Source: Asanoa siamensis
GTDB lineage: Bacteria > Actinomycetota > Actinomycetes > Mycobacteriales > Micromonosporaceae
Length of the DNA stretch: 64,000 nt
Assembly (NCBI RefSeq): GCF_016862555.1
Contig: NZ_BONE01000039.1
Location: 1-64,000, forward strand
Direction of reading: 5' to 3'
A model generated the notes under the pieces. That model was not told where the DNA came from and did no database searches. It saw only the letters and a list, made by a program, of their open reading frames with translations. How positions within the stretch are numbered: position 1 is the first letter of the stretch; each line of letters opens with the position of its first letter. Of the stretch, positions 1 to 64,000 are shown one piece after another. Position numbers and translations under genes: made by a program.

Positions 1-3
1 GAG

Positions 4-546
4 ATGTCTCATCGACAGGTGCGGGACGGCGGCGACTTTCTCGTTACCCGGTGGGGCCGGGCCGCGTTCGTCGTGGTCCTGCTTGCCTTTCTGACTGTCC
101 TCGAGGCGGTCGTCGCGGGGCTGGCGGCTCTGGTCATGCTCGGCGCACTCGAGGTGGCGGCACCGGATCTGCTCCACGGACCCGGGCCGGCCACTGCGGC
201 TTGGTGGATCGCGGCGGTCCTGGCGATCCTCGAGGTGGCCAACATCGCCGTCCTTGCCCCAGGCGTCTGGCGGCGAGGGCTCGGTGAGACGGTCATGGAA
301 GGTCGCCTCGTGCCCTCCACCCCGCCGATGTCGACCGCCCTGACCGCCGTCTGGGCAGTCGTCGAACGGGCGGTCGCGGTGGGGATCGTCTTCGTCTGGC
401 AGTTTCGGGGATCCGCGGTCGCCCTCGTGCTGGTGGTCGCCGGCACAACCGCCGCTCTCGTTGCGGCGAGAGCGTTGAGCCGTCGTTGGCTCCGGCTGCG
501 CGAGCGACGACGCCAGGTTCGGTCACGTGCCGACGATTGCTCGTAG
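4..546 (+). CDS. Membrane protein of unknown function (start may lie upstream)
   Basis: The 180-residue product has about four hydrophobic segments (roughly residues 18-50, 65-88, 112-133 and 135-155) and a basic, arginine-rich tail, so it is an integral membrane protein. I recognise no family. The ATG lies four bases into the window, so no upstream signal is visible and the true start could be outside. Its 3' end overlaps the convergent regulator at 523-804 by 24 bases. Confidence 0.55.
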   Translation: MSHRQVRDGGDFLVTRWGRAAFVVVLLAFLTVLEAVVAGLAALVMLGALEVAAPDLLHGPGPATAAWWIAAVLAILEVANIAVLAPGVWRRGLGETVMEGRLVPSTPPMSTALTAVWAVVERAVAVGIVFVWQFRGSAVALVLVVAGTTAALVAARALSRRWLRLRERRRQVRSRADDCS

Positions 547-804
547 AGCCTCGACGTGACCGCGGTATGCCCGCTTTCCTTCTTTCGTCAGCGTCAGCCA
601 GATGCGTCGACTGTCGACACTGGAGCGTTCCTGTGCGACGTAGCCCGCGTCGACGAGTGCGGCCACCTGCTTGCTCAGTGCGGAGGCGCTCAGGTCGACG
701 GCGTCCTTGATGACGGACATCTCCACCGGGGTCCCGGCATCCAACATCGCGCAGATCTTCAGCCGGTGGGTGGGGTGGATGACCTGATCCAGTCGCGCCG
801 TCAT
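523..804 (-). CDS. Winged-helix transcriptional regulator (MarR/ArsR-like)
   Basis: A 93-residue single-domain winged helix. The recognition part reads SASALSKQVAALVDAGYV and the wing SSVDSRRIWLTLTKEG, the pattern of the small HTH_34-type regulators. I place the start at the ATG at 804, not further upstream, because it overlaps the stop of the membrane gene 801-1232 in an ATGA arrangement, which predicts translational coupling. Regulator and membrane protein form one unit transcribed from about 1232. The inverted repeat at 1236-1258 is a plausible autoregulatory site. The effector is unknown. Confidence 0.8.
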   Translation of the reverse strand: MTARLDQVIHPTHRLKICAMLDAGTPVEMSVIKDAVDLSASALSKQVAALVDAGYVAQERSSVDSRRIWLTLTKEGKRAYRGHVEALRAIVGT

Positions 805-1232
805 CGACGCGTGCTCCGGACGTGCACAGCCGCGCCCGCGGTGTAGCTGATCACCGCCCCGGCGGCACCCGCGAGGATGAGCCACCGCGGGCCGTCCGCT
901 GGCACGAGCACCGAGACGATCACGAAGGCCGCGGACAGGGCGGCGAGCACGCGGAAGCCTCGACTCGACGGAATCGCGTACGGCGTGCCGATCGCCCGGC
1001 CCACCCGGTAGTTGACCGCCGCCAGCGAGCAGGCCAGGGCGAGCGCGACCAGCGCGGCCAACGCGGAGGACTCGATGAGTCCCGTCAGCGCCAGACCGCC
1101 CAGCAGCAGCGCATTGGCCGGATAAAGCCAGATCGGCCAGGGGCGGTTGCGGACTGCACGCTGGACATGGGCGATGGCGGCAAGGTCGTTCGCCGCCTCG
1201 TACCGGCTCGGACCCGGACCGTTAGTTTCCAT
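801..1232 (-). CDS. Membrane protein, first gene of a regulator operon
   Basis: About 143 residues starting METNGPGPSRYEAAND, with an N-terminal cytoplasmic stretch and four hydrophobic segments. Small membrane proteins of this size commonly accompany PadR- or HTH_34-type regulators in actinomycetes, as here. An upstream ATG at 1268 is possible, but ATG 1232 has a TATAGT box seven bases before it (1240-1245), the usual layout of a leaderless actinobacterial transcript. Function is not recognised. Confidence 0.7.
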   Translation of the reverse strand: METNGPGPSRYEAANDLAAIAHVQRAVRNRPWPIWLYPANALLLGGLALTGLIESSALAALVALALACSLAAVNYRVGRAIGTPYAIPSSRGFRVLAALSAAFVIVSVLVPADGPRWLILAGAAGAVISYTAGAAVHVRSTRR

Positions 1233-1235
1233 GGC

Positions 1236-1258
1236 GGAAACTATAGTGGATAGTTTCC
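1236..1258. promoter_or_regulatory. Inverted repeat, probable operator of the 523-1232 operon
   Basis: GGAAACTAT and ATAGTTTCC flank a 5-bp spacer as a perfect inverted repeat. A further TAGTTTCC copy lies at 1223-1230, inside the start of the membrane gene. The palindrome covers the predicted -10 box, so binding would block transcription. The adjacent winged-helix regulator is the obvious candidate ligand (inference). Confidence 0.65.
1240..1245 (-). promoter_or_regulatory. -10 box of a leaderless promoter
   Basis: TATAGT on the minus strand lies seven bases before ATG 1232, with no Shine-Dalgarno sequence. It sits inside the inverted repeat 1236-1258. Confidence 0.55.
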
Positions 1259-1317
1259 AATGCGGCAACTACCGGCGAGTTCGCACGCACCCCACCAGCG
1301 ATGGGAGCCCATGCTCG

Positions 1318-1971
1318 ATGCCGTTCATCACCGAGACATTGGCGTACGACGGCGGACGGCAGGTCACCGCGTACGTCCCGGCGGGTCCGGCAACGGCAGT
1401 CGTCTTCACCGGCGACGGGCAGTCGGTCGCCACGTGGGCAGAGGCTCTGGAGGCCGCCGCACTGCCGCCCACGATGATCATTGGCGCGCACCGCGTCGAG
1501 GATGAGACGGTGCGGCTGCACGAGTACTCCCCGGGCCCGAGCACAGCCCCATTCGATCCGCCGCGGTTCGCGGCCCACGAGACGTTCTTCGTCGAGGACG
1601 TCCGTCGGTGGGCGGCGACCCGCCTGGGTGTCAGCCTGCCAACCAGCCGCACCGCGGTGTTCGGTGTCTCGGCCGGCGGGGAACTCGCGCTGGCCATGGG
1701 GATGCGCCATCCCGACATCTACGGCGCGGTCTTCTGCGCCTCGCCCGGGGCCGGCTACCAGCCGCCCACCGTGCTCCCCGTCCGGCTTCCCCGGACCTAC
1801 CTCGTCGCCGGCACCGAGGAACCGTTCTTCCTCGCCAACGCCACCCGGTGGGCCGACGCTCTCCGCGCGGCGGATGCGGACGTCGTCATGGCCGAACGGG
1901 CCGGCGCCCACGGCGGCGCCTTCTGGAAGCACGAGTTTCCGCTCATGGTCGCGTGGGCGTTCGGCCACTGA
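1318..1971 (+). CDS. Alpha/beta-hydrolase fold esterase
   Basis: A 217-residue cytosolic protein of the putative-esterase (esterase D-like) superfamily. The nucleophile elbow is FGVSAGGELAL near residue 120, a GxSxGG motif. An aspartate or glutamate around VAGTEEPF and a histidine in AGAHGGAFW near the C-terminus complete a plausible triad. The open frame extends to 1147, but the upstream part overlaps the divergent membrane gene and lacks family similarity, so I use ATG 1318, after a GGGAG at about 1302-1306. The 3' end overlaps CutC by 29 bases, convergently. The substrate is unknown. Confidence 0.8.
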   Translation: MPFITETLAYDGGRQVTAYVPAGPATAVVFTGDGQSVATWAEALEAAALPPTMIIGAHRVEDETVRLHEYSPGPSTAPFDPPRFAAHETFFVEDVRRWAATRLGVSLPTSRTAVFGVSAGGELALAMGMRHPDIYGAVFCASPGAGYQPPTVLPVRLPRTYLVAGTEEPFFLANATRWADALRAADADVVMAERAGAHGGAFWKHEFPLMVAWAFGH

Positions 1972-2683
1972 CCGCGCGACCCTCCGCGCAGAGCGCGGCC
2001 ACCTCGTCGGGGTCCGTCTCCAAGCGGTCGTAGCCGGGCGGGACGCCGACGCCGGCGTAGGACAGGTCGCCGGCTCGGGCGGTGCCCACGGGCCTGCGGG
2101 GCGCCGCGTGCAGGTCCTCGACGCCGGTCGCGGCGACGACCAGCGCGGCGTTGGCGGCCCGCACCCCGCCGCACGCCATCACGGTCACTCCCGTCCGGGT
2201 GGCCAGTTCCTTGATCAAAGGCGCACCATCGAGTACGGACCGGCGCCGGCCCGAGGTCAGTACCCGCGTGAAACCCAGGTCCGCCAACCGGTCCAGGGCC
2301 TGACGGGAGTCCGCGCTGACGTCGATGGCGCGGTGGAAGGTCGTCTCCAGCCCTTCGGCCGCGTCGACGAACCGGGCACACTCGGCCGCGACCGTGCCGT
2401 CCCCGGCCAGCGCGCCGACGACCACGCCCGCCGCGCCGTGCCGCCGTGCGACGGCGATGTCCCGGACGACGAGATCCACCTCGTCGCGCGAGTAGTGGAA
2501 GTCGCCGGGGCGCGGCCGCACGAGGACGTGCACCTCGGCCAGCTCGGCGGCGGCCTCGATGAGCGCCACGCTCGGGGTGAGCCCGCCGTCGGACAGGCCG
2601 GCGCACAGCTCGACGCGCGCGGCCCCGGCCCGGGCGGCGATCCGCACGCCGTCGAGCGACTCGACACTGATCTCGACGCGCAC
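1943..2683 (-). CDS. cutC: Copper homeostasis protein CutC
   Basis: The 246-residue TIM-barrel protein matches CutC along its length: the start VEISVESLDGVRIAARAGA, then RVELCAGLSDGGLTPS, VLVRPRPGDFHYS, TFHRAID, RVLTSG and VMACGGVR. CutC has been linked to copper tolerance in bacteria, although its direct role is disputed. Translation starts at GTG 2683 behind GGAAGGA. It is followed upstream by the kinase gene on the same strand, and may be co-transcribed with it. Confidence 0.9.
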   Translation of the reverse strand: MRVEISVESLDGVRIAARAGAARVELCAGLSDGGLTPSVALIEAAAELAEVHVLVRPRPGDFHYSRDEVDLVVRDIAVARRHGAAGVVVGALAGDGTVAAECARFVDAAEGLETTFHRAIDVSADSRQALDRLADLGFTRVLTSGRRRSVLDGAPLIKELATRTGVTVMACGGVRAANAALVVAATGVEDLHAAPRRPVGTARAGDLSYAGVGVPPGYDRLETDPDEVAALCAEGRAVSGRTPTRP

Positions 2684-2714
2684 GACGTCCGTCCTTCCAG
2701 GAGAGTCCGCGCGC

Positions 2715-3449
2715 TCAGACCGCGCGGACCTCGGCGAGGCGCCGCACCGAGTAGTCGTCGTCCCAGCAGACCGCCGCTTCCCAGGCCGCGGACGCCTGCG
2801 ACGCGACGTCGTACGCCGCGTCGTCGAGGTCCGCGGCGTTGTCCGGCAGCACCAGGTCCAGATCCGGTACGTCGACGTGCGACTCGTCCCAGTCGATCAG
2901 CCCGACGCGATCCGCCGTCATGCGGACGTTGCCCAGGTTGTCGGGGTCGCCGTGCACCACGCAGGTCCGGCGGCCGGCCAGCCGCGCCCAGGCCGCCCGG
3001 CAGCGGGCCACGCCTTCCGCGGGCATCGCGCCCAGGTCGACCTTCGTCCCGGTCTCGACGTGCAGGAGGTCGGTCGACGATCGCCAGCCCGGGCGTTGCG
3101 GCCAGCCCCGCGTCAACCGGTGCACCTCGCGGAGCGTCTCGGCCACGCGACCCCAGTCGGCCCGCGTCTCGGGCGGGACGCCCGCCACGTAGGTCATCAC
3201 CACGAGACCGTCGGCGAACAGGCGGCCGTCGTCGGTCGGGATCGGCACCGGCACGGTCAGGCCCGCGCGGTCGAGATGGGCGAGGAGCGACGTCTCCCAG
3301 GCGAGATCGGCGTCGCTTCTGGTGCCGAGACGGCCGACCGCGCGGCGTCCGCGGACGCGTACGCTCCACACGTCGTTGGCCACCCCGCCTGACAGCGGTG
3401 CGACCGCCGCGGCGTCGTCACCCCACCGCGCGAGCACGTCCCACCCCAT
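2715..3449 (-). CDS. Aminoglycoside phosphotransferase-family kinase
   Basis: A 244-residue protein with the APH/choline kinase fold. The catalytic loop is VVHGDPDNLGN (His166, Asp168, Asn174) and the metal-binding motif LIDWDESH (Asp186), followed by DLDLVLP. Such proteins phosphorylate aminoglycosides or other small alcohols; this one cannot be assigned a substrate, and resistance should not be assumed. Upstream, TACGCT stands seven bases before the ATG, so the mRNA may be leaderless. Confidence 0.8.
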   Translation of the reverse strand: MGWDVLARWGDDAAAVAPLSGGVANDVWSVRVRGRRAVGRLGTRSDADLAWETSLLAHLDRAGLTVPVPIPTDDGRLFADGLVVMTYVAGVPPETRADWGRVAETLREVHRLTRGWPQRPGWRSSTDLLHVETGTKVDLGAMPAEGVARCRAAWARLAGRRTCVVHGDPDNLGNVRMTADRVGLIDWDESHVDVPDLDLVLPDNAADLDDAAYDVASQASAAWEAAVCWDDDYSVRRLAEVRAV

Positions 3450-3456
3450 CGGTCAC

Positions 3457-3462
3457 AGCGTA
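3457..3462 (-). promoter_or_regulatory. -10 box of a leaderless promoter (APH-family gene)
   Basis: TACGCT on the minus strand, seven bases before ATG 3449, without a Shine-Dalgarno sequence. Confidence 0.45.
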
Positions 3463-3530
3463 ACGGCTGCTGCCGGCGAGACCCGACGACGGATGGACTG
3501 CGGCTGATGGGGCAGGGGAGGATCGGGATC

Positions 3531-3962
3531 GTGGATCAACGAGATGAGCAGTATCTGCGCCGGGCTGTCGCGCTGGCGGCCGCGGCGCCGGCGGTCGGTG
3601 GCCGGCCTTTCGGGTCGCTGCTGGTGGGGCCGGACGGCGCGGTCCTCGCCGAGGACCACAACACCGTGCCCGGTGACGGCGACATCACCGCCCATCCCGA
3701 GCTCAAGCTCGCCCGATGGGCGGCCCGTGAGCTCGACGCGGCGACGGCCGCCGGGACCACCATGTACACCAGCTGCGAACCCTGCGACATGTGTGCGTAC
3801 GCCATCGACCGCTCCGGGTTGGGTCGGGTGGTCTTCGCCCTGTCGAGCGCGCAGTTCCAGGAGCTGTCGGGGGTCGCCGCGCCGAAACGGGTCGAGCGTG
3901 CCGGTCCGGCACTGTTCGACGAGGCACGCGTACCGATCGACGACTTCTTCGGTCAACCCTGA
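3531..3962 (+). CDS. Nucleoside/nucleobase deaminase (CDA fold)
   Basis: A 143-residue zinc-dependent deaminase of the cytidine/dCMP/guanine deaminase superfamily. The zinc ligands are His55 in the HPE motif and Cys85 and Cys88 in CEPCDMC; Glu57 would be the proton shuttle. The usual HAE is HPE here. GTG 3531 is the likely start because GGGGAGG at 3515-3521 lies nine bases before it, while ATG 3507 has no ribosome binding site. It resembles guanine deaminase or the tRNA-adenosine deaminase group; the substrate is not resolved. Confidence 0.85.
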   Translation: MDQRDEQYLRRAVALAAAAPAVGGRPFGSLLVGPDGAVLAEDHNTVPGDGDITAHPELKLARWAARELDAATAAGTTMYTSCEPCDMCAYAIDRSGLGRVVFALSSAQFQELSGVAAPKRVERAGPALFDEARVPIDDFFGQP

Positions 3963-4031
3963 CCTGTTTTACGGCCGCCCCCTCCCGGGTACACGATCTT
4001 CAGTCGTCTGTTGCCGATCCGAGGAGATCAG

Positions 4032-4361
4032 ATGAGTGGCGTCGCCAACCCGGCCACGGTCGAGCAGTGCCTGCGCATGGGGGCCGGCTTCACCGAGGGT
4101 GACCGGACCTGGATCGCCGAGCAGTTCGGCCCGCTCGACACGCGCCTCGCGTCCTTCGACGCCGACGCGACCGAGCTGGAGATCTCGGTCAAGGACCGGC
4201 AGTCGCCGGGCCAGAAGGTCACTCTGGAGTGCTGGACCCGCGACCTCGACAAGATCGTCACGACCTCGACGGAGGACGACCTGCACGCCGCGGTCATGGA
4301 CGTCCGCGACGACCTGCGCCGCCGCCTGACCGACGCCAAGGGCCGCCGCAGCCCGAGATGA
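4032..4361 (+). CDS. Small HPF/RaiA-like (ribosome hibernation) domain protein
   Basis: A 109-residue protein. The central part (LDTRLASFDADATELEISVK, then a cationic strand, then a helix ending DDLRRRLTDAK) has the beta-alpha order and charge of the S30AE domain of HPF/RaiA, which binds the decoding centre of resting ribosomes. The long C-terminal dimerisation domain of actinobacterial HPF is missing, so this is a stand-alone short form or a relative. GAGGAGA at 4021-4027 sets the ATG at 4032. It ends at the terminator 4361-4416. The family call is tentative. Confidence 0.55.
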   Translation: MSGVANPATVEQCLRMGAGFTEGDRTWIAEQFGPLDTRLASFDADATELEISVKDRQSPGQKVTLECWTRDLDKIVTTSTEDDLHAAVMDVRDDLRRRLTDAKGRRSPR

Positions 4362-4416
4362 CGCACGGAAAAGACCGCCGCCGGGACCAGAAACTGGTCC
4401 CGGCGGCGGAGTGCGT
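4361..4416. terminator. Bidirectional intrinsic terminator
   Basis: CCGCCGCCGGGACCAG at 4375-4390 and its exact complement at 4394-4409 form a 16-bp stem with an AAA loop; outer ACGCAC/GTGCGT arms pair as well. It lies exactly between two convergent genes and serves both. There is no U-tract, as is usual in actinomycetes. Confidence 0.85.
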
Positions 4417-6860
4417 TACGGGCGGATCGTGATCGTCGCCGTGCGGTAGTTCTTGCGGTTCTTCTCGGGGTCGTAGTTGTTCTCGACGTTGCCGGCGGCG
4501 TCCACCGAGAACCAGTTGAACGTCGTCGTCCGCGTCACGTGGAAGACCTGGCCCGGCTCGCGGAACTCCGTCGCCTCGTAGCGGGGCGAGTCGAGCGTCG
4601 GCCGGCTGCCGTCGGTCGTGTAGTAGATCGTCGCCGGCTCGTTCGTCTCGAACCGCACGTCGACCGGACGCGTGAACCTGCCGCTGCCGGGGACGAGGTC
4701 GGACTTCGGGTCCTTCTTGTCCTTGCCCCACTCCGCGGCGATCCGGAACATCTCCATGATGCCGTTGGCGTACTCCATCGTCTCGGAGTGGCCGCTGACC
4801 AGGTCCGGCACGCCCTCCCACGGAGGCTGGAACGAGCCGCCCTGCCAGTTGCCGGTGGCCGGGTTGTAGACCGAGCCGCCGACCTCCCAACCGAAGGCGT
4901 AGATGCCGTAGGTGTGGTAGAGGTCCTCACGCACGTTGCCGGCCGACGAGTAGAGCACGTCCGACGAGCCGCCGACGTTCTCCGGCGTCACGACCGTCTC
5001 CCGGTAGTTCTTGACCTGCGAGAGGATCCGACCGGCCGACTGCCAGTAGAACGCCTCGTCGCCGAGCGGCGGGCGCGGCGTGGTGATCCGGCCGTCCGCG
5101 ATGTAGGCGCCGGGCTGCCAGAACAGCTGGCCGCCGTTGGAGTGCACCGACATCATGAACTTGATGTTCTGGTACTTCTCGACCAGCCAGATGATGTTCT
5201 TCGACTCCGGCTCCGACAGTTCCGCCGGACCCTGGTAGTTGCCGCTGGTGCAACTGGTCGACGCGCCGTCGTACCCGTCGAAGCCGGAACCCACCCGGTA
5301 GTTGCGGTTCAGGTCGACGCCCCAGGAGTCGCGGCGGCCCGGGTCGGCGTTGGCGTCCTCGCAGTGGTTGGTCATGTTCTTCCGCTGCGAGGCGAAGTTG
5401 TAGAAGCTGTAGTTCGCCCCGTCGGGGTTGTTGGAGAGGATGAAGAAGACGTCGGTGTCGTTGACGATCTTCTTCGTCTCCTTGTCGGTCCTGTAGTTGT
5501 GCACCAGCCGCTCGGCCGCTTCCAGCGAGGTCGTCGCCGGCACCCACTCGCGGGCGTGGTCCTGCGCCTGGATCAGGACGCCGGGCTTGCTCATGTCGCG
5601 GTGCTTGCCGATCCGCAGCACCGGGATCGTCTTCGGCCCGCGGGGCACCTCACCCTCGGGCGCGCCGACGCGCTTCTGGTCGAGGGAGTCGGTCAGCGCG
5701 ACCGGTGCGGTCGTCGCGGCGACGACGCCGGTGCCCGTGTTGGTCCGGTACGGGTGGGCCCGGTCGACCAGCCCCTGCGACTGGGTCTCCAGCGCCGCCG
5801 ACACCTGCGCGGCGGTGCTGGCCAGCGCGCCGCCGGCGTCCTTGGCGAGCAGGACGCGGATGGCCTTGCCGGTCACCTCGACGCCGAGCGGCAGGTCGGC
5901 GCCCGGCCGGTCGACGAACTCGACGGTGATGTCGTTGCCGCCCTGGTGGCCCCACGCCGCCGAGCTGACGACGACCGCGGACTCACCGGTGCCGCCGATC
6001 GTGGCCTGCGCCTTGCGCTGGTAGCCGTTCGTCCGGTTGGGCAGGTAGATGATCTCGGCGATGTCCGGGTACTGGGCGGCGATCTGCTCCGCCCGCGTGT
6101 ACAGCTGCTGCGGGTGCTTGTAGCCGTCGATGAAGTTGGACTTGTAGCCCGGGTTCTCCGTCAGCGGCGGGGGAGCGTCCTCGAGCCAGTCGGAGACCGT
6201 GCCGATCGCGACGCCGCCGGTCGAGCTGGTGACCCTGATCTCGTGCGGGCGGGCGTCCAGCTTGAACAGGTTCCGGTGGAACATGTACTCCCCGGAGTCG
6301 ACGAAGCGGCTCATCGAGCGGGCGAAGCCCCACGGGGTGCCCCGGCCCGAGTCGTTCTCGAGCTGCATGCCGACGATCGGGTCGGCCTGGGCGCCTTCGG
6401 TGGTCCGGGCCTCGACGTAGAGGAAGCCCTGGCCCTTGGTGGTGAACCAGTCCGCGCGGACGACCCGCACGGTCTCCTCGTGGGTGAGCGGCACGGCGGA
6501 CCGCGCGGCGGTGCCGGCGAGGCCGCCGTCCGCCACCTCGGGCCACGCGAAGCCCGCGCCGTCGGCGAGGATCTTGACGCCCAGCGCCTTCAGCTCGGCG
6601 ATCTCCGCGTCGGTCGCCACCGCCTCGCCCTCGATGCCGTTCGGCACCCGCGTGAGGCCGTGCTCGATGTCGAAGCCGGCGTCGTTCACCTTCTCGAGCA
6701 TCGCGGCGCCGCTCAGCTCGATCCGGACGGAGCGCGCTCCCTCCGGGGTGGACGGCGCGGCCGCGGGGTCCGCGCCCGCGGACGGAGTTGCCATCAGGAC
6801 GCTGCTGGCCACCACGGCTGGCAGCGCCAGAAGTGCGATCCGCAGTCGTCTGCGTCGCAT
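4416..6860 (-). CDS. Secreted zinc carboxypeptidase, M14 family
   Basis: An 814-residue exported metallocarboxypeptidase. Residues 1-30 are a Sec signal peptide (basic start, hydrophobic core, cleavage near SAGA-DP). The catalytic domain shows QDHAREW (zinc ligands His435, Glu438), the substrate-binding DLNRNY (about 516-521), the third ligand His573 in SVHSNGG, and the catalytic glutamate Glu659 in GWEVGG. The C-terminus (about 700-814) has a chitobiase/Fn3-like fold reading PATIYYTTDGSRP and TFNWFSVDAAGNVE. An extra domain of about 115 residues (roughly 290-405) interrupts the catalytic domain after YLPNRTNGYQRKA. It likely trims peptides outside the cell for nutrition. Confidence 0.93.
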   Translation of the reverse strand: MRRRRLRIALLALPAVVASSVLMATPSAGADPAAAPSTPEGARSVRIELSGAAMLEKVNDAGFDIEHGLTRVPNGIEGEAVATDAEIAELKALGVKILADGAGFAWPEVADGGLAGTAARSAVPLTHEETVRVVRADWFTTKGQGFLYVEARTTEGAQADPIVGMQLENDSGRGTPWGFARSMSRFVDSGEYMFHRNLFKLDARPHEIRVTSSTGGVAIGTVSDWLEDAPPPLTENPGYKSNFIDGYKHPQQLYTRAEQIAAQYPDIAEIIYLPNRTNGYQRKAQATIGGTGESAVVVSSAAWGHQGGNDITVEFVDRPGADLPLGVEVTGKAIRVLLAKDAGGALASTAAQVSAALETQSQGLVDRAHPYRTNTGTGVVAATTAPVALTDSLDQKRVGAPEGEVPRGPKTIPVLRIGKHRDMSKPGVLIQAQDHAREWVPATTSLEAAERLVHNYRTDKETKKIVNDTDVFFILSNNPDGANYSFYNFASQRKNMTNHCEDANADPGRRDSWGVDLNRNYRVGSGFDGYDGASTSCTSGNYQGPAELSEPESKNIIWLVEKYQNIKFMMSVHSNGGQLFWQPGAYIADGRITTPRPPLGDEAFYWQSAGRILSQVKNYRETVVTPENVGGSSDVLYSSAGNVREDLYHTYGIYAFGWEVGGSVYNPATGNWQGGSFQPPWEGVPDLVSGHSETMEYANGIMEMFRIAAEWGKDKKDPKSDLVPGSGRFTRPVDVRFETNEPATIYYTTDGSRPTLDSPRYEATEFREPGQVFHVTRTTTFNWFSVDAAGNVENNYDPEKNRKNYRTATITIRP

Positions 6861-6999
6861 GCTTCCTCCTAGGTCTCAAGCGCTTCGGGTACGACGAGTC
6901 GCCGGGCCACAAAGGACCGCGCTGGCCGCGAGCGAACTGGGTGCGGTCAGCGTATTTGCATCTGTCGTTCCCGCAGCCGGAAGCAGCGGATCTTGAGTA

Positions 7000-8213
7000 T
7001 TACTTGAGCTGCTGGAACCGGCGCGCCTTCGGCACCTCGACCGCCGCGTCGTCCGGCAGCAACCACAGCGGGTTGCCGAAGCCGAGCGGCCCACCGTCGG
7101 CGCCGGACACCTCGACCCGCAGATAGCGCCCGCCGGCCCGGTCGAGCCGGAACGGCAGCGGCCCGGCGGCGAAGGCGGTGGCGGGGAAGGTGTGCCGGGC
7201 GATGCTCGGGGTGGTCGCCCCCGTGCGGTCGCAGACGCCGACCACGACGTCGACGGACGCGCCGCCGGGCAGGTCCGAAGCCACGATCCCGACCGACGCG
7301 TACGCCTGGTCGGTCCTGATGACCTGGCCCATCGCCGGTCGTCCGTCGACGGTCAGGTCGAGCGTGCCGGTCGGCCACAGCCGCTGGTGGTTGAGGAAGA
7401 CCTGGCCGGCCGCCAGACCGGCGAGCAGGTCCTTCGCCCGGCGCGACCGGGACCAGACCGAGGTGTGGAAGAGGTGCTGCTGGGGCCAGTCCCGGCCGCC
7501 GTGGTCGTCGTTCTGGCTGGTCGCGGTCAGGAAGATCGCGTTGCGGGCGGCGACGTCGAACAGCGCGAACCGCTGGTCGGTGACGGTGAAGTCGCCCTCC
7601 GAGTCGACGGTCTCCATCAGGTCGCAGTCGAGCGCCCGGGCGGCGACCAGCTCCGCCGGGTCGATCGGCGGGTGGTTGTACTGCACGAGCGCGCCGCGCC
7701 GGTGGTACCAACGCACCATCTCCCGTGCCGCCGCCACGCTGTTGTCCTTCACCGGCGCCGTGCCACGGTCCGGGTACGGGAACAGCGCGAAGTGCTCCAT
7801 GAAGACGTTCATGTGCCGCACCATCGACACCTCGGGGCCGAGCAACTGGGTGATGTCCGGGTACTGCCGGCCGAGCCGCCGCATCAGGTCCCGCTGCTCC
7901 CGGACGGCCCAGCGGACCTGGTCGCGGGTCCGCCTGATCCGCAGGTGGTCGAACACGCCCTGCCCGGTGGCGCCGTTGCGGGCCCGCACGCCGAACCGCA
8001 GGCGGGCCAGGGCCGAATCCTCGGCGACCAGGTCCGCCCAGAACCGCCTGATGTCCCGCAGCGGCCGGATCCGCAGGGTCTGCCGGTCGCCGGCACGGTG
8101 ACGACACCGGTCAACCCGCCCTCCACCGTCCGGGACGCCGGGCCGCCGAGCACGTAGCAACCCGCGGGCCGGCCGGCCAGGGCGGGCCGGTACGACGTCT
8201 CGATCTGGAACAC
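7000..8213 (-). pseudogene. Frameshifted gene, possible PHP-type metal-dependent hydrolase
   Basis: The body (FWADLVAEDSALARLRFGV to the end at 7000, about 365 residues) has good codon use and contains HMNVFMEHFALFPYP, YNHPPIDPAEL and TSQNDDHGGRDW, which recall PHP-like phosphoesterase proteins of actinomycetes. Its plausible beginning lies in another frame, from GTG 8213 (MFQIETSYRPALAGRPAGC to VVTVPAT). The two join near 8085-8100 if one base is restored, where ACCGGCAGACC would read GDRQTL. An upstream GGAAAGGGGA stands before ATG 8224 in a third frame. Either a sequencing error or a real inactivating deletion. Confidence 0.6.
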
Positions 8214-8267
8214 GACCTGAGCATGCGTCGTCCCCTTTCCGCCCGGTGAGTAACGAGCGCGCCGCGG

Positions 8268-8669
8268 TCACGCGACGGCGGTGCCCTCGAGTTCGACCGC
8301 GAGGTCGGGGAGGGCCAGCCGGGTCACGCCGAGCACCGTGGTGGCCGGCGCCACCCCGGCCGCGCCCAACCGCGCCGCCAGGACGCCGTAGTGCCGGAAC
8401 AGCGCGTCGACGTCGGTCGTGTAGACGATGAGCCGCACCAGGTGCGCGAGCGTCATGTCGGCCTCGTCGAGCACCGCCGACAGGTTGTCGAGGCTCAGCG
8501 CCACCTGCGCCGCGAGATCGCCGGCGTGCCGCGGCCGGCCTTCGCCGTCGACCGCCGTCTGGCCCGCGCAGTAGAGGGTCCGGGTGTGCCCGGAGACGAG
8601 CTCACCCTGGTGGTATCCGAGCGTCGCCGACCACGCCCACGGGTTGACCGCCGTTCGCCGCATCGCCAT
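8268..8669 (-). CDS. RidA family protein (Rid/YER057c/UK114)
   Basis: A 133-residue Rid-fold protein: LYCAGQTAVDGEGRP near the N-terminus, then NLSAVLDEADMTLAHLVRL, and the C-terminal VLGVTRLALPDLAVELEGTA. The substrate arginine of true RidA deaminases appears conserved in GVTRLA. RidA hydrolyses reactive enamine/imine intermediates from amino acid metabolism; other Rid subfamilies have different roles. The start at 8669 follows GAAGGGA. It is divergent from the WYL regulator across an 88-bp region with an inverted repeat, suggesting that the regulator controls it. Confidence 0.88.
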   Translation of the reverse strand: MAMRRTAVNPWAWSATLGYHQGELVSGHTRTLYCAGQTAVDGEGRPRHAGDLAAQVALSLDNLSAVLDEADMTLAHLVRLIVYTTDVDALFRHYGVLAARLGAAGVAPATTVLGVTRLALPDLAVELEGTAVA

Positions 8670-8712
8670 CTCAGGTCCCTTCGTCGAGAGTGTGGGCCCG
8701 AGCCTCGCAGCC

Positions 8713-8739
8713 GATACACGACAACCTCTGTCGTATATC
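8713..8739. promoter_or_regulatory. Inverted repeat between ridA-like gene and WYL regulator
   Basis: GATACACGACA and TGTCGTATATC (complementary at 10 of 11 positions) are separated by ACCTC. The site is centred in the divergent intergenic region, about 20 bases before the WYL gene start. It is the best candidate operator for the WYL regulator (inference). Confidence 0.65.
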
Positions 8740-8757
8740 CCTGGCAGAATCCCGCGG

Positions 8758-9729
8758 ATGCGGGCCGACCGGTTGGTCTCCCTGGTGCTGCTGCTGCGCC
8801 AGCGCGGTCGGCTGTCCGCGGCCACCCTCGCCCGCGAGCTCGAGGTGTCCACCCGCACCGTGCTGCGCGACGTCGAGGCGCTGTCCGCCGCCGGTGTCCC
8901 CGTCTACGCGGAACGCGGCCGGCACGGCGGTTTCGGGCTGCTGCCCGGCTTCCGGACCGAGCTCACCGGCCTCACCGAGGACGAGGCGCTGGCCCTGCTG
9001 GTCGCCGGTTCGCGGCGCGGGGCGCAGGCCTTCGGTCTCGGCTCGGCGCTGGCGTCGGCCATGCTCAAGGTGGTCGACGCGCTGCCCGACAGCCAGCGGG
9101 ACGCCGCGACCGGTGTCGCGCAGCGGCTGCTCGTCGATCCGGACACCGACCTGCTCGCGCGCCGCGTGGCCGCCGCGGAGGAGATTCCCGAGACGATCCT
9201 GACCGAGGTACGGCGCGCGGTGCTCGCCGGACACAAGCTGCGCATCCGGTACGCGGCCGTGGGCGGGAGCCCGGAATGGCGCACGGTGGACCCGGTCGGG
9301 CTGGTCACCGTGCGCGAGCAGGGCTACCTGCTGGCCACGCGGTCCGGCGCGGACCGCACGTACCGGCTCTCCCGGATCCTGGCCGCCGAGGAGCTCACCG
9401 AGCCCGCGCACCGACCGGACACGGTGGACCTGGACCGGGCCTGGCGCGAGCGCGGCACCCGGTTCCGGGCCGGCGGCGACCTGGTCACCGTGCTGCTACG
9501 GGTGGCACCGCGGCGCCGCGACGACGTGGTGGGCACCGCGCTGGCCGTCCACACCGAACAGTCCGACCCGGACGGCCGGCTGCGACTGGAAGTCACCTTC
9601 CAGGACGCCCGGCACGCGCAGTGGGCGCTCTGGCAACTCGCCGCGGACGCGGAAGCCCTGACACCGCAGTGGTTGCGCGACTCCCTGCACGAGCGGGCCG
9701 CCACGATCGCCGCCGCGTACGCGCCATGA
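8758..9729 (+). CDS. HTH-WYL domain transcriptional regulator (YafY-like)
   Basis: A 323-residue regulator. Residues 1-60 are an HTH_11 winged helix (LARELEVSTRTVLRDVEALS), and the middle holds a WYL domain (RIRYAAVGGSPEWRTVDPVGLV ending in YLLATRSG, YRLSRIL), followed by a WCX-type C-terminal extension. WYL domains sense ligands that include single-stranded DNA or small molecules. ATG 8758 fits the homologous start; CAGAAT seven bases before it is a weak leaderless-type box. It overlaps the next gene by ATGA and heads a three-gene operon. Confidence 0.9.
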   Translation: MRADRLVSLVLLLRQRGRLSAATLARELEVSTRTVLRDVEALSAAGVPVYAERGRHGGFGLLPGFRTELTGLTEDEALALLVAGSRRGAQAFGLGSALASAMLKVVDALPDSQRDAATGVAQRLLVDPDTDLLARRVAAAEEIPETILTEVRRAVLAGHKLRIRYAAVGGSPEWRTVDPVGLVTVREQGYLLATRSGADRTYRLSRILAAEELTEPAHRPDTVDLDRAWRERGTRFRAGGDLVTVLLRVAPRRRDDVVGTALAVHTEQSDPDGRLRLEVTFQDARHAQWALWQLAADAEALTPQWLRDSLHERAATIAAAYAP

Positions 9730-10568
9730 ACGCGACACCGACGCTGCTCGTGCTGCTGTCGGTCTGCTGCGCGCAGGCCGGCGGGGCCGTCGCGCGTACC
9801 CTGTTCGACGATCTCGGACCGCCCGGTGTGCTGCTGCTCCGCCTGTCCATCGCGGCCGTGGTCTTCGCCGTCGCCACCCGCCCGCGGCTGCGATCCTGGT
9901 CGGCGGAGGCGTGGCGGTCCGTGGCCCTGCTGGGCGTCTTCTCGGCGGGCCTCAACCTGCTGACCTACCTCGCGCTGAACGTCGCGCCGCAGGGCGTGGT
10001 CATCACCGCCTCGTTCGTGGGCCCGCTGATGCTCTCGCTGGTGCAGACGCGGCGCCCGGCGGACCTGCTCTGGGCGCTGCTGGCCGGCACCGGCGTCGTG
10101 CTGCTCGGCCTCCGCACGGGGGTCGAGATCCCGTTGTCCGGGCTGCTGCTCGCCCTCGCGGCCGGAGCGTGCGGGGCCGGCTACATCGTGTCCAGCGCCC
10201 GCGTCGGCAGTGCCGTGCCCGGCCTGGGCGGCCTGGCGGTCTCGTTCGCCGTCGGCGCGCTGCTGGTCCTGCCGTTCGGCTGGGGCGACGCCGGCGCGGT
10301 GGTCGCCCGGCCGTCGCTGGTTCCCGCGGTGCTGGCGGTGGCCGTACTCTCCTCGGTCGTGCCCTACGCCCTCGAACTGATCACCCTGCGCCGCCTCTCG
10401 ACCCGGGTCTTCGGCGTCCTGATGAGCCTGCAGCCGGCCGCCGCGGCGATCGCCGGCCTGCTCGTCCTCGACCAGCACCTCGGCCCGGCCGCGATCGCCG
10501 CGCTGGTGCTGGTCTCCGCGGCCAGCGTCGGCGTCACCCGGCGCCGTCCCGAACCGGCGACGACGTGA
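9726..10568 (+). CDS. EamA/DMT-family exporter
   Basis: A 280-residue protein with ten predicted transmembrane segments in two EamA repeats, closest in style to RhtA-type threonine/homoserine exporters. Typical landmarks are ASFVGPLMLSLVQTRRPAD after segment 4 and SSVVPYALELITLRRLSTR with VFGVLMSLQPAAAAIAGLL in the second half. It starts inside the stop of the WYL gene (ATGA) and ends overlapping the kinase gene (GTGA), so all three are translated from one message. The substrate is probably an amino acid or a related metabolite. Confidence 0.88.
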   Translation: MNATPTLLVLLSVCCAQAGGAVARTLFDDLGPPGVLLLRLSIAAVVFAVATRPRLRSWSAEAWRSVALLGVFSAGLNLLTYLALNVAPQGVVITASFVGPLMLSLVQTRRPADLLWALLAGTGVVLLGLRTGVEIPLSGLLLALAAGACGAGYIVSSARVGSAVPGLGGLAVSFAVGALLVLPFGWGDAGAVVARPSLVPAVLAVAVLSSVVPYALELITLRRLSTRVFGVLMSLQPAAAAIAGLLVLDQHLGPAAIAALVLVSAASVGVTRRRPEPATT

Positions 10569-11449
10569 GCGCCCCGTTCCTGCTGGACCACCTGCACCGG
10601 GCCGGGCTGGACGACGCCGTCGCGGTGGAGCCGGCGACGGGCGGGCTCGCGGCACTGGCGGGCATCGCCACCCGCCGCGACGGGCCGCCGGTGTTCGTCA
10701 AGGCGTTCGCCGCGCCGCCGGCCGACGACGTCTTCGCCGCGGAGGCCGAGGGCCTCGCCGCGCTGCGGGACCTCGGCGGCGTGCCCGTACCCGAGGTGAT
10801 CCTGACCGGACGCGACGTGCTCGTGCTGTCGATGCTGCGGCCGCGGCCGGCTAGCGAGGCGTTCTGGGAGCGGTTCGCGCACGTGCTCGCCCGCCTGCAC
10901 CTGGGCACCACGCACCCGCGCTTCGGCTGGCACCAAGACAACTGGCTGGGCCGCCGGCGGCAGAGCAACGCCTGGACCGACGACGGTTTCGCGTTCTTCG
11001 CGCAGCACCGGCTGCTCCGGTGGCTGGGGGAGCCCCGCGTCGACGCGGCACTCGACCAGGCCGACCGCGCGGCCCTGGAGCGCCTCTGTGACCGGCTGCC
11101 CGACCTGCTGCCGGCCCGGCCGGCCTGCCTGACCCACGGCGACCTGTGGGCGCAGAACGTGCTGGCCACGTCGGACGGTGAGCCGGCCCTGATCGACCCG
11201 GCGGTCTCCTACACCTGGGGCGAGGTCGACGTGGCCCATATGTGGTCGACCGCGCCGCCGCCCGAGGCGGCACGATTCTTCGAGGTGTACGCGGACCTGA
11301 CGGCGCTCGACGCGGACTGGCGCACCCGCATGCCGATCATCCAGTTGCGCCAACACCTGGCCGTCCTGGCCCAGTTCGACGACGACTGGGGCGCGGCCGC
11401 CCAGATCCGGACCACGCTGGCCCCGTTCCGTACCCGGCCAGGCCCCTGA
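10565..11449 (+). CDS. Fructosamine kinase family protein
   Basis: A 294-residue kinase of the fructosamine-3-kinase group: GLAALAGIATR and PPVFVKAFA (ATP-binding lysine), RFGWHQDNWLGRRRQ (the family hallmark FGWHxDNxIG), LTHGDLWAQNVL (catalytic Asp) and ALIDPAVSYTWGEVDVAHM (metal site). Family members phosphorylate ketosamines to start protein deglycation. The GTG start overlaps the EamA stop. Regulator, exporter and ketosamine kinase together suggest handling of glycated amino acids (inference). Its stop abuts that of the convergent MFS gene. Confidence 0.9.
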   Translation: MSAPFLLDHLHRAGLDDAVAVEPATGGLAALAGIATRRDGPPVFVKAFAAPPADDVFAAEAEGLAALRDLGGVPVPEVILTGRDVLVLSMLRPRPASEAFWERFAHVLARLHLGTTHPRFGWHQDNWLGRRRQSNAWTDDGFAFFAQHRLLRWLGEPRVDAALDQADRAALERLCDRLPDLLPARPACLTHGDLWAQNVLATSDGEPALIDPAVSYTWGEVDVAHMWSTAPPPEAARFFEVYADLTALDADWRTRMPIIQLRQHLAVLAQFDDDWGAAAQIRTTLAPFRTRPGP

Positions 11450-13051
11450 TCAGGAAGCGACCGGGGCCTTCCTCGGCAGTCGGCGCGTCGCCAGGAAGCC
11501 CAGTGCGGCGAAGGCGGCGGTGAGCAGCAGCGCGATCCGCAGGCTGCGCAGTTGCGCCGCGGCGTAGCCGTCGACGATGGCGGCCGCCTCCGCCGGCGGC
11601 ACGGATGTCCGGGACAGCGCCGTGCTGAGCTCGGCGGTCGACACGAAGCTGATGCCGGCGCTGATCCGTACGGTGGCCTGCTCCTGCACGGTGGGGGAGA
11701 TCCGCGGGTCCGCGCTGATCCGGTCGGTGAACGTCCCGGTCAGCGCGGCGATGAGCACCGCGCCGACGAGCGCCGTGCCGAGCGACGAACCCAGGTTCTG
11801 CGCCGTGTACTGCAGGCCGCCCACCTCGCCGCGGGCCGACTCGCCGACGCTGCTCTGGACCACGTAGCCGAGCTGCGAGGCGAGCAGGCCGGTGCCGAGA
11901 CCGAGCAGCGCCATCGCGAGCGCGAACGAGGCGTCGTCGAGAGTCGGCCGTATGGTGGTCGCCAGCCAGAGGATCGACGCCACCAGGAGCACGACGGCCG
12001 TACGCACGATGAGCCGCGGCCCGGCGAACCGCACGAGCGCGGCTCCGCCCAGCGACGCGACGAGCATGGCGACGGACGCGGGCAGCAGCCGCAGCCCCGT
12101 GCGGAACGCGTCGAGCCCGAGCACCACCTGCAGGTAGAGCGGGATCGCGAAGAAGATGCCGAGCAGGACGAGGTTCTGCACCAGCAGCATCGACAGCGCC
12201 GCGCGCACCGGTGGCGCGGCCGCGAGGCCGGGCCGGACCAGCGGCTCCCGTCCGCCCTCGGCGAGGTGCCGTTCCCAGGCGCGGAAGCAGAGCAGCAGGG
12301 CCACGCCGCCGGCGATGACGAACAGCGTCGGGGCGATGCCGAAGAACTCGACCGGCGTGTCGCGCGGCACCAGCCAACCCCAGGTGCTGCTCTGCAGGAT
12401 GCCGAGCACGACCAGCGCCATCCCGGACGCCGACAGCGCCGCGCCCACGAGGTCCAGCCTGGCCCGGGTGGGTTCACGGGCGACGTCGCGGATCCAGGGA
12501 ACGAGCAGCACGATCAGCACGACCAGCACGGCCTCGCCGGCGAAGACGAGACGCCAGGTGAGGTACGTGGTGACCCAGCCGCCGAGCAACGGGCCCACCG
12601 CGATGCCGGCACCGGCCAGACCGCCGACCACGCCGTACGCGGTGGCCCGGCCCCGTCCCGTGTAGTTGGCGCCGACCAGCGCCGCCAACGACGGCAGCAC
12701 CAGCACGGCGCCGAGGCCCTCGATGACCGACCAGCCGACGACGAGGACCCAGAGCGTGGGCGCGACCGCCGTCAGGGTGGAGCCGACACAGTAGACGAGC
12801 AGCCCGAGCCGGAACGTGCGGCGGCGCCCCCACCCGTCGCCGAGCTTGCCACCAGTGATCATGAAGGCGGCCATCACCAGCGTGTACAGCGTGATGGTCG
12901 CCTGGATCGCGGTCACGTCGGTGTCGAAATCGTCGACGAGCTGGCTGATCGACACGTTCATCACCGACGTGTCGAGGACCATCAGGAACTGGGCGAGGCC
13001 CAGCACCACCAGCGGCCGCCAACGGGACTTCTCCGGCGCGTCAACCGTCAC
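11450..13051 (-). CDS. MFS multidrug efflux transporter, DHA2 (EmrB/QacA) type
   Basis: A 533-residue, 14-segment major facilitator. DHA2 landmarks are visible: LDTSVMNVSISQLVDDF in segment 1, GKLGDGWGRRRTFRLGL (motif A), and GPLLGGWVTTYLTWRLVFAGE (motif C, antiporter signature). The frame is open to 13360, but that stretch crosses the divergent ArsR gene; I choose GTG 13051, which gives the usual N-terminus. It faces the ArsR-type regulator across the palindrome 13107-13130 and is very likely repressed by it. Likely drug/H+ antiport. Confidence 0.92.
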   Translation of the reverse strand: MTVDAPEKSRWRPLVVLGLAQFLMVLDTSVMNVSISQLVDDFDTDVTAIQATITLYTLVMAAFMITGGKLGDGWGRRRTFRLGLLVYCVGSTLTAVAPTLWVLVVGWSVIEGLGAVLVLPSLAALVGANYTGRGRATAYGVVGGLAGAGIAVGPLLGGWVTTYLTWRLVFAGEAVLVVLIVLLVPWIRDVAREPTRARLDLVGAALSASGMALVVLGILQSSTWGWLVPRDTPVEFFGIAPTLFVIAGGVALLLCFRAWERHLAEGGREPLVRPGLAAAPPVRAALSMLLVQNLVLLGIFFAIPLYLQVVLGLDAFRTGLRLLPASVAMLVASLGGAALVRFAGPRLIVRTAVVLLVASILWLATTIRPTLDDASFALAMALLGLGTGLLASQLGYVVQSSVGESARGEVGGLQYTAQNLGSSLGTALVGAVLIAALTGTFTDRISADPRISPTVQEQATVRISAGISFVSTAELSTALSRTSVPPAEAAAIVDGYAAAQLRSLRIALLLTAAFAALGFLATRRLPRKAPVAS

Positions 13052-13106
13052 AGCCCATGAAAGCACCCGTTTCGCCGTATTGGTCTGGTGGACAGCCGCT
13101 GTTGTG

Positions 13107-13130
13107 GTGCGTAATAATTTGTTTACGCAC
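13107..13130. promoter_or_regulatory. Palindromic operator between MFS pump and ArsR-type regulator
   Basis: GTGCGTAA and TTACGCAC form a perfect 8-bp inverted repeat around an AT-rich 8-bp spacer, an island of A/T in very GC-rich DNA. Placement and symmetry fit an ArsR-family operator that controls both divergent genes. Confidence 0.75.
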
Positions 13131-13147
13131 GACACTGGGAGTTGACG

Positions 13148-13483
13148 GTGGTGGAGGGTGACGAGTTGGTCCGGGTGTTGACCGCCCTGGCCAGCCCGCA
13201 GCGGCTGCGGATGCTGGCGGTGCTGGCCGGCGGGCGGCGGTACGTGAGCGATCTGGCCCGCCAGGTCGGGTTGAGTCGGCCGCTCGTGCACGCGCACCTC
13301 AGCAAGCTCGCGGCCGCCGGCCTCGTGACCAGCGAGACGGAGCTGTCCGAGGAGGGTCACGCCATGCGCTACGTGACGGTGACCCCGTTCTCGCTGTCCC
13401 TGACCCCCGAGGTCGTCGCGGCGGCCGTCGCGACCCTGCCCGGCCCCGATCCGCGTGACGCGAACGAGGAGAACAAGCGATGA
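13148..13483 (+). CDS. ArsR-family winged-helix regulator
   Basis: About 111 residues. The fold is an ArsR-type winged helix: LVRVLTALASPQRLRMLAVL, then SDLARQVGLSRPLVHAHLSKL (recognition helix) and a wing ending MRYVTVTPFSLSL. No cysteine pair typical of metal sensing is seen, so the ligand is probably not a metal. GTG 13148 follows GGGAG at 13137-13141; TTG 13142 is an alternative. It is followed by the small membrane gene with an ATGA overlap, and is divergent from the MFS pump. Confidence 0.85.
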   Translation: MVEGDELVRVLTALASPQRLRMLAVLAGGRRYVSDLARQVGLSRPLVHAHLSKLAAAGLVTSETELSEEGHAMRYVTVTPFSLSLTPEVVAAAVATLPGPDPRDANEENKR

Positions 13484-13758
13484 CCTGGCAGGAAGCAGTG
13501 ATGGGCGCGACCGGCGTGCTGTTCGCGGGCGCGATCGTCGTCGTGGTGATCGTCCAGGCGGCCGCCACCTGGCGAGCGCGGATGTCGGTCACCCGGGAAG
13601 AGGCCTACCGCACGCTCGTCGAGCAGGCCACCGCCGCCCAGGAGGAGACGGCCCGTCAGCTCGCCGCGGTCCACGCGGAGCTGGCGACCGTCCGCGACCG
13701 CACGACCGCGCTCGAGCGCATGCTCAAGGAGGTCGGCGAGCCGTGGGAGGCGCGCTGA
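13480..13758 (+). CDS. Small membrane-anchored coiled-coil protein
   Basis: A 92-residue protein with one N-terminal membrane helix (about residues 9-30) and a helical, heptad-rich cytoplasmic tail (RTLVEQATAAQEETARQLAA to the end). The family is not recognised. It is translationally coupled (ATGA) to the ArsR-type regulator, so it probably takes part in the same response, for example as an accessory to the divergent pump or as a sensor partner (inference). Confidence 0.7.
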   Translation: MTWQEAVMGATGVLFAGAIVVVVIVQAAATWRARMSVTREEAYRTLVEQATAAQEETARQLAAVHAELATVRDRTTALERMLKEVGEPWEAR

Positions 13759-13765
13759 AGCGCGC

Positions 13766-14194
13766 TCAGACGCGGGCGACCATCTTGATCTCGACGAGCT
13801 GGCCCGGGATGGCCAGCCGCGTGACACCGACCAGGGTGCTGGCGACCTGCGGGTCGTCGCGGCCGTACGCGGCCTTGCGGATCGGGCCCGCGGCCTCGAA
13901 CGCCGCGTCGATGTCGAGCGCGTAGACGGTCTCCTCGACCACGTCGTCCAGCGAGGCGCCGAAGCGGTGCAGCAGGACGTCCGCGTTCTCGTACGCCTTG
14001 CGCATCTGCTCGCCCGTGTTGGCGGCGTCCATGATCTGGCCGTCCTGGTCCAGCGGCGCCAGGCCGATGATCTTCGGGCCGTCGTTGGCGAGCTGGCCGG
14101 ACAGATAGATCGAGTCGCCGCGCTTGATCGCCTGGACGTACCCGTACGACTCCTCCCACGGCACGCCGAAGTTCTCGACCCGGTCTGCGGACAT
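13766..14194 (-). CDS. RidA family protein
   Basis: A 142-residue Rid protein: YGYVQAIKRGDSIYLSGQLA, then GEQMRKAYENADVLLHRFGA, and the C-terminal STLVGVTRLAIPGQLVEIKM. The arginine in GVTRLA is present. It is the second of three RidA-family genes within 7.5 kb, and the three share only the family fold. ATG 14194 follows a strong AGGAGGGA. It is divergent from the DUF5937-type regulator at 14289. Confidence 0.88.
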   Translation of the reverse strand: MSADRVENFGVPWEESYGYVQAIKRGDSIYLSGQLANDGPKIIGLAPLDQDGQIMDAANTGEQMRKAYENADVLLHRFGASLDDVVEETVYALDIDAAFEAAGPIRKAAYGRDDPQVASTLVGVTRLAIPGQLVEIKMVARV

Positions 14195-14276
14195 GGCGGT
14201 CCCTCCTCGACTCGATCTCGTTGGTATTGACGCCGGACCCGGGTTCAAACCTCCGACCCGGCATCGGCGGCAGCGC

Positions 14277-14282
14277 TATCGT
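14277..14282 (+). promoter_or_regulatory. -10 box of a leaderless promoter
   Basis: TATCGT stands six bases before ATG 14289, with no Shine-Dalgarno sequence. Confidence 0.45.
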
Positions 14283-14288
14283 GACGCG

Positions 14289-15272
14289 ATGCCGCGCCTC
14301 GTGCTGTCCGGGCCGGACCTCGGCCGGATCCGGTTCGCCGTGTTGCCCTTCCAGGAGACGCTCAAGGCCGCGCGGGGGCTAGGCGTGCGCCAGGCGCCAC
14401 CGGGTCTCGCGGCCTGGCGGCACTCCGCGCGCCGCGTCCTGCCGGCCGCCGCCCTGCCCGCGGTCGCGCTCTGCTCCGCGCACGCCCGCCACATGCCCGA
14501 CTTCCTGACGCCGGAGCCGCCCACGGTGGCGCGCACGTTCGCGGAGGAGATCGCCGCCGCGCTCGACGATCCGGCCGCGCGGGTCGCCGCGGACACGGCC
14601 GCGTTCGGCGCCGTCCTGCGTACTCCCATGAAAGTGGTCGACGACCTGGTGGCCCACCCGGACCGCGGGCGGCGCGCGCTCGCCCGGTCGTTCGTAGCCC
14701 TGCACCGGGCGGTGCTGGCCGACGACTGGCCGCGGCTGCACGCCCAGCTCGCCGCCGACGTCGCGCATCGCGCGCGGCTGGCCGCCCGGCACGGCGTCGA
14801 GGCGATGCTGGCGACGCTGAGCCCCGATCTGGTGCGCTGGCACTACCCGTTCCTGGAGTACGCGGGCCCGCCGGAACCGGACTACCCACTGCACGGGCGC
14901 GGGCTGGTGCTCGTGCCGAGCATGTTCCTCACCGACGGCGTGCACCGGCAGCTCAACGACCGGCAGCAGCCGATGCTCTTCTACCCCGCCCGCACGGCCG
15001 CCGCGTTCTGGCGCGACCCCCGCGCGGACGGCGGGCGCCTGGCCGACCCGATCGGCCGCCACCGGGCCGCGGTGCTGCGCGTCCTCGCGACCCGGCCCGG
15101 CTGCGGCACGGGCGAGGTGGCGGCGGCGCTGGGGATCGCGCCCTCCACCGCCTCGGCCCACGTCGCCCACCTGCGCCGCGCGGGCCTGGTGACGACGACC
15201 CGCGCGGCCCGCCGGGCCCGGCACGAGCCCACGCCACTCGGCTGGCAGCTCCTCGACACCTTCATCGGTTAG
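14289..15272 (+). CDS. ArsR-like helix-turn-helix regulator with large N-terminal domain (DUF5937-like)
   Basis: A 327-residue protein. The C-terminal 80 residues are a winged helix (RVLATRPGCGTGEVAAALGI, then STASAHVAHLRRAGLVTTTR). The N-terminal ~220 residues (starting PRLVLSGPDLGRIRFAVLPF) match the actinobacterial group annotated DUF5937 with an ArsR-type HTH. The ligand is unknown. It is divergent from one RidA gene and convergent with another, overlapping the latter by four bases. Confidence 0.8.
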   Translation: MPRLVLSGPDLGRIRFAVLPFQETLKAARGLGVRQAPPGLAAWRHSARRVLPAAALPAVALCSAHARHMPDFLTPEPPTVARTFAEEIAAALDDPAARVAADTAAFGAVLRTPMKVVDDLVAHPDRGRRALARSFVALHRAVLADDWPRLHAQLAADVAHRARLAARHGVEAMLATLSPDLVRWHYPFLEYAGPPEPDYPLHGRGLVLVPSMFLTDGVHRQLNDRQQPMLFYPARTAAAFWRDPRADGGRLADPIGRHRAAVLRVLATRPGCGTGEVAAALGIAPSTASAHVAHLRRAGLVTTTRAARRARHEPTPLGWQLLDTFIG

Positions 15273-15658
15273 TCGACCGCGACCGCCTCGATCTCCAGGA
15301 GCCACTCCGGTGCGTAGATCTCGGTGATGATGATGGTGATCGCGGGCCGGTGCTCGCCGAGCACCTCGTGGCGGATGCGGCCGTTCTCCTCGCGGTAGGC
15401 CCGGTCCGACAGGTAGGTCGTCACCTTGGCCAGGTTCGCCACGCCCATGCCCGCCTCGGCCAGCACCGCCAGCACGTTGCGCCAGGTGAGCCGGCACTGG
15501 TCGGCGAAGTCCGGCGGCACGACACCGCGCTCCGCCCACGGCACCTGCCCGCTGACGAAGACGGTCCGGCGCGCCCCGGTGACCACCGTGCCGTGGGTGT
15601 AGGCGCCGCTGCGCTCGGGAAGGATCGCCGGATTCAACTGCTCGATCGCGTACGTCAT
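15269..15658 (-). CDS. RidA family protein
   Basis: A 129-residue Rid-fold protein (VFVSGQVPWAERGVVPPDF, then CRLTWRNVLAVLAEAGMGVA, and ITIIITEIYAPEWLLEIEAV). The position of the catalytic arginine in typical RidA (VxRLP) is occupied by EIYAPE, so this copy is unlikely to be a classical imine deaminase and belongs to another Rid subfamily. The mRNA may be leaderless (TAGCGT eight bases before ATG). Confidence 0.85.
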   Translation of the reverse strand: MTYAIEQLNPAILPERSGAYTHGTVVTGARRTVFVSGQVPWAERGVVPPDFADQCRLTWRNVLAVLAEAGMGVANLAKVTTYLSDRAYREENGRIRHEVLGEHRPAITIIITEIYAPEWLLEIEAVAVD

Positions 15659-15666
15659 GGTGGGCG

Positions 15667-15672
15667 ACGCTA
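15667..15672 (-). promoter_or_regulatory. -10 box of a leaderless promoter (third RidA gene)
   Basis: TAGCGT on the minus strand, eight bases before ATG 15658. Confidence 0.4.
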
Positions 15673-15709
15673 GGCGCGGGCGGCGCCTACCCGCGAACGT
15701 TTCGCCGGA

Positions 15710-16660
15710 TCACCGAATCGGCGCCCCGCCCACGCGCCGGACCGCGGCCATCAGCAGGCCCCAGAACGCGTCCACGTCGATGCCCACCGCCACGTCGACG
15801 TTGGGCTCGCGGCCCGTCGTGCCGTGCAGGTCGACGACCGTCGCGCCGCGGGTGTGCGCGCCCGCGAGCTCGACGGCGACCGGGGCCGCGACCGTGCGGA
15901 CGATCGCCGCGTCGATGACCGTGGCGATCGCGATCGGGTCGTGCACCGGGGGATGGGGGAGACCGAAGACCCGCTCGTACGCGCTCGCGAAGAACGTCAT
16001 CAGCTCCGCGCAGACCGTGCCCACCCGCGTGCCCATGCCGCGGAACTCGGCGATGACCTCCGCGGTCGCGAGCGCCTGGTGCGTGACGTTCAGCCCGATC
16101 ATCGTGGTCGGCAGGCCCGACCGCAGCACGATGTCGGCCGCCTCGGGGTCGGTCACGATGTTGAACTCGCCGTACGGCGTCGTGTTGCCCCGCCCGGTCG
16201 AGCCACCCATGAAGACCACCCGGCGTACGCGCGGCGTCACCTTGGGATGCCGGCGCAGCAGCAGCGCGACGTTGGTCAACGGCCCGAGCGCCACCAGCGT
16301 GACCGGTTCGGCGGAGTCCAGGAGCAACCGCCGGGTGAGCTCGACCGCGTGCACGTCGGCCACCTCCGCGGTCGGCCCGTCGAGGTCGGGCCCGTCGAGC
16401 CCGGACGCACCGTGGATCTGCTCGGCGACGGACAGCGTGCCGACCAGCGGCCGGTCGCAGCCCGCGGCGACCGGGACGTCGGTGACGCCGGCCAGCGCGA
16501 GCATCCGCAGCGCGTTGCGTGTCGTCTTGTCGAGGGTCTGGTTGCCCGCGACGGTCGTCACACCGCGCACGCGCAGCCGCGGGTCGCCCACGGCGAGCAA
16601 CAGAGCCAGCGCGTCGTCGTGGCCGGGGTCGCAGTCGATGATCACGGAGTGTGCGCTCAC
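15710..16660 (-). CDS. Inosine-uridine preferring nucleoside hydrolase
   Basis: A 316-residue ribonucleoside hydrolase. The N-terminal calcium/ribose motif is IIDCDPGHDDALALLLAV (DxDPGxDD), with VTTVAGNQTLDKTTRNAL, PLTNVALLL, VFMGGS and FNIVTDPEAA following in family order, and VHDPIAIA near the C-terminus. It cleaves N-glycosidic bonds of nucleosides in salvage. GTG 16660 is favoured over the upstream frame because TATCGT lies seven bases before it. Confidence 0.92.
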   Translation of the reverse strand: MSAHSVIIDCDPGHDDALALLLAVGDPRLRVRGVTTVAGNQTLDKTTRNALRMLALAGVTDVPVAAGCDRPLVGTLSVAEQIHGASGLDGPDLDGPTAEVADVHAVELTRRLLLDSAEPVTLVALGPLTNVALLLRRHPKVTPRVRRVVFMGGSTGRGNTTPYGEFNIVTDPEAADIVLRSGLPTTMIGLNVTHQALATAEVIAEFRGMGTRVGTVCAELMTFFASAYERVFGLPHPPVHDPIAIATVIDAAIVRTVAAPVAVELAGAHTRGATVVDLHGTTGREPNVDVAVGIDVDAFWGLLMAAVRRVGGAPIR

Positions 16661-16667
16661 GTGGACG

Positions 16668-16673
16668 ACGATA
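16668..16673 (-). promoter_or_regulatory. -10 box of a leaderless promoter (nucleoside hydrolase)
   Basis: TATCGT on the minus strand, seven bases before GTG 16660. Confidence 0.5.
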
Positions 16674-16812
16674 GATCCCCCGGCCCAGTCGCATAAATCA
16701 TTCGCGTTCGGTGCAACGCACGGGCCCTCCGCCACCGTCTTTGCCGCGAGTCCGTGGCGTCAGGTGATGGGAAAGCGATGAAAACTGCACAAACCCGACC
16801 AGGGCTGGCCGC

Positions 16813-17715
16813 ATGACCAAGCGCGGAGTCTCGCGCCGGGGAGTGTTGGCCGGGGCGCTGCTGGCCCTCGCCGGCGGCGGTGTGGCCGAGGCGACCGTCA
16901 TCTGGCGGCACACCCGCGGTGACGGCGGGCCCACGCTGGCCGCCTCCGCACCCACGGCTTCGCCCACCCCCAGCCCGACGCCGGACTACCTGGCCCTGGC
17001 TCGGGAGAAGATCGAGGCTCAGGTCCAGAAGATCGGCAAGGGGCACCTCACGCTCGCGGTGCACGACCGGCTGTCCGACATCGCGCTCACCGTCGGCACC
17101 ACCAGGTTCCCGACCGCCAGCATCATCAAGGTCGACATCCTGGCGGCCCTGCTGCTGCGGGCCCAGCAGAAGAACCAGAAGATCACCGAGAACGACAAGC
17201 GCCGCGCCAAGCTGTCGATCACGTTGAGCGACAACGACGCGACGACCGCGCTGTTCGGCCGGATCGGCGGCACCTCGGGGCTGAACGCGGCCAACAAGAC
17301 GTTCGGCATGAAGCAGACCTCGCCGAAGTCGGCGTGGGGCACGTCGACGACCACGGCGGCCGACCAGATCCGGCTGCTGACCACGCTCACCGACGAGGCC
17401 GGTCCGCTGGCGGCGGCGGGCCGCGACTACCTGTTCGGCCTCATGAGCCAGGTCGACAAGGAGCAGGACTGGGGCGTGCCGGCCGCCGCCACCGCCGACA
17501 CCACCGAGGTCTACGTCAAGAACGGCTGGGTCCCGGTCAGCGAGGACGACGGCCTGTGGCAGGTCAACTCGATCGGCCGCCTCGTCGAGCCGGGCCACGA
17601 CTGGCTCGTGGCGGTGCTCTCCAACCACCACAAGAGCCAGCCGAACGGCGTCAAGATGGTCGAGACCATCGCGAAGTACGCGTTGACCGAGCTCCGGAAG
17701 ATCCCGGCGGTCTAG
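16813..17715 (+). CDS. Exported serine hydrolase, class A beta-lactamase fold
   Basis: A 300-residue protein with a twin-arginine-like leader (SRRGVLAGALLALAGGG), a Ser/Pro/Thr-rich spacer (about 45-57) and a penicilloyl-serine transferase domain. Active-site motifs are TASIIK (Ser103, Lys106), SDN (139-141) and VKNGW in place of KTG. The Glu166 of true beta-lactamases is not evident, so it may act on cell-wall peptides or be a poor beta-lactamase. First of five consecutive exported proteins. Confidence 0.85.
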   Translation: MTKRGVSRRGVLAGALLALAGGGVAEATVIWRHTRGDGGPTLAASAPTASPTPSPTPDYLALAREKIEAQVQKIGKGHLTLAVHDRLSDIALTVGTTRFPTASIIKVDILAALLLRAQQKNQKITENDKRRAKLSITLSDNDATTALFGRIGGTSGLNAANKTFGMKQTSPKSAWGTSTTTAADQIRLLTTLTDEAGPLAAAGRDYLFGLMSQVDKEQDWGVPAAATADTTEVYVKNGWVPVSEDDGLWQVNSIGRLVEPGHDWLVAVLSNHHKSQPNGVKMVETIAKYALTELRKIPAV

Positions 17716-18272
17716 CCCAGTTGCCGCAGGGCGGTGTCGCGCGCCGTCGCGGTGCGGGTCGCCAGGTCGCGGGTCTCCGGGTCCGTGCCGGACTCCTGCT
17801 CGCCCTCGGCCAGGCGGGCGCTCTGCTCGAGGTAGGACCGCAGGTGCTCCCGGACCGCCTCGTCGAACGGCGCGCCGGAGAGGGCCGCCGCCTCGGTCAC
17901 CGCGTCGGTGGGCACCAGGCCGGGCATCAGCATGCCCTCGTGCGGGTTCTCCGCCGGCAGCCCGGCCTGCTCGTGCAGCCGCCGCAGCGTCGTCAACTCG
18001 GCCGTGGCGGAGGCCTGGACCTCCGCGCTCAGCTTCGTCAGCGCCGCCTCGTCGCTGCGGGTCGGCACCAGTGCCAGCAGCGGCAGCACCTGCTCGTTCA
18101 TCGCGATGCTGATCTCGATCCAGGCGCGGTCGGTGCCGCCGAAGGCGTTGACCACGGGCACCGCGGCCGGCACGGCGGGTGCCGGGTCCGCGCATCCGGC
18201 GGCGAGCAGCAGGAGCGCCGCCGCGACGAGCGGCGCGACGAATCGGGACAGGAGTTCACGCGACCGTTTCAC
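17712..18272 (-). CDS. DUF305-like lipoprotein
   Basis: A 186-residue lipoprotein with signal peptide and lipobox LLAAGC, then a helical DUF305-type domain (GTDRAWIEISIAMNEQVLPL, later TELTTLRRLHEQAGLP and SGAPFDEAVREHLRSYLEQS). The paired histidines of classical DUF305 (metal-related) are mostly replaced, so metal binding is doubtful. GTG 18272 is the start. It lies 13 bases after the DUF1996 gene on the same strand and is probably co-transcribed with it. Confidence 0.75.
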   Translation of the reverse strand: MKRSRELLSRFVAPLVAAALLLLAAGCADPAPAVPAAVPVVNAFGGTDRAWIEISIAMNEQVLPLLALVPTRSDEAALTKLSAEVQASATAELTTLRRLHEQAGLPAENPHEGMLMPGLVPTDAVTEAAALSGAPFDEAVREHLRSYLEQSARLAEGEQESGTDPETRDLATRTATARDTALRQLG

Positions 18273-18285
18273 TGCGTTTTCTTCT

Positions 18286-19509
18286 CTAGTTCTGGTAACC
18301 GTCGTTGTCGCACTGGCGACGCTGCAGCACACAGTTCTTGGTGCGCTTGTTCATCGCGTCCTGGTCCCACATCAGGAACGCGTCGCCGTGCATCGAGGAA
18401 GCCGTCCGACCGGTCGGGTCCGACGACAGGTAATAACCCTGCGAGGTCCCCTTCACGCCGTACGTGATATCGAAGGTGAGCGACGGGATCCGCACCGGAT
18501 GGGAGGCGGGACAGCCCTTGTCGGTCCCGTACGCGACGTGTTTCTTGTGGTCCGGGCTGTCGAGGTTCTTCCCGTCCCAGCAGTCCGGGTACTGCAGCAT
18601 GTAGTGCAGCGTGGCGTAGCTCTTCGGGTCGCAGATCGGCCAGTTCCCGTTGCCGCTGCGGGCCACGCCGTCGAGGTCGCCGGGGCCGTAGAAGGCGCAG
18701 TAGAACTGGCCGTGCGCGCCGCGCGGCGTCGGCACCCGCTTCTTCGCGTCGCCCGCGATCATCCGCAGCCCGGCCGGGATCGGCATCATCCCGGTCGAGT
18801 TGGTCCGGATCGAGCGGTAGTAGACCCGGAAACCCGTCGGCTCGACCGGCTTCTTCGTGGCGGCGTCGTAGAGCGTCGGCACCCAGTACGACGAGCGGTC
18901 TTGCACCGGCTTGCAGGTCGTGGCGGTGAACCGGGTCAGGTCACCGGCCGTGGTGCCGGCGTCGACGGCCTTGTTGCCGAAGAACGAGTGCATGTGGGAG
19001 GCGCCGGCCAGTCCGGGGAAGACGATCGGGTCGTCGGCGAGCCGGTGGCTGTAGGTGCAGTCGGCCCGGAACTCCGGGATGGTGGCCACGCCGCCCGGCA
19101 CCGGGTCGACCTTGCGGGCCTGGTAGGCCGCTACCTGCCGCTGCCAGGCCGCCTTGTCGACCGGGATCCAGCCACCCTTCGGTGTGGCCTGCTGCGGCGG
19201 TGCCGCCGGCGGCTTGGCCGCAGCCGAGGCCGAGGCCGAGGCGCCGGGCTGACTCCCCGGGCTCGGCGACGTGCCCGGCGTGCCGCCGACACCCGCGGTC
19301 TCTCCCGTGCCCGCCACGGAACCAGGCAGCGCCTGGGCCGCGTTCGTCGTCTCCGTCGGACCGACGGCCAGGGCGCCGGTCAGGAGGACCGCGGTCGCCG
19401 CGACCACCACCGCCGTGACGGCGAGGCCGCCCCAGAGGACGGCACGACCGCGCTTGCGCCGCGCGGGCGGCGGGCCGGGGTCGGGACTGGGCACCGCGGC
19501 GTACGACAC
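18286..19509 (-). CDS. DUF1996 surface protein with transmembrane anchor
   Basis: A 407-residue protein: basic cytoplasmic start, one membrane helix (about 24-48), a Ser/Pro/Ala/Gly linker (about 60-110), then a DUF1996 domain. Domain landmarks are DPIVFPGLAGASHMHSFFGN, PTLYDAATKKPV, LQYPDCWDGKNLDSPDHKKH and RQCDNDG. DUF1996 occurs in secreted proteins of fungi and actinomycetes, with no settled activity. A paralogue is divergent at 19777. Confidence 0.87.
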   Translation of the reverse strand: MSYAAVPSPDPGPPPARRKRGRAVLWGGLAVTAVVVAATAVLLTGALAVGPTETTNAAQALPGSVAGTGETAGVGGTPGTSPSPGSQPGASASASAAAKPPAAPPQQATPKGGWIPVDKAAWQRQVAAYQARKVDPVPGGVATIPEFRADCTYSHRLADDPIVFPGLAGASHMHSFFGNKAVDAGTTAGDLTRFTATTCKPVQDRSSYWVPTLYDAATKKPVEPTGFRVYYRSIRTNSTGMMPIPAGLRMIAGDAKKRVPTPRGAHGQFYCAFYGPGDLDGVARSGNGNWPICDPKSYATLHYMLQYPDCWDGKNLDSPDHKKHVAYGTDKGCPASHPVRIPSLTFDITYGVKGTSQGYYLSSDPTGRTASSMHGDAFLMWDQDAMNKRTKNCVLQRRQCDNDGYQN

Positions 19510-19776
19510 GGATCGCTCCTACGAGAAGAATGCAACGGGACGGCATCGCAGGGTAGGCACGTTCTCGCGGACCCGCCTATGCTCTTAAGAATCTCCTAAA
19601 GACTTGTTGCCCGTACGGCGGCGATAACAGTTTTCGCCTGCGATTTTCGCCGCTTTTCGGCTTCTCCCGACGGGATCTCATTCGAGCTTTGGGCCTTTGG
19701 GCTCAGGACCCCCGCTGCGCGCGTGGCTAACGTTGCGCGGCGTACTCGATCGACCTGCCCACAATGGAGAGATCCG

Positions 19777-21342
19777 ATGAGATCCCGTTCCCCCTCCGTC
19801 CATTCGTCGCGGAAGCGGCTCTTCGCCAAGACCGGCATCGCCGTCGCCCTCGCCGGATTGGTGGGGTGGTTCGCGGTCGGCCAGCTCCACCTGGCCGGCG
19901 CCGACGAGACGTCCCTGTCCCAGGGCAAGCCGGCGACCGCGTCCTCCAGCGAGGGACGCGCCTTCCCCGCCACGGCGGCGGTCGACGGTGACGACACGAC
20001 GCGCTGGTCGAGCGCCTTCGCCGACCCGCAGTGGCTCCAGGTCGACCTCGGCGCCCCGGCGGCGATCGAGCGCGTCGTGCTGAAATGGGAGCGGGCGTCG
20101 GCCCGGGCGTACGAGATCCAGGTCTCGGACGACGCGCGGAACTGGACGTCGATCTACCAGACCGCCACGGGTCCGGGCGGCAACGAGACCCACACCGTGA
20201 CCGGCGCCGGCCGGTACGTCCGGATGTACGGCACGGCCCGTTCCGGGCAGTACGGGTACTCGCTGTTCGAGTTCCAGGTGTTCGGCAAGCTGGGCAGCAG
20301 CGGGTCCGGCTCGGCCCCGAGCACCGCGCCCAGCGCGCCGGCGAGCCCCTCGTCGAGCGCGTCGCCCGGCACCGGGCCGTCCGCCTCGGCGAGCCCGTCG
20401 TCCGGCGCGACGACCCCGGCCGGCGGTGGCTCGGGCGGCGGCTGGATCGACGCGCCCAACCCGGTGCTCAACGTCAAGCCGTCCCGCGCGATCCCGCCGA
20501 ACAAGGGCGGTTTCCACGAGTTCCAGGCGAACTGCTCGGTGAGCCGGACCAACATCGGCGACGACCCGATCGTCTTCCCGAACCTGCCGGGCGCGTCACA
20601 CCTGCACACGTTCATGGGCAACACCACCACCAACGCGAACAGCACGGTCGAGTCGCTCTCCAAGGGCCAGACCACCTGCAAGGCCAAGGGCGACCTGTCG
20701 GCCTACTGGATGCCGACGCTGCTCAACGGCGACAAGGCGGTCAACCCGGAGGGCCTGCAGACCATCTACTACAAGAGCGGCGTGTACGACTACCGCAGCG
20801 TGCGGCCGTTCCCCAAGGGCCTGCGCTTCGTCGTCGGCAACGCGAAGAACGCCGACGCCGACACATTCCTCGCCGCCACCGAGGAGGGCTTCGAGTGCGG
20901 TGACAGCTACAAGAACAAGAACATCCCGTTGACCTGCTCGACCGAGCGCAGCGTCAAGCTCAACATCCGCTACCAGGCCCCCAGTTGCTGGGACGGCAAG
21001 CACCTGGACTCGCCGGACCACCAGAGCCACATGGCGTACCCGGTCGACACCCACACCGCGTCGGGCGTGGTCTGCCCCGACAGCCACCCGGTGGCGGTGC
21101 CGAAGCTCGAGTTCAAGATGGCCTGGCCGGTCAACGGCGACATGTCGAAGGTGAAGTTCACCAGCGGGGCCGGCCCGACGTTCCACTACGACTTCGTCAA
21201 CGCGTGGGACGACCGTACGCTCGCCGCGATGGTCAACGGCTGCATCGTGGCCGCCCGCCAGTGCGACGCCCAGGGCCACGACGGTCGGGACGACCAGCAG
21301 CCCGCGCCGTACGTGCTGAACAAGGACTACCTGCTGCCGTAG
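19777..21342 (+). CDS. Secreted DUF1996 protein with F5/8 type C (discoidin) domain
   Basis: A 521-residue protein: N-terminal membrane helix (about 16-36), an F5/8 type C carbohydrate-binding domain (about 45-175: LSQGKPATASSSEG, DGDDTTRWSS, QWLQVDLGAPAAIERVVL, FEFQVFG), a Ser/Pro/Gly linker (about 178-225), then DUF1996 (DPIVFPNLPGASHLHTFMGN, SCWDGKHLDSPDHQSHMAYP, RQCDAQGHDG). The binding domain suggests attachment to a polysaccharide. ATG 19777 follows GGAGAG. It is divergent from the other DUF1996 gene and ends in a terminator. Confidence 0.88.
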   Translation: MRSRSPSVHSSRKRLFAKTGIAVALAGLVGWFAVGQLHLAGADETSLSQGKPATASSSEGRAFPATAAVDGDDTTRWSSAFADPQWLQVDLGAPAAIERVVLKWERASARAYEIQVSDDARNWTSIYQTATGPGGNETHTVTGAGRYVRMYGTARSGQYGYSLFEFQVFGKLGSSGSGSAPSTAPSAPASPSSSASPGTGPSASASPSSGATTPAGGGSGGGWIDAPNPVLNVKPSRAIPPNKGGFHEFQANCSVSRTNIGDDPIVFPNLPGASHLHTFMGNTTTNANSTVESLSKGQTTCKAKGDLSAYWMPTLLNGDKAVNPEGLQTIYYKSGVYDYRSVRPFPKGLRFVVGNAKNADADTFLAATEEGFECGDSYKNKNIPLTCSTERSVKLNIRYQAPSCWDGKHLDSPDHQSHMAYPVDTHTASGVVCPDSHPVAVPKLEFKMAWPVNGDMSKVKFTSGAGPTFHYDFVNAWDDRTLAAMVNGCIVAARQCDAQGHDGRDDQQPAPYVLNKDYLLP

Positions 21343-21355
21343 GTGTCGCCGGGCA

Positions 21356-21394
21356 CGAGGGGTGGGGCGGCGTCCGACGCCGCTTCGCCCCTCG
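21356..21394 (+). terminator. Intrinsic terminator after DUF1996 gene
   Basis: GAGGGG pairs with CCCCTC, and inside it GCGGCGT pairs with ACGCCGC around CCG, giving a long interrupted stem 14 bases after the stop codon. Confidence 0.65.
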
Positions 21395-21445
21395 TCGTAT
21401 TGTCAACGCTCCCGGCGGATCGGCCAGCCCTGACGAGGAGTGCCC

Positions 21446-22045
21446 GTGGCGAACGGCATCGCGCCGGACACCCTGCCCGGCCGTCACCGCCCCGGCCGCC
21501 GACAGTGGCTGGGTCTCGCGGTGGTGGCCGCCGTCGTCGGGGTCGCCACCGTCGCCGTGCCACCCCTGATCGCCCCGCGGCACGACCCGCCGGCCGCGGC
21601 TTCGTCGCCCGCCCCGACCGTCGTGTCGTCAGCACCGGCCACCTCTCCCTCGGCCAGCCCTTCCGCCCGGTTCGTACCCGTCACGATCGAGGCGGAGGAC
21701 CCGGGGAACGTCCTGACCGGCGGCGCGGCACCGACCGAGTGCGCCACCTGCCGCGGCGGCGCCCGGGTGCGGTACCTCTGCCTCTCCTGCGTGGTGACGC
21801 TGCACGGGACGGTGCCGGTCTCCGGGCGGCGCACGGTGACCGTCGTGTACGAGACCGACGGCTACCGGTCGCTGAAGGTGAGCGTCAACGGCGCCGCGCC
21901 GCGCACCTGGCAGGTGAGCGGCCCCGACTGGACGACGCCGCGGTCCTTCCGGTTCACCGCGGACCTGCCCGCCGGCCCCCTGCGCGTGTCCCTGTTCAAC
22001 GACGAGTCGCCGGCGCCCGACGTCGACCAGGTCGTCATCTCCTGA
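21446..22045 (+). CDS. Membrane-anchored carbohydrate-binding module protein
   Basis: A 199-residue protein with one membrane helix (about 20-42), a Ser/Pro/Ala linker (about 48-72) and a single beta-sandwich domain beginning VTIEAEDPGN and ending DVDQVVIS, the framing typical of CBM6/CBM35-type modules (IEAED at the start, ID/VD-x-V at the end). Two CxxC pairs (ECATC, CLSC) are unusual and may stabilise it. No catalytic domain is attached. GTG 21446 follows GAGGAG. It is the last of the exported-protein group. Confidence 0.75.
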   Translation: MANGIAPDTLPGRHRPGRRQWLGLAVVAAVVGVATVAVPPLIAPRHDPPAAASSPAPTVVSSAPATSPSASPSARFVPVTIEAEDPGNVLTGGAAPTECATCRGGARVRYLCLSCVVTLHGTVPVSGRRTVTVVYETDGYRSLKVSVNGAAPRTWQVSGPDWTTPRSFRFTADLPAGPLRVSLFNDESPAPDVDQVVIS

Positions 22046-22119
22046 AATCCTGGTTAAGCCGCTAACCAGGCCAGATCCGGTTCCTATAGCCTGCGGCTGC
22101 AAGCGAGGGGGAGCGGCAA

Positions 22120-23301
22120 GTGGTGGGTGTCGGCCGTGAGGTCGCTGCGGCGGCACTGGCCCGGGCGGTGCTGATCGGCCGGGCGGCGGCCACCATGACC
22201 GCGGCGGCGGCCGGCCTGCTGCTGGTCCACGACCGCGTGCCGGTCATCTCGGTGATCGCCCTGGTCACGGTGGCGACGGCCGCCCAGCTGGCCGCCCTCG
22301 GCCGTTGGCCCGGCCTGGTCACCCGGCCGGTCGCCGTGCTCGCGGTCGACTCGGCGCTGGTCCTCGCCGTGCTCGCCGTCAGCCACGGCAGCGTCGCCTA
22401 CTTCTGCTACGCCGCCGGCGCGGGCGCCGTGGCCGGGGTGCTGCTCGGCCTGCGCGCCCTGCCGGTCTGGGTGGTCCACGCCGCGGTGGGTTACGCGGTC
22501 ATCGCGGCCATGCTGCGGCGCACCGAGGCGCCGCTCGACATCGTGGCGTTCGTGGTCGCGTTCCCGATGGCCTCGGCGCTCGCGGGCACGGGCGCGGCGA
22601 TCGCCACCACGGTCCTGACCCACCATCTCGTGCTCTCGACCCAGCTCGTCGCGTCGGCCCAGCGCTCGGCGGTCGCCTCCGAGCGGGCGCGGCTCGCGCG
22701 GGAGCTGCACGACTCGGTGACCAAGACGCTGCGCGGCGTCTCCCTCGCCGCGCTCGCCCTGCCGTCCCTGCTGCGGCGCCAGCCCGCGCTGGCCGAGCAC
22801 CTGGCCGGCACGGTCGTCGCCGGCACCAACACGGCCGCCCAGCAGGCCCGGGAGCTGCTGGAGGAGATGCGCTTCGACGTCCGCGACCTCGCGGCGAGCG
22901 TCGACGCGCTGAGCCAGGCCTGGAGCGCGTCGAGCGGCATTCCGGTCCAGGTCTCGGTGACGCCGGTCGACGCGCCCGACGCGGTGTCGTACGAGCTGAC
23001 CCGGATCCTGCGGGAGGCCCTGGCCAACGTAGCCCGGCACGGCCGCGCCCGTCGGGTCGTCGTCCAGCTCTCGGCGCAGTCGCCCGGCCTGCTGCTCGCG
23101 ATCTCGGACGACGGGGTGGGTTTCACCGTGCCGACGGACCTCTCCGGCCTGCAGACCGCCGGCCACTTCGGCATCGTGGGCATGACCGAGCGGGCCCGGA
23201 CGGCCGGCGGTGTCCTGCGGATCGCCTCCGAGCCGGGCTCCGGCACCACGATCACCGTCTACGTGCCGCTGGACGCGCACCGCCCGGTCGGAGCGCGCTG
23301 A
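22120..23301 (+). CDS. Sensor histidine kinase, NarL/DesK type
   Basis: A 393-residue membrane kinase. About five to six hydrophobic segments fill residues 15-175 with no large extracellular domain. The HisKA_3 dimerisation helix carries RELHDSVTKTLRG, with phospho-acceptor His197. The ATPase part has REALANVARHGRA (N box), ISDDGVGF (G1) and HFGIVGMTERARTAGG (G2). It pairs with the response regulator that starts at its stop codon (TGATG). The compact membrane sensor suggests an intramembrane or envelope signal. Confidence 0.92.
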   Translation: MVGVGREVAAAALARAVLIGRAAATMTAAAAGLLLVHDRVPVISVIALVTVATAAQLAALGRWPGLVTRPVAVLAVDSALVLAVLAVSHGSVAYFCYAAGAGAVAGVLLGLRALPVWVVHAAVGYAVIAAMLRRTEAPLDIVAFVVAFPMASALAGTGAAIATTVLTHHLVLSTQLVASAQRSAVASERARLARELHDSVTKTLRGVSLAALALPSLLRRQPALAEHLAGTVVAGTNTAAQQARELLEEMRFDVRDLAASVDALSQAWSASSGIPVQVSVTPVDAPDAVSYELTRILREALANVARHGRARRVVVQLSAQSPGLLLAISDDGVGFTVPTDLSGLQTAGHFGIVGMTERARTAGGVLRIASEPGSGTTITVYVPLDAHRPVGAR

Positions 23302-23942
23302 TGCGGGCCGTGGCGTCGACGATCGACGTGCTCGTGGTCGACGACAACCCGATCATGCGGGCGGCGCTGCAGGGGATCCTGGCCGCCGACGAGACGATCC
23401 GGGTCGTGGGGGAGGCCGGCAACGGCCGCGAGGCGCTGGCCCTGGCGGAGCGGCTGCGCCCGGCCATCACGTTGCTGGACCACCGGATGCCGATCGCCGA
23501 CGGGCTGTCGGTCGTCGACGCCCTCGGGCGGCTCACCGCCGTGCTCGTGCTGACCAGCACCGAGGAACCGCGGATCATCGCCGACATGCTGCAACGGGGC
23601 GCCCGCGGCTACCTGGTGCACGGCGAGTTCAAGCCGGGCGACCTGGTGCGTGCCGTCCACGAGGTGGTCGGGGGCCGCGGCTGGCTCTCGCCGATCGCCG
23701 CGTCCGTGGCAGTGTCGATGGCCCGCGCGCGGAGCACCCCCCAGCGCACCGACCCCGCGTACGGCAGCCTGACCGAGCGCGAGCTCGAGGTGATGAACCT
23801 GCTGTGCGAGGGCCTGTCCAACGCCGCGATCGCGCAACAGCTCTGGCTGACCGAGAAGACGGTGAAGAACCACCTGAACCACATCTTCGCCAAGCTCGGC
23901 GTCCGCAGCCGCACGGAGGCCGTCGTCCGCTGGACCCGCTAG
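23301..23942 (+). CDS. LuxR/NarL-type response regulator
   Basis: A 213-residue response regulator: receiver domain with acidic pocket VVDDNP, phospho-acceptor Asp60 in LLDHRMP and TST near 83; the usual conserved lysine of GYLxK is replaced (GYLVHGEF). The C-terminal HTH (LTERELEVMNLLCEGLSNAA, then VKNHLNHIFAKL) is of the GerE/LuxR type. Cognate to the upstream kinase. Target genes are unknown; the neighbouring envelope cluster is a candidate (inference). Confidence 0.92.
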   Translation: MRAVASTIDVLVVDDNPIMRAALQGILAADETIRVVGEAGNGREALALAERLRPAITLLDHRMPIADGLSVVDALGRLTAVLVLTSTEEPRIIADMLQRGARGYLVHGEFKPGDLVRAVHEVVGGRGWLSPIAASVAVSMARARSTPQRTDPAYGSLTERELEVMNLLCEGLSNAAIAQQLWLTEKTVKNHLNHIFAKLGVRSRTEAVVRWTR

Positions 23943-24769
23943 CCGACGGCGTCGTGCGCGAGCGCCAGCAGCGTGAGGCGTTCGGCGGTGGGCGTTCCCG
24001 GCAGCGGCGAGAAGATGGCGAGGAGTTGCGCCCGCTCCTCGTCGAGAAGGAACTGGCAGTCGAACTCGAGCAGGCCGACCTCGGGATGCCGGATCCGCTT
24101 GTAGCGGTGGCGCAGCACGGCGACGTCGTGCAGCTTCCAGAGCGCGGCGAACTCGGCGCTCTCGGCCAGGAGGCGGGCGACCAGCGCCTCGGCCGGAGCG
24201 TCACGGCGGCGGGTCGCGGCGGCACGCAGGTCGGCGACCAGGGCACGGGACTGCGCGGCGTGGTCCTCGACCGGATAGCCGTCGCGCGCGGCGGGGTCGC
24301 GGAACCAGCGGTAGACGAAGCTCGCCTCCGGGCCGTCGCCGGTCGGCGGACCGAAGACGGCGCGCGCCAGGGCGTTCTGGACGAGCGTCGCGCCGAGATC
24401 GGTCATCACCTGCGCCGGGATGTCGGTCAGCGCGTCGAGGGCGCTGAGCAGTGCCGGAGCGACGTGCCGGTCGTCGGTGTGGCGTTCGGGAACACGGTGA
24501 CCGGTGAGCCGGTAGAGGTGGTCGCGCTCGTCCCGGCTCAGCCGCAACGCCCGGGTCAGGGCGCGGAGAACGGCCTCGGACGGTACGGCGGTGGCCCGCT
24601 GCTGCTCCAGCCGGGTGTAGTAGTCGGTCGACATTCCGGCCAGCGCGGCGACTTCCTCGCGGCGCAGGCCCGGGGTCCGGCGCCGGCCGGCCCCCGGCAG
24701 GCCGACCTCGCCGGGGGTCAGCGCGTCGCGGCGGACCTTCAGGAACTCTGCCAGCAGTCGGGCCTCCAC
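23939..24769 (-). CDS. XRE-family regulator with MmyB-like ligand-binding domain
   Basis: A 276-residue regulator. Residues 1-85 are an XRE-type HTH (GLRREEVAALAGMSTDYYTRLEQ), the rest is a PAS-like MmyB domain (PAQVMTDLGATLVQNALARAVFG, FVYRWFRDPAAR, LLEFDCQFLLDE). Proteins of this actinobacterial family typically control a divergent oxidoreductase gene, as seen here with the SDR at 24886. The start is a GTG at 24769. Confidence 0.88.
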   Translation of the reverse strand: MEARLLAEFLKVRRDALTPGEVGLPGAGRRRTPGLRREEVAALAGMSTDYYTRLEQQRATAVPSEAVLRALTRALRLSRDERDHLYRLTGHRVPERHTDDRHVAPALLSALDALTDIPAQVMTDLGATLVQNALARAVFGPPTGDGPEASFVYRWFRDPAARDGYPVEDHAAQSRALVADLRAAATRRRDAPAEALVARLLAESAEFAALWKLHDVAVLRHRYKRIRHPEVGLLEFDCQFLLDEERAQLLAIFSPLPGTPTAERLTLLALAHDAVG

Positions 24770-24801
24770 CCCTTCAGTCTCCGCGCCGCGTACGCGTTCG
24801 A

Positions 24802-24820
24802 CAGGGTGAAGCTCACTCTG
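24802..24820. promoter_or_regulatory. Inverted repeat between XRE regulator and SDR gene
   Basis: CAGGGTGA and TCACTCTG (7 of 8 complementary) flank AGC. It is centrally placed in the 116-bp divergent region and is a candidate operator for the XRE regulator. Confidence 0.5.
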
Positions 24821-24885
24821 CCAAGACTGTCGGGACCACCGCAGGCTCGATCACGACCGATCCGACCGATCCTGGGAGAATCACC

Positions 24886-25701
24886 ATGGACACCTGGTTC
24901 CTCACGGGCGCGTCCCGTGGCCTCGGCGCCCACTGGGCCGAGGCCATCCTCGAACGCGGCGACAACCTCGCCGCCGCGGCCCGCGATGTCGCGGCACTGA
25001 AGCCACTGACCGACCGCTACGGCGACCGGGTGCTCGCGCTCGAGCTGGACGTCACCGACCGCGCCGCGGTCGACGTCGCCGTGACCACCGCCGAGCAACG
25101 CTTCGGCGGGATCGACCTGCTGGTCAACAACGCCGGCCACATGCTGGTCGGTGCGGTGGAGGAGGTCAGCGCCGAGCAGGCCCGCGCGCAGATGGACGTC
25201 AACTACTTCGGCGCCTTGTGGACCACCCGCGCCGTGCTGCACGGCATGCGCAGCCGGCGCCGTGGCCGGATCATGCAGGTCTCCTCCCTCGGTGGCCTGA
25301 TCGCCCACCCGTCTCTGGGCATCTACCAGGCGTCGAAGTGGGCCCTCGAAGCGATGAGCCAATCGTTGGCCGCCGAGGTCGCCGCGTACGACATCCACGT
25401 CACGCTGATCGAACCGATCATGTTCCCCACCGGGCTGGCCGAATCGTCGCCCCAGGCCGCCGCGCACCCCGCGTACGCCCATGCCCGTGAAGCCCTCTAC
25501 GCGGACGCGGCCCGCTCCGGGTTCGTCCCCGGCGACCCCGCCGCCACCGCCCAGGCGATCCTCGCCCTCGCCGACACGCCGAACCCGCCGCTGCGTGTGC
25601 TGTTCGGCACCCACGGACTCGAGGCGCTGCGGACCGAGTACGCGGGCCGGCTCGCGGGACTCGAGCAGTGGGACCACCTGTCCCGCCTGGCCCAGGGATG
25701 A
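24886..25701 (+). CDS. Short-chain dehydrogenase/reductase
   Basis: A 271-residue classical SDR: TGASRGLG (NADP-binding loop, residues 8-15), NNAG, VSSLGG with the catalytic serine, and YQASK with catalytic Tyr and Lys. The C-terminal part follows the oxidoreductase subgroup often paired with XRE/MmyB regulators. The substrate is unknown. ATG 24886 follows GGGAG. Its stop lies one base from that of the convergent DapA-like gene. Confidence 0.9.
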   Translation: MDTWFLTGASRGLGAHWAEAILERGDNLAAAARDVAALKPLTDRYGDRVLALELDVTDRAAVDVAVTTAEQRFGGIDLLVNNAGHMLVGAVEEVSAEQARAQMDVNYFGALWTTRAVLHGMRSRRRGRIMQVSSLGGLIAHPSLGIYQASKWALEAMSQSLAAEVAAYDIHVTLIEPIMFPTGLAESSPQAAAHPAYAHAREALYADAARSGFVPGDPAATAQAILALADTPNPPLRVLFGTHGLEALRTEYAGRLAGLEQWDHLSRLAQG

Positions 25702-25702
25702 C

Positions 25703-26557
25703 CTAGGCCCGGGCCAGGTGGGCCAGCGCGCTGCTGATCGAATTCGGGGTGGCGGGGAGCAGCGGTGGGCGTACCGCCGGGGTGGGGATCCGGCCCTGCG
25801 CGTGCAGGACGGCCTTGACCACCGCCGGGTTGGGTTCCGCGAACAGGGCCGCGGACAGCGCGGCGAGCCGGTGGCCCAGCGGGCGGGCCCGGGGCGCGTC
25901 CCCGGCCCGCCAGGCCGCGACCAGCGCGGCGTACGAGGCCGTCGCCAGGTGGGCCGACGCGAGGATGCCGCCGTGTGCGCCCATCGCCAGCAGCGGTGAG
26001 ACGAACACGTCGTCGCCGCCGAGGACGGCGAAGTCGGGGGGCACGTCGGCGAGCAGGTCCACGGTGTCGGCGTCGATGCCCGCGGCGTGCTTGATCCCCA
26101 CCACGCCAGGCAGCGCGGCCAGGCGCCGCAGCGTGGCCGCGGACAACGGCTGCCCGGTGCGGTACGGCACGTGGTAGACGACCAGCGGCACCGGCGACGC
26201 GGCCGCCAGGCGGGCGAAGTGCGCCACCACCGCCTCCTCGCCCGGGCGCAGGAACGGTGGCACGAGGCTGAGCGCCGCGGTGACCCCGGCCAGCGGCCGC
26301 ACCTCCGCCTCGCTGTCGGCGCCGACCAGCAGGCCCGTGCCCGGGTGCTCCGCGTGGATCCCGGCGATCGTGTCGAGGACCTTCGCGCGCTCGTCCGGCG
26401 CCAGCGCCTGCGGCTCGCCGGTGGTGCCCAGGGCGACGAGGCCCGCCGCCCCGGCCGCCAGCACCTCGCGCGCCAGCGTGGCCAGCGCGTCGAACGCGAC
26501 TCCGCCGGCCGCGTCGAACGGGGTCACCAGCGGCACGTACAAACCTGTCGGTGTCAT
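25703..26557 (-). CDS. Dihydrodipicolinate synthase/N-acetylneuraminate lyase family protein
   Basis: A 284-residue class I aldolase: GTTGEPQAL (phosphate/carboxylate loop), VVYHVPYRTG with the catalytic tyrosine, and GIKHAAG with the Schiff-base lysine. NxGG-type features of biosynthetic DapA are less clear, and the divergent LysR gene argues for a catabolic or specialised aldolase rather than the housekeeping lysine enzyme. The substrate is unknown. Confidence 0.87.
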   Translation of the reverse strand: MTPTGLYVPLVTPFDAAGGVAFDALATLAREVLAAGAAGLVALGTTGEPQALAPDERAKVLDTIAGIHAEHPGTGLLVGADSEAEVRPLAGVTAALSLVPPFLRPGEEAVVAHFARLAAASPVPLVVYHVPYRTGQPLSAATLRRLAALPGVVGIKHAAGIDADTVDLLADVPPDFAVLGGDDVFVSPLLAMGAHGGILASAHLATASYAALVAAWRAGDAPRARPLGHRLAALSAALFAEPNPAVVKAVLHAQGRIPTPAVRPPLLPATPNSISSALAHLARA

Positions 26558-26574
26558 GGTTTCGAGCCTGACGG

Positions 26575-26612
26575 CCGTTGACCGTGAAGCACCAGTTCCG
26601 GTTCCTCAACGG
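26575..26612. promoter_or_regulatory. Possible LysR binding region between DapA-like and LysR genes
   Basis: CCGTTGA at 26575-26581 and its complement TCAACGG at 26606-26612 stand three helical turns apart in the 72-bp divergent region. This is a possible pair of half-sites for the LysR protein. Confidence 0.35.
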
Positions 26613-26617
26613 TTACG

Positions 26618-26623
26618 TAAGCT
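26618..26623 (+). promoter_or_regulatory. -10 box of a leaderless promoter (LysR gene)
   Basis: TAAGCT, six bases before ATG 26630, with no Shine-Dalgarno sequence. Confidence 0.45.
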
Positions 26624-26629
26624 GAGCTG

Positions 26630-27523
26630 ATGCTTGACGTCCGCCGCCTGCGGCTGTTGCGTGACCTCGCCCGGCTCGGCACGATCGCGGCCGTCTCGGA
26701 GGCGCACACCTACACGCCGTCCGCGGTGTCGCAGCAACTCGCGGCGTTGCAGCGGGAGGCCGGCGTGCGGTTGCTGGAGCGGGCCGGCCGCCGGGTCGCG
26801 CTCACCCCGACCGGAGAGGCCCTCGTCCGGCACGCCGAGGTGGTGCTCGCCGCGCTCGAGGCCGCCGACGCCACGCTCGCCGCCGCCCGGGGCGGGCTGT
26901 CCGGGACCGTACGCATCGGCGCGTACCCGAGTGCCGTGCGCACGTTGCTGCCGACCGCGCTCGTCGCCCTCGCCCGCTCGCATCCGGGGCTCCATCTGAT
27001 GGTCACCGAGCTCGACCCGGTCGATGTGCCCGACGCGCTGCGCGGCCGCCGCCTCGACGTGGCTTTGCTGCACGACTACGACATCGTGCCGGTCGAGCCG
27101 GACCCGGCGCTCGACTCGACGCCGCTGCTCGACGAGACGGTCTATCTGGCGCTGCCGGCGACCCACGCGTACGACGGCGCCGACCCGCTGCGGTCGGCGC
27201 GCACCGCCGCCTGGATCGTCGGCACTCCTGGCACGCTCTGCCACACGGTCGCCCTGCACGCGTGCGAGCTGGCCGGTTTCCGGCCTGAGGTGCACCACCA
27301 CGCCGACGACTTCGCCGCCGTGCTCGCCCTCGTCGCCGCGGGCCACGGTGTCGGCCTGGTGCCGCAGCTCGCGGTCGGCCAGCCACCGCCGGGTGTCGAG
27401 CTGGTGCCGTTGACCGTCCGGCGGCGCACGAGGGTCGCCTTCCGGCGCGGCTCGGGTGACCACCCCGCGGTCGCGGCCTGCGTCAGGGCGCTGGGGGCCG
27501 CGGCCGCGGCGGTGTTCGCCTGA
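26630..27523 (+). CDS. LysR-family transcriptional regulator
   Basis: A 297-residue LysR regulator. The HTH (residues 1-60) is of the LysR type (LGTIAAVSEAHTYTPSAVSQ, then QLAALQREAGVRLLERAGR), followed by the linker helix and a two-lobed substrate domain (TVRIGAYPSAVRTLLP, ALVAAGHGVGLVPQLAV). It is divergent from the DapA-like aldolase gene and probably controls it. Confidence 0.92.
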   Translation: MLDVRRLRLLRDLARLGTIAAVSEAHTYTPSAVSQQLAALQREAGVRLLERAGRRVALTPTGEALVRHAEVVLAALEAADATLAAARGGLSGTVRIGAYPSAVRTLLPTALVALARSHPGLHLMVTELDPVDVPDALRGRRLDVALLHDYDIVPVEPDPALDSTPLLDETVYLALPATHAYDGADPLRSARTAAWIVGTPGTLCHTVALHACELAGFRPEVHHHADDFAAVLALVAAGHGVGLVPQLAVGQPPPGVELVPLTVRRRTRVAFRRGSGDHPAVAACVRALGAAAAAVFA

Positions 27524-27556
27524 CTGACGCTTGCCGTCGATCTCTACGATGCGGCC

Positions 27557-27968
27557 ATGTCGACGTGGATCCGGCCGTACGGCGGCGATTCGCACCTCGC
27601 CGCCGGACGGGTGGCCCTTCGTCGTCGCCTTCGTGCTGACCTTCGAGGTCGTCCTCTGGCGGACGGTGCTCGTCGGCGTCTACGTCAGCGAGCGCGGCGT
27701 CAAGATCCGTCATGTCACGCGTACCCGCGTCGTGCCCTGGAACCGGGTGACGCGGGTCTGGGCGGGCCAGGCGGCCGGCTTCGACGCCTGGCAGATCTGG
27801 GTGTCCACAAGCGACCCCGACCGCGACGTCGAGACGCCGATCTGGCGCCGGCAGGCCTGGACGTGGCGCCGCCACTGGACCCTGCACCGCAACCGGGTCT
27901 ACCTGTCGCCCGACGAGTTCGCCGCCACGCTGGCCGCGCTCCGCTCTGGACAGGCGGTGTCACCATGA
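27557..27968 (+). pseudogene. PH-like domain protein with probable frameshift
   Basis: The bulk of the product (PDGWPFVVAFVLTFEVVLWR to the end at 27968) looks like a small bacterial PH-domain protein (VYVSERGVKIRHVTRTRVVPW, then VYLSPDEFAATLAALR). In that frame the start would be ATG 27549 or TTG 27531, but the first ~20 codons there have atypical third positions. The +1-shifted frame from ATG 27557 (MSTWIRPYGGDSHL) has normal codon use up to about 27598. Removing one base near 27598-27602 would fuse MSTWIRPYGGDSHL to PPDGWPF. This is a sequencing error or a real frameshift; the downstream part would still be translated from 27549. Confidence 0.5.
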
Positions 27969-27993
27969 CGGTCCACTGTGCGGGGAGCGCGAC

Positions 27994-28710
27994 ATGCAGA
28001 TCATCGAAGTCACGGATCTCGCCGTACGCTCGGCCGTCATCCGACTGCGGCGCCAGGGATCGGCGCTCCAGTTCGTGCTCTACCCGATGATCCACATGGC
28101 CAAGCCGACGTTCTACGCGGCGGTGGCCAAGCGGCTGCGGACGGCCGACATCGTCGTGGCGGAGGGCGTCGGCGGCGCGGGCGGCGGGAAGCATTCGGTG
28201 CTGGTCGGCGCGTTGACGCTCAGCTACACGGTGCTGCGCTTCAACCGCCGGGCGCAGTTGGTGCGGCAGGACATCGACTACCAGGCACTCGGGGTGCCGG
28301 TGGTCCGGCCGGACGTGACCGCGGACGAGTTCGCGGCGGGGTGGCGCCGGATTCCGCTGGCCTTCAGGCTGACGATGTGGGCGGTGCTCCCGCTGGTGCT
28401 GATCACCCGGCTGTTCGGCGGCACGCGGGCGATCTGGTCGCATTCGATGGAGACCAACGACCTGCCCCTGACCCACCAGGAGGAGGAGGACAACGACCTG
28501 CCGGAGGCGCTGGAGGCGGCGTTCCTCGGCTCACGCGACGAACGCTTGGTGGCGGCACTCTGCCGCCTGCACGAGCAACGCGGCGACGACCCGATCGAGG
28601 TAGCGGTCGTCTACGGCGCGGGCCACACACCGGCGATCGTCCACGGCCTGATCCAGAGGTACGGCTACCGCCCACGAGCCGCCGACTGGCTGACGATCGC
28701 GGACCTGTGA
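27994..28710 (+). CDS. TraB/PrgY-like domain protein
   Basis: A 238-residue protein. The start (FVLYPMIHMAKPTFYAAVAK with ADIVVAEGVGG) and the end (IEVAVVYGAGHTPAIVHGLI, then YGYRPRAADWLTI) match the first and last conserved blocks of the TraB/Tiki superfamily, which in some members are metalloprotease-like. A hydrophobic segment (RLTMWAVLPLVLITRLFGG) sits in the middle. Biological role is unknown. It overlaps the grpB remnant by four bases (GTGA). Confidence 0.6.
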   Translation: MQIIEVTDLAVRSAVIRLRRQGSALQFVLYPMIHMAKPTFYAAVAKRLRTADIVVAEGVGGAGGGKHSVLVGALTLSYTVLRFNRRAQLVRQDIDYQALGVPVVRPDVTADEFAAGWRRIPLAFRLTMWAVLPLVLITRLFGGTRAIWSHSMETNDLPLTHQEEEDNDLPEALEAAFLGSRDERLVAALCRLHEQRGDDPIEVAVVYGAGHTPAIVHGLIQRYGYRPRAADWLTIADL

Positions 28711-28834
28711 ACCGCCGGGACCCGATCAGAATCGTCGCATACGATCCACAGTGGCCGGTCATCTGCGCGGTCGTGCGATCCCGAATCGAGGCGGCCATCG
28801 GCCCCGCCCAGCGGGCCCGATCGACCACATCGGC
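28707..28834 (+). pseudogene. Truncated and frameshifted grpB (UPF0157) remnant
   Basis: GTG 28707 overlaps the previous stop, as in an intact operon. The first ~37 codons read NRRDPIRIVAYDPQWPVICA and VVRSRIEAAIG, the N-terminus of GrpB-family proteins. Near 28817 the frame shifts by one base, after which ARIDHIG, the next conserved GrpB block (usually HIGSTxVPGL), can be read. The similarity then stops exactly where the repeat array begins. The remaining ~130 residues of the family are absent from the window. Confidence 0.6.
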
Positions 28835-29345
28835 ATTGCGGACCGGGAGCTGGCGCGGGCCCGTTGCCGTGACCGTAACCCGGCGGCGGGCTCGTCTGGC
28901 GCGCGCACGTCAGCACGCCTTGCGGCCTGGGAGCCGGCGGGCTCACTCGGCAGGTCCGCGCGGACCCGCCGCCGTGACCGCAACCGGCGGCGGGCTCGTC
29001 TAGCGCGCGCACGTCAGCACGGCTTGCGGACCGGGAGTCGACGGGCCCATTCTCCGCAGATCTGCGCCAGCCCGTCGCCGCGTCCGCAGCCGGCGGCGGG
29101 TGCGTCTGGTGGGCCCGCGCCAGCAGGTCTTGCCGACACGGAGCCGGCAGGTCGTTGGGCGCAGGTCCGCGCGAGCCCGCCACCGCGACCGCGATAGCCG
29201 GCGGGCTCGTCCGGCGCGCCCACACCAGCAGGTCTTGCGCACCGGGAGCCGGCGCGCTCGTCCGGCACAGGTCCGCGCGACCCGCCGCCCCGACCGCGCA
29301 GCCGCCGGCGCGGAGTCGTCCAGTGCGAGCCCGCCGCCCGCGCGG
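28831..29345. repeat. Array of five imperfect ~105-bp tandem repeats
   Basis: This 515-base stretch has no credible gene. Units: 28831-28913 (83 bp, lacking about 21 bp internally), 28914-29017 (104), 29018-29123 (106), 29124-29228 (105) and 29229 to about 29340 (degenerate at its end). Each unit begins with CTTGCG.ACCGGGAGCCGGC, continues with a block like CAGGTCCGCGCG, and ends near GGGCTCGTC..GCGCGC followed by CAG. Most units hold a stem: 28965-28974 with 28985-28994 (10 bp), 29172-29181 with 29200-29209 (10 bp), with G-T pairs in units 1 and 3. It starts inside grpB and ends at the uvrA-like stop codon. No unique spacers are present, so it is not CRISPR. Confidence 0.8.
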
Positions 29346-31712
29346 CTAGCCCACGTATTCCGCCAGATGCTTGCCCGTCAACGTCGACTTCGCCGCCACC
29401 AGGTCGGCCGGAGTGCCCTCGAAGACGATCTGGCCGCCGTCGTGGCCGGCGCCCGGGCCCAGGTCGATGATCCAGTCCGCGTGGGCCATGACGGCCTGGT
29501 GGTGTTCGATGACGATGACCGACTTGCCCGTGTCGACCAGGCGGTCGAGGAGGCCCAGCAACTGTTCCACGTCGGCCAGGTGCAGGCCCGTCGTCGGCTC
29601 GTCGAGGATGTAGACCCCGCCCTTCTCGCCCATGCGGGTCGCCAGCTTCAGGCGCTGCCTTTCACCGCCCGAGAGGGTCGTCAGCGGCTGGCCCAGCGTC
29701 AGGTAGCCGAGACCCACGTCGGCCAGGCGTGACAGGATCTGGTGCGCCGCCGGGGTTTTCGCGTCGCCCGACCCGAAGAACTCCTCGGCCTCCGTCACCG
29801 ACATCGCCAGCACCTCGCTGATGTCGCGGCCGCCCAGGTGGTAGTCGAGCACCGACGCGTCGAAGCGCTTGCCCTCGCAGTCTTCGCACGTTGTCGCGAC
29901 GCCCGCCATCATGCCCAGGTCGGTGTAGATGACGCCCGCGCCGTTGCAGGTGGGGCAGGCGCCCTCCGAGTTGGCGCTGAACAGCGCCGGCTTCACCCCG
30001 TTGGCCTTCGCGAAAGCCTTGCGGATCGGCTCCAGCAGGCCCGTGTAGGTCGCCGGGTTGCTCCGCCGCGAACCGCGGATCGCACCCTGGTCGACCGTCA
30101 CCACGCCCTCGCGGTCGGCGACCGAGCCGTGCACCAGGGAGCTCTTGCCCGAACCCGCCACGCCGGTCAGGACGACGAGCACGCCGAGCGGGATGTCGAC
30201 GTCGACGTCCCGCAGGTTGTGCAGGTTGGCACCGCGCACCTCTAGCGCGCCCGACGGCTTGCGTACCGACGGCTTCAGGGATGCCCGGTCGTCGAGGTGG
30301 CGGCCGGTCAGCGTGCCGCTCGCGCGCAGGCCGTCGACCGTGCCCTCGAAGACGACCTCGCCGCCCGCGGTGCCGGCGCCCGGCCCCAGGTCGACGACGT
30401 GGTCGGCGATCGCGATCGCCTCGGGCTTGTGCTCGACGACGAGCACCGTGTTGCCCTTGTCGCGCAGCTGCACCAGCAGGCCGTTCATCCGGGCGATGTC
30501 GTGCGGGTGCAGGCCGATCGTGGGCTCGTCGAAGACGTAGGTCACGTCGGTCAGCGACGAACCCAGGTGCCGGATCATCTTGGTGCGCTGCGCCTCGCCG
30601 CCCGAGAGCGTGCCCGACGGCCGGTCGAGCGACAGGTAGCCCAGCCCGATCTCGGCGAACGAGTCGAGCAGGTGCTGCAACCCGCTCAGCAGCGGGGCCA
30701 CGGAGGGGTCGTCGATGCCGCGTACCCAGGAGGCCAGGTCGCTGATCTGCATCGACGAGATGTCGGCGATGTTCTTGCCCTTGATCTTCGACGACCGCGC
30801 CTCGGCGGCCAGCCGGGTGCCCGCGCAGTCGGGGCAGATCGTGAACGTGACGGCCCGCTCGACGAACGCGCGGATGTGCGGCTGCAGCGCGTCGACGTCC
30901 TTGGAGAGCATCGACTTCTGGATCTTGGGGATCAGGCCTTCGTACGTCAGGTTGATGCCCTCGACCTTGATCTTGGTCGGTTCCTTGTGCAGCAGGTCGT
31001 GCAGCTCCCGCTTGTTGTATTTGGAGATCGGCTTGTCGGCGTCGAAGAAGCCGCTGCCGCGGAAGATCCGGCCGTACCACCCGTCCATGCTGTAGCCGGG
31101 CACCGTCAGCGCGCCCTCGTTGAGCGACTTGCTGGCGTCATAGAGCTGGGTCAGGTCCATGTCGTTGACCGAGCCCATGCCCTCGCACCGCGGGCACATG
31201 CCGCCCAACCGGTTGAAGGTCGCCTTCTCGGCCTTGGTCTTGCCGCCGCGCTCGACCGTGATCGCGCCGCTGGCCCGCACCGACGGCACGTTGAACGAGA
31301 ACGCGTTGGGTGGCCCGATGTGCGGCTGGCCCAGCCGGCTGAACAGGATGCGCAGCATGGCGTTGGCGTCGGTGGCGGTGCCGACCGTGGAGCGGGGGTT
31401 CGCGCCCATCCGCTCCTGGTCGACGATGATCGCCGTGGTCAGGCCGTCGAGGAGGTCGACCTCCGGCCGCGCGAGCGTCGGCATGAAACCCTGCACGAAC
31501 GCGCTGTAGGTCTCGTTGATCATCCGCTGCGACTCGGCGGCGATCGTGTCGAAGACCAGCGAGCTCTTGCCCGAGCCGGACACGCCGGTGAAGACCGTCA
31601 GGCGGCGCTTCGGGATCTCGACGCTGACGTCCTTGAGGTTGTTCTCGCGGGCGCCTTGCACACGAATCAGGTCGTGGCTGTCGGCGAGGTGCGTCGAGGC
31701 GGTCTTGCTCAT
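29346..31712 (-). CDS. UvrA-like excision/drug-resistance ABC ATPase (UvrA paralogue)
   Basis: A 788-residue protein with two ABC ATPase halves: Walker A GVSGSGKSS and GVAGSGKSS, signatures LSGGEAQR and LSGGERQR, Walker B VFDEPTIGLH and ILDEPTTGLH, and zinc-finger cysteines (CPRCEGMG; CPTCNGAG; CEDCEGK). It is shorter than housekeeping UvrA (~950), as in the UvrA2/DrrC group, which helps strains tolerate DNA-binding drugs. No uvrB or uvrC lies nearby. ATG 31712 follows GGAGC; the frame is open further upstream without support. Confidence 0.92.
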   Translation of the reverse strand: MSKTASTHLADSHDLIRVQGARENNLKDVSVEIPKRRLTVFTGVSGSGKSSLVFDTIAAESQRMINETYSAFVQGFMPTLARPEVDLLDGLTTAIIVDQERMGANPRSTVGTATDANAMLRILFSRLGQPHIGPPNAFSFNVPSVRASGAITVERGGKTKAEKATFNRLGGMCPRCEGMGSVNDMDLTQLYDASKSLNEGALTVPGYSMDGWYGRIFRGSGFFDADKPISKYNKRELHDLLHKEPTKIKVEGINLTYEGLIPKIQKSMLSKDVDALQPHIRAFVERAVTFTICPDCAGTRLAAEARSSKIKGKNIADISSMQISDLASWVRGIDDPSVAPLLSGLQHLLDSFAEIGLGYLSLDRPSGTLSGGEAQRTKMIRHLGSSLTDVTYVFDEPTIGLHPHDIARMNGLLVQLRDKGNTVLVVEHKPEAIAIADHVVDLGPGAGTAGGEVVFEGTVDGLRASGTLTGRHLDDRASLKPSVRKPSGALEVRGANLHNLRDVDVDIPLGVLVVLTGVAGSGKSSLVHGSVADREGVVTVDQGAIRGSRRSNPATYTGLLEPIRKAFAKANGVKPALFSANSEGACPTCNGAGVIYTDLGMMAGVATTCEDCEGKRFDASVLDYHLGGRDISEVLAMSVTEAEEFFGSGDAKTPAAHQILSRLADVGLGYLTLGQPLTTLSGGERQRLKLATRMGEKGGVYILDEPTTGLHLADVEQLLGLLDRLVDTGKSVIVIEHHQAVMAHADWIIDLGPGAGHDGGQIVFEGTPADLVAAKSTLTGKHLAEYVG

Positions 31713-31794
31713 CGGTGCTCCATCCGTTTCGGCGGGAATTCGCTGCGTACGGGCAGGGTTTGGCCATGCTACGCGGCCGGTACGACGTTTCCGC

Positions 31795-32205
31795 TCAGCG
31801 GACCTCGTTGATCCGCACCTGGTTGCCGGCGGGGTCACGGAAGGCGCAGTCGCGTACGCCCCATGGCTGGTCGGTCGGCTCCTGGGCCACCTCGGCGCCC
31901 GCGTCGCGGATCTTCGCGAAGGTGGCGTCGAGGTCGGCGGTCGCCAGCACGATGCTGGCGTAGCTGCCCTTGGCCATCATCTCGCCGATGATCCGGCGCT
32001 CGTCGTCGGTCGTGCTCGGGTCCACGGCGGGCGGCGTCAGCACGATCGCGGTGCCGGCCGGGTCGGTCGGGCCCACGGTGATCCACCGCATGGTGCCCTG
32101 CCCGACGTCGTTGTGCACCGTGAAGCCGAGGGCGTCGCGGTAGAAGGCCAGAGACTTTTCGGGATCGGTGTGCGGGAGAAATGTCCAGCGAATGGTGAGT
32201 TCCAT
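31795..32205 (-). CDS. VOC (glyoxalase/bleomycin-resistance fold) protein
   Basis: A 136-residue single VOC domain: TIRWTFLPHTDPEKSLAFYR, DALGFTVHNDVG, WITVGPTDPAGTAIVL, and the C-terminal AQEPTDQPWGVRDCAFRDPA, GNQVRINEV. The family includes lyases, dioxygenases and drug-binding proteins; the activity is undefined. ATG 32205 is preceded at seven bases by TAGCGT (leaderless layout). Confidence 0.87.
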   Translation of the reverse strand: MELTIRWTFLPHTDPEKSLAFYRDALGFTVHNDVGQGTMRWITVGPTDPAGTAIVLTPPAVDPSTTDDERRIIGEMMAKGSYASIVLATADLDATFAKIRDAGAEVAQEPTDQPWGVRDCAFRDPAGNQVRINEVR

Positions 32206-32212
32206 GGGTACG

Positions 32213-32218
32213 ACGCTA
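32213..32218 (-). promoter_or_regulatory. -10 box of a leaderless promoter (VOC gene)
   Basis: TAGCGT on the minus strand, seven bases before ATG 32205. Confidence 0.5.
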
Positions 32219-32292
32219 GGTCCGCGCCCACCCGCCGTGCTTCTCGATTCCTGACCGGTCCGCGCGCCCCTATGCTGACCCCGGGAGGCGAT

Positions 32293-33063
32293 ATGACGGG
32301 CGTCGATGAGAACCTCTTGAATACGAGCGTCCCGCACTCGGCGCGGCTGTGGAACTACCTGCTGGGCGGCACCGACAACTTCCCGGCCGACCGGGCGGCG
32401 GCCGAGCAGGTGCTCGCCTTCCTGCCCGAACTCGTCCAATCGGCGCGGTTCAACCGGCAGTTCCTCGGCCGGGCGGTCCGGCACCTGGCCGGCCCGGCGG
32501 GCGTCCGCCAGTTCCTCGATCTCGGCGCCGGGCTGCCGACGGCCGACAACACCCACCAGGTGGCGCCGGACGCGCGGGTCGTCTACGTCGACAACGACCC
32601 GCTGGTGCTCGTCCACGCGCGGGCGCTGCTGACCGGCTCGACCGCCTACGTGGAGGCGGACGTCCGGGACCCGTCGGCCGTCCTCGCTGCCGCCGCCCGC
32701 ACCCTCGACCTCGACCGCCCGGTGGCGATCATGCTGCTCGGCATCCTCAACTTCGTCACCGACGACGACCAGGCCCGCGACATCGTCGCGACGTTGACGG
32801 CGGCGGTGCCGGCGGGCAGCTACCTGGTGATCTCGCACCCGACGCGCGAGGTCAACCCGGAGGCGGTCGACCGCGCGGTCGCGATGTGGAACGACGGCGG
32901 CGCGGCCCCGATGACGGTCCGCGACCCGGCGACGATCGCCCGCTTCTTCGACGGCTGGGACCTGCTCGAGCCGGGCCTGGTCACCTGCTCGCGGTGGCGC
33001 CCGGACGGCAACGACACGACCCCGACCTCCGAGTACGCGGCCGTCGCGCGCAAGCCCTCGTGA
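32293..33063 (+). CDS. SAM-dependent methyltransferase, DUF574 family
   Basis: A 256-residue actinobacterial methyltransferase: NTSVPHSARLWNYLLGGTDN (family hallmark), FLDLGAGLPTADNTHQVAP (SAM motif I), VVYVDNDPLVLVHARALL (motif II) and MLLGILNFVTDDD. The family is abundant in streptomycetes and relatives, with unknown substrates. GGGAGG five bases before ATG 32293 sets the start. It overlaps the HIT gene by GTGA. Confidence 0.93.
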   Translation: MTGVDENLLNTSVPHSARLWNYLLGGTDNFPADRAAAEQVLAFLPELVQSARFNRQFLGRAVRHLAGPAGVRQFLDLGAGLPTADNTHQVAPDARVVYVDNDPLVLVHARALLTGSTAYVEADVRDPSAVLAAAARTLDLDRPVAIMLLGILNFVTDDDQARDIVATLTAAVPAGSYLVISHPTREVNPEAVDRAVAMWNDGGAAPMTVRDPATIARFFDGWDLLEPGLVTCSRWRPDGNDTTPTSEYAAVARKPS

Positions 33064-33578
33064 CGGTGGTCGGCTGCCTCGGCTGCGACCTGATCGCGGG
33101 CCGGCGCCCGCTGCCGGGCGGCATCCTCCACCGGACCGCGTCCTGGGTGGTCAGCCACGTGGTCGGGCCCCTCAACGTGGGCACCCTGGTGCTCAGCCCG
33201 CTCGCACACGTCACCGCGATCGCCGACCTGCCCGACGCTGCGACGGCGGAGTTCGGCCCACTGCTGCGCCGGACGACCCGCGTCGTCGAGGAGTTGGGGA
33301 CGCCGGAGCAGCCCTACGTCTGCCTCTGGGCGCACGGGCCGGGCCACCGCCGCCACCTGCACTTCGTGGTGCAACCGGTCACCGCGGACCTGGTCGCGGC
33401 GCACGGCGGCCTCCGCTCCGAACGCCTCCAGGCCGCGATGCTGGCGGCGGGCGTCGAGCCGGACCCGACGGAGGTGGAACGCTTCTGCGCCGCCGCCCGG
33501 GCGCGGTTCGCCGACGAGGACCTGCCGGCCCGGGGCCTTGCCGCGCCGGGGGAGGCGCTCCGTGAGCGTGGCGCGTAG
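33060..33578 (+). CDS. HIT-like (histidine triad superfamily) protein
   Basis: A 172-residue protein beginning GCLGCDLIAGRRPLPGGIL, typical of HIT proteins (CxxC), with a catalytic-type block RRHLHFVVQPV; the triad is HLHF, not the canonical HxHxH. It probably binds or hydrolyses nucleotides. It is translationally coupled (GTGA) to the methyltransferase. Confidence 0.75.
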   Translation: MTVVGCLGCDLIAGRRPLPGGILHRTASWVVSHVVGPLNVGTLVLSPLAHVTAIADLPDAATAEFGPLLRRTTRVVEELGTPEQPYVCLWAHGPGHRRHLHFVVQPVTADLVAAHGGLRSERLQAAMLAAGVEPDPTEVERFCAAARARFADEDLPARGLAAPGEALRERGA

Positions 33579-33665
33579 GTCGTCGGGGCCGGCACCGCGA
33601 GGTTGACCGAGAGAATCGCCCCACGCCCGGCAACCTAACCGCCGACGGCCCGCGTACGCCGGGAT

Positions 33666-34220
33666 TTATCTCGGCAGTCCGAACGTCGCGATCCACCAGA
33701 GGGCGCTGCTGGCGGTCACGCCCACCACGGTGGCCAGGAGCAGTCCACCGACCGCCGGGATCGCCCAACCGGGCAGCCGCCGGCTGTGCACGACGATGAC
33801 CTTGGCCACGAACGCGCCGTAGACCATGGTGCCGAGGATGCTGTGCGTGAGGACCCGGGCGTCGTAGGACTGGAAGCCCATCGCCCACAGGCACGCGGCG
33901 GCCACCGGCAGGCTGACCACGAACGCGAGGTAGCCGCTGGCGCGGTGCACCGGGCCGAGCCACGGCCGGGCGCGCAGGCCGAGCCTGCCGTACATCCAGA
34001 GCGCGGTGCAGAGCTGGAGGGCGGCGAGCAGGAGAACGCCGAGGCTGAACCACACCTTCATCGCGTAGATCGACGGGAACGGCCGCTGCCAGGGCACCTC
34101 GCCGGTGGGTTCGTGCACGCTGCCGAACACGCCGAGCGCGACCGCGACCGCCGCGCCGATCAACAGCGGCACCACCAGGAGCCACGGCCTGGGGTACGGG
34201 GGACCTGTGCGCTCGGACAC
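33666..34220 (-). CDS. DUF6529-like multipass membrane protein
   Basis: A 184-residue protein with five hydrophobic segments. Histidines in VHRASGYLAF and LTHSILGTMVYG fall within or at the ends of helices, as in cytochrome b561-like ferric-reductase folds and as seen in actinobacterial DUF6529 proteins. Haem binding is possible but not shown. The GTG start has GATAAT six bases before it. Confidence 0.65.
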   Translation of the reverse strand: MSERTGPPYPRPWLLVVPLLIGAAVAVALGVFGSVHEPTGEVPWQRPFPSIYAMKVWFSLGVLLLAALQLCTALWMYGRLGLRARPWLGPVHRASGYLAFVVSLPVAAACLWAMGFQSYDARVLTHSILGTMVYGAFVAKVIVVHSRRLPGWAIPAVGGLLLATVVGVTASSALWWIATFGLPR

Positions 34221-34289
34221 CTGGCGATTATCCGCCGTAATCCCCTTGGTTCGGGATCAATCGGACCGAACGGGGCGCATGGTGGAGCG

Positions 34290-34676
34290 ATGGAGGTCCT
34301 CAGCAGCCGCGTCCTGCTCCGCCCCGCCGACCGGGCGCGCAGCCAACGGTTCTACCGCGACGTCCTCCGGCTCGCGGTCTACCGCGAGTTCGGCCCGCCG
34401 GACGAGCCGGGGCTGGTCTTCTTCCTCGGCCAGGGACTGCTCGAGGTGTCCGGCACCGCGCCCGACGGACCGGCGGGACCGCTGCGGATCTGGCTGCAGG
34501 TCCGCGACGTCCGGGCCGAGCACGCTCGCCTCGTGGCCGCGGGGGTGACCGTCACCCGCGAACCGCGTACGGAACCGTGGGGGCTGATCGAGATGGGGAT
34601 CGAGGACCCGGACGGCGTGCCCATCGTGATCGTCCAGGTGCCCGCGGACCACCCGCTGCGGCGCGATCCGCGCTGA
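34290..34676 (+). CDS. VOC-family protein
   Basis: A 128-residue single VOC domain: VLSSRVLLRPADRARSQRFY, RDVLRLAVYREFG, VFFLGQGLLEVSG, and PRTEPWGLIEMGIEDPDG followed by VPIVIVQVP. It is divergent from the DUF6529 gene. ATG 34290 follows GGTGGAG. The activity is undefined. Confidence 0.85.
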   Translation: MEVLSSRVLLRPADRARSQRFYRDVLRLAVYREFGPPDEPGLVFFLGQGLLEVSGTAPDGPAGPLRIWLQVRDVRAEHARLVAAGVTVTREPRTEPWGLIEMGIEDPDGVPIVIVQVPADHPLRRDPR

Positions 34677-34725
34677 CGTCGAAACTCGGTGGCGGCCGCG
34701 CGCCGGACCGTGTTGCCTTGGCCTC

Positions 34726-35535
34726 ATGATCGTTATCTGCGCGGCGTCCGGCGCGCTCGGACGGCTCGTCGTCGAGGAACTGCGCGGACGGGCCCGGGTC
34801 GTCGCCGTCGTGCGCGACCCGGCCAAGCTCGCCGACGCCGGCGTCGAGGTGCGGCACGGCGACTACGACGACCCGGCCAGCCTCGGGCCGGCGTTGCGAG
34901 GTGCCGAGCGGGTCCTGCTCATCTCCTCGCCCGACCTCGACACCGAGCGCCGGGTCCGGCAGCACCGGGCGGTGCTCGACGCCGCGGTCGCGAACGGCGT
35001 GGGCGGGATCGCCTACACCAGCTTTCTCGGCGCCGACCGCGACGGTGCGGGCATGAACGCCGCCCACCATCGGACCGAGCGCGCGATCGCCGACAGCGGC
35101 CTGCCGCACACGATCCTGCGGCATCCCTTCTACACCGACGCGTTCGTCGAGGCCGGCCTGCGCGCCGCGGTCGCCGACGGCCTGTTGCGGTCGGACACGG
35201 GCGGGCGCGGGCTCAACACCGCGACGCGCGCCGACCTCGCCGCGGCGGCCGCCGCCGTGCTGACCGACGACGCGCACCTCGGCCGCGCCTACGACCTGAC
35301 CGGGCCGCTCTGGACCTATCCGCGACTCGCGGAGGTGCTCACCGAGGTGACGGGACGGCCGACGAAGCACCTCGACGAGCCGGTGGCGGGCCCCATGGGC
35401 TTCCTGATGGGCCTGGCGCGGGCCGGCGCCCTGGAACGCCAGACCGACGACCTGCGCACGGTGCTCGGCCGTGACCCGGAACCCCTGCGCCGGACCGTCG
35501 AACGCGCTCTCCAGCCGCCCGCGCGATCCGGATAG
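34726..35535 (+). CDS. NmrA-like NAD(P)-binding protein (quinone reductase QorB-like)
   Basis: A 269-residue atypical SDR with a Rossmann start IVICAASGALGRLVVEEL, DYDDPASLGPALRGAERVLL and SGLPHTILRHPFYTDAF, the order of the NmrA/QorB group, which reduces quinones or acts as a redox sensor. There is no catalytic YxxxK. The gene stands alone on the plus strand. Confidence 0.85.
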   Translation: MIVICAASGALGRLVVEELRGRARVVAVVRDPAKLADAGVEVRHGDYDDPASLGPALRGAERVLLISSPDLDTERRVRQHRAVLDAAVANGVGGIAYTSFLGADRDGAGMNAAHHRTERAIADSGLPHTILRHPFYTDAFVEAGLRAAVADGLLRSDTGGRGLNTATRADLAAAAAAVLTDDAHLGRAYDLTGPLWTYPRLAEVLTEVTGRPTKHLDEPVAGPMGFLMGLARAGALERQTDDLRTVLGRDPEPLRRTVERALQPPARSG

Positions 35536-35611
35536 CTCCGGCGCCAAGTGGATCGACGGCGCGCGGGCACCGGCCTACAGTCCGTCCGATCCGCACGGGA
35601 GGGACGTGTCC

Positions 35612-35890
35612 ATGCCGGACCTTGAAGGTGACATGTTGCGGGCGGTCGCGGCCCTCACCGGCGCGGTCGACTTCCTGCACCGCTACGACCGGCTCCAGGC
35701 CACGCTGCGGGCCGACGGTGGCAACGGCCACTGCTCGGCGCTCACCGCCGCCACCGAGGACGGCCTCGCCGCCGCCCATCGGGTGCTCGCCGGGCTGCGC
35801 GCGCCCGACGGGCACGCGAAGACCCGCACGGGGCCGTTCATCCCGGCCCAGCGGACGCCGCCCGACCGCCGGGGCGACCCGGGCGAATAG
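35612..35890 (+). CDS. Small hypothetical protein
   Basis: A 92-residue protein that I do not recognise: helical N-terminal half (MLRAVAALTGAVDFLHRYDR), a basic, proline-rich tail. A strong GGGAGGGA at 35598-35605 supports ATG 35612 and the reality of the gene. It ends three bases before the convergent AraC gene. Confidence 0.6.
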   Translation: MPDLEGDMLRAVAALTGAVDFLHRYDRLQATLRADGGNGHCSALTAATEDGLAAAHRVLAGLRAPDGHAKTRTGPFIPAQRTPPDRRGDPGE

Positions 35891-35893
35891 CCC

Positions 35894-36907
35894 TCAGCGC
35901 CCGCGCAGCGTCGCCGACGGCGACTCTCCGAACCTCTCCCGGTAGGCCGCCGCGAAGCGCCCGAGGTGGCCGAATCCCCACGCGTGCGCGATCGCCGCCA
36001 CGGTGTCGCGCCCGGGCACCGGATGCCGCAACTCCTCCCGCGCGTACCCCATCCGCACGTGCTGGAGGTAGGCCATGGGGGAGAGGCCGACGTGCCGGCG
36101 GAAACCCTCCTGCAACGCGCGCGCCGAGACGCCGGCGAGCCGGGCCAGCTCCGCGGTGGTGAACGGGTGGGTCGGGTCGGCCTCCATCACCTGGACAGCC
36201 CGCCGGACGGTCCGCGGCCGGGCGGGCGGCACGTGCGCGGTCAGGGCCTCCGCGTACTGGTGGTCGGTCGCGAACAGCAGCCCGCTCAGCATGCCCTGCG
36301 CGTAGCGCTCCGCGACCAGCGGCTGCAGCAGCGCGCTGTGCGGGTTCTCCAGCTCCGACCGCAGCAGGTTGGCCATCCGCGACCAGGTCAGCCCCGCGCC
36401 CATGGTGGTGTCGAAGCTGGGGCCGAACCGGATCGGCCCGCGGATCGGCCGGCCGACCAGCGCCTCCAGCTCCGCCTCCAGGCTCGCCCGGTCGACCCGG
36501 ATGCCGAGGCTGCGGCAGTCGGCGGACCACCGCCCGGCGTGCGCGCCCGCGCCGGGCCGGTAGACGGCGGCGCGCCGCGGGCTCGCGACCGTGATCGCGC
36601 CGCGGTGCTCGCTGCCGATGGCGCCCGCGACGGGCAGGTTCACGTGGTACGCGTCGAGGATGTCGGCCCCGATCGCGACGTCGGCCCCGAACCGGATGTC
36701 GCCGACGGTGACGGGCCCGAGCCGGACGAGGTCGGCCGCGAACGCCAGCGGCCGGGACCGGTCGAGCAGGTCCAGGGCGACCTCGTAGTAGTACTCGGTG
36801 CAGATGGCCCGCGCTTCGTCGAGGTCACTGACCCGGAAGGACTGCGTCTCCGGCAGTGGCAGGTCGGCACGCTGCGTGTCGGGCCGGTGACGCATGACCA
36901 CGAGCAT
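35894..36907 (-). CDS. AraC-family transcriptional regulator
   Basis: A 337-residue regulator: an N-terminal AraC_binding_2-like ligand domain (about 30-215) and a C-terminal AraC HTH pair (TTAELARLAGVSARALQEGF, then LSPMAYLQHVRMGYAREEL and VAAIAHAWGFGHLGRFAAAY). ATG 36907 follows AGGA at eight bases; TTG 36931 and ATG 36895 are alternatives. No obvious target lies next to it. Confidence 0.88.
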   Translation of the reverse strand: MLVVMRHRPDTQRADLPLPETQSFRVSDLDEARAICTEYYYEVALDLLDRSRPLAFAADLVRLGPVTVGDIRFGADVAIGADILDAYHVNLPVAGAIGSEHRGAITVASPRRAAVYRPGAGAHAGRWSADCRSLGIRVDRASLEAELEALVGRPIRGPIRFGPSFDTTMGAGLTWSRMANLLRSELENPHSALLQPLVAERYAQGMLSGLLFATDHQYAEALTAHVPPARPRTVRRAVQVMEADPTHPFTTAELARLAGVSARALQEGFRRHVGLSPMAYLQHVRMGYAREELRHPVPGRDTVAAIAHAWGFGHLGRFAAAYRERFGESPSATLRGR

Positions 36908-36943
36908 CGCTCGCGTCCTGTCGGGCGTCAATGCACGCGCAAG

Positions 36944-36978
36944 GCGGGGTTGCCGACGTGGCTGTTCGGCAACCCCGC
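36944..36978 (-). terminator. Intrinsic terminator after the 36989 gene
   Basis: GCGGGGTTGCCG and CGGCAACCCCGC form a perfect 12-bp stem with an 11-base loop, just past the stop of the minus-strand gene at 36989 and before the AraC gene. Confidence 0.75.
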
Positions 36979-36988
36979 GCGCGCTGGG

Positions 36989-37432
36989 TCAGCTCTCCAG
37001 CGGTGACTTGGGCCGGTCGGCTTCGACGAACTCGATGTCGTCGACCCGCCCGTTCGCCTCGTCACCCATCCGGGCGAGCGCGGCCCGGGACGCCGAGCCG
37101 GCGGCCCAGCCGATCGCGGCACCGAGCGCCGCGACGGCGATCACCAGGGTCCACGGCGTGGGCATCCGGCGCCCGGCGAGAGCGTCGTACGCCAGGCTGG
37201 CCCGCCGCCGGGCCTCGTCGGCCGCGCCGCCCATCGCGTTGGCCGCACCGCCGACCACGCTGGCGGCCCCGCCGACGGCACTCGTCACCGTGCTGCCCGC
37301 GTCGCCGGCCAGACCGGCCGTGTGCCGCCCCGCGGACCGCGCCGAGTCGACGAACGACCGCAGGTGGTCCCAGGCGTCGTCGCTGATCCGCTCGGTCCTG
37401 CTCCGGCGGTCCATGAGGTTGGTTCCGAACAT
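36989..37432 (-). CDS. Single-pass membrane protein with glycine/alanine-rich helix
   Basis: A 147-residue protein: helical N-terminus (DDAWDHLRSFVDSARSAG), a Gly/Ala-rich segment like a desiccation/YtxH-type protein (about 55-85), and one membrane helix (about 105-125). The family is not firmly recognised. ATG 37432 follows a strong GAGGAGGA. Confidence 0.65.
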   Translation of the reverse strand: MFGTNLMDRRSRTERISDDAWDHLRSFVDSARSAGRHTAGLAGDAGSTVTSAVGGAASVVGGAANAMGGAADEARRRASLAYDALAGRRMPTPWTLVIAVAALGAAIGWAAGSASRAALARMGDEANGRVDDIEFVEADRPKSPLES

Positions 37433-37842
37433 CGCTGCAGTCCTCCTCGGTCGCCGACCTGCCACTTCGGACGCTGCGCGTCCGGCCTCTGCTCAGTGCC
37501 CGGCCGCCCGCCGGCGCAAACCACGGATCGTCACGACGACGCGACCCGCGTCACACGCCGGCCGATGTGGACGGTCCGCGTCGCCTCACCCAGTGTGACC
37601 GCCGACACGTGCGCTAGGCTGGGGCCGGCCGGAATTCGACACGTGTGTTCCGTTCACGCGAGTCGAAGGTCACATATTCAGGTTTTTGCCGGCTATGCCG
37701 GTTTCGGAATACGAGAAAGGGGAACGTACGCGGCCGTAAGGCTGGCGACCATGTGATGGATGCGAATACCCTCGGTCGCGGTCCGCGTACTGTCGAAAGG
37801 TCCCCTGGATGCGGACCGAGGTTCGAGCTCGGAGGTAGTTGC
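37433..37842. other. Intergenic region, 410 bases, no gene seen
   Basis: This divergent region carries the promoters of both flanking genes. The part from about 37620 to 37800 is clearly poorer in GC than the rest of the window (runs such as AGGTCACATATTCAGGTTTT), which suggests a regulated promoter and a long leader before the STAS gene. I see no conserved RNA motif in it. Confidence 0.5.
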
Positions 37843-38196
37843 GTGAGTCTGTCGATCGTGACAACTCGGCGTGCCAACGGAGTCCTCGAGATCGCCCCCC
37901 GCGGTGAGATCGACGTCGACTCCGCCCACGAGGTGAAAGAGGCCATCGCTGCGGCGCTGACCGACGACCGCCCCAACCGGATCGAGCTCAACCTCCGGTT
38001 GGTCAGCTTCATCGACTCGGTCGGCATCAGTGCCATGGTGGCCGGGTTCCAGACGGCCGAGGTGAGCGGGATCAAGCTCGTCGTCACCGAGCCCAGCCGG
38101 TTCGTGCACCGTCAGCTCTGGGTCACCGGCCTGCTCGGCCTGTTCGGTGCGCCGGAGCCCTATCTCGGCGATCTCAACACGCCGGCGGGCGCCTGA
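37843..38196 (+). CDS. STAS-domain anti-sigma factor antagonist
   Basis: A 117-residue single STAS domain (GVLEIAPRGEIDVDSAHEVK, then RIELNLRLVSFIDSVGISAM). The DSVG serine corresponds to the residue phosphorylated by anti-sigma kinases in SpoIIAA-like proteins. It would bind an anti-sigma factor when unphosphorylated. No anti-sigma factor or sigma gene is adjacent. GTG 37843 follows GGAGG at seven bases. Confidence 0.88.
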   Translation: MSLSIVTTRRANGVLEIAPRGEIDVDSAHEVKEAIAAALTDDRPNRIELNLRLVSFIDSVGISAMVAGFQTAEVSGIKLVVTEPSRFVHRQLWVTGLLGLFGAPEPYLGDLNTPAGA

Positions 38197-38285
38197 GAGG
38201 CGAAAGGCACCACAAGCTTATCGATGGCTAAAGCCTGCCGCTGATCCCTTGTCCGGGACGGGTTGATCCGGAAGAGTCCCGGTTC

Positions 38286-39056
38286 GTGGCGGCGTGGTTG
38301 CGGATGGGTACGACCATCCTCCGGCGGTACGTCCTGCTGGGTCCGATCGCCCGCGGCGGCGTCTCGACGGTCTACCACGGCTTCGACAGCCACTCCGCCC
38401 GCCCGCTGGCCGTGAAGGTCATCGGGCCGGCGCACGCCGAGTCGGCCCGCCACGAGGCGGCGATCACCGAGCGGCTCCGGCACCCGAGCGTCCCGCGCGT
38501 CTACGACCACGGCGCCGCCACGCTGCCGGACGGCTCCGTCGCCCCGTACGTCGTGCTCGAACTGCTCGACGGCGTCCCGCTGGCCGGCCGGCTGGCAGGT
38601 GGCCCGCTGCCCTGGCCCGAGGCCGTACGGATCGCGGCCACCGTGGCCGACGTGCTCGCCGTGGCCCACCGCCGCGGCGTGGTGCACCGCGACGTGTCGG
38701 CCCGCAACGTCATGCTCACCCGGGCCGGCGCGAAGATGATCGACTTCGGCCTGGCCGGCCCCGCGGGCGCGGCCGGGTTGCCCGCCGACGACGTCTTCGC
38801 CCTCGGCGCGCTGCTGCTGCACATGCTGACGGGCCGGTCCGACCAGCGGGGCCCGCGCGCGGTGCAGGCACCGGTGCTGGCCGTGCCGGGGCTACCGCGC
38901 GCGATCGCCGACCTGTGCCGGGCGACGATGAGCCGCCTGCCCGCGGACAGACCGGTCAGCGCCGCCGTCGCGATAGGTCTATGGTCATCGATCATGCCGG
39001 CCACCGCGCCCGTGCCCCACGCTCTCCCCGCGCCGGCCCTGCACCGCCTCAACTAG
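38286..39056 (+). CDS. Compact Ser/Thr protein kinase-like protein
   Basis: A 256-residue cytosolic kinase fold: glycine loop GPIARGGVSTVY, Lys44 in AVKVI, Glu57, HRDVSARN (134-141) and DFG (153-155). Two deviations stand out. The catalytic-loop lysine of HRDLKxxN is serine, and the activation segment is nearly missing: DFGLAGPAGAAGLPADDVFA runs straight to helix F without an APE motif. There is no transmembrane or sensor domain. It could be an atypical kinase or a pseudokinase. The start (GTG 38286 or ATG 38304) is uncertain. It precedes the SRPBCC gene by 10 bases. Confidence 0.75.
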   Translation: MAAWLRMGTTILRRYVLLGPIARGGVSTVYHGFDSHSARPLAVKVIGPAHAESARHEAAITERLRHPSVPRVYDHGAATLPDGSVAPYVVLELLDGVPLAGRLAGGPLPWPEAVRIAATVADVLAVAHRRGVVHRDVSARNVMLTRAGAKMIDFGLAGPAGAAGLPADDVFALGALLLHMLTGRSDQRGPRAVQAPVLAVPGLPRAIADLCRATMSRLPADRPVSAAVAIGLWSSIMPATAPVPHALPAPALHRLN

Positions 39057-39066
39057 GAGCGCCGCG

Positions 39067-39579
39067 TTGGCCAGGTCGGGCACGTTCTCCTACTCCCTGC
39101 GCGCGGCGTGCGAGGTGGCCGACGCGGCGGCGCTGCTGTCCGACTTCAGCCGCCACACCGAGCTCCACCCGTTCATCGTCAAGGTCACCGAGGTGGCACC
39201 GGTCGACGGCGCGGTGCGCAGCTTCGTGATCAACGACCGCCTGACGTTCGGCCCGGTCCGGTTCACGACGACCTACACGGCCGACGTGCTGGCGATCAAC
39301 GCGCTCGGGCCGGGGGTCACCGAGATCGTCACTCTCGCGCGCCAACGCCCGGGGACGACGCTGCGCAACCGGACCCGGATCTACCCGGTGTCCGACGGCG
39401 GCTGCCGCGTCGACGTGCGGATCACGCTGACCGCGCCGACCCCGCTCTTCGCGTACGCGTCGAAGCAGGCGCGGCAGGCCCACCACGCGCTGGCGGAGCG
39501 GCTGGAGCAGGTGCTGGGCGACGCATCAGGGGGCACGCCGGAAGGCGCGCCCCCTGATGCTTCTTCGGGACCTCAGTAG
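39067..39579 (+). CDS. SRPBCC (START-like) domain protein
   Basis: A 170-residue protein with a polyketide cyclase/dehydrase-type lipid-binding fold (FSYSLRAACEVADAAALLSD, HTELHPFIVKVTEVA, RVDVRITLTAPTPLFAYASK). TTG 39067 follows AGGAG at seven bases. The last ~18 residues are encoded by a terminator hairpin. It is probably in an operon with the kinase-like gene. The ligand is unknown. Confidence 0.8.
   Translation: MARSGTFSYSLRAACEVADAAALLSDFSRHTELHPFIVKVTEVAPVDGAVRSFVINDRLTFGPVRFTTTYTADVLAINALGPGVTEIVTLARQRPGTTLRNRTRIYPVSDGGCRVDVRITLTAPTPLFAYASKQARQAHHALAERLEQVLGDASGGTPEGAPPDASSGPQ
39523..39560. terminator. Bidirectional terminator overlapping two 3' ends
   Basis: GCATCAGGGGGC and GCCCCCTGATGC form a perfect 12-bp stem. 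It lies within the last codons of the plus-strand SRPBCC gene and 13 bases past the stop of the minus-strand peptidase gene. Confidence 0.7.
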
Positions 39580-40643
39580 ACGCTCAGGTGCACGTGGTTG
39601 GTGTGGTCGCTGGAGGGGTCGCCGCCCGCTCCGCTGTAGGCCTTCCAACCACTGCTGGGCAACCAGATCTGCCGGTACCAGATCACGTAGAGGACGGCCA
39701 GCTCGTCGGAGTTGCGGATGAAGTAGTTCGCGAGGTTGTTGCCGTAGGTCCGGTCCCCGCCGGTCGCGTCGCCTTCGAAGCCGTTCTTCGCGGCCGCGTA
39801 GTCGCACGCCCGTCCCTTGGGATGCTCACCGGACCCGCCGCTGCGGTAGCAGGAGACGTAGCGGGTGAACCCGGCCGCCTTGGCCTGTTGCAGCGCGTGC
39901 AGGTTGCGCGGCGTGATGCAGCCGTTGGCCGGCGTCGGGTCGTTGACGCTGCACGACTCGGTCGGGTAGCTGCCGTCGCTGTTGCGCTTGGTCGGGCTGG
40001 CGCTCTTCCCACCGGACCCGCCGGTGTTGCTGCCCGACCCACCGCTGCGCGCGGCGTTCGCCGAGGCCGCCTTCTGCTGCCGGGCCGCCACGTCCAGCGC
40101 GCGCTCCGCCTGGTCCTTGCGCGCCTTCATCTGCGCGACCTGGCGCTCCTGCTCGCGTACCTCCGTCCTGATCGCGGCGTTCGTCTCCTGCGCCTGTGCC
40201 TTGGTCTGCTCCAGGCCCTGGATCGTGCGCTGCTGGTTGGCCGCGACCATGCCGAGCGCGTTGGCGCGCTCGAGGAAGCGGTCCGGTGAGTCGCTGTTGA
40301 TCAGCGCGGCCATCGGGCCGAGCCGGCCGGTGCGGTAGGCCGAGCGGCCGATCTCGGCGACCGCCTCGACGTGCGTCACCAGGTCCTGCTCGATCGTCTC
40401 GAGCTTCGTCTCCTGCTCCTGCTGCTTGCCCTTGGAGCGCTTGAGCGCGGCCTGGGCATCCAGGTAGCCCCGGCTCGCCTTGTCGAGCTGGTCCCGCAGC
40501 TCGGCGGTGCCGCCCTCGTCGTCGGGGTCGGCGCTGGCGGGCGCCATCGGGCCGACGAGCCCGAAGACGAGACCGAACAGCACGACCGTCGTGACCCGGA
40601 TCCATCGTCGCCGGCGGTGCGGATGACTGGGGGGATCGATCAT
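39573..40643 (-). CDS. Secreted coiled-coil protein with M15-like (ARB_07466) C-terminal domain
   Basis: A 356-residue exported protein: signal peptide (about 1-38, ending ASA-DP), two coiled-coil stretches (about 48-95 and 135-190) as in cell-wall hydrolase partners, a Gly/Ser linker, and a C-terminal domain of the D,D-carboxypeptidase-like fold (SCYRSGGSGEHPKGRACDYA, DHTNHVHLSV), whose H, D and HxH residues would bind zinc. The architecture suggests a peptidoglycan-remodelling enzyme. It is preceded by a c-di-AMP riboswitch, as are many cell-wall hydrolase genes of actinobacteria. Confidence 0.85.
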   Translation of the reverse strand: MIDPPSHPHRRRRWIRVTTVVLFGLVFGLVGPMAPASADPDDEGGTAELRDQLDKASRGYLDAQAALKRSKGKQQEQETKLETIEQDLVTHVEAVAEIGRSAYRTGRLGPMAALINSDSPDRFLERANALGMVAANQQRTIQGLEQTKAQAQETNAAIRTEVREQERQVAQMKARKDQAERALDVAARQQKAASANAARSGGSGSNTGGSGGKSASPTKRNSDGSYPTESCSVNDPTPANGCITPRNLHALQQAKAAGFTRYVSCYRSGGSGEHPKGRACDYAAAKNGFEGDATGGDRTYGNNLANYFIRNSDELAVLYVIWYRQIWLPSSGWKAYSGAGGDPSSDHTNHVHLSVY

Positions 40644-40652
40644 CTGGGGGCA

Positions 40653-40780
40653 TGTCCTTCCGTCAGCCGCCGACCGGGTTAGCTGACGGGTTCGGGACGG
40701 AAGTTGATCCCTACCGCTCGCGCGGATTCACCCCACTCGCGTGGTTCCCCGGCTCGCCGTGGCGATTAGGCGACGACCTC
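40653..40780 (-). ncRNA. c-di-AMP riboswitch (ydaO/yuaA leader)
   Basis: Read on the minus strand, the leader contains the class consensus in order: AGCCGGGGAACCAC, GGGGTGAAT, AGGGATCAACTTCCGTCC, GAACCCGTCAGCTAACC and the closing GTCGGCGGCTGACGGAAGGA. The last element sits at the ribosome binding site of the peptidase gene (ATG 40643). In actinobacteria this aptamer switches off cell-wall hydrolase genes when c-di-AMP is high. Its 5' boundary is approximate. Confidence 0.93.
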
Positions 40781-40878
40781 CGCAGGCACCGGTGGGTGCC
40801 GGCTTGCGAAGATCGATCTGGAGACTACCGAGGCCTGCCTACTCTGCGGGAGGTCCGTTAAAGAGGCATCAGCGGCTC

Positions 40879-40900
40879 TTGCCCGGATTTATCCGGGCAA
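40879..40900. promoter_or_regulatory. 22-bp palindrome upstream of the riboswitch
   Basis: TTGCCCGGAT and ATCCGGGCAA are perfect complements around TT. The site is about 100 bases upstream of the aptamer and 49 bases past the CDF gene stop. It could be the CDF terminator or an operator for the riboswitch transcript; there is no U-tract. The rest of 40781-40948 shows nothing else. Confidence 0.5.
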
Positions 40901-40948
40901 ATTTCCCGTGAAGGTCACGAAAGTTAAGGCCGCGCTAAACACCGAGTG

Positions 40949-41857
40949 TCACCAGTGGGCGCTGTGGCACTCGCCGGTGGCGGCAACGGGCTCCACCTGC
41001 AGGGTCGCGTGGTCGATGCCGTAGCCGTCCTGCAGGGTCGACCGGGCGGCCGCCAGCACCACGGCCACCTGAGCGTCGCCCTCGATGCCGAGATGCGCCG
41101 AGGCGACGTCCATGCCGGAGGTCAGTGTCCAGACGTGCAGATCGTGCACGTCGCAGACGCCCGGGACCGCGCCCAGCGAGGTCCGCATCGCGGCCACGTC
41201 GAGGTGCTGCGGCGCGGCCTGCACCAGGATCCGCACCGCCTCCCGGCCGAGGCGCCAGGTGCGGGGCAGGATGAACAGGCCGACCGCGACCGCGATCAGC
41301 GGGTCGACCACGAACCAGCCCGTGCTCGCGATCACCGCGGCGCCGACCAGCACGCCGACCGAGCCGACCAGGTCACCGAGGACCTCGAGGTAAGCCCCGC
41401 GCACGTTGATGCTCTCCTTGGCGCCCTGGCGCAGCAGTCCGAAGGCGACGATGTTGGCGATCAGGCCGAGGCCGGCCACCACCAGCATCGGCGTCGTGCT
41501 CACTTCGGGCGCGGCACCGAACCGCCGCACCGCCTCGACCAGCACGTAGAGCGCGACGCCGAACAGCAGCACGGCGTTGGCCAGCGCGGCCAGCACCTCG
41601 AGGCGGTAGAGGCCGAAGGTCCGCTGCGGGTCGCGCGCCGCCCGTCGGGCCGCCGTGATCGCGGCCAGGGCCATGCCGATCCCGAGCACGTCGGTGAACA
41701 TGTGGCCGGCGTCCGAGAGCAGGGCGAGCGAGCCCGTGGCGAACGCGGTGACCGCCTCGACGACCATGAAGACGGCGAGGAGCCCGAAGGCGGCCCAGAG
41801 CCGCCCGCGGTGCCGGGCGCCCGCGTCGCGTACGCCGTGGTCGTGTCCCGCGCCCAC
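40949..41857 (-). CDS. Cation diffusion facilitator (CzcD/ZitB-like zinc exporter)
   Basis: A 302-residue CDF protein with six membrane segments. Metal-site motifs are LLSDAGHMFTDV (Asp/His/Asp in segment 2) and YLEVLGDLVGSV (segment 5, glutamate in place of the more common histidine), and a cytoplasmic C-terminal domain (DVHDLHVWTLTSG). It exports Zn, Co or Cd in exchange for protons. I start at GTG 41857 because GGGAGGA lies just upstream; TTG 41905 has no such support. The palindrome 41901-41922 lies upstream. Confidence 0.9.
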   Translation of the reverse strand: MGAGHDHGVRDAGARHRGRLWAAFGLLAVFMVVEAVTAFATGSLALLSDAGHMFTDVLGIGMALAAITAARRAARDPQRTFGLYRLEVLAALANAVLLFGVALYVLVEAVRRFGAAPEVSTTPMLVVAGLGLIANIVAFGLLRQGAKESINVRGAYLEVLGDLVGSVGVLVGAAVIASTGWFVVDPLIAVAVGLFILPRTWRLGREAVRILVQAAPQHLDVAAMRTSLGAVPGVCDVHDLHVWTLTSGMDVASAHLGIEGDAQVAVVLAAARSTLQDGYGIDHATLQVEPVAATGECHSAHW

Positions 41858-41900
41858 CGGTCCTCCCGCTTCCTCGTATCGGCTGCTCGCTCCAGTCTTA

Positions 41901-41922
41901 TGCAAACATCGCTATGTATGCA
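41901..41922. promoter_or_regulatory. Near-palindrome upstream of the CDF exporter, metal-sensor-like
   Basis: The arms TGCAAACAT and ATGTATGCA around CGCT are complementary at nearly all positions (18 of 22 over the whole site). Size and AT-rich core resemble ArsR/SmtB-family operators that control zinc exporters. No such regulator gene is adjacent. Confidence 0.55.
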
Positions 41923-42028
41923 AAGGTGACACCGGGAACCATTCCCATTGTCCGCCGCGGGGGCCTGTCGCGATCGCGACAGGCGGGGCGTGGCGAGACC
42001 CGTGTGGTCGTTGTTCAGACTGGTCGAC

Positions 42029-44566
42029 GTGAAACGGCCTCTGCTCCGCCTCGCCGTGACGGGTTTCCGGGCGCACGCCGTCCGGCTCGTGCTGACCGGT
42101 TTCGCGGTGATGGTCGGGGTCGGCTTCCTCGCCGGCACCCTGGTCTACGGCGACACCGCCCGGGCCGCCTTCTACGACGACCTGGCCCGCTCGGCCCGCA
42201 ACGTGGACGTGGCGGTGGAGCCCGCGGCGCTGCTCGCCGAGCGCGACACGGTGGAGACGATCGCGCGGCTGGACGGCGTGGCGGCGGTCGACGGCCGGAT
42301 GGCGGCCTGGCTCAGCATGCTCGACCGCGACGGCAGGCTGATGATGGACCACGGCCACGTCGGGTACGGCCTGTCCGTCCCCTCCGTGCCCGCCCTCGCC
42401 GCGTACGACCTGTTGTCGGGGCGGCTGCCGGCCGGGCCGGGCGAGGTGGCCGTGGAGAAGAACACCGTCGCGCGGGCCGGGTTCGCCGTCGGCGGCCCGG
42501 TCACGGTGCTCGACGCGGCCGGCGAGCCGCGGACCCTCACCCTGGTCGGGGTGCTCGATCTCGGGGTCAACCGGTTGTACGGAGGCTCCACCGTCGCCGC
42601 GCTCACCGACGCGGAGCTCACCGCGCTGACCGGCACCGAGCGGTTCGCCGAGGTGGTCGTCGCGGCCCGCCCGGGTGTCTCCGAGACGGTCCTGCGTGAC
42701 CGCGTCTCGGCCGCGCTCGGCGACGCGTACCCGGTGCTGACGGGTGCCCAGGTGCGCGACCGGCTGGCCGTCGAGGCCGGCAAGTACGTGACCGGCTTCG
42801 TCGCGGTGCTGCTCGGCTTCGGCCTGGTCGCGGTGACCGTGTCGGCGTTCGTCATCTACAACACGTTCGCGATCCTGGCCGCCCAGCGCACGCGCGAGCT
42901 GGCCCTGCTCCGGGCCGTGGGCGCGTCCCGCCGCCAGGTCAGCGGCACCGTGCTGATCGAGGCGCTGCTGCTCGGCGCCGTCGCCTCGGTGGGCGGGCTG
43001 GTGATGAGCGTGCTCATCGGGTACGGCCTGATCTGGGGCCGGGAGCTCGTCGCCACGGACATCCCGCTGCACACGCCGGTGGTGCGCTGGCCCACGTTCC
43101 TGGTGGCGGTCGGCTTCGGCACGTTCGTCGCGGTGGCGTCCGCGCTGGTGCCGGCCGTCTCCGCCGGCCGGGTCGCGCCGCTGGCCGCCCTGCGCGACGC
43201 CGCCCTCGCCGAGCCGCGCGCCGTGAGCGGGGGCCGCCGTACCGCCCGGGTGGTGTGGGCGGTCCTGCTCGCCGTGGCCGGCCTGGTCGCCATCGGCGGC
43301 GGCGTCCCGCTCGGGTTCCCTGGCCTGCCGCTGGTGCTCGGCGGCGGCATGCTGGTCTTCGTCGCCGCGGTCGTGGCCGGTCCGCTGCTCGTGCCCCGGG
43401 CGGTGGCGGTGGTCGGCTGGCTGCCGGCCCGGTTGTTCGGCACCGTGCCGGCGCTCGCGGTGGCCAACGCCCGCCGCAACCCGCGCCGGGCCGCCGCGAC
43501 GACGCTGGCCCTGGTCATCGGCGTGGCGCTGATGTCGCTGTTCGCCGTGCTGCTGGCCACCGCGCGGGACCAGAGCGGCCGCGAGCTGACCGAGAACTTC
43601 CCGGTGGAGTTCACGCTCAACCGGGCCCGCACCGACGGCACGTTCGAGTCGATGCGGGCCGGGATGCCGGCGGGGCTGGCTTCGGCACTGCGCCGTCATC
43701 CGGAGTTCGCCACGGTCGCGGAGGTGCGGTCGGAGACGCCGCTGTTCGGGGAGCGCACCCGGGTCGCCGCGGTGCCGCCCGCGCAGCTGCGGGGCGCGAT
43801 CCGCCCGGAGGTGACCGCGGGCTCGTTGGCCGGGCTCGGTCCGGGGACGGTCGCGCTGAGCCGGTCCTTCGCCCTGGACCGGGACGTGTCGGTGGGGTCG
43901 TCCCTGCCGTTCGGCGCGCTCGGGACGCTGCGGGTGGTGGCGTTGTTCGACGACTCCCCGCTGGACGGCGCGGCCCTGGTGTCCTATCCGGCGTTCGTCG
44001 CCGCGTACGGCGAACGCCCGGCGGTGGAGATCCTCGTCGACGTGGCGCCCGGGGTGTCCACACCGGACGCCCGCCGAGTGCTCGACGCCGAGCTGCGCGC
44101 GTACCCGGTGGTCCAGGTGACCAGCCGCGCCGCGCAGGCCGACGAGCTGGCGGCGTCGCTGGACGAGCTGCTCGGCATCTTTACCGCCCTGCTCGGCATG
44201 TCGGTGCTGATCTCGCTGTTCGGCATCGGCAACACGCTGTCGCTGTCGGTGGTGGAACGCCGCCGCGAGTCGGCGACGATGCGGGCGCTGGGCCTGTCGC
44301 GGCGCCAGCTGCGGGGCATGCTGCTGCTGGAGTCGGGCCTGATCGCGGTGGTGGGCGCGATCGGGGGTGTCGCGTTGGGTGCCGGCCTCGGCTGGGTGGC
44401 GGCGGCGGCCCTGATCGACACCTACGGCCACGGTGTCCCGGTCGTCCCGGTGGGCCAACTCGCCCTCGTCGTCACCGCGGCCGCGGCGGCGGCGCTGCTG
44501 GCGGCGGTGCTGCCGGCCCGCCGGGCCGCCCGGCTGCCGGTAGTCGCGGCGCTGGCGGACGACTGA
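42029..44566 (+). CDS. ABC-type FtsX-like permease (MacB/LolC superfamily)
   Basis: An 845-residue permease of the duplicated type: an N-terminal helix (about 8-30), a MacB-like periplasmic domain, FtsX block one (about 260-395, AFVIYNTFAILAAQRTRELA, LLRAVGASRRQVSG), further membrane helices (about 410-500), a second periplasmic domain and FtsX block two (about 720-840, IGNTLSLSVVERRRESAT, MRALGLSRRQLRGMLL). It would move lipids, peptides or drugs with a separate ATPase, yet no ABC ATPase gene is adjacent. The start at GTG 42029 is chosen by homology only. Confidence 0.88.
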   Translation: MKRPLLRLAVTGFRAHAVRLVLTGFAVMVGVGFLAGTLVYGDTARAAFYDDLARSARNVDVAVEPAALLAERDTVETIARLDGVAAVDGRMAAWLSMLDRDGRLMMDHGHVGYGLSVPSVPALAAYDLLSGRLPAGPGEVAVEKNTVARAGFAVGGPVTVLDAAGEPRTLTLVGVLDLGVNRLYGGSTVAALTDAELTALTGTERFAEVVVAARPGVSETVLRDRVSAALGDAYPVLTGAQVRDRLAVEAGKYVTGFVAVLLGFGLVAVTVSAFVIYNTFAILAAQRTRELALLRAVGASRRQVSGTVLIEALLLGAVASVGGLVMSVLIGYGLIWGRELVATDIPLHTPVVRWPTFLVAVGFGTFVAVASALVPAVSAGRVAPLAALRDAALAEPRAVSGGRRTARVVWAVLLAVAGLVAIGGGVPLGFPGLPLVLGGGMLVFVAAVVAGPLLVPRAVAVVGWLPARLFGTVPALAVANARRNPRRAAATTLALVIGVALMSLFAVLLATARDQSGRELTENFPVEFTLNRARTDGTFESMRAGMPAGLASALRRHPEFATVAEVRSETPLFGERTRVAAVPPAQLRGAIRPEVTAGSLAGLGPGTVALSRSFALDRDVSVGSSLPFGALGTLRVVALFDDSPLDGAALVSYPAFVAAYGERPAVEILVDVAPGVSTPDARRVLDAELRAYPVVQVTSRAAQADELAASLDELLGIFTALLGMSVLISLFGIGNTLSLSVVERRRESATMRALGLSRRQLRGMLLLESGLIAVVGAIGGVALGAGLGWVAAAALIDTYGHGVPVVPVGQLALVVTAAAAAALLAAVLPARRAARLPVVAALADD

Positions 44567-44658
44567 CCTGGTTGGGGGCTCGTGTCGATCCGCGGGCCGG
44601 TCATTCGACCTGTGGAAGTGCGGGCCGAGGAGCGGCCCGGCCGGACGAGGAGAGCGCG

Positions 44659-45024
44659 ATGGCGAAGTACCTGCTGATCATGCGAGGCACCGACGAGTCG
44701 AACGCGGCCATGATGGCCGACATCGAGCGGATGATGACCAGGACCCAGGAGTTCATCGGGGCGGCGGTCAAGGCCGGCGTGCTACTCGCGGCGGAGGGGC
44801 TCGACGACCCGGCCACGGGGGTCGTGGTCGACTTCAGCGGTCCGGCGCCGGTGGTGACCGACGGACCGTACGGGGAGACCAGGGAGCTGTTCGGCGGCTT
44901 CTTCCTGCTCGACGTCGCGTCACGGGAGGAGGCGGTCGAGTGGGCGAAGCGGGTGCCGGCGGCACCCGGCTCCAAGATCGAGGTGCGCCGGGTGCCGGGG
45001 GACGACGAGGTGCCGCGGATCTGA
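44659..45024 (+). CDS. YCII/DGPF-domain protein
   Basis: A 121-residue YCII-like ferredoxin-fold protein (AKYLLIMRGTDESNAAMMAD, DFSGPAPVVTDGPYGETREL, GGFFLLDVASREEAVEWAKR). The DGPF/PhnB-type family often accompanies an ECF sigma factor, which is not found here. ATG 44659 follows GAGGAGAG. Confidence 0.88.
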   Translation: MAKYLLIMRGTDESNAAMMADIERMMTRTQEFIGAAVKAGVLLAAEGLDDPATGVVVDFSGPAPVVTDGPYGETRELFGGFFLLDVASREEAVEWAKRVPAAPGSKIEVRRVPGDDEVPRI

Positions 45025-45042
45025 TCGGCCGAGGCCGCGCCG

Positions 45043-45065
45043 GGGGCGGCGGACGACGCCGCCCC
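45043..45065. terminator. Bidirectional terminator between YCII and csoR genes
   Basis: GGGGCGGCG and CGCCGCCCC form a perfect 9-bp stem with a GACGA loop between two convergent genes. Confidence 0.7.
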
Positions 45066-45075
45066 TCGCCGTGCG

Positions 45076-45390
45076 TCAGCCGCGCTTCATGAGGCGGCCG
45101 ACCGCCGCCATCATCTCGCCGGCCATCTCGTCGGCGCGCCCCTCCTCGGCGCCCTCTTTCATGCAGTGGCGGGCGTGGCCGTCGAGCAGTCCGAGGGCGA
45201 CCTTGTCGAGTGCCGCCTGGATCGCGGAGATCTGGGTCAGCACGTCGATGCAGTAGCGGTCGTCGTCGACCATCCGCTCGATCCCGCGTACCTGCCCCTC
45301 GATCCGGCGCAGCCGCGCGGCGAGCTGGTCCTTGCTGGCCGTGTAGCCGCGCGTCGGGCCCGTTGCCGGTGCTGTCATACCGTCAACCAT
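45076..45390 (-). CDS. csoR: CsoR-family copper-sensing repressor
   Basis: A 104-residue all-helical repressor: AARLRRIEGQVRGIERMVDD, DRYCIDVLTQISAIQAALDK and LLDGHARHC. The Cys/His/Cys Cu(I) ligands (Cys in DRYC, His and Cys in HARHC) are present. It is the second gene of the copB-csoR operon, starting two bases after the P-ATPase stop codon. The operator is at 47502-47520. Copper binding would release the repressor and induce both genes. Confidence 0.9.
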   Translation of the reverse strand: MVDGMTAPATGPTRGYTASKDQLAARLRRIEGQVRGIERMVDDDRYCIDVLTQISAIQAALDKVALGLLDGHARHCMKEGAEEGRADEMAGEMMAAVGRLMKRG

Positions 45391-45392
45391 AG

Positions 45393-47492
45393 CTAACCCC
45401 CCGTGGGTATGCGGTCGGCCGGCGCGAGCCGGACCCGGCGCAGCAACTGGGCGTTGAGCGCCACCACGATCGTCGAAGCGGACATCAGCACCGCGCCGAC
45501 CGCGGGGCTCAGGGTGAGCCCGGCCCAGGCGAGGACGCCCGCCGCCAACGGGATCGCCACCACGTTGTAGCCGGCGGCCCAGGCCAGGTTCTGGATCATC
45601 TTCCGGTACGCGGCGCGGGAGAGCCGGATGACCCCCGTCACGCCGCGCGGATCCGACGAGGCGAGCACCACACCCGCGGACTCGATGGCCACGTCGGTGC
45701 CGGCACCGATCGCGATGCCGACATCGGCCCGGGCCAGGGCCGGCGCGTCGTTGACCCCGTCGCCGACCATCGCGACCCGCAGGCCGCGGGCCTGGAGATC
45801 GGCGACCGCCCGATCCTTGTCGGCGGGCAGCACCTCGGCGAACACCTCGTCGACGCCGTCCCGGAACCCGAGATCAGCCGCGACGGCCTCGGCCACGGCC
45901 CGCGAGTCACCGGTGATCATGGCGATCTTCCGGATGCCCTGCTCCCGCAGCGCGGCGATGGCCTGCCGCGCCTCGGGCCGCACCTCGTCCTCCAACGCGA
46001 ACGCCCCGACAACCCGCACGCCACCGCTCTCCGCGTTCAGGCGGACCAGGTGCAGGACGGCCGCGCCGCGGGCGGACCAGGCGGCCGTGGCGGTGGTGAG
46101 GTCCGCAGGGGCCTCGACCGCGAGTTCGCGGAGCAGGGCGGGGCCGCCCACCGCGTACGCGGTGCCGTCGATCGTGGCGCGGACCCCGCGGCCCGTGAGC
46201 GCGCGGAAGTCCGTGGCCCGCGCCGGTGTCCCCGCGGCCGTCACGATCGCCTTGGCCAGTGGGTGCTCGCTGTCGGCCTCCACGCCGCCGCCCAGGTGGA
46301 GCACCTCCTGCTCGGTCAGGCCGTCGGTCGCCGCCACTCCCGTCACCTTGTGCGCGCCGCGGGTCAGGGTGCCGGTCTTGTCGAAGAGCACCGCGTCGAC
46401 CGTACGCATCCGCTCCAGGGCCAGGCGGTCCTTGACCAGGATGCCGGCCCGTGCCGAGAGGGCCGTCGACAGCGCGATGACCAGCGGGATCGCCAGCCCC
46501 AGGGCGTGCGGGCAGGCGATCACGAGAACGGTGATCGTCCTAACCACCGAGTCGTCCACGTTGCCCGCCGCCCACCAGGCCAGGAAGGTCACGACGGCCA
46601 CGGCGGTCGCCACGTAGAACAGCGCCGCGGCGAAGCGGTCGGCCAGCACCTGGGCGCGGCCGCCGGAGGCCTGGGCCTGGGCGACCAGGCGCTGGATGCC
46701 GGCGAGGGCGGTGTCGGCGCCGACCGCGTCGATCCGTACCCGCAGCGCCGAGTCCGTGACCACCGTGCCGGCGACGACCCGGTCGCCCACCTGCCGCGGC
46801 ACGGGCCGGGACTCGCCGGTGATCATCGACTCGTCGACCTCGGCGGCGCCGTCGACGACCCGGCCGTCGGCCGGGACCCGGCCACCGGGCCGGACCAGCA
46901 CGACGTCGCCCAGCTCCAGCGCGGAGACCGGCACCGTCGCCACGCCGGCGTCGGTGACCCGCTCGGCGTCGTCGGGCAACAGCGCGGCGAGAGCCGCCAG
47001 CGCGCCCTGCGCCTGGCCGATCGCCTTCATCTCCTGCCAGTGGCCGAGCAGCATGATCGTGACGAGCGCGGCGAGCTCCCACCAGAAGTCCAGGTCGAAC
47101 GCGCCGACGGCGGTGGCCAGCGACGCGCCGTAGGCAACGGTGATCGCCATCGAGATCAGCAGCATCATCCCGGGCGCCCGGTCGCGCACCTCCCGGACCG
47201 CGCCGACCAGGAACGGCCAGCCGCCGTAGAGGAAGACCACGGACCCGAGCACGGGGCCGATCCAGTCGATGCCGGGGAAGTCGAGCGAGTAGCCGAACCA
47301 GTCCATGACCATCTCGCTGGTCACGACGATCGGCACGGTCAGCGCCAGGGACAGCCAGAACTTGCGCCGGAACTGCTCCGGGTCGTGCCCGGCGTGCTTG
47401 TCGTGCCCCTGATGGCCACCGTGACCGCCGTGACCCGCGTGGTCCACGGCCGCGTGCGGCGATGCGTGTCCGGTTCCGCTGTCGTGTCGCAT
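45393..47492 (-). CDS. copB: Copper-type P1B ATPase with CPH motif (CopB-like)
   Basis: A 699-residue heavy-metal P-type ATPase: a His-rich N-terminus (about 5-45, repeated HGGHGGH), the A-domain TGES, metal-site CPH in [14 protein letters not shown], phosphorylation site DKTGT, the SEHPLA motif and [13 protein letters not shown] rather than CPC and the histidine-rich tail are typical of CopB-type P1B-3 pumps. ATG 47492 is chosen because the CsoR operator and a -10 box lie just upstream. Confidence 0.92.
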
Positions 47493-47499
47493 ACCGACG

Positions 47500-47505
47500 A
47501 CTATA
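47500..47505 (-). promoter_or_regulatory. -10 box of the copB-csoR promoter
   Basis: TATAGT on the minus strand, seven bases before ATG 47492, sharing bases with the CsoR operator 47502-47520. The transcript would be leaderless. Confidence 0.6.
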
Positions 47506-47520
47506 CCCCCAGGGGGTATA
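47502..47520. promoter_or_regulatory. CsoR operator
   Basis: TATACCCCCAGGGGGTATA is a perfect 9-1-9 palindrome with the G-tract arms typical of CsoR-family sites. It overlaps the copB -10 box and would block RNA polymerase. Confidence 0.85.
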
Positions 47521-47546
47521 TCCGCAAGCGTGTCGTACCCCCTCGG

Positions 47547-47552
47547 TAGCGT
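47547..47552 (+). promoter_or_regulatory. -10 box of a leaderless promoter (YdeI-family gene)
   Basis: TAGCGT, seven bases before ATG 47560. Confidence 0.5.
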
Positions 47553-47559
47553 CTCTGGC

Positions 47560-48135
47560 ATGGAGCCCCTGACCTTCAGCACCATCGCCGGCTGGGAGGC
47601 CTGGCTGGCCGAGAGCCACGACACGGCGCCCGACGCCTGGCTGAAGATCGCCAAGAAGGGCGCCGCCACGTCGACCATCTCCGCGGCCGAGGCGGGCGAC
47701 GTCGCCATCTGCTTCGGCTGGATCGACAGCCAGCGCCGCGGTCTCGACACCGAGCACTTCCTCCAGCGCTACTCGCCCCGGCGCAAGGGCGCCCGCTGGT
47801 CACAGGTCAACGTGGACCGTGCCGAGGCGCTGATCGCCGCCGGCCGGATGCGCCCCGCCGGCTTCGCCCAGATCGAGGCGGCCAAGGTGGACGGTCGCTG
47901 GGCCGCCGCCTACCCGGCCCAGCGCGCCGCGACGACGCCGGACGACCTGGCCCGGGCCCTGACCGAGGACGACGCGGCCGCGGCCCGGTTCGCCGCCCTC
48001 GAAAAGACCAGCCGCTACGCCGTCATCCTCAAGCTGACCAGCGCCCCCAGCCCGGCCGCCCGGGCCAGGCGACTATCCGCGTTGACCAAGCTGCTGGCCG
48101 CCGGCGACCCGATCCCGCCACCCCAGGTCGGTTGA
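47560..48135 (+). CDS. YdeI/OmpD-associated family protein
   Basis: A 191-residue protein of the YdeI family ([62 protein letters not shown]). The family has been linked to antimicrobial-peptide tolerance, but its activity is unclear. It is divergent from copB, so the CsoR operator 40 bases upstream might affect it too (inference). Confidence 0.88.
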
Positions 48136-48201
48136 ACGTTGAACCGATTCCCGCGCACGTGCGTGCCTCCCTGAACGGAGGTCGTCGAGAGGAGACGCAT
48201 C

Positions 48202-49129
48202 GTGCGCCACCGTGTAGCCACCATCGCGCTGGGACTGACCGCGGCACTCGCCGCAACCCTGCTCGGACCGGCCGGCACAGCGACCGCACACGACAAGCAC
48301 CACGACCTGTTCCCGAGCACCATCAACCTGCCCAACGGCTTCCAGCCCGAGGGCATCGCGATCGGCAAGCACCCGTACGCGTACTTCGGGTCCCGCGTGA
48401 ACGGGGCCATCTACCGGGCCAGCCTGGCCACCGGGCGCGGCGAGATCATCAACCCCGGCTTCGGCACCGGCTCGCTCGGGCTCAAGCTGGACGACCGCGG
48501 CCGCCTGTTCATCAGCGGCCAGACCAGCGGCGACGGCCGGGTCATCGACGCCCGCACGGGCAAGACGTTGAAGATCTGGAACTTCACCGACGGCACGAGC
48601 TTCGTCAACGACGTGATCCTCACGCGTGACGCCGCCTGGTTCACCGACTCGCAGCAGCCCGTGCTCTACAAGGTGCCGTTCGGCAAGCACGGCAGGCTCG
48701 GCGACCGGTTCGTGACCGTCCCGCTCACCGGGGACTTCGTCTTCACACCGGGAGCCACCAACGCCAACGGCATCGCCCGTACGCCCGACGGTCGCGACCT
48801 GCTCGTCGTGCAGTCGAACACCGGCCTGCTGTTCCGGGTCGACGACGACGGCGAGGCGACCCAGGTCGACCTCGGCGGCGTGCCGATGACCAACGGCGAC
48901 GGCCTCTGGCTCGAGGGACGCCGACTCTACGTCGTGCAGAACCGCCTCAACCAGATCGCCGTGGTCGACCTCAACCGGTCGGGCACCCGGGGCACGGTGG
49001 TCCGCACGATCACCAGCGCGTCGTTCGACGTGCCGACCACGATCGCCCGCTACGGCACGCGGCTCTACCTGCCCAACGCCCGGTTCACGACCCCGCCGAC
49101 GCCCGACACGACCTACACGGCGGTCGCCG

Positions 49130-49140
<11 letters not shown>
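48202..49140 (+). CDS. Secreted SMP-30/gluconolactonase-like beta-propeller protein
   Basis: A 312-residue protein with signal peptide (about 1-29, ATAHD) and a six-bladed propeller of the SMP-30/NHL kind (GFQPEGIAIGKHPYAYFGSR, TNANGIARTPDGRDLLVVQS, NGDGLWLEGRRLYVVQNR). The EGIA, NGIA and NGDG repeats form the metal/active-site rim. Substrate is unknown. GTG 48202 follows GAGAGGAG. Its end overlaps HelR by 11 bases. Confidence 0.85.
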
Positions 49141-51238
<2,098 letters not shown>

Positions 51239-51379
51239 GCGGATGGCTCCTCGTGCGATGGGTCGACCACGGGTCGCGCGGCCAACCTGAACGAGGGTAG
51301 TGGGCATCCGCCCGGGACGGATCGGCAACCGGGTCGATGTGCCGGTCCTCGCACCTCGATAGAATCGGGTCATACCCCT

Positions 51380-51385
51380 TACGGT
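51380..51385 (+). promoter_or_regulatory. -10 box of a leaderless promoter
   Basis: TACGGT, six bases before GTG 51392. Confidence 0.4.
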
Positions 51386-51391
51386 GGTGCG

Positions 51392-52444
51392 GTGTCGCAT
51401 CAACGTTGGATGATCTACGGCGCCAACGGCTACACCGGCGAGCTCGTCGCCCGGTTGGCCGCCGCCCGCGGTGCCCGCCCGCTCCTCGCGGGCCGCAACG
51501 CCGTCGCCGCCCTCGCCACCGAGCTGGGGCTCGACCACGTGGCCTTCGACCTGCGCGACCCCGACGAGACCCGGCGCCGGCTCGCCGACGTCGACGTGGT
51601 CGCCCACTGTGCCGGCCCGTTCGTCGCGACCTCCGGGCCGATGGTGGACGCCTGCCTGGCCACCGGCACCCACTACCTCGACGTGACGGGCGAGCATCCG
51701 GTCTTCGAGGCCGTGCTGGCCCGCTCGGCCGACGCCGAGGCCGCGGGCGTCGTGCTGCTCACGGGCGCGGGCTTCGACGTCGTCCCGACCGACTGCCTGG
51801 CCAACCTGCTGCACGCGGCGCTGCCCGACGCGACCGCGCTGGAACTCGCGTTCTCAGCGCCCGGCGGGATGAGCCGGGGCACGGCGACGACGGGCCTGGC
51901 GCTGAACGCCGGGGGCGGCCGGCGGCGCGTCGCGGGCGTCCTGGTGCCGACCCCGATGGGTACGCCGGCCCGCGAGGTGCCGTTCCCGTCGAAGGTCCGC
52001 CAGGTCGGCTGCGTGCCCTGGGGCGACCTGGTCACCGCGCACCACTCGACGGGGATCGGCGACATCGTCGTCTACACCCGCGTGCCGGCGCCCAGCCTGC
52101 TGTCCCGGCTGATCCGCTTCGCGCCGGTGCGCGCGCTCGCCGCGCGGGCGATCCGCCGCCGGCCACCCGGCCCGTCGGCGGCGACCCGGGCGGCGACGCG
52201 CATCGAGGTCTGGGGCGAGGTGCGCAACGCGGCGGGGGAGACCCGGACCGCCACGCTGACCGGCCCGAACGCCTACGACCTGACCGCCGACGCCGTCCAC
52301 CGGGCCGCCGAGCACCTGCTCGCCGGCACCGGCGGCCGGCGCGGTGGCGCGGTAACGCCGGGCGCACACACCCCGGCAACCGCCTTCGGCCCCAACTTCC
52401 TCACCGGCCTCGAAGACGTGACGGTGCACGCGCCTAGACGGTGA
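51392..52444 (+). CDS. Saccharopine dehydrogenase-like / trans-acting enoyl reductase family protein
   Basis: A 350-residue NAD(P)-binding protein (RWMIYGANGYTGELVARLAA, LLAGRN, DVVAHCAGPFVATSGPMVDA and GTHYLDVTGE). This order is that of the saccharopine dehydrogenase-like family, which includes mycobacterial trans-acting enoyl reductases. The C-terminal part has no membrane segments. The substrate is unknown. The 3' end overlaps the convergent MDR gene by 11 bases. Confidence 0.85.
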   Translation: MSHQRWMIYGANGYTGELVARLAAARGARPLLAGRNAVAALATELGLDHVAFDLRDPDETRRRLADVDVVAHCAGPFVATSGPMVDACLATGTHYLDVTGEHPVFEAVLARSADAEAAGVVLLTGAGFDVVPTDCLANLLHAALPDATALELAFSAPGGMSRGTATTGLALNAGGGRRRVAGVLVPTPMGTPAREVPFPSKVRQVGCVPWGDLVTAHHSTGIGDIVVYTRVPAPSLLSRLIRFAPVRALAARAIRRRPPGPSAATRAATRIEVWGEVRNAAGETRTATLTGPNAYDLTADAVHRAAEHLLAGTGGRRGGAVTPGAHTPATAFGPNFLTGLEDVTVHAPRR

Positions 52445-53408
52445 TGACCACCTTCGCGCGGGCGTGCTCGGTCTCCAGGTAGCGCATGGCCTCCGGCACG
52501 TCCTTCAACGGGTATGTGCGGTCGATGACCGGGGTCAGCCGCCCGGCCTCGGCGTGGGCGCGCAGGGCCTCGAGGTGCTGGCGGCCGGGCGCGGTGCTGA
52601 GGACGACGATGCGTTGCCGGAGGAACGGCGCGAGCAGCCGCCCGCGGGTGATGAGCCAGACGGGCCCGACGAGGCTGCCGCCGCGGTAGACGCCGCCGCC
52701 GGAGAGCATCAGCGTCCCGGTCGGCGTCAGCGCGCGCCGGAACGCCGCCAGCGAACGGTTGCCTACGAGGTCGAACACGAGGTCGTGGCGTTCGCCGGAC
52801 CGGGTGAAATCGGCGCTGGTGTAGTCGACGACGTCGTCGGCCCCGAGGGAGCGGACCAGATCCACGTTGCGGGTGCTGCACACCGCGGTCACCCGCGCGC
52901 CGAGCGCTTTGGCCAGTTGGACGGCGAACGTGCCGACGCCCCCGGACGCACCGTTGATCAGCACGCGCTGGCCGGGTCCGACGTCGCGCAACCCCATCAG
53001 CGCGGTGAGGCCGGCCAGCGGCAGGGCGGCCGCCTGCTCGGCCGTCAGGTTCGCCGGCCTCGGCGCCACCAGGCCCTCGGGCACGCACACGTACTCGGCG
53101 AACGCCCCGCTGGCGTCGCCCAGGTCGCCGAAGACCGGATCGCCCGGTCGTACGTGCCGCACGTCGGCGCCGACGGCTTCCACCCGTCCGGCGAAGTCGC
53201 GACCGCGGATGCGGGCCCGGGGCGCCGGACGGCCCCAGCCCAGCCGGGCCAGCCGGGGGTCACCTCGCATGACGTGCCAGTCGTACGCGTTGAGCGCCGC
53301 GGCCTCCACCCGCACGAGCACCTCACCTGGACCCGGCACCGGGGTCTCGACGTCCGTGAGCGTGAGCGTCTCGGGTGGGCCGTACCTGTCCTGGACGATC
53401 GCCTTCAT
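52434..53408 (-). CDS. Zinc-independent medium-chain dehydrogenase/quinone oxidoreductase
   Basis: A 324-residue MDR enzyme (MKAIVQDRYGPPETLTLTDV, AAALNAYDWHVMRGDPRL, INGASGGVGTFAVQLAKALG, and CSTRNVDLVRSLGADDVVDY). Lack of catalytic zinc cysteines points to the quinone oxidoreductase group. ATG 53408 follows CGGAGGGA. It is divergent from the TetR gene, with twin operators between, and therefore likely repressed by it. Confidence 0.9.
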   Translation of the reverse strand: MKAIVQDRYGPPETLTLTDVETPVPGPGEVLVRVEAAALNAYDWHVMRGDPRLARLGWGRPAPRARIRGRDFAGRVEAVGADVRHVRPGDPVFGDLGDASGAFAEYVCVPEGLVAPRPANLTAEQAAALPLAGLTALMGLRDVGPGQRVLINGASGGVGTFAVQLAKALGARVTAVCSTRNVDLVRSLGADDVVDYTSADFTRSGERHDLVFDLVGNRSLAAFRRALTPTGTLMLSGGGVYRGGSLVGPVWLITRGRLLAPFLRQRIVVLSTAPGRQHLEALRAHAEAGRLTPVIDRTYPLKDVPEAMRYLETEHARAKVVITV

Positions 53409-53419
53409 GATTCCCTCCG

Positions 53420-53463
53420 AGGTGTACGGTGTACACTCCACGGTAGGTGTACGGCGTACACCT
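53420..53463. promoter_or_regulatory. Two TetR-type operators between MDR and TetR genes
   Basis: AGGTGTACGGCGTACACCT (53445-53463) is a perfect 9-1-9 palindrome. A second copy at 53420-53438 (AGGTGTACGGTGTACACTC) differs at few positions. Their centres are 25 bp apart. One is near the TetR promoter, the other just upstream of the MDR ribosome binding site. Confidence 0.8.
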
Positions 53464-53474
53464 GTCAAGACGGC

Positions 53475-53480
53475 TAAGGT
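53475..53480 (+). promoter_or_regulatory. -10 box of a leaderless promoter (TetR gene)
   Basis: TAAGGT, seven bases before GTG 53488 and 12 bases after the second operator. Confidence 0.5.
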
Positions 53481-53487
53481 CGGATCC

Positions 53488-54201
53488 GTGATGGCTGAGC
53501 AGGTCGACACACTGCGCCGGGCGCCGCTGAGTCGCGACCGGGTCCTCCGCGCCGCGGTCGCGCTCGCCGACGAGACCGGCATCGAGTCGCTGAGCATGCG
53601 CAACCTCGCCAACGAGCTCGGCGTCGTCCCGATGGCGCTCTACAAGCACGTGGCCAACAAGGACGAGCTGCTCGCCGGCATGATCGACGTGATCGTCGGC
53701 GAGATCGACCCGCTGGAGACCGACGCCGACTGGAAGCGCGCGGTGCGCCGGCGCATCCTCTCGGCGCGGGAGGCGCTGCTCCGCCACCCCTGGGCGCCGC
53801 TGGCGATCGAGTCGCGCAACGAGGCGACGCCGGCGATCCTCGACTACCTCAACTCGATGGTCGGCGCGCTGCGCGGCGGCGGGTTCTCCACCGACCTCGC
53901 CCACCACGTCATGCACGCGATGGGCAGCCGGATGCTGGGCTTCAGCCAGGAGCTGTTCGACCCGACACGGCGCGCGGGCCGGTCCGGGGCCGCCGAGCCG
54001 CCGCCCCCGCCGGCGGCGTTCCCGGCCGAGGCCGCGGCCGCGTTCCCACACCTCGCGGCGATCGCCGGCGCGGCCGCCCACGACGACGAGTCGGTGGTCG
54101 GCCCGGGCTGCGACGACCAGTTCGAGTTCGAGTTCGCGCTGGACCTGCTGCTCGACGGCATCGACCGCCTCCGCGCCGACGGCTGGACGTCGAGACCCTA
54201 G
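53488..54201 (+). CDS. TetR-family regulator (TetR_C class)
   Basis: A 237-residue repressor. The HTH region is LSRDRVLRAAVALADETGIE and SLSMRNLANELGVVPMALYK, HVANKDELL, the tetracycline-repressor subgroup with a TetR_C ligand domain. A proline-rich loop (about 168-180) interrupts the C-terminal domain. I use GTG 53488, next to ATG 53491, because of the -10 box at seven bases. It should bind the twin operators and control itself and the divergent oxidoreductase. Confidence 0.9.
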   Translation: MMAEQVDTLRRAPLSRDRVLRAAVALADETGIESLSMRNLANELGVVPMALYKHVANKDELLAGMIDVIVGEIDPLETDADWKRAVRRRILSAREALLRHPWAPLAIESRNEATPAILDYLNSMVGALRGGGFSTDLAHHVMHAMGSRMLGFSQELFDPTRRAGRSGAAEPPPPPAAFPAEAAAAFPHLAAIAGAAAHDDESVVGPGCDDQFEFEFALDLLLDGIDRLRADGWTSRP

Positions 54202-55127
54202 GCAGCCTGGAGGTCGGGCGCGTCCCGGGTGTCGCCCAGGGCGGCCCGGGTGACCTCGGCCAGCGCCGCGGTGACGATCGCCGGGCGCTCCAGCATCAGC
54301 ATGTGGCCCGCGCCGGGGCAGATGGTCAGGTCGGCGTCCGGCAGGGCGTCGGCGATCGACTCGGCGCACGGCGGCGGGGTCAGCCGGTCGCGGTCACCGA
54401 CCAGGGCCGCCGCCGGCAGGTCACCGAGTGCCGCCAGCGTGGCCAGCCGCTGCTGCTCGCCGACCGAGGAGCGGAACGCGCCGATCGCCAGCAACTGCAC
54501 CCGGGCGACCGCGGCGGTGGTGAGGATCAGGTCGTCGGGCGCGCACCGGTCGCCGAAGAGCAGCCAGCGCAGCGACGGCGCGAGCGCCCGGAGCAGGTAG
54601 CGGTGGACCCGCCACGAGCCGCCGCGGGCCAGGATGCCGGCGCCCGTGGTCTCGACGAGGCGGACGAGGCGCGTGATCCGCGACGGGAGCCCGTACACCG
54701 TGTGGGTGTGTCCCTCGGCGGTGGTCGAGATGAACACCAGCCCGGCGACCCGGGTCGCGAAGGACAGGGGATGGCCGTGCGCGTACTCCATGATCGTCAT
54801 GCCGCCCAGGGAGTGCCCGGCGAGCACGATCGGGCCGGTCGGCGCGATCGTGGCGATCACCTCGGCCAGGTCGTCGCCGAGTTGCGCGAGGGTGGCGCCG
54901 GCCCGGGTGGTGCCGTCGGAGCGGCCGTGCCCGCGGGCGTCGTACGCCACGATCCGCACCGGTGTGTCGAGGGCGTCGGGCAGCCCGGCGAGCTGGCGGT
55001 GCCAGGTGCGGGTGTCCAGGGTCCAGCCGTGCAGCAGGAAGACCGTGACCGGGGCGTCGTCGGGACCGCTGATCTCGACGTGTAGCCGCACGCCGTCGGT
55101 CAGCGTCACCGCGAGCCGCTCCGGCAT
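54198..55127 (-). CDS. Alpha/beta hydrolase
   Basis: A 309-residue hydrolase: oxyanion region FLLHGWTLDTRTWHRQLAGL, DARGHGRSDG, nucleophile elbow AGHSLGG, then GDRDRLTP (acid) and GAGHMLMLERP (His). The triad Ser/Asp/His is complete. The substrate is unknown. ATG 55127 follows GGAGG. Its stop overlaps the TetR stop by four bases. Confidence 0.9.
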   Translation of the reverse strand: MPERLAVTLTDGVRLHVEISGPDDAPVTVFLLHGWTLDTRTWHRQLAGLPDALDTPVRIVAYDARGHGRSDGTTRAGATLAQLGDDLAEVIATIAPTGPIVLAGHSLGGMTIMEYAHGHPLSFATRVAGLVFISTTAEGHTHTVYGLPSRITRLVRLVETTGAGILARGGSWRVHRYLLRALAPSLRWLLFGDRCAPDDLILTTAAVARVQLLAIGAFRSSVGEQQRLATLAALGDLPAAALVGDRDRLTPPPCAESIADALPDADLTICPGAGHMLMLERPAIVTAALAEVTRAALGDTRDAPDLQAA

Positions 55128-55384
55128 GGTCACCTCCAAGGCTGAGGATTCCGCACCGATGTTCTTACCCACGCACATACCGGGCAGTAACAATCATGCC
55201 TTAAGCTGCGTTCAGGACGCCAGATCCACTATCCGGTTACGACCCCTATGAGGCCAATATCCCCGATGGGCGAGTGGCCACTGGGGCACAACGTAAAGAA
55301 AACCATCAATTACCGACGGTAGCCTCGACACGAGCCCTGTTCACCTGTTGAAGTAAGGACTCGTCATGCACAACGGGAGGCTGG

Positions 55385-56236
55385 GTGGACGAGCTGATCG
55401 CGGAGGCAAAAGAGGTCGCGACCGCAGCGGCGACCCGGCTGGGCATCACCGTGCGGGAGCTCCGTGAGCCCGCCGCCCACGAGGACGTGGCCCAGCTGTT
55501 CGGCAGGATCTGGCGCACGGACTCGCCCAACCAACTGCTCGACGCGCGGATGATGCGGGCGTTGTCCTACGCGGGCAACTACGTGGTCGGCGCGTTCCGC
55601 GACGACGTGATGATCGGCGCCGCCGTCGCGTTCTTCGGCATCGACCACCTCCACTCGCACATCACGGGCGTCGACCCGGCCACGCAGAGCCGCGGCGCCG
55701 GGCACGCCATCAAGCTGCACCAGCGCGCCTGGGCGCTGGACCGCCACATCGAGTCGGTGCACTGGACCTTCGACCCGCTGGTGCGCCGCAACGCCTACTT
55801 CAACCTGCACAAGCTGGGTGCCCGCGCGATCAAGTACCTCCCGGACTTCTACGGCCGGATGACCGACGGGATCAACGCCGGCGACGCCACCAGCGACCGG
55901 CTCTACATCCAGTGGGACGTCGCCTCGCCGGAGGCGATCGCGGCCGCGGCCGGCGACACCCGCGAGATCAACATGCAGGCGGTGTACGCGGCCGGCGCGG
56001 AGGTGGCGCTCGCCCGCGACGACTTCGGCCGGCCCAACCCCGGCAAGGCGGTGCACGACGGCCGGCCGCTGCTGGTCGCCGTGCCCCTCGACATCGAGGC
56101 CATGCGGGGCACCGACCCGCCGCTCGCCGTCGCGTGGCGCCGCGAGGTCGGTGACGCGCTCTGCGCGGCGTTCGATTCGGGCTACCGCATCGTGGGCATG
56201 GCCCGCGACGGCTGGTACGTCATGGAAACCGACTGA
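55385..56236 (+). CDS. GNAT-family N-acyltransferase (NSAR-associated)
   Basis: A 283-residue predicted GNAT protein (IWRTDSPNQLLDARMMRALS, GNYVVGAFRDDVMIGAAVAF, ITGVDPATQSRGAGHAIKLH, LVRRNAYFNLHKLGARAIKY). The acyl-CoA loop is QSRGAGHA (Q/RxxGxG/A). It starts at GTG 55385 behind GGGAGG, ten bases upstream of the NSAR/OSBS gene. In other bacteria this protein type N-succinylates D-amino acids for the racemase. The upstream intergenic region is AT-richer than average. Confidence 0.82.
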   Translation: MDELIAEAKEVATAAATRLGITVRELREPAAHEDVAQLFGRIWRTDSPNQLLDARMMRALSYAGNYVVGAFRDDVMIGAAVAFFGIDHLHSHITGVDPATQSRGAGHAIKLHQRAWALDRHIESVHWTFDPLVRRNAYFNLHKLGARAIKYLPDFYGRMTDGINAGDATSDRLYIQWDVASPEAIAAAAGDTREINMQAVYAAGAEVALARDDFGRPNPGKAVHDGRPLLVAVPLDIEAMRGTDPPLAVAWRREVGDALCAAFDSGYRIVGMARDGWYVMETD

Positions 56237-56246
56237 AGGATCTTTG

Positions 56247-57365
56247 TTGAACCTGCGTGGCCTCGAACTCCGCCGCATCGCCCTGCCCCTCGTCAGCCCG
56301 TTCCGCACCTCCTTCGGCACCGAGACCGCCCGCGACGTCCTGCTCGTCCGCGCGGTGGGCGAGGCCGCCGAGGGCTGGGGCGAGTGCGTGGCGATGTCGG
56401 AGCCGCTCTACTCCAGCGAGCACGTCGACGGCGCCGCCGAGGTGATCCGCCGCTTCCTGCTGCCCGAGGTGGCGGCGCTGGCCAAGTCCGGCGAGCTCAC
56501 CGTGCCCCGGCTGGAAGCGGCCCTCGGCCGGATCAAGGGCCACCCGATGGCCAAGGCCGCCGTGCTGACCGCCCTGCTCGACCTGTCGCTGCGCGAGTCC
56601 GGGACGTCGTTCGGGGCCTACCTCGGCGCCGTCCGCCCGACCGTGCCGGCCGGTGTCTCGGTCGGCATCATGTCGTCGATACCGGCCCTGCTCGACGCGG
56701 TCGAGGGCTACCAGGCCCAGGGCTACGTGCGGATCAAGCTGAAGATCGAGCCCGGCTGGGACGTCGACGCGGTCCGCGCGGTCCGGGAGCGGTTCGGCGA
56801 CGACCTGCTGCTCCAGGTCGACGCGAACACCGCGTACACGCTGGCCGACGCCCGGCACCTGGCCCGGCTCGACCCGTTCGACCTGCTGCTGATCGAGCAG
56901 CCGCTGCCCGAGGACGACCTGCGCGGCCACGCCGCCCTGGCCCGGCTGATCCGCACGCCGGTCTGCCTCGACGAGTCGATCACCTCGGCCCGGGCGGCGG
57001 CCGACGCGATCGCGCTCGGCGCCACCTCGGTCGTCAACGTCAAGCCCGGCCGGGTCGGCGGCTACCTGGAGGCCCGCCGGGTGCACGACGTGTGCGCCGC
57101 CAACGGCGTGCCGGTCTGGTGCGGCGGGATGCTCGAGACAGGTCTCGGCCGCGCGGCCAACGTGGCGCTGGCGGCGCTGCCGAACTTCACCCTGCCGGGC
57201 GACACCTCGGCGTCGGACCGCTACTTCGCCCGCGACATCACGGAACCGTTCGTGCTCGACGGCGGCCACGTGGCGGTGCCGACCGGCCCGGGCCTCGGCG
57301 TGACGCCGGACGCCGACTATCTCGCCGAGATCACCACGGGCACGGAGTGGCTGGCGCTGCCCTGA
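56247..57365 (+). CDS. o-Succinylbenzoate synthase / N-succinylamino acid racemase
   Basis: A 372-residue enolase-superfamily enzyme of the MLE subgroup: RIKLKIEPGWD (catalytic KxK), LLQVDANTAY (Asp), LLIEQPL (Glu), CLDES (Asp) and NVKPGRVGG (catalytic Lys). Proteins of this branch are either MenC or NSAR/OSBS. The preceding GNAT gene favours NSAR; no other menaquinone gene is near. TTG 56247 follows GAAGGA at six bases. Confidence 0.85.
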   Translation: MNLRGLELRRIALPLVSPFRTSFGTETARDVLLVRAVGEAAEGWGECVAMSEPLYSSEHVDGAAEVIRRFLLPEVAALAKSGELTVPRLEAALGRIKGHPMAKAAVLTALLDLSLRESGTSFGAYLGAVRPTVPAGVSVGIMSSIPALLDAVEGYQAQGYVRIKLKIEPGWDVDAVRAVRERFGDDLLLQVDANTAYTLADARHLARLDPFDLLLIEQPLPEDDLRGHAALARLIRTPVCLDESITSARAAADAIALGATSVVNVKPGRVGGYLEARRVHDVCAANGVPVWCGGMLETGLGRAANVALAALPNFTLPGDTSASDRYFARDITEPFVLDGGHVAVPTGPGLGVTPDADYLAEITTGTEWLALP

Positions 57366-57508
57366 GCGACGTCACGGCCGAGCGCGAGCGCGGCGAGGAC
57401 GATCCCGGCCAGGCTGATCGCGATCGCCAGGGCGGCGATCACGAGCGCCGTCGTGACCAGCAGGCCGCGTGGTTCCGCGGGGGCGGCCGGCCCGCGCCGA
57501 AGATTCAC
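57317..57508 (-). CDS. Small single-pass membrane protein
   Basis: A 63-residue product with one strong hydrophobic helix (about 17-42). It overlaps the 3' end of the NSAR/OSBS gene antisense by 49 bases. GTG 57508 has TAACGT six bases before it, a leaderless layout. The family is not recognised, and the reading could be an artefact. Confidence 0.45.
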   Translation of the reverse strand: MNLRRGPAAPAEPRGLLVTTALVIAALAIAISLAGIVLAALALGRDVAQGSASHSVPVVISAR

Positions 57509-57625
57509 GCACAGACGTTACGTCGTGGTTGTCATGTGTGGTATTCGCCGTTCGAGTGACCCCGCGGACCGGCCCGGCCGTCGCGATGTCCGCTGGTCGA
57601 GGCCCCGGTTTGGCAAGATGCGGTG

Positions 57626-59377
57626 ATGCGCCGTGTCCATCTGGAAGCAGCCGAGGACCACGTGCAGCGGCTGGCGCGGGAGAGCGACCCCCTCGGCGCG
57701 GTCAAGGAGCTCATCTGGAACGCGCTCGACGCCGACGCCACCCGGGTCGACGTGGTGCTGCACCGCTCACCCCTCGGCGCCGTCGAGCGGGTGACCGTGC
57801 GTGACGACGGCACGGGGATGGCGCCCGAGGCGCTGGCCGCCGCGTTCGACCGGATCGGCGGCTCGTGGAAGAAGTGGACGGCGGGCACGCTGCTCAAGCA
57901 GCGGACCCTGCACGGCAGCAACGGCCAGGGGCGGCTGCGGGCGTACGCGCTCGGCGACCACATCCGCTGGACGACCGTCGCCGACGGGGTGGGTGGCCGG
58001 TCGCGCACCGAGGTGGCCGCGCACGCCGGTGCCCGCAACGACTTCCTCATCGGCGACAGCGTCCCGACCCGCGAGGCGACCGGCACCCTGGTCGAGGCGT
58101 GGGGCAAGCAGTCGCCCCGGCTCGACCGGCTGCCGCTGCGGGCCAACCACCGCCGGCTGACGACCGAGCTGGCGCCCTACCTGACCGCGTACCCGGAGGT
58201 CTCGGTCGTCTACGACGGCGTCGCCGTCGACCCGCGGACCTCGGTGCGGCACACGTCGGTCTACCCGCTGACCTTCGCGGGCGGCGACGCCCAGCTCAAG
58301 GTCATCGAATGGTCGGCGGCGGTGGACCGCGAGCTGCACCTCTGCGACGGCGGCGGCATCCCGGTCGGCACGGTCGACGCCGGGATCAGGGCGCCGGGCT
58401 TCGACTTCACCGCGTACGTGCTCTGGCCGCCGATGGCCGAGCACGTGAGCGACGTGCACCTGGGGGAGGGTCACGACAGTGAGGTGACCGCCCTGCTCGC
58501 GGTCGCCCGGGAGCAGTTGCGGGCGCACTTCCGCAGCCGGGACGACGACCGGCGGCGCGAGCTTGTGCAGCGGTGGCAGGCCGAGGGGAGCTACCCGTAC
58601 GACGATGCCGCCGCCGGGCCGGACCGCGCGACGTTCGACCTGGTGGCCACCGCGGTGCACCGGCACATCCCGCGCCGCGGCAACCAGCGGCGGGCCACGC
58701 TCGCCCTGCTGCGGGAGGTGGTGCGCGCCCGGCCCGAGCGGGTCGCGGCCGTGCTCGACGAGATCTTCAAGCTCTCGGACGACGACCGGGGCCAGCTCGA
58801 CCGGATCCTCGGCGACACCCGGGGCATCCGCGCCGCCGCCACCGTGGGCGACCGGCTGGCGGCGATCGCGACGCTGCGCCGCCTGCGTACCGCCGACCCC
58901 GACCGGCTCGGCGCGGTCCTGGCGGAGCACACCTGGGTGTTCGGCGAGCGGCACGGGCTGCTGACGGCCGACCGGCAGCTCGACGCGGTGGTGGACCGGC
59001 ACGCCGGCCCCGACCTGCTGCTGGCCCGGGCGCGCCGGGAGCACGAGCGCCGGCAGCACCTGGTGGTCGGCACCGTGGACACCGCGGGCGCGAAGGAGCT
59101 GACCCAGCTCGTGTCCTACGCGGAGGCGGTGGCGGGCGACGCCGGGTTCCGCGGCATCCGGGTCGACTGGGACGTGTGGCTGCTGGCGGGCCGGGTGGAC
59201 GACGACCTCAGGCCGGCCGTGCGCGACCCGCACCGCCCGCGGGGCTGCGTGCTCGACCGCGTGGGCCTGCGGGTCTGGGTCCGCGACTGGGCGGAGGTGC
59301 TCAACGAGTGCACGGACCGGGTGCGCTTCTACGAGCAGGGCGTGACCGGCTACCCCGACCGGGCCCGGTTGCCGTGA
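57626..59377 (+). CDS. GHKL (HSP90/MutL-like) ATPase fused to a degenerate nuclease-like domain
   Basis: A 583-residue protein. The N-terminal ATPase shows KELIWNALDADATRVDV (Glu, Asn of the N box), VRDDGTGM (G1) and LHGSNGQGRLRAYAL (lid, G2). The middle is helical. The C-terminal ~150 residues (from AEHTWVFGERHGLL) resemble the PD-(D/E)xK-type domain of larger GHKL proteins, where HLVVELKRP is expected; here the sequence is HLVVGTVDTAG, so the ExK residues are missing, while SYAEAVAGD and WDVWLLAG keep their places. It may act on DNA or in stress/defence. GTG 57623 is an equally good start. Confidence 0.7.
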   Translation: MRRVHLEAAEDHVQRLARESDPLGAVKELIWNALDADATRVDVVLHRSPLGAVERVTVRDDGTGMAPEALAAAFDRIGGSWKKWTAGTLLKQRTLHGSNGQGRLRAYALGDHIRWTTVADGVGGRSRTEVAAHAGARNDFLIGDSVPTREATGTLVEAWGKQSPRLDRLPLRANHRRLTTELAPYLTAYPEVSVVYDGVAVDPRTSVRHTSVYPLTFAGGDAQLKVIEWSAAVDRELHLCDGGGIPVGTVDAGIRAPGFDFTAYVLWPPMAEHVSDVHLGEGHDSEVTALLAVAREQLRAHFRSRDDDRRRELVQRWQAEGSYPYDDAAAGPDRATFDLVATAVHRHIPRRGNQRRATLALLREVVRARPERVAAVLDEIFKLSDDDRGQLDRILGDTRGIRAAATVGDRLAAIATLRRLRTADPDRLGAVLAEHTWVFGERHGLLTADRQLDAVVDRHAGPDLLLARARREHERRQHLVVGTVDTAGAKELTQLVSYAEAVAGDAGFRGIRVDWDVWLLAGRVDDDLRPAVRDPHRPRGCVLDRVGLRVWVRDWAEVLNECTDRVRFYEQGVTGYPDRARLP

Positions 59378-60267
59378 TCGTCGCGGTCGATGCGTAGCTC
59401 GCGTTCCAACTCGGCGAGGGCCGCGCGCAGGTCGTCGATCCGCTGGGTGATCGCGATCCGGTCGACCTCGTCGGGCACGCCGTCGCCGTCCTGGTCGTAG
59501 CCGGGTGCCAGGCCCTCGCTCATCTCCAGCCGCCGGGCCTCCTCCATCGAGTTGACGATGACCGCGATCAGGATGTTGAGCAGCAGGTTCGCCGTGATCA
59601 GCACGTAGCTGACGTAGTAGACGAGCGTCCACGGCGAGATCTCCATGCCCGCCTTGATCAGGTCCGGCAGCGTCTCCTGGGAGAGCAGCACGAACAGCGT
59701 CAGCACGGCCCGGCCGATCGTGCCGTACTGGTCGGGGAAGTGGTCCTTGAAGATCAGCCAGCCGGCCATGCCGTAGACGTAGAGGGTGACCAGGGCCAGG
59801 GCGAGGAACCCGCCGACGCCGGGCAGGCTGCGCAGCAGCGCGGTGACGATCGTGCGCAGGCCGGGGGAGAACCGGACCAGCCGCAGCACGCGTGCGATGC
59901 GCACGATCCGCAGGACGGTCGAGTCACCGTAGAGGCCGGGGATGAACGCGGCCGCGATGACGGCGAAGTCGAAGACGTTCCAGCCGTGCCGGAAGAAGTC
60001 CTGCGGCCGGCGACCGTGCGCGCCGAGCCGCACGGCGATCTCCAGCACGAAGACGACCCGGAACATCCACTCCAGACCGTGCAGCAGGGGCCGGAAAGAG
60101 CCGAGATGGGGGTACGTCTCGACGCCGAGCGCGACCGCATTGGCCCCGATCACGACGACGATGACGACATCGAACGCGCGCGATCCGACAATCCGGGCGC
60201 ATCGCCGGGCAAAGGGCGTCGTCGCCGCCGGTGTGGTCCGTTGCGCGGGCACGGTGCGCTTGATCAT
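59350..60267 (-). CDS. Voltage-gated cation channel (NaChBac-like)
   Basis: A 305-residue six-segment ion channel. S1-S3 fall at about 33-110; S4 (119-132) carries arginines at every third position (Arg120, 123, 126, 129, 132). The pore region between S5 and S6 reads LLSQETLPDLI (195-204) in place of the TLESW-type sodium filter. S6 ends near 240; the tail has an Asp-rich DQDGDGVPDEVD, a calcium-binding EF/TSP3-like loop, and a coiled coil (about 270-292). It overlaps the ATPase gene by 28 bases, convergently. Confidence 0.88.
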   Translation of the reverse strand: MIKRTVPAQRTTPAATTPFARRCARIVGSRAFDVVIVVVIGANAVALGVETYPHLGSFRPLLHGLEWMFRVVFVLEIAVRLGAHGRRPQDFFRHGWNVFDFAVIAAAFIPGLYGDSTVLRIVRIARVLRLVRFSPGLRTIVTALLRSLPGVGGFLALALVTLYVYGMAGWLIFKDHFPDQYGTIGRAVLTLFVLLSQETLPDLIKAGMEISPWTLVYYVSYVLITANLLLNILIAVIVNSMEEARRLEMSEGLAPGYDQDGDGVPDEVDRIAITQRIDDLRAALAELERELRIDRDDHGNRARSG

Positions 60268-60273
60268 CAATGG

Positions 60274-60279
60274 ATCGTA
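60274..60279 (-). promoter_or_regulatory. -10 box of a leaderless promoter (channel gene)
   Basis: TACGAT on the minus strand, six bases before ATG 60267. Confidence 0.45.
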
Positions 60280-60302
60280 GTTTCCGCGGACCGCGGCGGT
60301 GC

Positions 60303-60860
60303 TCAGCCGGCGAGGTGGGCGTCCAGTGTGGCCCGCAGCAGCGGTTCGGGGTCGGCCTCGCCCGTGGCGAGTTGGAGGCTGCCCCAGCTCCAGAGTTGGG
60401 CGATGCCGTGCAGGTTGGCCCAGAGCGCGCCCGCCACGACGGCGGGTGGTTCCGGCGAGCGGGTGCCGGCCCGGCGCACCAGGTCGGTGAGCGTGGCGAA
60501 CAGCGGCAGCGCCGTGCCGCGCAGGCCCAGGTGGCCGCTGGCCAGCAGATCGTGCCGGAACATCAGCGCGAACATGTGGGGGTTCGCCCGGGCGAAGTCC
60601 AGATAGCGCCGGGCGAGCCCGAGCAACTGGGCGCGCGGCTCGCCCGCCGGGTCCAGGGCGACGGCCGCACCCAGCCGGCCGTAGCCCTCGCGGGCGATCG
60701 CCGACAGCAACTCGAGGTGGGTGGGGAAGTAGCGGCGCGGCGCGCCGTGCGACACGCCGGCCCGCCGGGCGATCTCGCGCAGCGACAGCGCCGCCAGGCC
60801 CTCCTGTTCGAGGAGGTCGACACCGGCCCGCACCAGCCGTTCCCGCAGCCCGTCCGTCAT
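60303..60860 (-). CDS. TetR-family regulator (WHG-domain type)
   Basis: A 185-residue TetR protein: HTH ALSLREIARRAGVSHGAPRR and YFPTHLELL, then a C-terminal domain of the WHG subgroup (ANPHMFALMFRHDLL, LWANLHGIAQLWSWG). It lies ten bases after the methyltransferase gene on the same strand. A 12-bp palindrome (60866-60877) stands just before its start. Confidence 0.9.
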   Translation of the reverse strand: MTDGLRERLVRAGVDLLEQEGLAALSLREIARRAGVSHGAPRRYFPTHLELLSAIAREGYGRLGAAVALDPAGEPRAQLLGLARRYLDFARANPHMFALMFRHDLLASGHLGLRGTALPLFATLTDLVRRAGTRSPEPPAVVAGALWANLHGIAQLWSWGSLQLATGEADPEPLLRATLDAHLAG

Positions 60861-60865
60861 GGACA

Positions 60866-60877
60866 GTGTTCTAACAC
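60866..60877. promoter_or_regulatory. Small palindrome before the TetR gene
   Basis: GTGTT and AACAC flank CT, at the stop codon of the methyltransferase and just before the TetR start. It may be an operator for an internal promoter (TAGAAC lies seven bases before ATG 60860); the signal is weak. Confidence 0.35.
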
Positions 60878-61722
60878 CTGCGGAAGTGCCAGATGATCGC
60901 GGCCGGGGTGTTGCCGTAGGCGGCGTCCACCGCCTCGGCCGCCCAGGACCGCAGGAACGGGCCGCCGCCGGTGTCGCTGGGCGGCCAGAGCGGCTCGTGG
61001 CAGGCCCGCACCGCGAAGCCCGCGCCCACCGCGGCGGTGACGTAGGCGCTCGGCCGGAACCGGCTCGCCGGCAGCCGCGCCTCGACCCCGTCGTCGTCCA
61101 CCGTGGACGCGATGCCGCCCAGGTAGAGCGACTGCCAGTGGATGTCGGAGGTGACCAGGTGGCCGCCGGGGCGCAGCACGCGGGCGAACTCGGCGAACAC
61201 GGGCTCCAGCGCCGGCAGGTGGGTCAGGGCCAGCGCGCAGGTGACCACGTCGACGGAGGCGTCCGGCAGCGGGAGGGCGCGCAGGTCACCGTGGAGGAAG
61301 GTGGCGCCGGGGGCGTTGCGGCGCGCGTACGCCAGCATCTCGGGTGAGCTGTCCACGCCCACGACAGTGTGACCCGTCGCGGCGAGGTGGGCCGCGTGCC
61401 GGCCGGTGCCGCAGGCGGCGTCGAGGGCCCGCCCGGCGGGCAGCCCCGCGAGGATCGCCCGGACGAGCGGTTCCTCGACGTCGATCAGGGGGTTGCCGGG
61501 TTCGTCGTACGAGCGCGACCAGACGCGGTAGCCCGCCACCGTGTCGGTCTCGCCGACGTGGTCGCTCGTGCCGAGTTCGCCGCGCGCGTCGGCCGCCAGG
61601 ATGCGGCGGACCTCGGCGAGCCGGTCGGCGACGAAGGCGGCGTCGAACTCGCCCGCGAACGCCCGGTGCAGCGCCAGCCCTTCCATGCCGAGCAGGAAGG
61701 CGGCCGGATGACGGAAGGCCAT
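60871..61722 (-). CDS. SAM-dependent methyltransferase, class I
   Basis: A 283-residue methyltransferase: motif I ALDAACGTGRHAAHLA, VVGVDSSPEMLAYAR (II), GDLRALPLPDASVDVVTCAL (post I/II) and VLRPGGHLVTSD. The N-terminal ~60 residues form a helical cap. The substrate is a small molecule, unknown. TAGCGT stands six bases before the ATG. The TetR gene follows directly. Confidence 0.9.
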   Translation of the reverse strand: MAFRHPAAFLLGMEGLALHRAFAGEFDAAFVADRLAEVRRILAADARGELGTSDHVGETDTVAGYRVWSRSYDEPGNPLIDVEEPLVRAILAGLPAGRALDAACGTGRHAAHLAATGHTVVGVDSSPEMLAYARRNAPGATFLHGDLRALPLPDASVDVVTCALALTHLPALEPVFAEFARVLRPGGHLVTSDIHWQSLYLGGIASTVDDDGVEARLPASRFRPSAYVTAAVGAGFAVRACHEPLWPPSDTGGGPFLRSWAAEAVDAAYGNTPAAIIWHFRRC

Positions 61723-61728
61723 GCCGGC

Positions 61729-61734
61729 ACGCTA
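61729..61734 (-). promoter_or_regulatory. -10 box of a leaderless promoter (methyltransferase gene)
   Basis: TAGCGT on the minus strand, six bases before ATG 61722. Confidence 0.45.
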
Positions 61735-61772
61735 GTGATCAACCGGGACGCGTCGCGAGCGAGTTTCGGGCG

Positions 61773-61812
61773 CACGAAAGAGCGCCCCGGCACCGGCCGG
61801 AGCGCTCTCGTG
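61773..61812 (-). terminator. Intrinsic terminator after the 61819 gene
   Basis: CACGA and GAGCGC and CCGGC of the left arm (with an AA bulge and one mismatch) pair with GCCGGAGCGCTCTCGTG, a long stem six bases past the stop codon. Confidence 0.65.
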
Positions 61813-61818
61813 GGTGGC

Positions 61819-62148
61819 TCAGGCTTCGAAGACGCCCGCGTCGACCAGGCGCTTCTCGGTCACGTCCCAGCCGTGGGCGGGGAACGCGGCCGCGAGGCCG
61901 GTCAGCTCGGCGCGGATCTTCACGGCGTGGCCGGCGCCGGCCAGCGTCCGGATCTCCTCGACGAACGCGTCGGAGTCGGTGCGCAGGTGCGCGGTCTTGC
62001 CGTTGGTCAGGTTGCGCACGTAGGCGAACTTCCCGTTGTTGAGCGGGATCAGGTACTTGAACTCGCCGAGCACGCTGAGCGCGCCACCCTGTCCGGCCTG
62101 GCCGGCCCGGACTGAGGCGCGCGCGGTCTTGGAGGTGTTGCTCGCCAC
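61819..62148 (-). CDS. Conserved-looking small protein of unknown function
   Basis: A 109-residue soluble protein: GEFKYLIPLNNGKFAYVRNL forms beta strands, followed by HLRTDSDAFVEEIRTLAGAG. I do not recognise the family. GTG 62148 follows AAGGAG at eight bases, and the gene has its own leader hairpin (62185-62202) and terminator, so expression is likely. Confidence 0.7.
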   Translation of the reverse strand: MASNTSKTARASVRAGQAGQGGALSVLGEFKYLIPLNNGKFAYVRNLTNGKTAHLRTDSDAFVEEIRTLAGAGHAVKIRAELTGLAAAFPAHGWDVTEKRLVDAGVFEA

Positions 62149-62184
62149 GGGGGGACTCCTTGCCAAGGTCACGCGTACAGGAAA

Positions 62185-62202
62185 TGGGCCCGCAGGGGCC
62201 CA
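62185..62202 (-). promoter_or_regulatory. Hairpin in the leader of the 61819 gene
   Basis: TGGGCCC and GGGCCCA pair perfectly around GCAG, 37 bases upstream of the start codon and just after a possible -10 (TACTCT, minus strand). It may stabilise the message. Confidence 0.4.
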
Positions 62203-62367
62203 GTTGAGAGTACACCAGCGGGTGGATCGGCTCTTCGGACCGAACGTCACACCCAAATTTCCGATTCCCTGGCGCAACATTGGCCCCAGGCGTCATCATG
62301 ATGGCTGACCACTCGAAGTGATCGAGGTCGTAGGGGAAGACGCACCTCGGGTCTTCGGGAGGTCACC

Positions 62368-62859
62368 GTGCCAACGCGTGGCGTCGTTTACGTCCACTCG
62401 ACCCCGCTCGCCGTGTGCCCACACGTCGAGTGGGCGATCGCGCGCGTCCTCACCGCGCCGGTCACACTGCACTGGACCGCGCAGCCGGTCGACCCGGGTG
62501 CGCGGCGCACCGAGTGCAGCTGGACCGGTCGCGCGGGGACCGGCGCGGAGCTGGCTGCTGCCCTCCGGCAGTGGCCCATGATCCGTTTCGAGATCACCGA
62601 GGAGCCCAGCCCGGGCTGTGACGGTGAACGCTTCATGTTCGTGCCCGGCCGTGGGCTGTTCCGGGCGACCGCCGGGGCCGCCGGTGACATCCAGCTCGGC
62701 GAGGACCGACTACGGGCGATCATGGCCAGCTCCCGCGCCCCCGAGGCGCTACAGCACGCCCTCGACAAGGCGCTCGGCACCTCCTGGGACGCGGAGCTCG
62801 AGCCCTACCGGTACGCCGGCGACGGGGCGCCCGTGACACTCCTCACGCGGGTGGGGTGA
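62368..62859 (+). CDS. DUF3145 family protein
   Basis: A 163-residue protein found widely in actinobacteria (TRGVVYVHSTPLAVCPHVEW, AIARVL, and QWPMIRFEITEEPSPGCDGE, RFMFVPGRGLF, ALGTSWDAELEPYRYAGD). Function is unknown; it is a good lineage marker. GTG 62368 follows GGGAGG. The gene stands alone. Confidence 0.92.
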   Translation: MPTRGVVYVHSTPLAVCPHVEWAIARVLTAPVTLHWTAQPVDPGARRTECSWTGRAGTGAELAAALRQWPMIRFEITEEPSPGCDGERFMFVPGRGLFRATAGAAGDIQLGEDRLRAIMASSRAPEALQHALDKALGTSWDAELEPYRYAGDGAPVTLLTRVG

Positions 62860-63010
62860 TCGCCACCTCCACCGGGGCCGAACGGACGACCTCCGAACCG
62901 CGCACCAGGCACCATTGCCGTCGCGGCCTACCCGTCCCGTGTCAATTCCGGACCGACCGTATTGCCGGCTTCACTTGCTCATAACGCAAAAGGCTGGCCA
63001 TCATGGCTCG

Positions 63011-64000
63011 ATGGCCTCCCCCCGGAGCCGCCTCGCGTTGCTTTTCGCCGCTGTCGTCGCCGCGCTCCTCGTGGCCGTCACGGCCTGCGGTAAGCCGGCG
63101 CCCCGCGCGGCAGCACCCTCTCCGTCCCAGGCTTCCGCGACCGCACCGGTCGCTCCGAGCCCGTCCGCGACCGGCGACCCCGCCGGCCGCGCCGCGGCCC
63201 TGGCCCGGACGCTCTCCGACGAGCAGCTCGCCGGCCAGGTGCTGATGCCGTACGCCTACGGCAGCTCGGCGACCGACGTGACCCCCGCCTCGGCCGCCGG
63301 CAACCAGAAGCTCGGCAAGGTCGACACGCCCGCGCAGATGATCCAGAAATACCACCTGGGCGGCCTGATCCTGGTCGGCTTCTCCGCGGACGACCCCACG
63401 TCGACCAACCAGGCCACCACCAACGTCGACAACCCGAAGCAGATCACCGCGCTGACCGAGGGCCTGCAGCAGGCGGCCGGCGGGCAGGCGCCCATCTTCA
63501 TCGGCACCGACCAGGAGTTCGGCGCCGTCACCCGGATCAAGAGCGGCGTGACGCTGCTGCCCAGCGCGATGGCGCTCGGGGCGGGCGGCAACCCGGCCGC
63601 GACGCAGCAGGGCTGGAAGGTGGCCGGCGACGAGCTGCGCACGCTGGGGCTCAACGTCGACTTCGCCCCCGACGCCGACGTGCTCGGCACCGCCGACGGC
63701 GGCGTGATCGGGTCGCGGTCGTTCGGCTCCGACCCGAAGGCCGTCGGTGACCAGGTCGCCGCCTCGGTGCGCGGCCTGCAGTCGGCCGGCGTCGCCGCGA
63801 CCCTCAAGCACTTCCCCGGCCACGGCAGCACCCCCTCCGACTCGCACACCGACCTGCCGGTGATCGGCAAGAGCAAGGCCGACCTCGACAGGTCCGACCT
63901 GCTGCCGTTCCGGTCCGGCATCGACGCCGGCGCGCAGATGGTGATGAGCGGCCACCTCGACGTGAAGTCGATCGAGCCGGGCGTGCCCGCCTCGTTCTCG
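63011..64000 (+). CDS. GH3 beta-N-acetylhexosaminidase-like lipoprotein (3' end outside window)
   Basis: The open frame runs to the window edge (330 codons visible). Residues 1-25 are a lipoprotein signal with lipobox AVTAC, then an Ala/Pro/Ser linker (about 30-57) and a glycoside hydrolase family 3 TIM barrel: GTDQEFGAVTRI, LNVDFAPDADV, GSRSFGSDP and the NagZ-type KHFPGHGSTPSDSHTDLP, whose Asp/His loop supplies the acid/base. The nucleophile region would lie beyond 64000. It probably releases GlcNAc from muropeptides or chitin fragments. ATG 63003 is in another frame. Confidence 0.88.
   Translation, partial: MASPRSRLALLFAAVVAALLVAVTACGKPAPRAAAPSPSQASATAPVAPSPSATGDPAGRAAALARTLSDEQLAGQVLMPYAYGSSATDVTPASAAGNQKLGKVDTPAQMIQKYHLGGLILVGFSADDPTSTNQATTNVDNPKQITALTEGLQQAAGGQAPIFIGTDQEFGAVTRIKSGVTLLPSAMALGAGGNPAATQQGWKVAGDELRTLGLNVDFAPDADVLGTADGGVIGSRSFGSDPKAVGDQVAASVRGLQSAGVAATLKHFPGHGSTPSDSHTDLPVIGKSKADLDRSDLLPFRSGIDAGAQMVMSGHLDVKSIEPGVPASFS

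Follow-up and report, generated by a model that had tools for sequence, protein, structure and literature searches.

MIRU-VNTR loci of mycobacteria consist of intergenic tandem units of ~50-100 bp in a GC-rich actinobacterium, the MIRUs forming related families across loci, and BIMEs are said to bind host proteins. REPs are dispersed, high-copy families of 20-40 bp (PMC3733652, PMC1525189) that lie mainly between convergent and codirectional genes (PMC3733652), and gaps rich in them have been discussed in terms of supercoiling (PMC1525189). A survey of prokaryotic satellites reported very few of them in most species, and described those with long units as mostly multiples of three in length and likely coding (PMC6749651). 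The G-rich repeats of Xanthomonas and Nostoc are heptamers of one shared sequence and have been examined by the orientation of the neighbouring genes, which are mostly codirectional in Xanthomonas and show no clear convergent preference in Nostoc (11% convergent vs 9% divergent) in the data given there (PMC4692102). We found no report of tandem arrays in convergent gaps in the open-access literature searched.

Here we analysed a repeat array in a 64,000-nt stretch of DNA from Asanoa siamensis (the window), whose informative feature is its location between convergent genes. As in MIRU-VNTR loci, its tandem units are intergenic and belong to a GC-rich actinobacterium, but no relatives of the unit were found; as at an intrinsic terminator, a GC-rich inverted repeat lies downstream of genes, but there is no T run and the stem is not conserved. 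Like the non-coding members of the long-unit satellites, which are often unique and scattered, the array is composed of non-coding, head-to-tail units longer than 30 nt (PMC6749651). Flank orientation is not discussed in the part of that survey drawn on here, whereas the arrays of this genus are strongly biased toward convergent gaps; their density by our TRF criterion, 9.7 per Mb (24 arrays in 2.46 Mb), is not directly comparable with the survey (PMC6749651). The array resembles REPs and BIMEs in its convergent placement, its palindrome and the G-T pairs of its stem, but differs from them in a unit of 105 bp, in having copies at one locus only in its own genome and in a palindrome that is not maintained, being lost in unit 5 (PMC3733652, PMC1525189). 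With the Xanthomonas and Nostoc repeats it shares the non-coding, intergenic, tandem arrangement, but not the shared heptamer (PMC4692102).

The array is made up of five head-to-tail units of 84, 104, 105, 106 and 111 bp at 28836-29345, with the unit boundaries set at a recurrent TTGCGG:

28836-28919, plus strand: repeat unit 1, 84 bp, without ~21 bp in its first half
28920-29023, plus strand: repeat unit 2, 104 bp
29024-29128, plus strand: repeat unit 3, 105 bp
29129-29234, plus strand: repeat unit 4, 106 bp
29235-29345, plus strand: repeat unit 5, on average the most diverged, with a ragged end that reaches the stop codon of the uvrA-like gene

TRF placed the array at 28853-29297 (period 105, 4.2 copies, score 468) as the strongest tandem repeat of the window, the other 10 TRF rows scoring at most 67, and a repeat search found in-register copies spaced by 104, 106 and 105. 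A profile built from the five units matched each of them and had no other hit below E 0.1 in a 2.46 Mb sample of the genus or in the further loci examined. The ungapped self-match score of the array was 49, whereas none of 19 dinucleotide shuffles exceeded 14.5, so that the similarity of the units exceeds GC-rich low complexity, which the earlier note had named as a possible source of it; the G+C content of the window is 70-75% throughout, and the genome comprises 8.78 Mb in 219 contigs. A crude offset scan of the entire region gave no offset above 45% identity, since small indels shift the units. The description of the array in the earlier note as five imperfect direct repeats of ~105 bp is thus confirmed by TRF, repeat search, profile and shuffles, with the exact unit lengths corrected to those given above. 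The units are diverged, as had also been stated, with pairwise identities of 0.69-0.89; the highest value belongs to the neighbouring units 1 and 2 (0.89) and all other pairs lie at 0.69-0.78, a pattern that local duplication in steps, with drift, could produce. The array is not a coding repeat, because the unit lengths break any reading frame and the variable columns of the five units show no codon phase (16/34, 17/35 and 19/35 in the three phases).

The gap that holds the array (28711-29345, 635 bases) is bounded by two genes that point into it, and it begins with the remnant of a third:

27994-28710, plus strand: upstream flanking gene, an ORF of 238 aa pointing into the gap
28711-28835, plus strand: frameshifted 5' remnant of grpB, identified by a PF04229 match and by alignment with the grpB of a congener, G003
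29346-31838, minus strand: UvrA-like ABC ATPase paralogue, 830 aa from its longest start, pointing into the gap (convergent)

The 238-aa protein had no match to Pfam at E up to 0.1 and none to NCBIfam at E up to 0.01, and the label "TraB-like" that it had been given before finds no support in either collection. The gene is patchy in the family, with matches in 16 of the 61 genomes searched, its own included; relatives with 69-70% identity occur in Actinoplanes lutulentus, Paractinoplanes polyasparticus and one Micromonosporaceae MAG. The UvrA-like protein matches PF00005, and PF17755 at E 0.019 only; its score against TIGR00630, 688.1 bits, is below the cut-off of 729.8. The earlier note had the array fill the whole gap, yet the first 125 bases are the grpB remnant, which opens in the frame RDPIRIVAYDPQWP..., suffers a frameshift and continues to a DHIG motif. 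PF04229 matches the remnant at E=5.8e-5 with the two frames read together and at 0.061 for one frame. Clear nucleotide similarity to the intact grpB of G003 ends at CACATCGGCA, at the start of the array. The syntenic place in G003 holds the 238-aa gene, an opposite-strand ORF (923-1492 of L022), the intact grpB and the UvrA-like gene. In A. siamensis grpB is thus broken, with its 3' part gone or unrecognisable. The GrpB family has three other matches in the same genome.

We also considered whether the unit derives from the coding sequence of grpB: by eye, unit 1 looked like the part of grpB that follows the HIG codons, and a loose, gappy alignment ran into the array. This origin was rejected, as the array and every unit scored within dinucleotide shuffles when compared with the G003 grpB plus gap. 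The best unit was unit 4, which was equalled by 26 of 300 shuffles, and the score of the array was matched or exceeded by 285 of 361 control stretches. These comparisons revealed no source sequence for the unit, which is detectably neither grpB nor the G003 gap.

We searched for further copies of the unit in its own genome, in congeners and across the family. BLAST of the array against its own genome returned nothing else convincing among the best 40 of 448 candidates; there were 46 other short matches with E 1.7e-4 or weaker, including one to the opposite strand of the array itself, and TRF on 19 loci of these matches gave no period near 105. The best 40 candidates from each of five congeners contained nothing at E 1e-6. 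A covariance model of the units recovered all five of them, with E from 1.2e-12 to 5.6e-5, and no further site at E up to 0.1 among the best 150 of ~25,000-27,000 candidates in each of six genomes. Across the family, BLAST with the best two candidates per genome gave a match at E<=1e-4 in 75 of 354 genomes, its own included; outside that genome the matches were pieces of ~30-140 bp, and of 29 such loci run through TRF five had a 45-bp array and none a period near 105. These short matches, which were not each looked at singly, were rejected as members of a dispersed family and attributed to GC-rich chance or coding sequence. The array is therefore specific to one locus among the genomes searched. 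The statement in the earlier note that it belongs to no known repeat class agrees with these searches, in which no dispersed class and no further copy in the same genome or five congeners was found; the copies in relatives on which that note had made its own reading depend were not seen by BLAST of these genomes.

A GC-rich inverted repeat had been ascribed to every unit. It is clear in four of them:

28860-28890, plus strand: inverted repeat of unit 1, 10 pairs including two G-T, fold z -1.21
28965-28994, plus strand: inverted repeat of unit 2, 10 Watson-Crick pairs, fold z -2.15
29071-29100, plus strand: inverted repeat of unit 3, 10 pairs including one G-T, fold z -0.95
29173-29208, plus strand: inverted repeat of unit 4, 9 pairs, shifted outward, fold z -1.54

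In unit 5 the stem is broken and only a weak alternative forms (fold z +0.65). The z-scores, computed on 55-56-nt pieces of the units, fall below -2 in unit 2 only. The G-T pairs reported for units 1 and 3 are present; they amount to three C-to-T changes on one arm, uncompensated on the other. The covariance analysis suggested in the earlier note gave no support for a stem kept in RNA: 0 of 14 core-stem pairs changed on both sides (five related rows, giving low power), core-stem pairing was 85.5% both in the units and on average in shuffles, and the covariation score was 0.107 vs 0.117 in shuffles. Sliding the stem partner lowered pairing to 35-51%, as is expected of an inverted repeat picked from the same sequences. 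When whole units were given to RNAalifold (five rows), a double change was seen in 2 of 32 pairs and the covariation term was unfavourable, +3.13. No terminator-like site with a T run is present on either strand of 28600-29500, and the three Rfam matches in this region are all far below their gathering scores. Conservation of the stem for RNA is not supported, because there is no compensatory change and unit 5 has no stem.

We then placed the array among the gaps of the genus, using 120 stretches of 20 kb from four species (one genome per species: G000 and G001, 800 kb each; G003 and G005, 400 kb each) which together with the window make up 2.46 Mb. Three of the 120 stretches (L172, L182 and L252) had been picked for a known locus and the rest by contig and coordinate, and genes were called with our own codon-usage model, not curated. 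Counting TRF arrays with a period of at least 50 and a score of at least 150 in gaps of 100-1200 bp, and excluding the array of the window, we found convergent gaps to be occupied in 16 of 88 cases, codirectional gaps in 8 of 374 and divergent gaps in 0 of 268 (Fisher p 1.8e-10, convergent vs rest); this full count supersedes one on about half of the sample with the window included (6/36, 3/127 and 0/104). One of the 16 convergent arrays comes from the preselected stretch L252. By species the convergent counts were 4/27 (G000), 7/31 (G001), 0/15 (G003) and 5/15 (G005), and the lack of TRF arrays in the convergent gaps of G003 implies that the genus is not uniform in this process. A self-match test of higher sensitivity, applied to the first 800 bp of each gap of 150-1200 bp, detected repeats in 26 of 66 convergent gaps (27/67 with the window), 19 of 247 codirectional gaps and 2 of 194 divergent gaps; the convergent hits include a G003 gap in L172 that was known beforehand. 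Permuting the self-match hits within genomes gave 6.1 convergent hits on average and never more than 16 in 20,000 trials. The excess persisted after 150 bp per promoter had been set aside, at 0.94 vs 0.40 arrays per kb for convergent vs codirectional gaps by self-match (p 0.0049) and 0.58 vs 0.15 per kb for TRF arrays (p 0.0018). The flanking genes proved real wherever they were scanned: six sampled convergent arrays have 12 neighbours, and Pfam domains occurred in every one of the ten that were scanned; examples of such flanks are a 3-dehydroquinate synthase opposite GT87 and a LysR opposite an MmyB-like regulator. In a small out-group sample of loci fetched for other reasons, the self-match test found repeats in 1/16 convergent, 3/38 codirectional and 0/22 divergent gaps of other genera of the family (75 loci), and in 0/1, 1/10 and 0/1, respectively, of other families of the order (16 loci). 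The density of arrays may be special to this genus.

The array of the window shares what characterizes this set, being a long-period array of locus-specific sequence in a 3'-3' gap. With the window included, the periods of the 17 convergent arrays extend from 51 to 156 bp. Of these periods 11, the 105 of the window among them, are multiples of three (p 0.008), and in none of the 17 arrays do the mismatches show a codon phase (p 0.20 or more); among eight codirectional arrays there is one with such a phase (p 0.01). Helical phasing (105 bp as 10 turns) was considered for the period and dropped, the other periods having no evident common step (not formally compared). Copies are near-identical in some of the sampled convergent arrays (offset identity 0.93 and 0.98) and strongly diverged in others, a spread that fits a picture of birth and decay. 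The mean fold z of 17 convergent arrays is -0.20, equal to that of 150 coding tiles (-0.20), and 50 array-free convergent gaps average -0.81. Seven codirectional arrays have a mean fold z of -2.46. Four codirectional arrays fold better than shuffles (z -1.2 to -6.8; L150 15375-15524, L199 6957-7115, L179 2599-2790 and L139 2404-2580), in contrast to the majority of convergent arrays, and are possibly a second, hairpin-based kind.

When 48 gaps with repeats were compared with each other by BLAST, 19 matched another at E<=1e-3 (17 in one cluster and 2 in another) and 29, including that of the window, did not; the best match of the window gap was 32 bp at E 0.003. Many of the cross-gap matches represent one dispersed palindrome of ~90 bp, which lies inside the array in 3 of 25 TRF gaps. 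This REP-like palindrome has 41 profile hits at E up to 1e-3 in the 2.46 Mb (20 in G000, 9 in G005, 6 in G001 and 6 in G003), of which 20 are in convergent gaps, 16 in codirectional gaps, 1 in a divergent gap, 2 in gene calls and 2 at edges. Examples are L178 15293-15387 (minus strand), L193 2168-2269 (plus strand) and L136 5364-5454 (plus strand), and the palindrome stands in tandem at L238 9751-10010. It has no hit in the window, with a best E of 0.63 in the window gap, and no Rfam match at the gathering score in the four stretches scanned.

By our own gene calls, the 3' gap of the UvrA-like gene is convergent in four of six genomes of the genus (G000, G002, G003 and G004), and all four of these gaps contain repeats, with offsets of 104, 56, 104 and 54, respectively. 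In the syntenic gap of G003 (L101 3809-4073) the repeat is a diverged two-copy one with offset 104, missed by TRF; its self score is 64 or 69, depending on the split used, and shuffles average 23 and reach 35 at most. It has no sequence similarity to the array of the window.

Several other explanations of the array have to be weighed against these results. The units might fold once transcribed and stop read-through between the convergent genes, as a bidirectional terminator of several hairpins or another structured RNA. Such a role would suit an array between two 3' ends, the GC-rich inverted repeat of units 1-4 and the G-T pairs of units 1 and 3, which preserve a plus-strand stem; but the core stem shows no compensatory change and pairs no better than shuffled rows, the few double changes across whole units come with an unfavourable covariation term, unit 5 lacks the stem, neither a T-run terminator nor an Rfam match at gathering score is found, and convergent arrays as a class fold like coding tiles, less well than array-free convergent gaps. 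We consider this quite unlikely. Alternatively, the array could act as DNA, through bound proteins, as has been said of BIMEs, or through topology, its repeated sites absorbing positive supercoils or insulating the genes, so that the position would be fixed and the sequence free. The convergent bias does exceed what promoter avoidance accounts for, unrelated repeats occupy the same position in two species, and the literature links convergent gaps to positive supercoils (PMC8360656) and REPs to convergent gaps (PMC1525189). No shared motif was seen, however: the 32-bp match is the only one of the window gap, the dispersed palindrome is missing from it, and 40 of 67 convergent gaps have no array by self-match. 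An action at the DNA level is unlikely in our judgement.

The two remaining explanations concern where the unit came from. A decayed gene or other coding region with 35-residue repeats (105 = 3 x 35) would leave a main unit of 105 bp, and the adjoining decayed grpB, the excess of multiples of three among the convergent periods and the largely coding nature ascribed to long-unit satellites with such lengths (PMC6749651) all lean toward it. This coding relic is nevertheless very improbable, being largely refuted by unit lengths that break any frame, variable columns spread evenly over the phases and units no closer to the G003 grpB than shuffles are. As for an inserted copy of a dispersed or mobile repeat family, the genus does carry one such element, the ~90-bp palindrome, even in tandem at L238; this element is absent from the window gap, and neither BLAST nor the profile nor the covariance model detected another copy of the unit in the genomes searched. 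Unless its source lies outside these genomes or below the filters of the first look, an insertion is refuted, and we give it next to no credence.

We consider it likely that the array is a locus-specific, non-coding minisatellite that arose by tandem duplication in a promoter-free 3'-3' gap and is one of a set that recurs in the genus. A stretch of ~105 bp between the convergent genes, adjoining the decaying grpB, would have been duplicated in tandem several times, presumably by slippage or unequal exchange, and the copies would then have drifted apart. The gap would tolerate such duplication since no promoter or ribosome-binding site is affected, and the rate of duplication may be higher where transcription converges and positive supercoils gather. 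Across the genus, arrays mostly differing in sequence would arise, age and be replaced, mainly in 3'-3' gaps. A selected function of the array is not required. The orientation bias itself may be caused by relaxed constraint, by supercoiling or by function. Relaxed constraint explains why divergent gaps are empty; it accounts less fully for the excess of convergent over codirectional gaps that remains, two-fold or larger, and on its own predicts a smaller difference between the two than is seen. The 11 of 17 periods that are multiples of three likewise count against the minisatellite reading, as slippage in non-coding DNA does not predict them.

In both E. coli and yeast, the DNA between convergent genes is enriched in positive supercoils (PMC8360656). 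Given this enrichment elsewhere, it is attractive to suppose that convergent transcription may raise the duplication rate. Tentatively, and with more doubt than belief, we extend the minisatellite reading to the proposal that convergent gene ends are hot spots of continual array birth, either through duplication raised by head-on transcription and trapped positive supercoils or through the keeping of arrays as sequence-independent insulators; the arrays of the window and of the syntenic G003 gap would then represent two independent births.

On its own the array, an old minisatellite, matters little, and a single GC-rich array with stems calls for caution before a new RNA element is named. It is an ordinary member of the set of convergent-gap arrays. 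As one of this set, it belongs to a genus that carries arrays in about a fifth (16/88) to about two fifths (26/66) of its convergent gaps and in almost none of its divergent gaps, and the set offers a natural test between convergent transcription driving tandem duplication and selection for arrays between gene ends.
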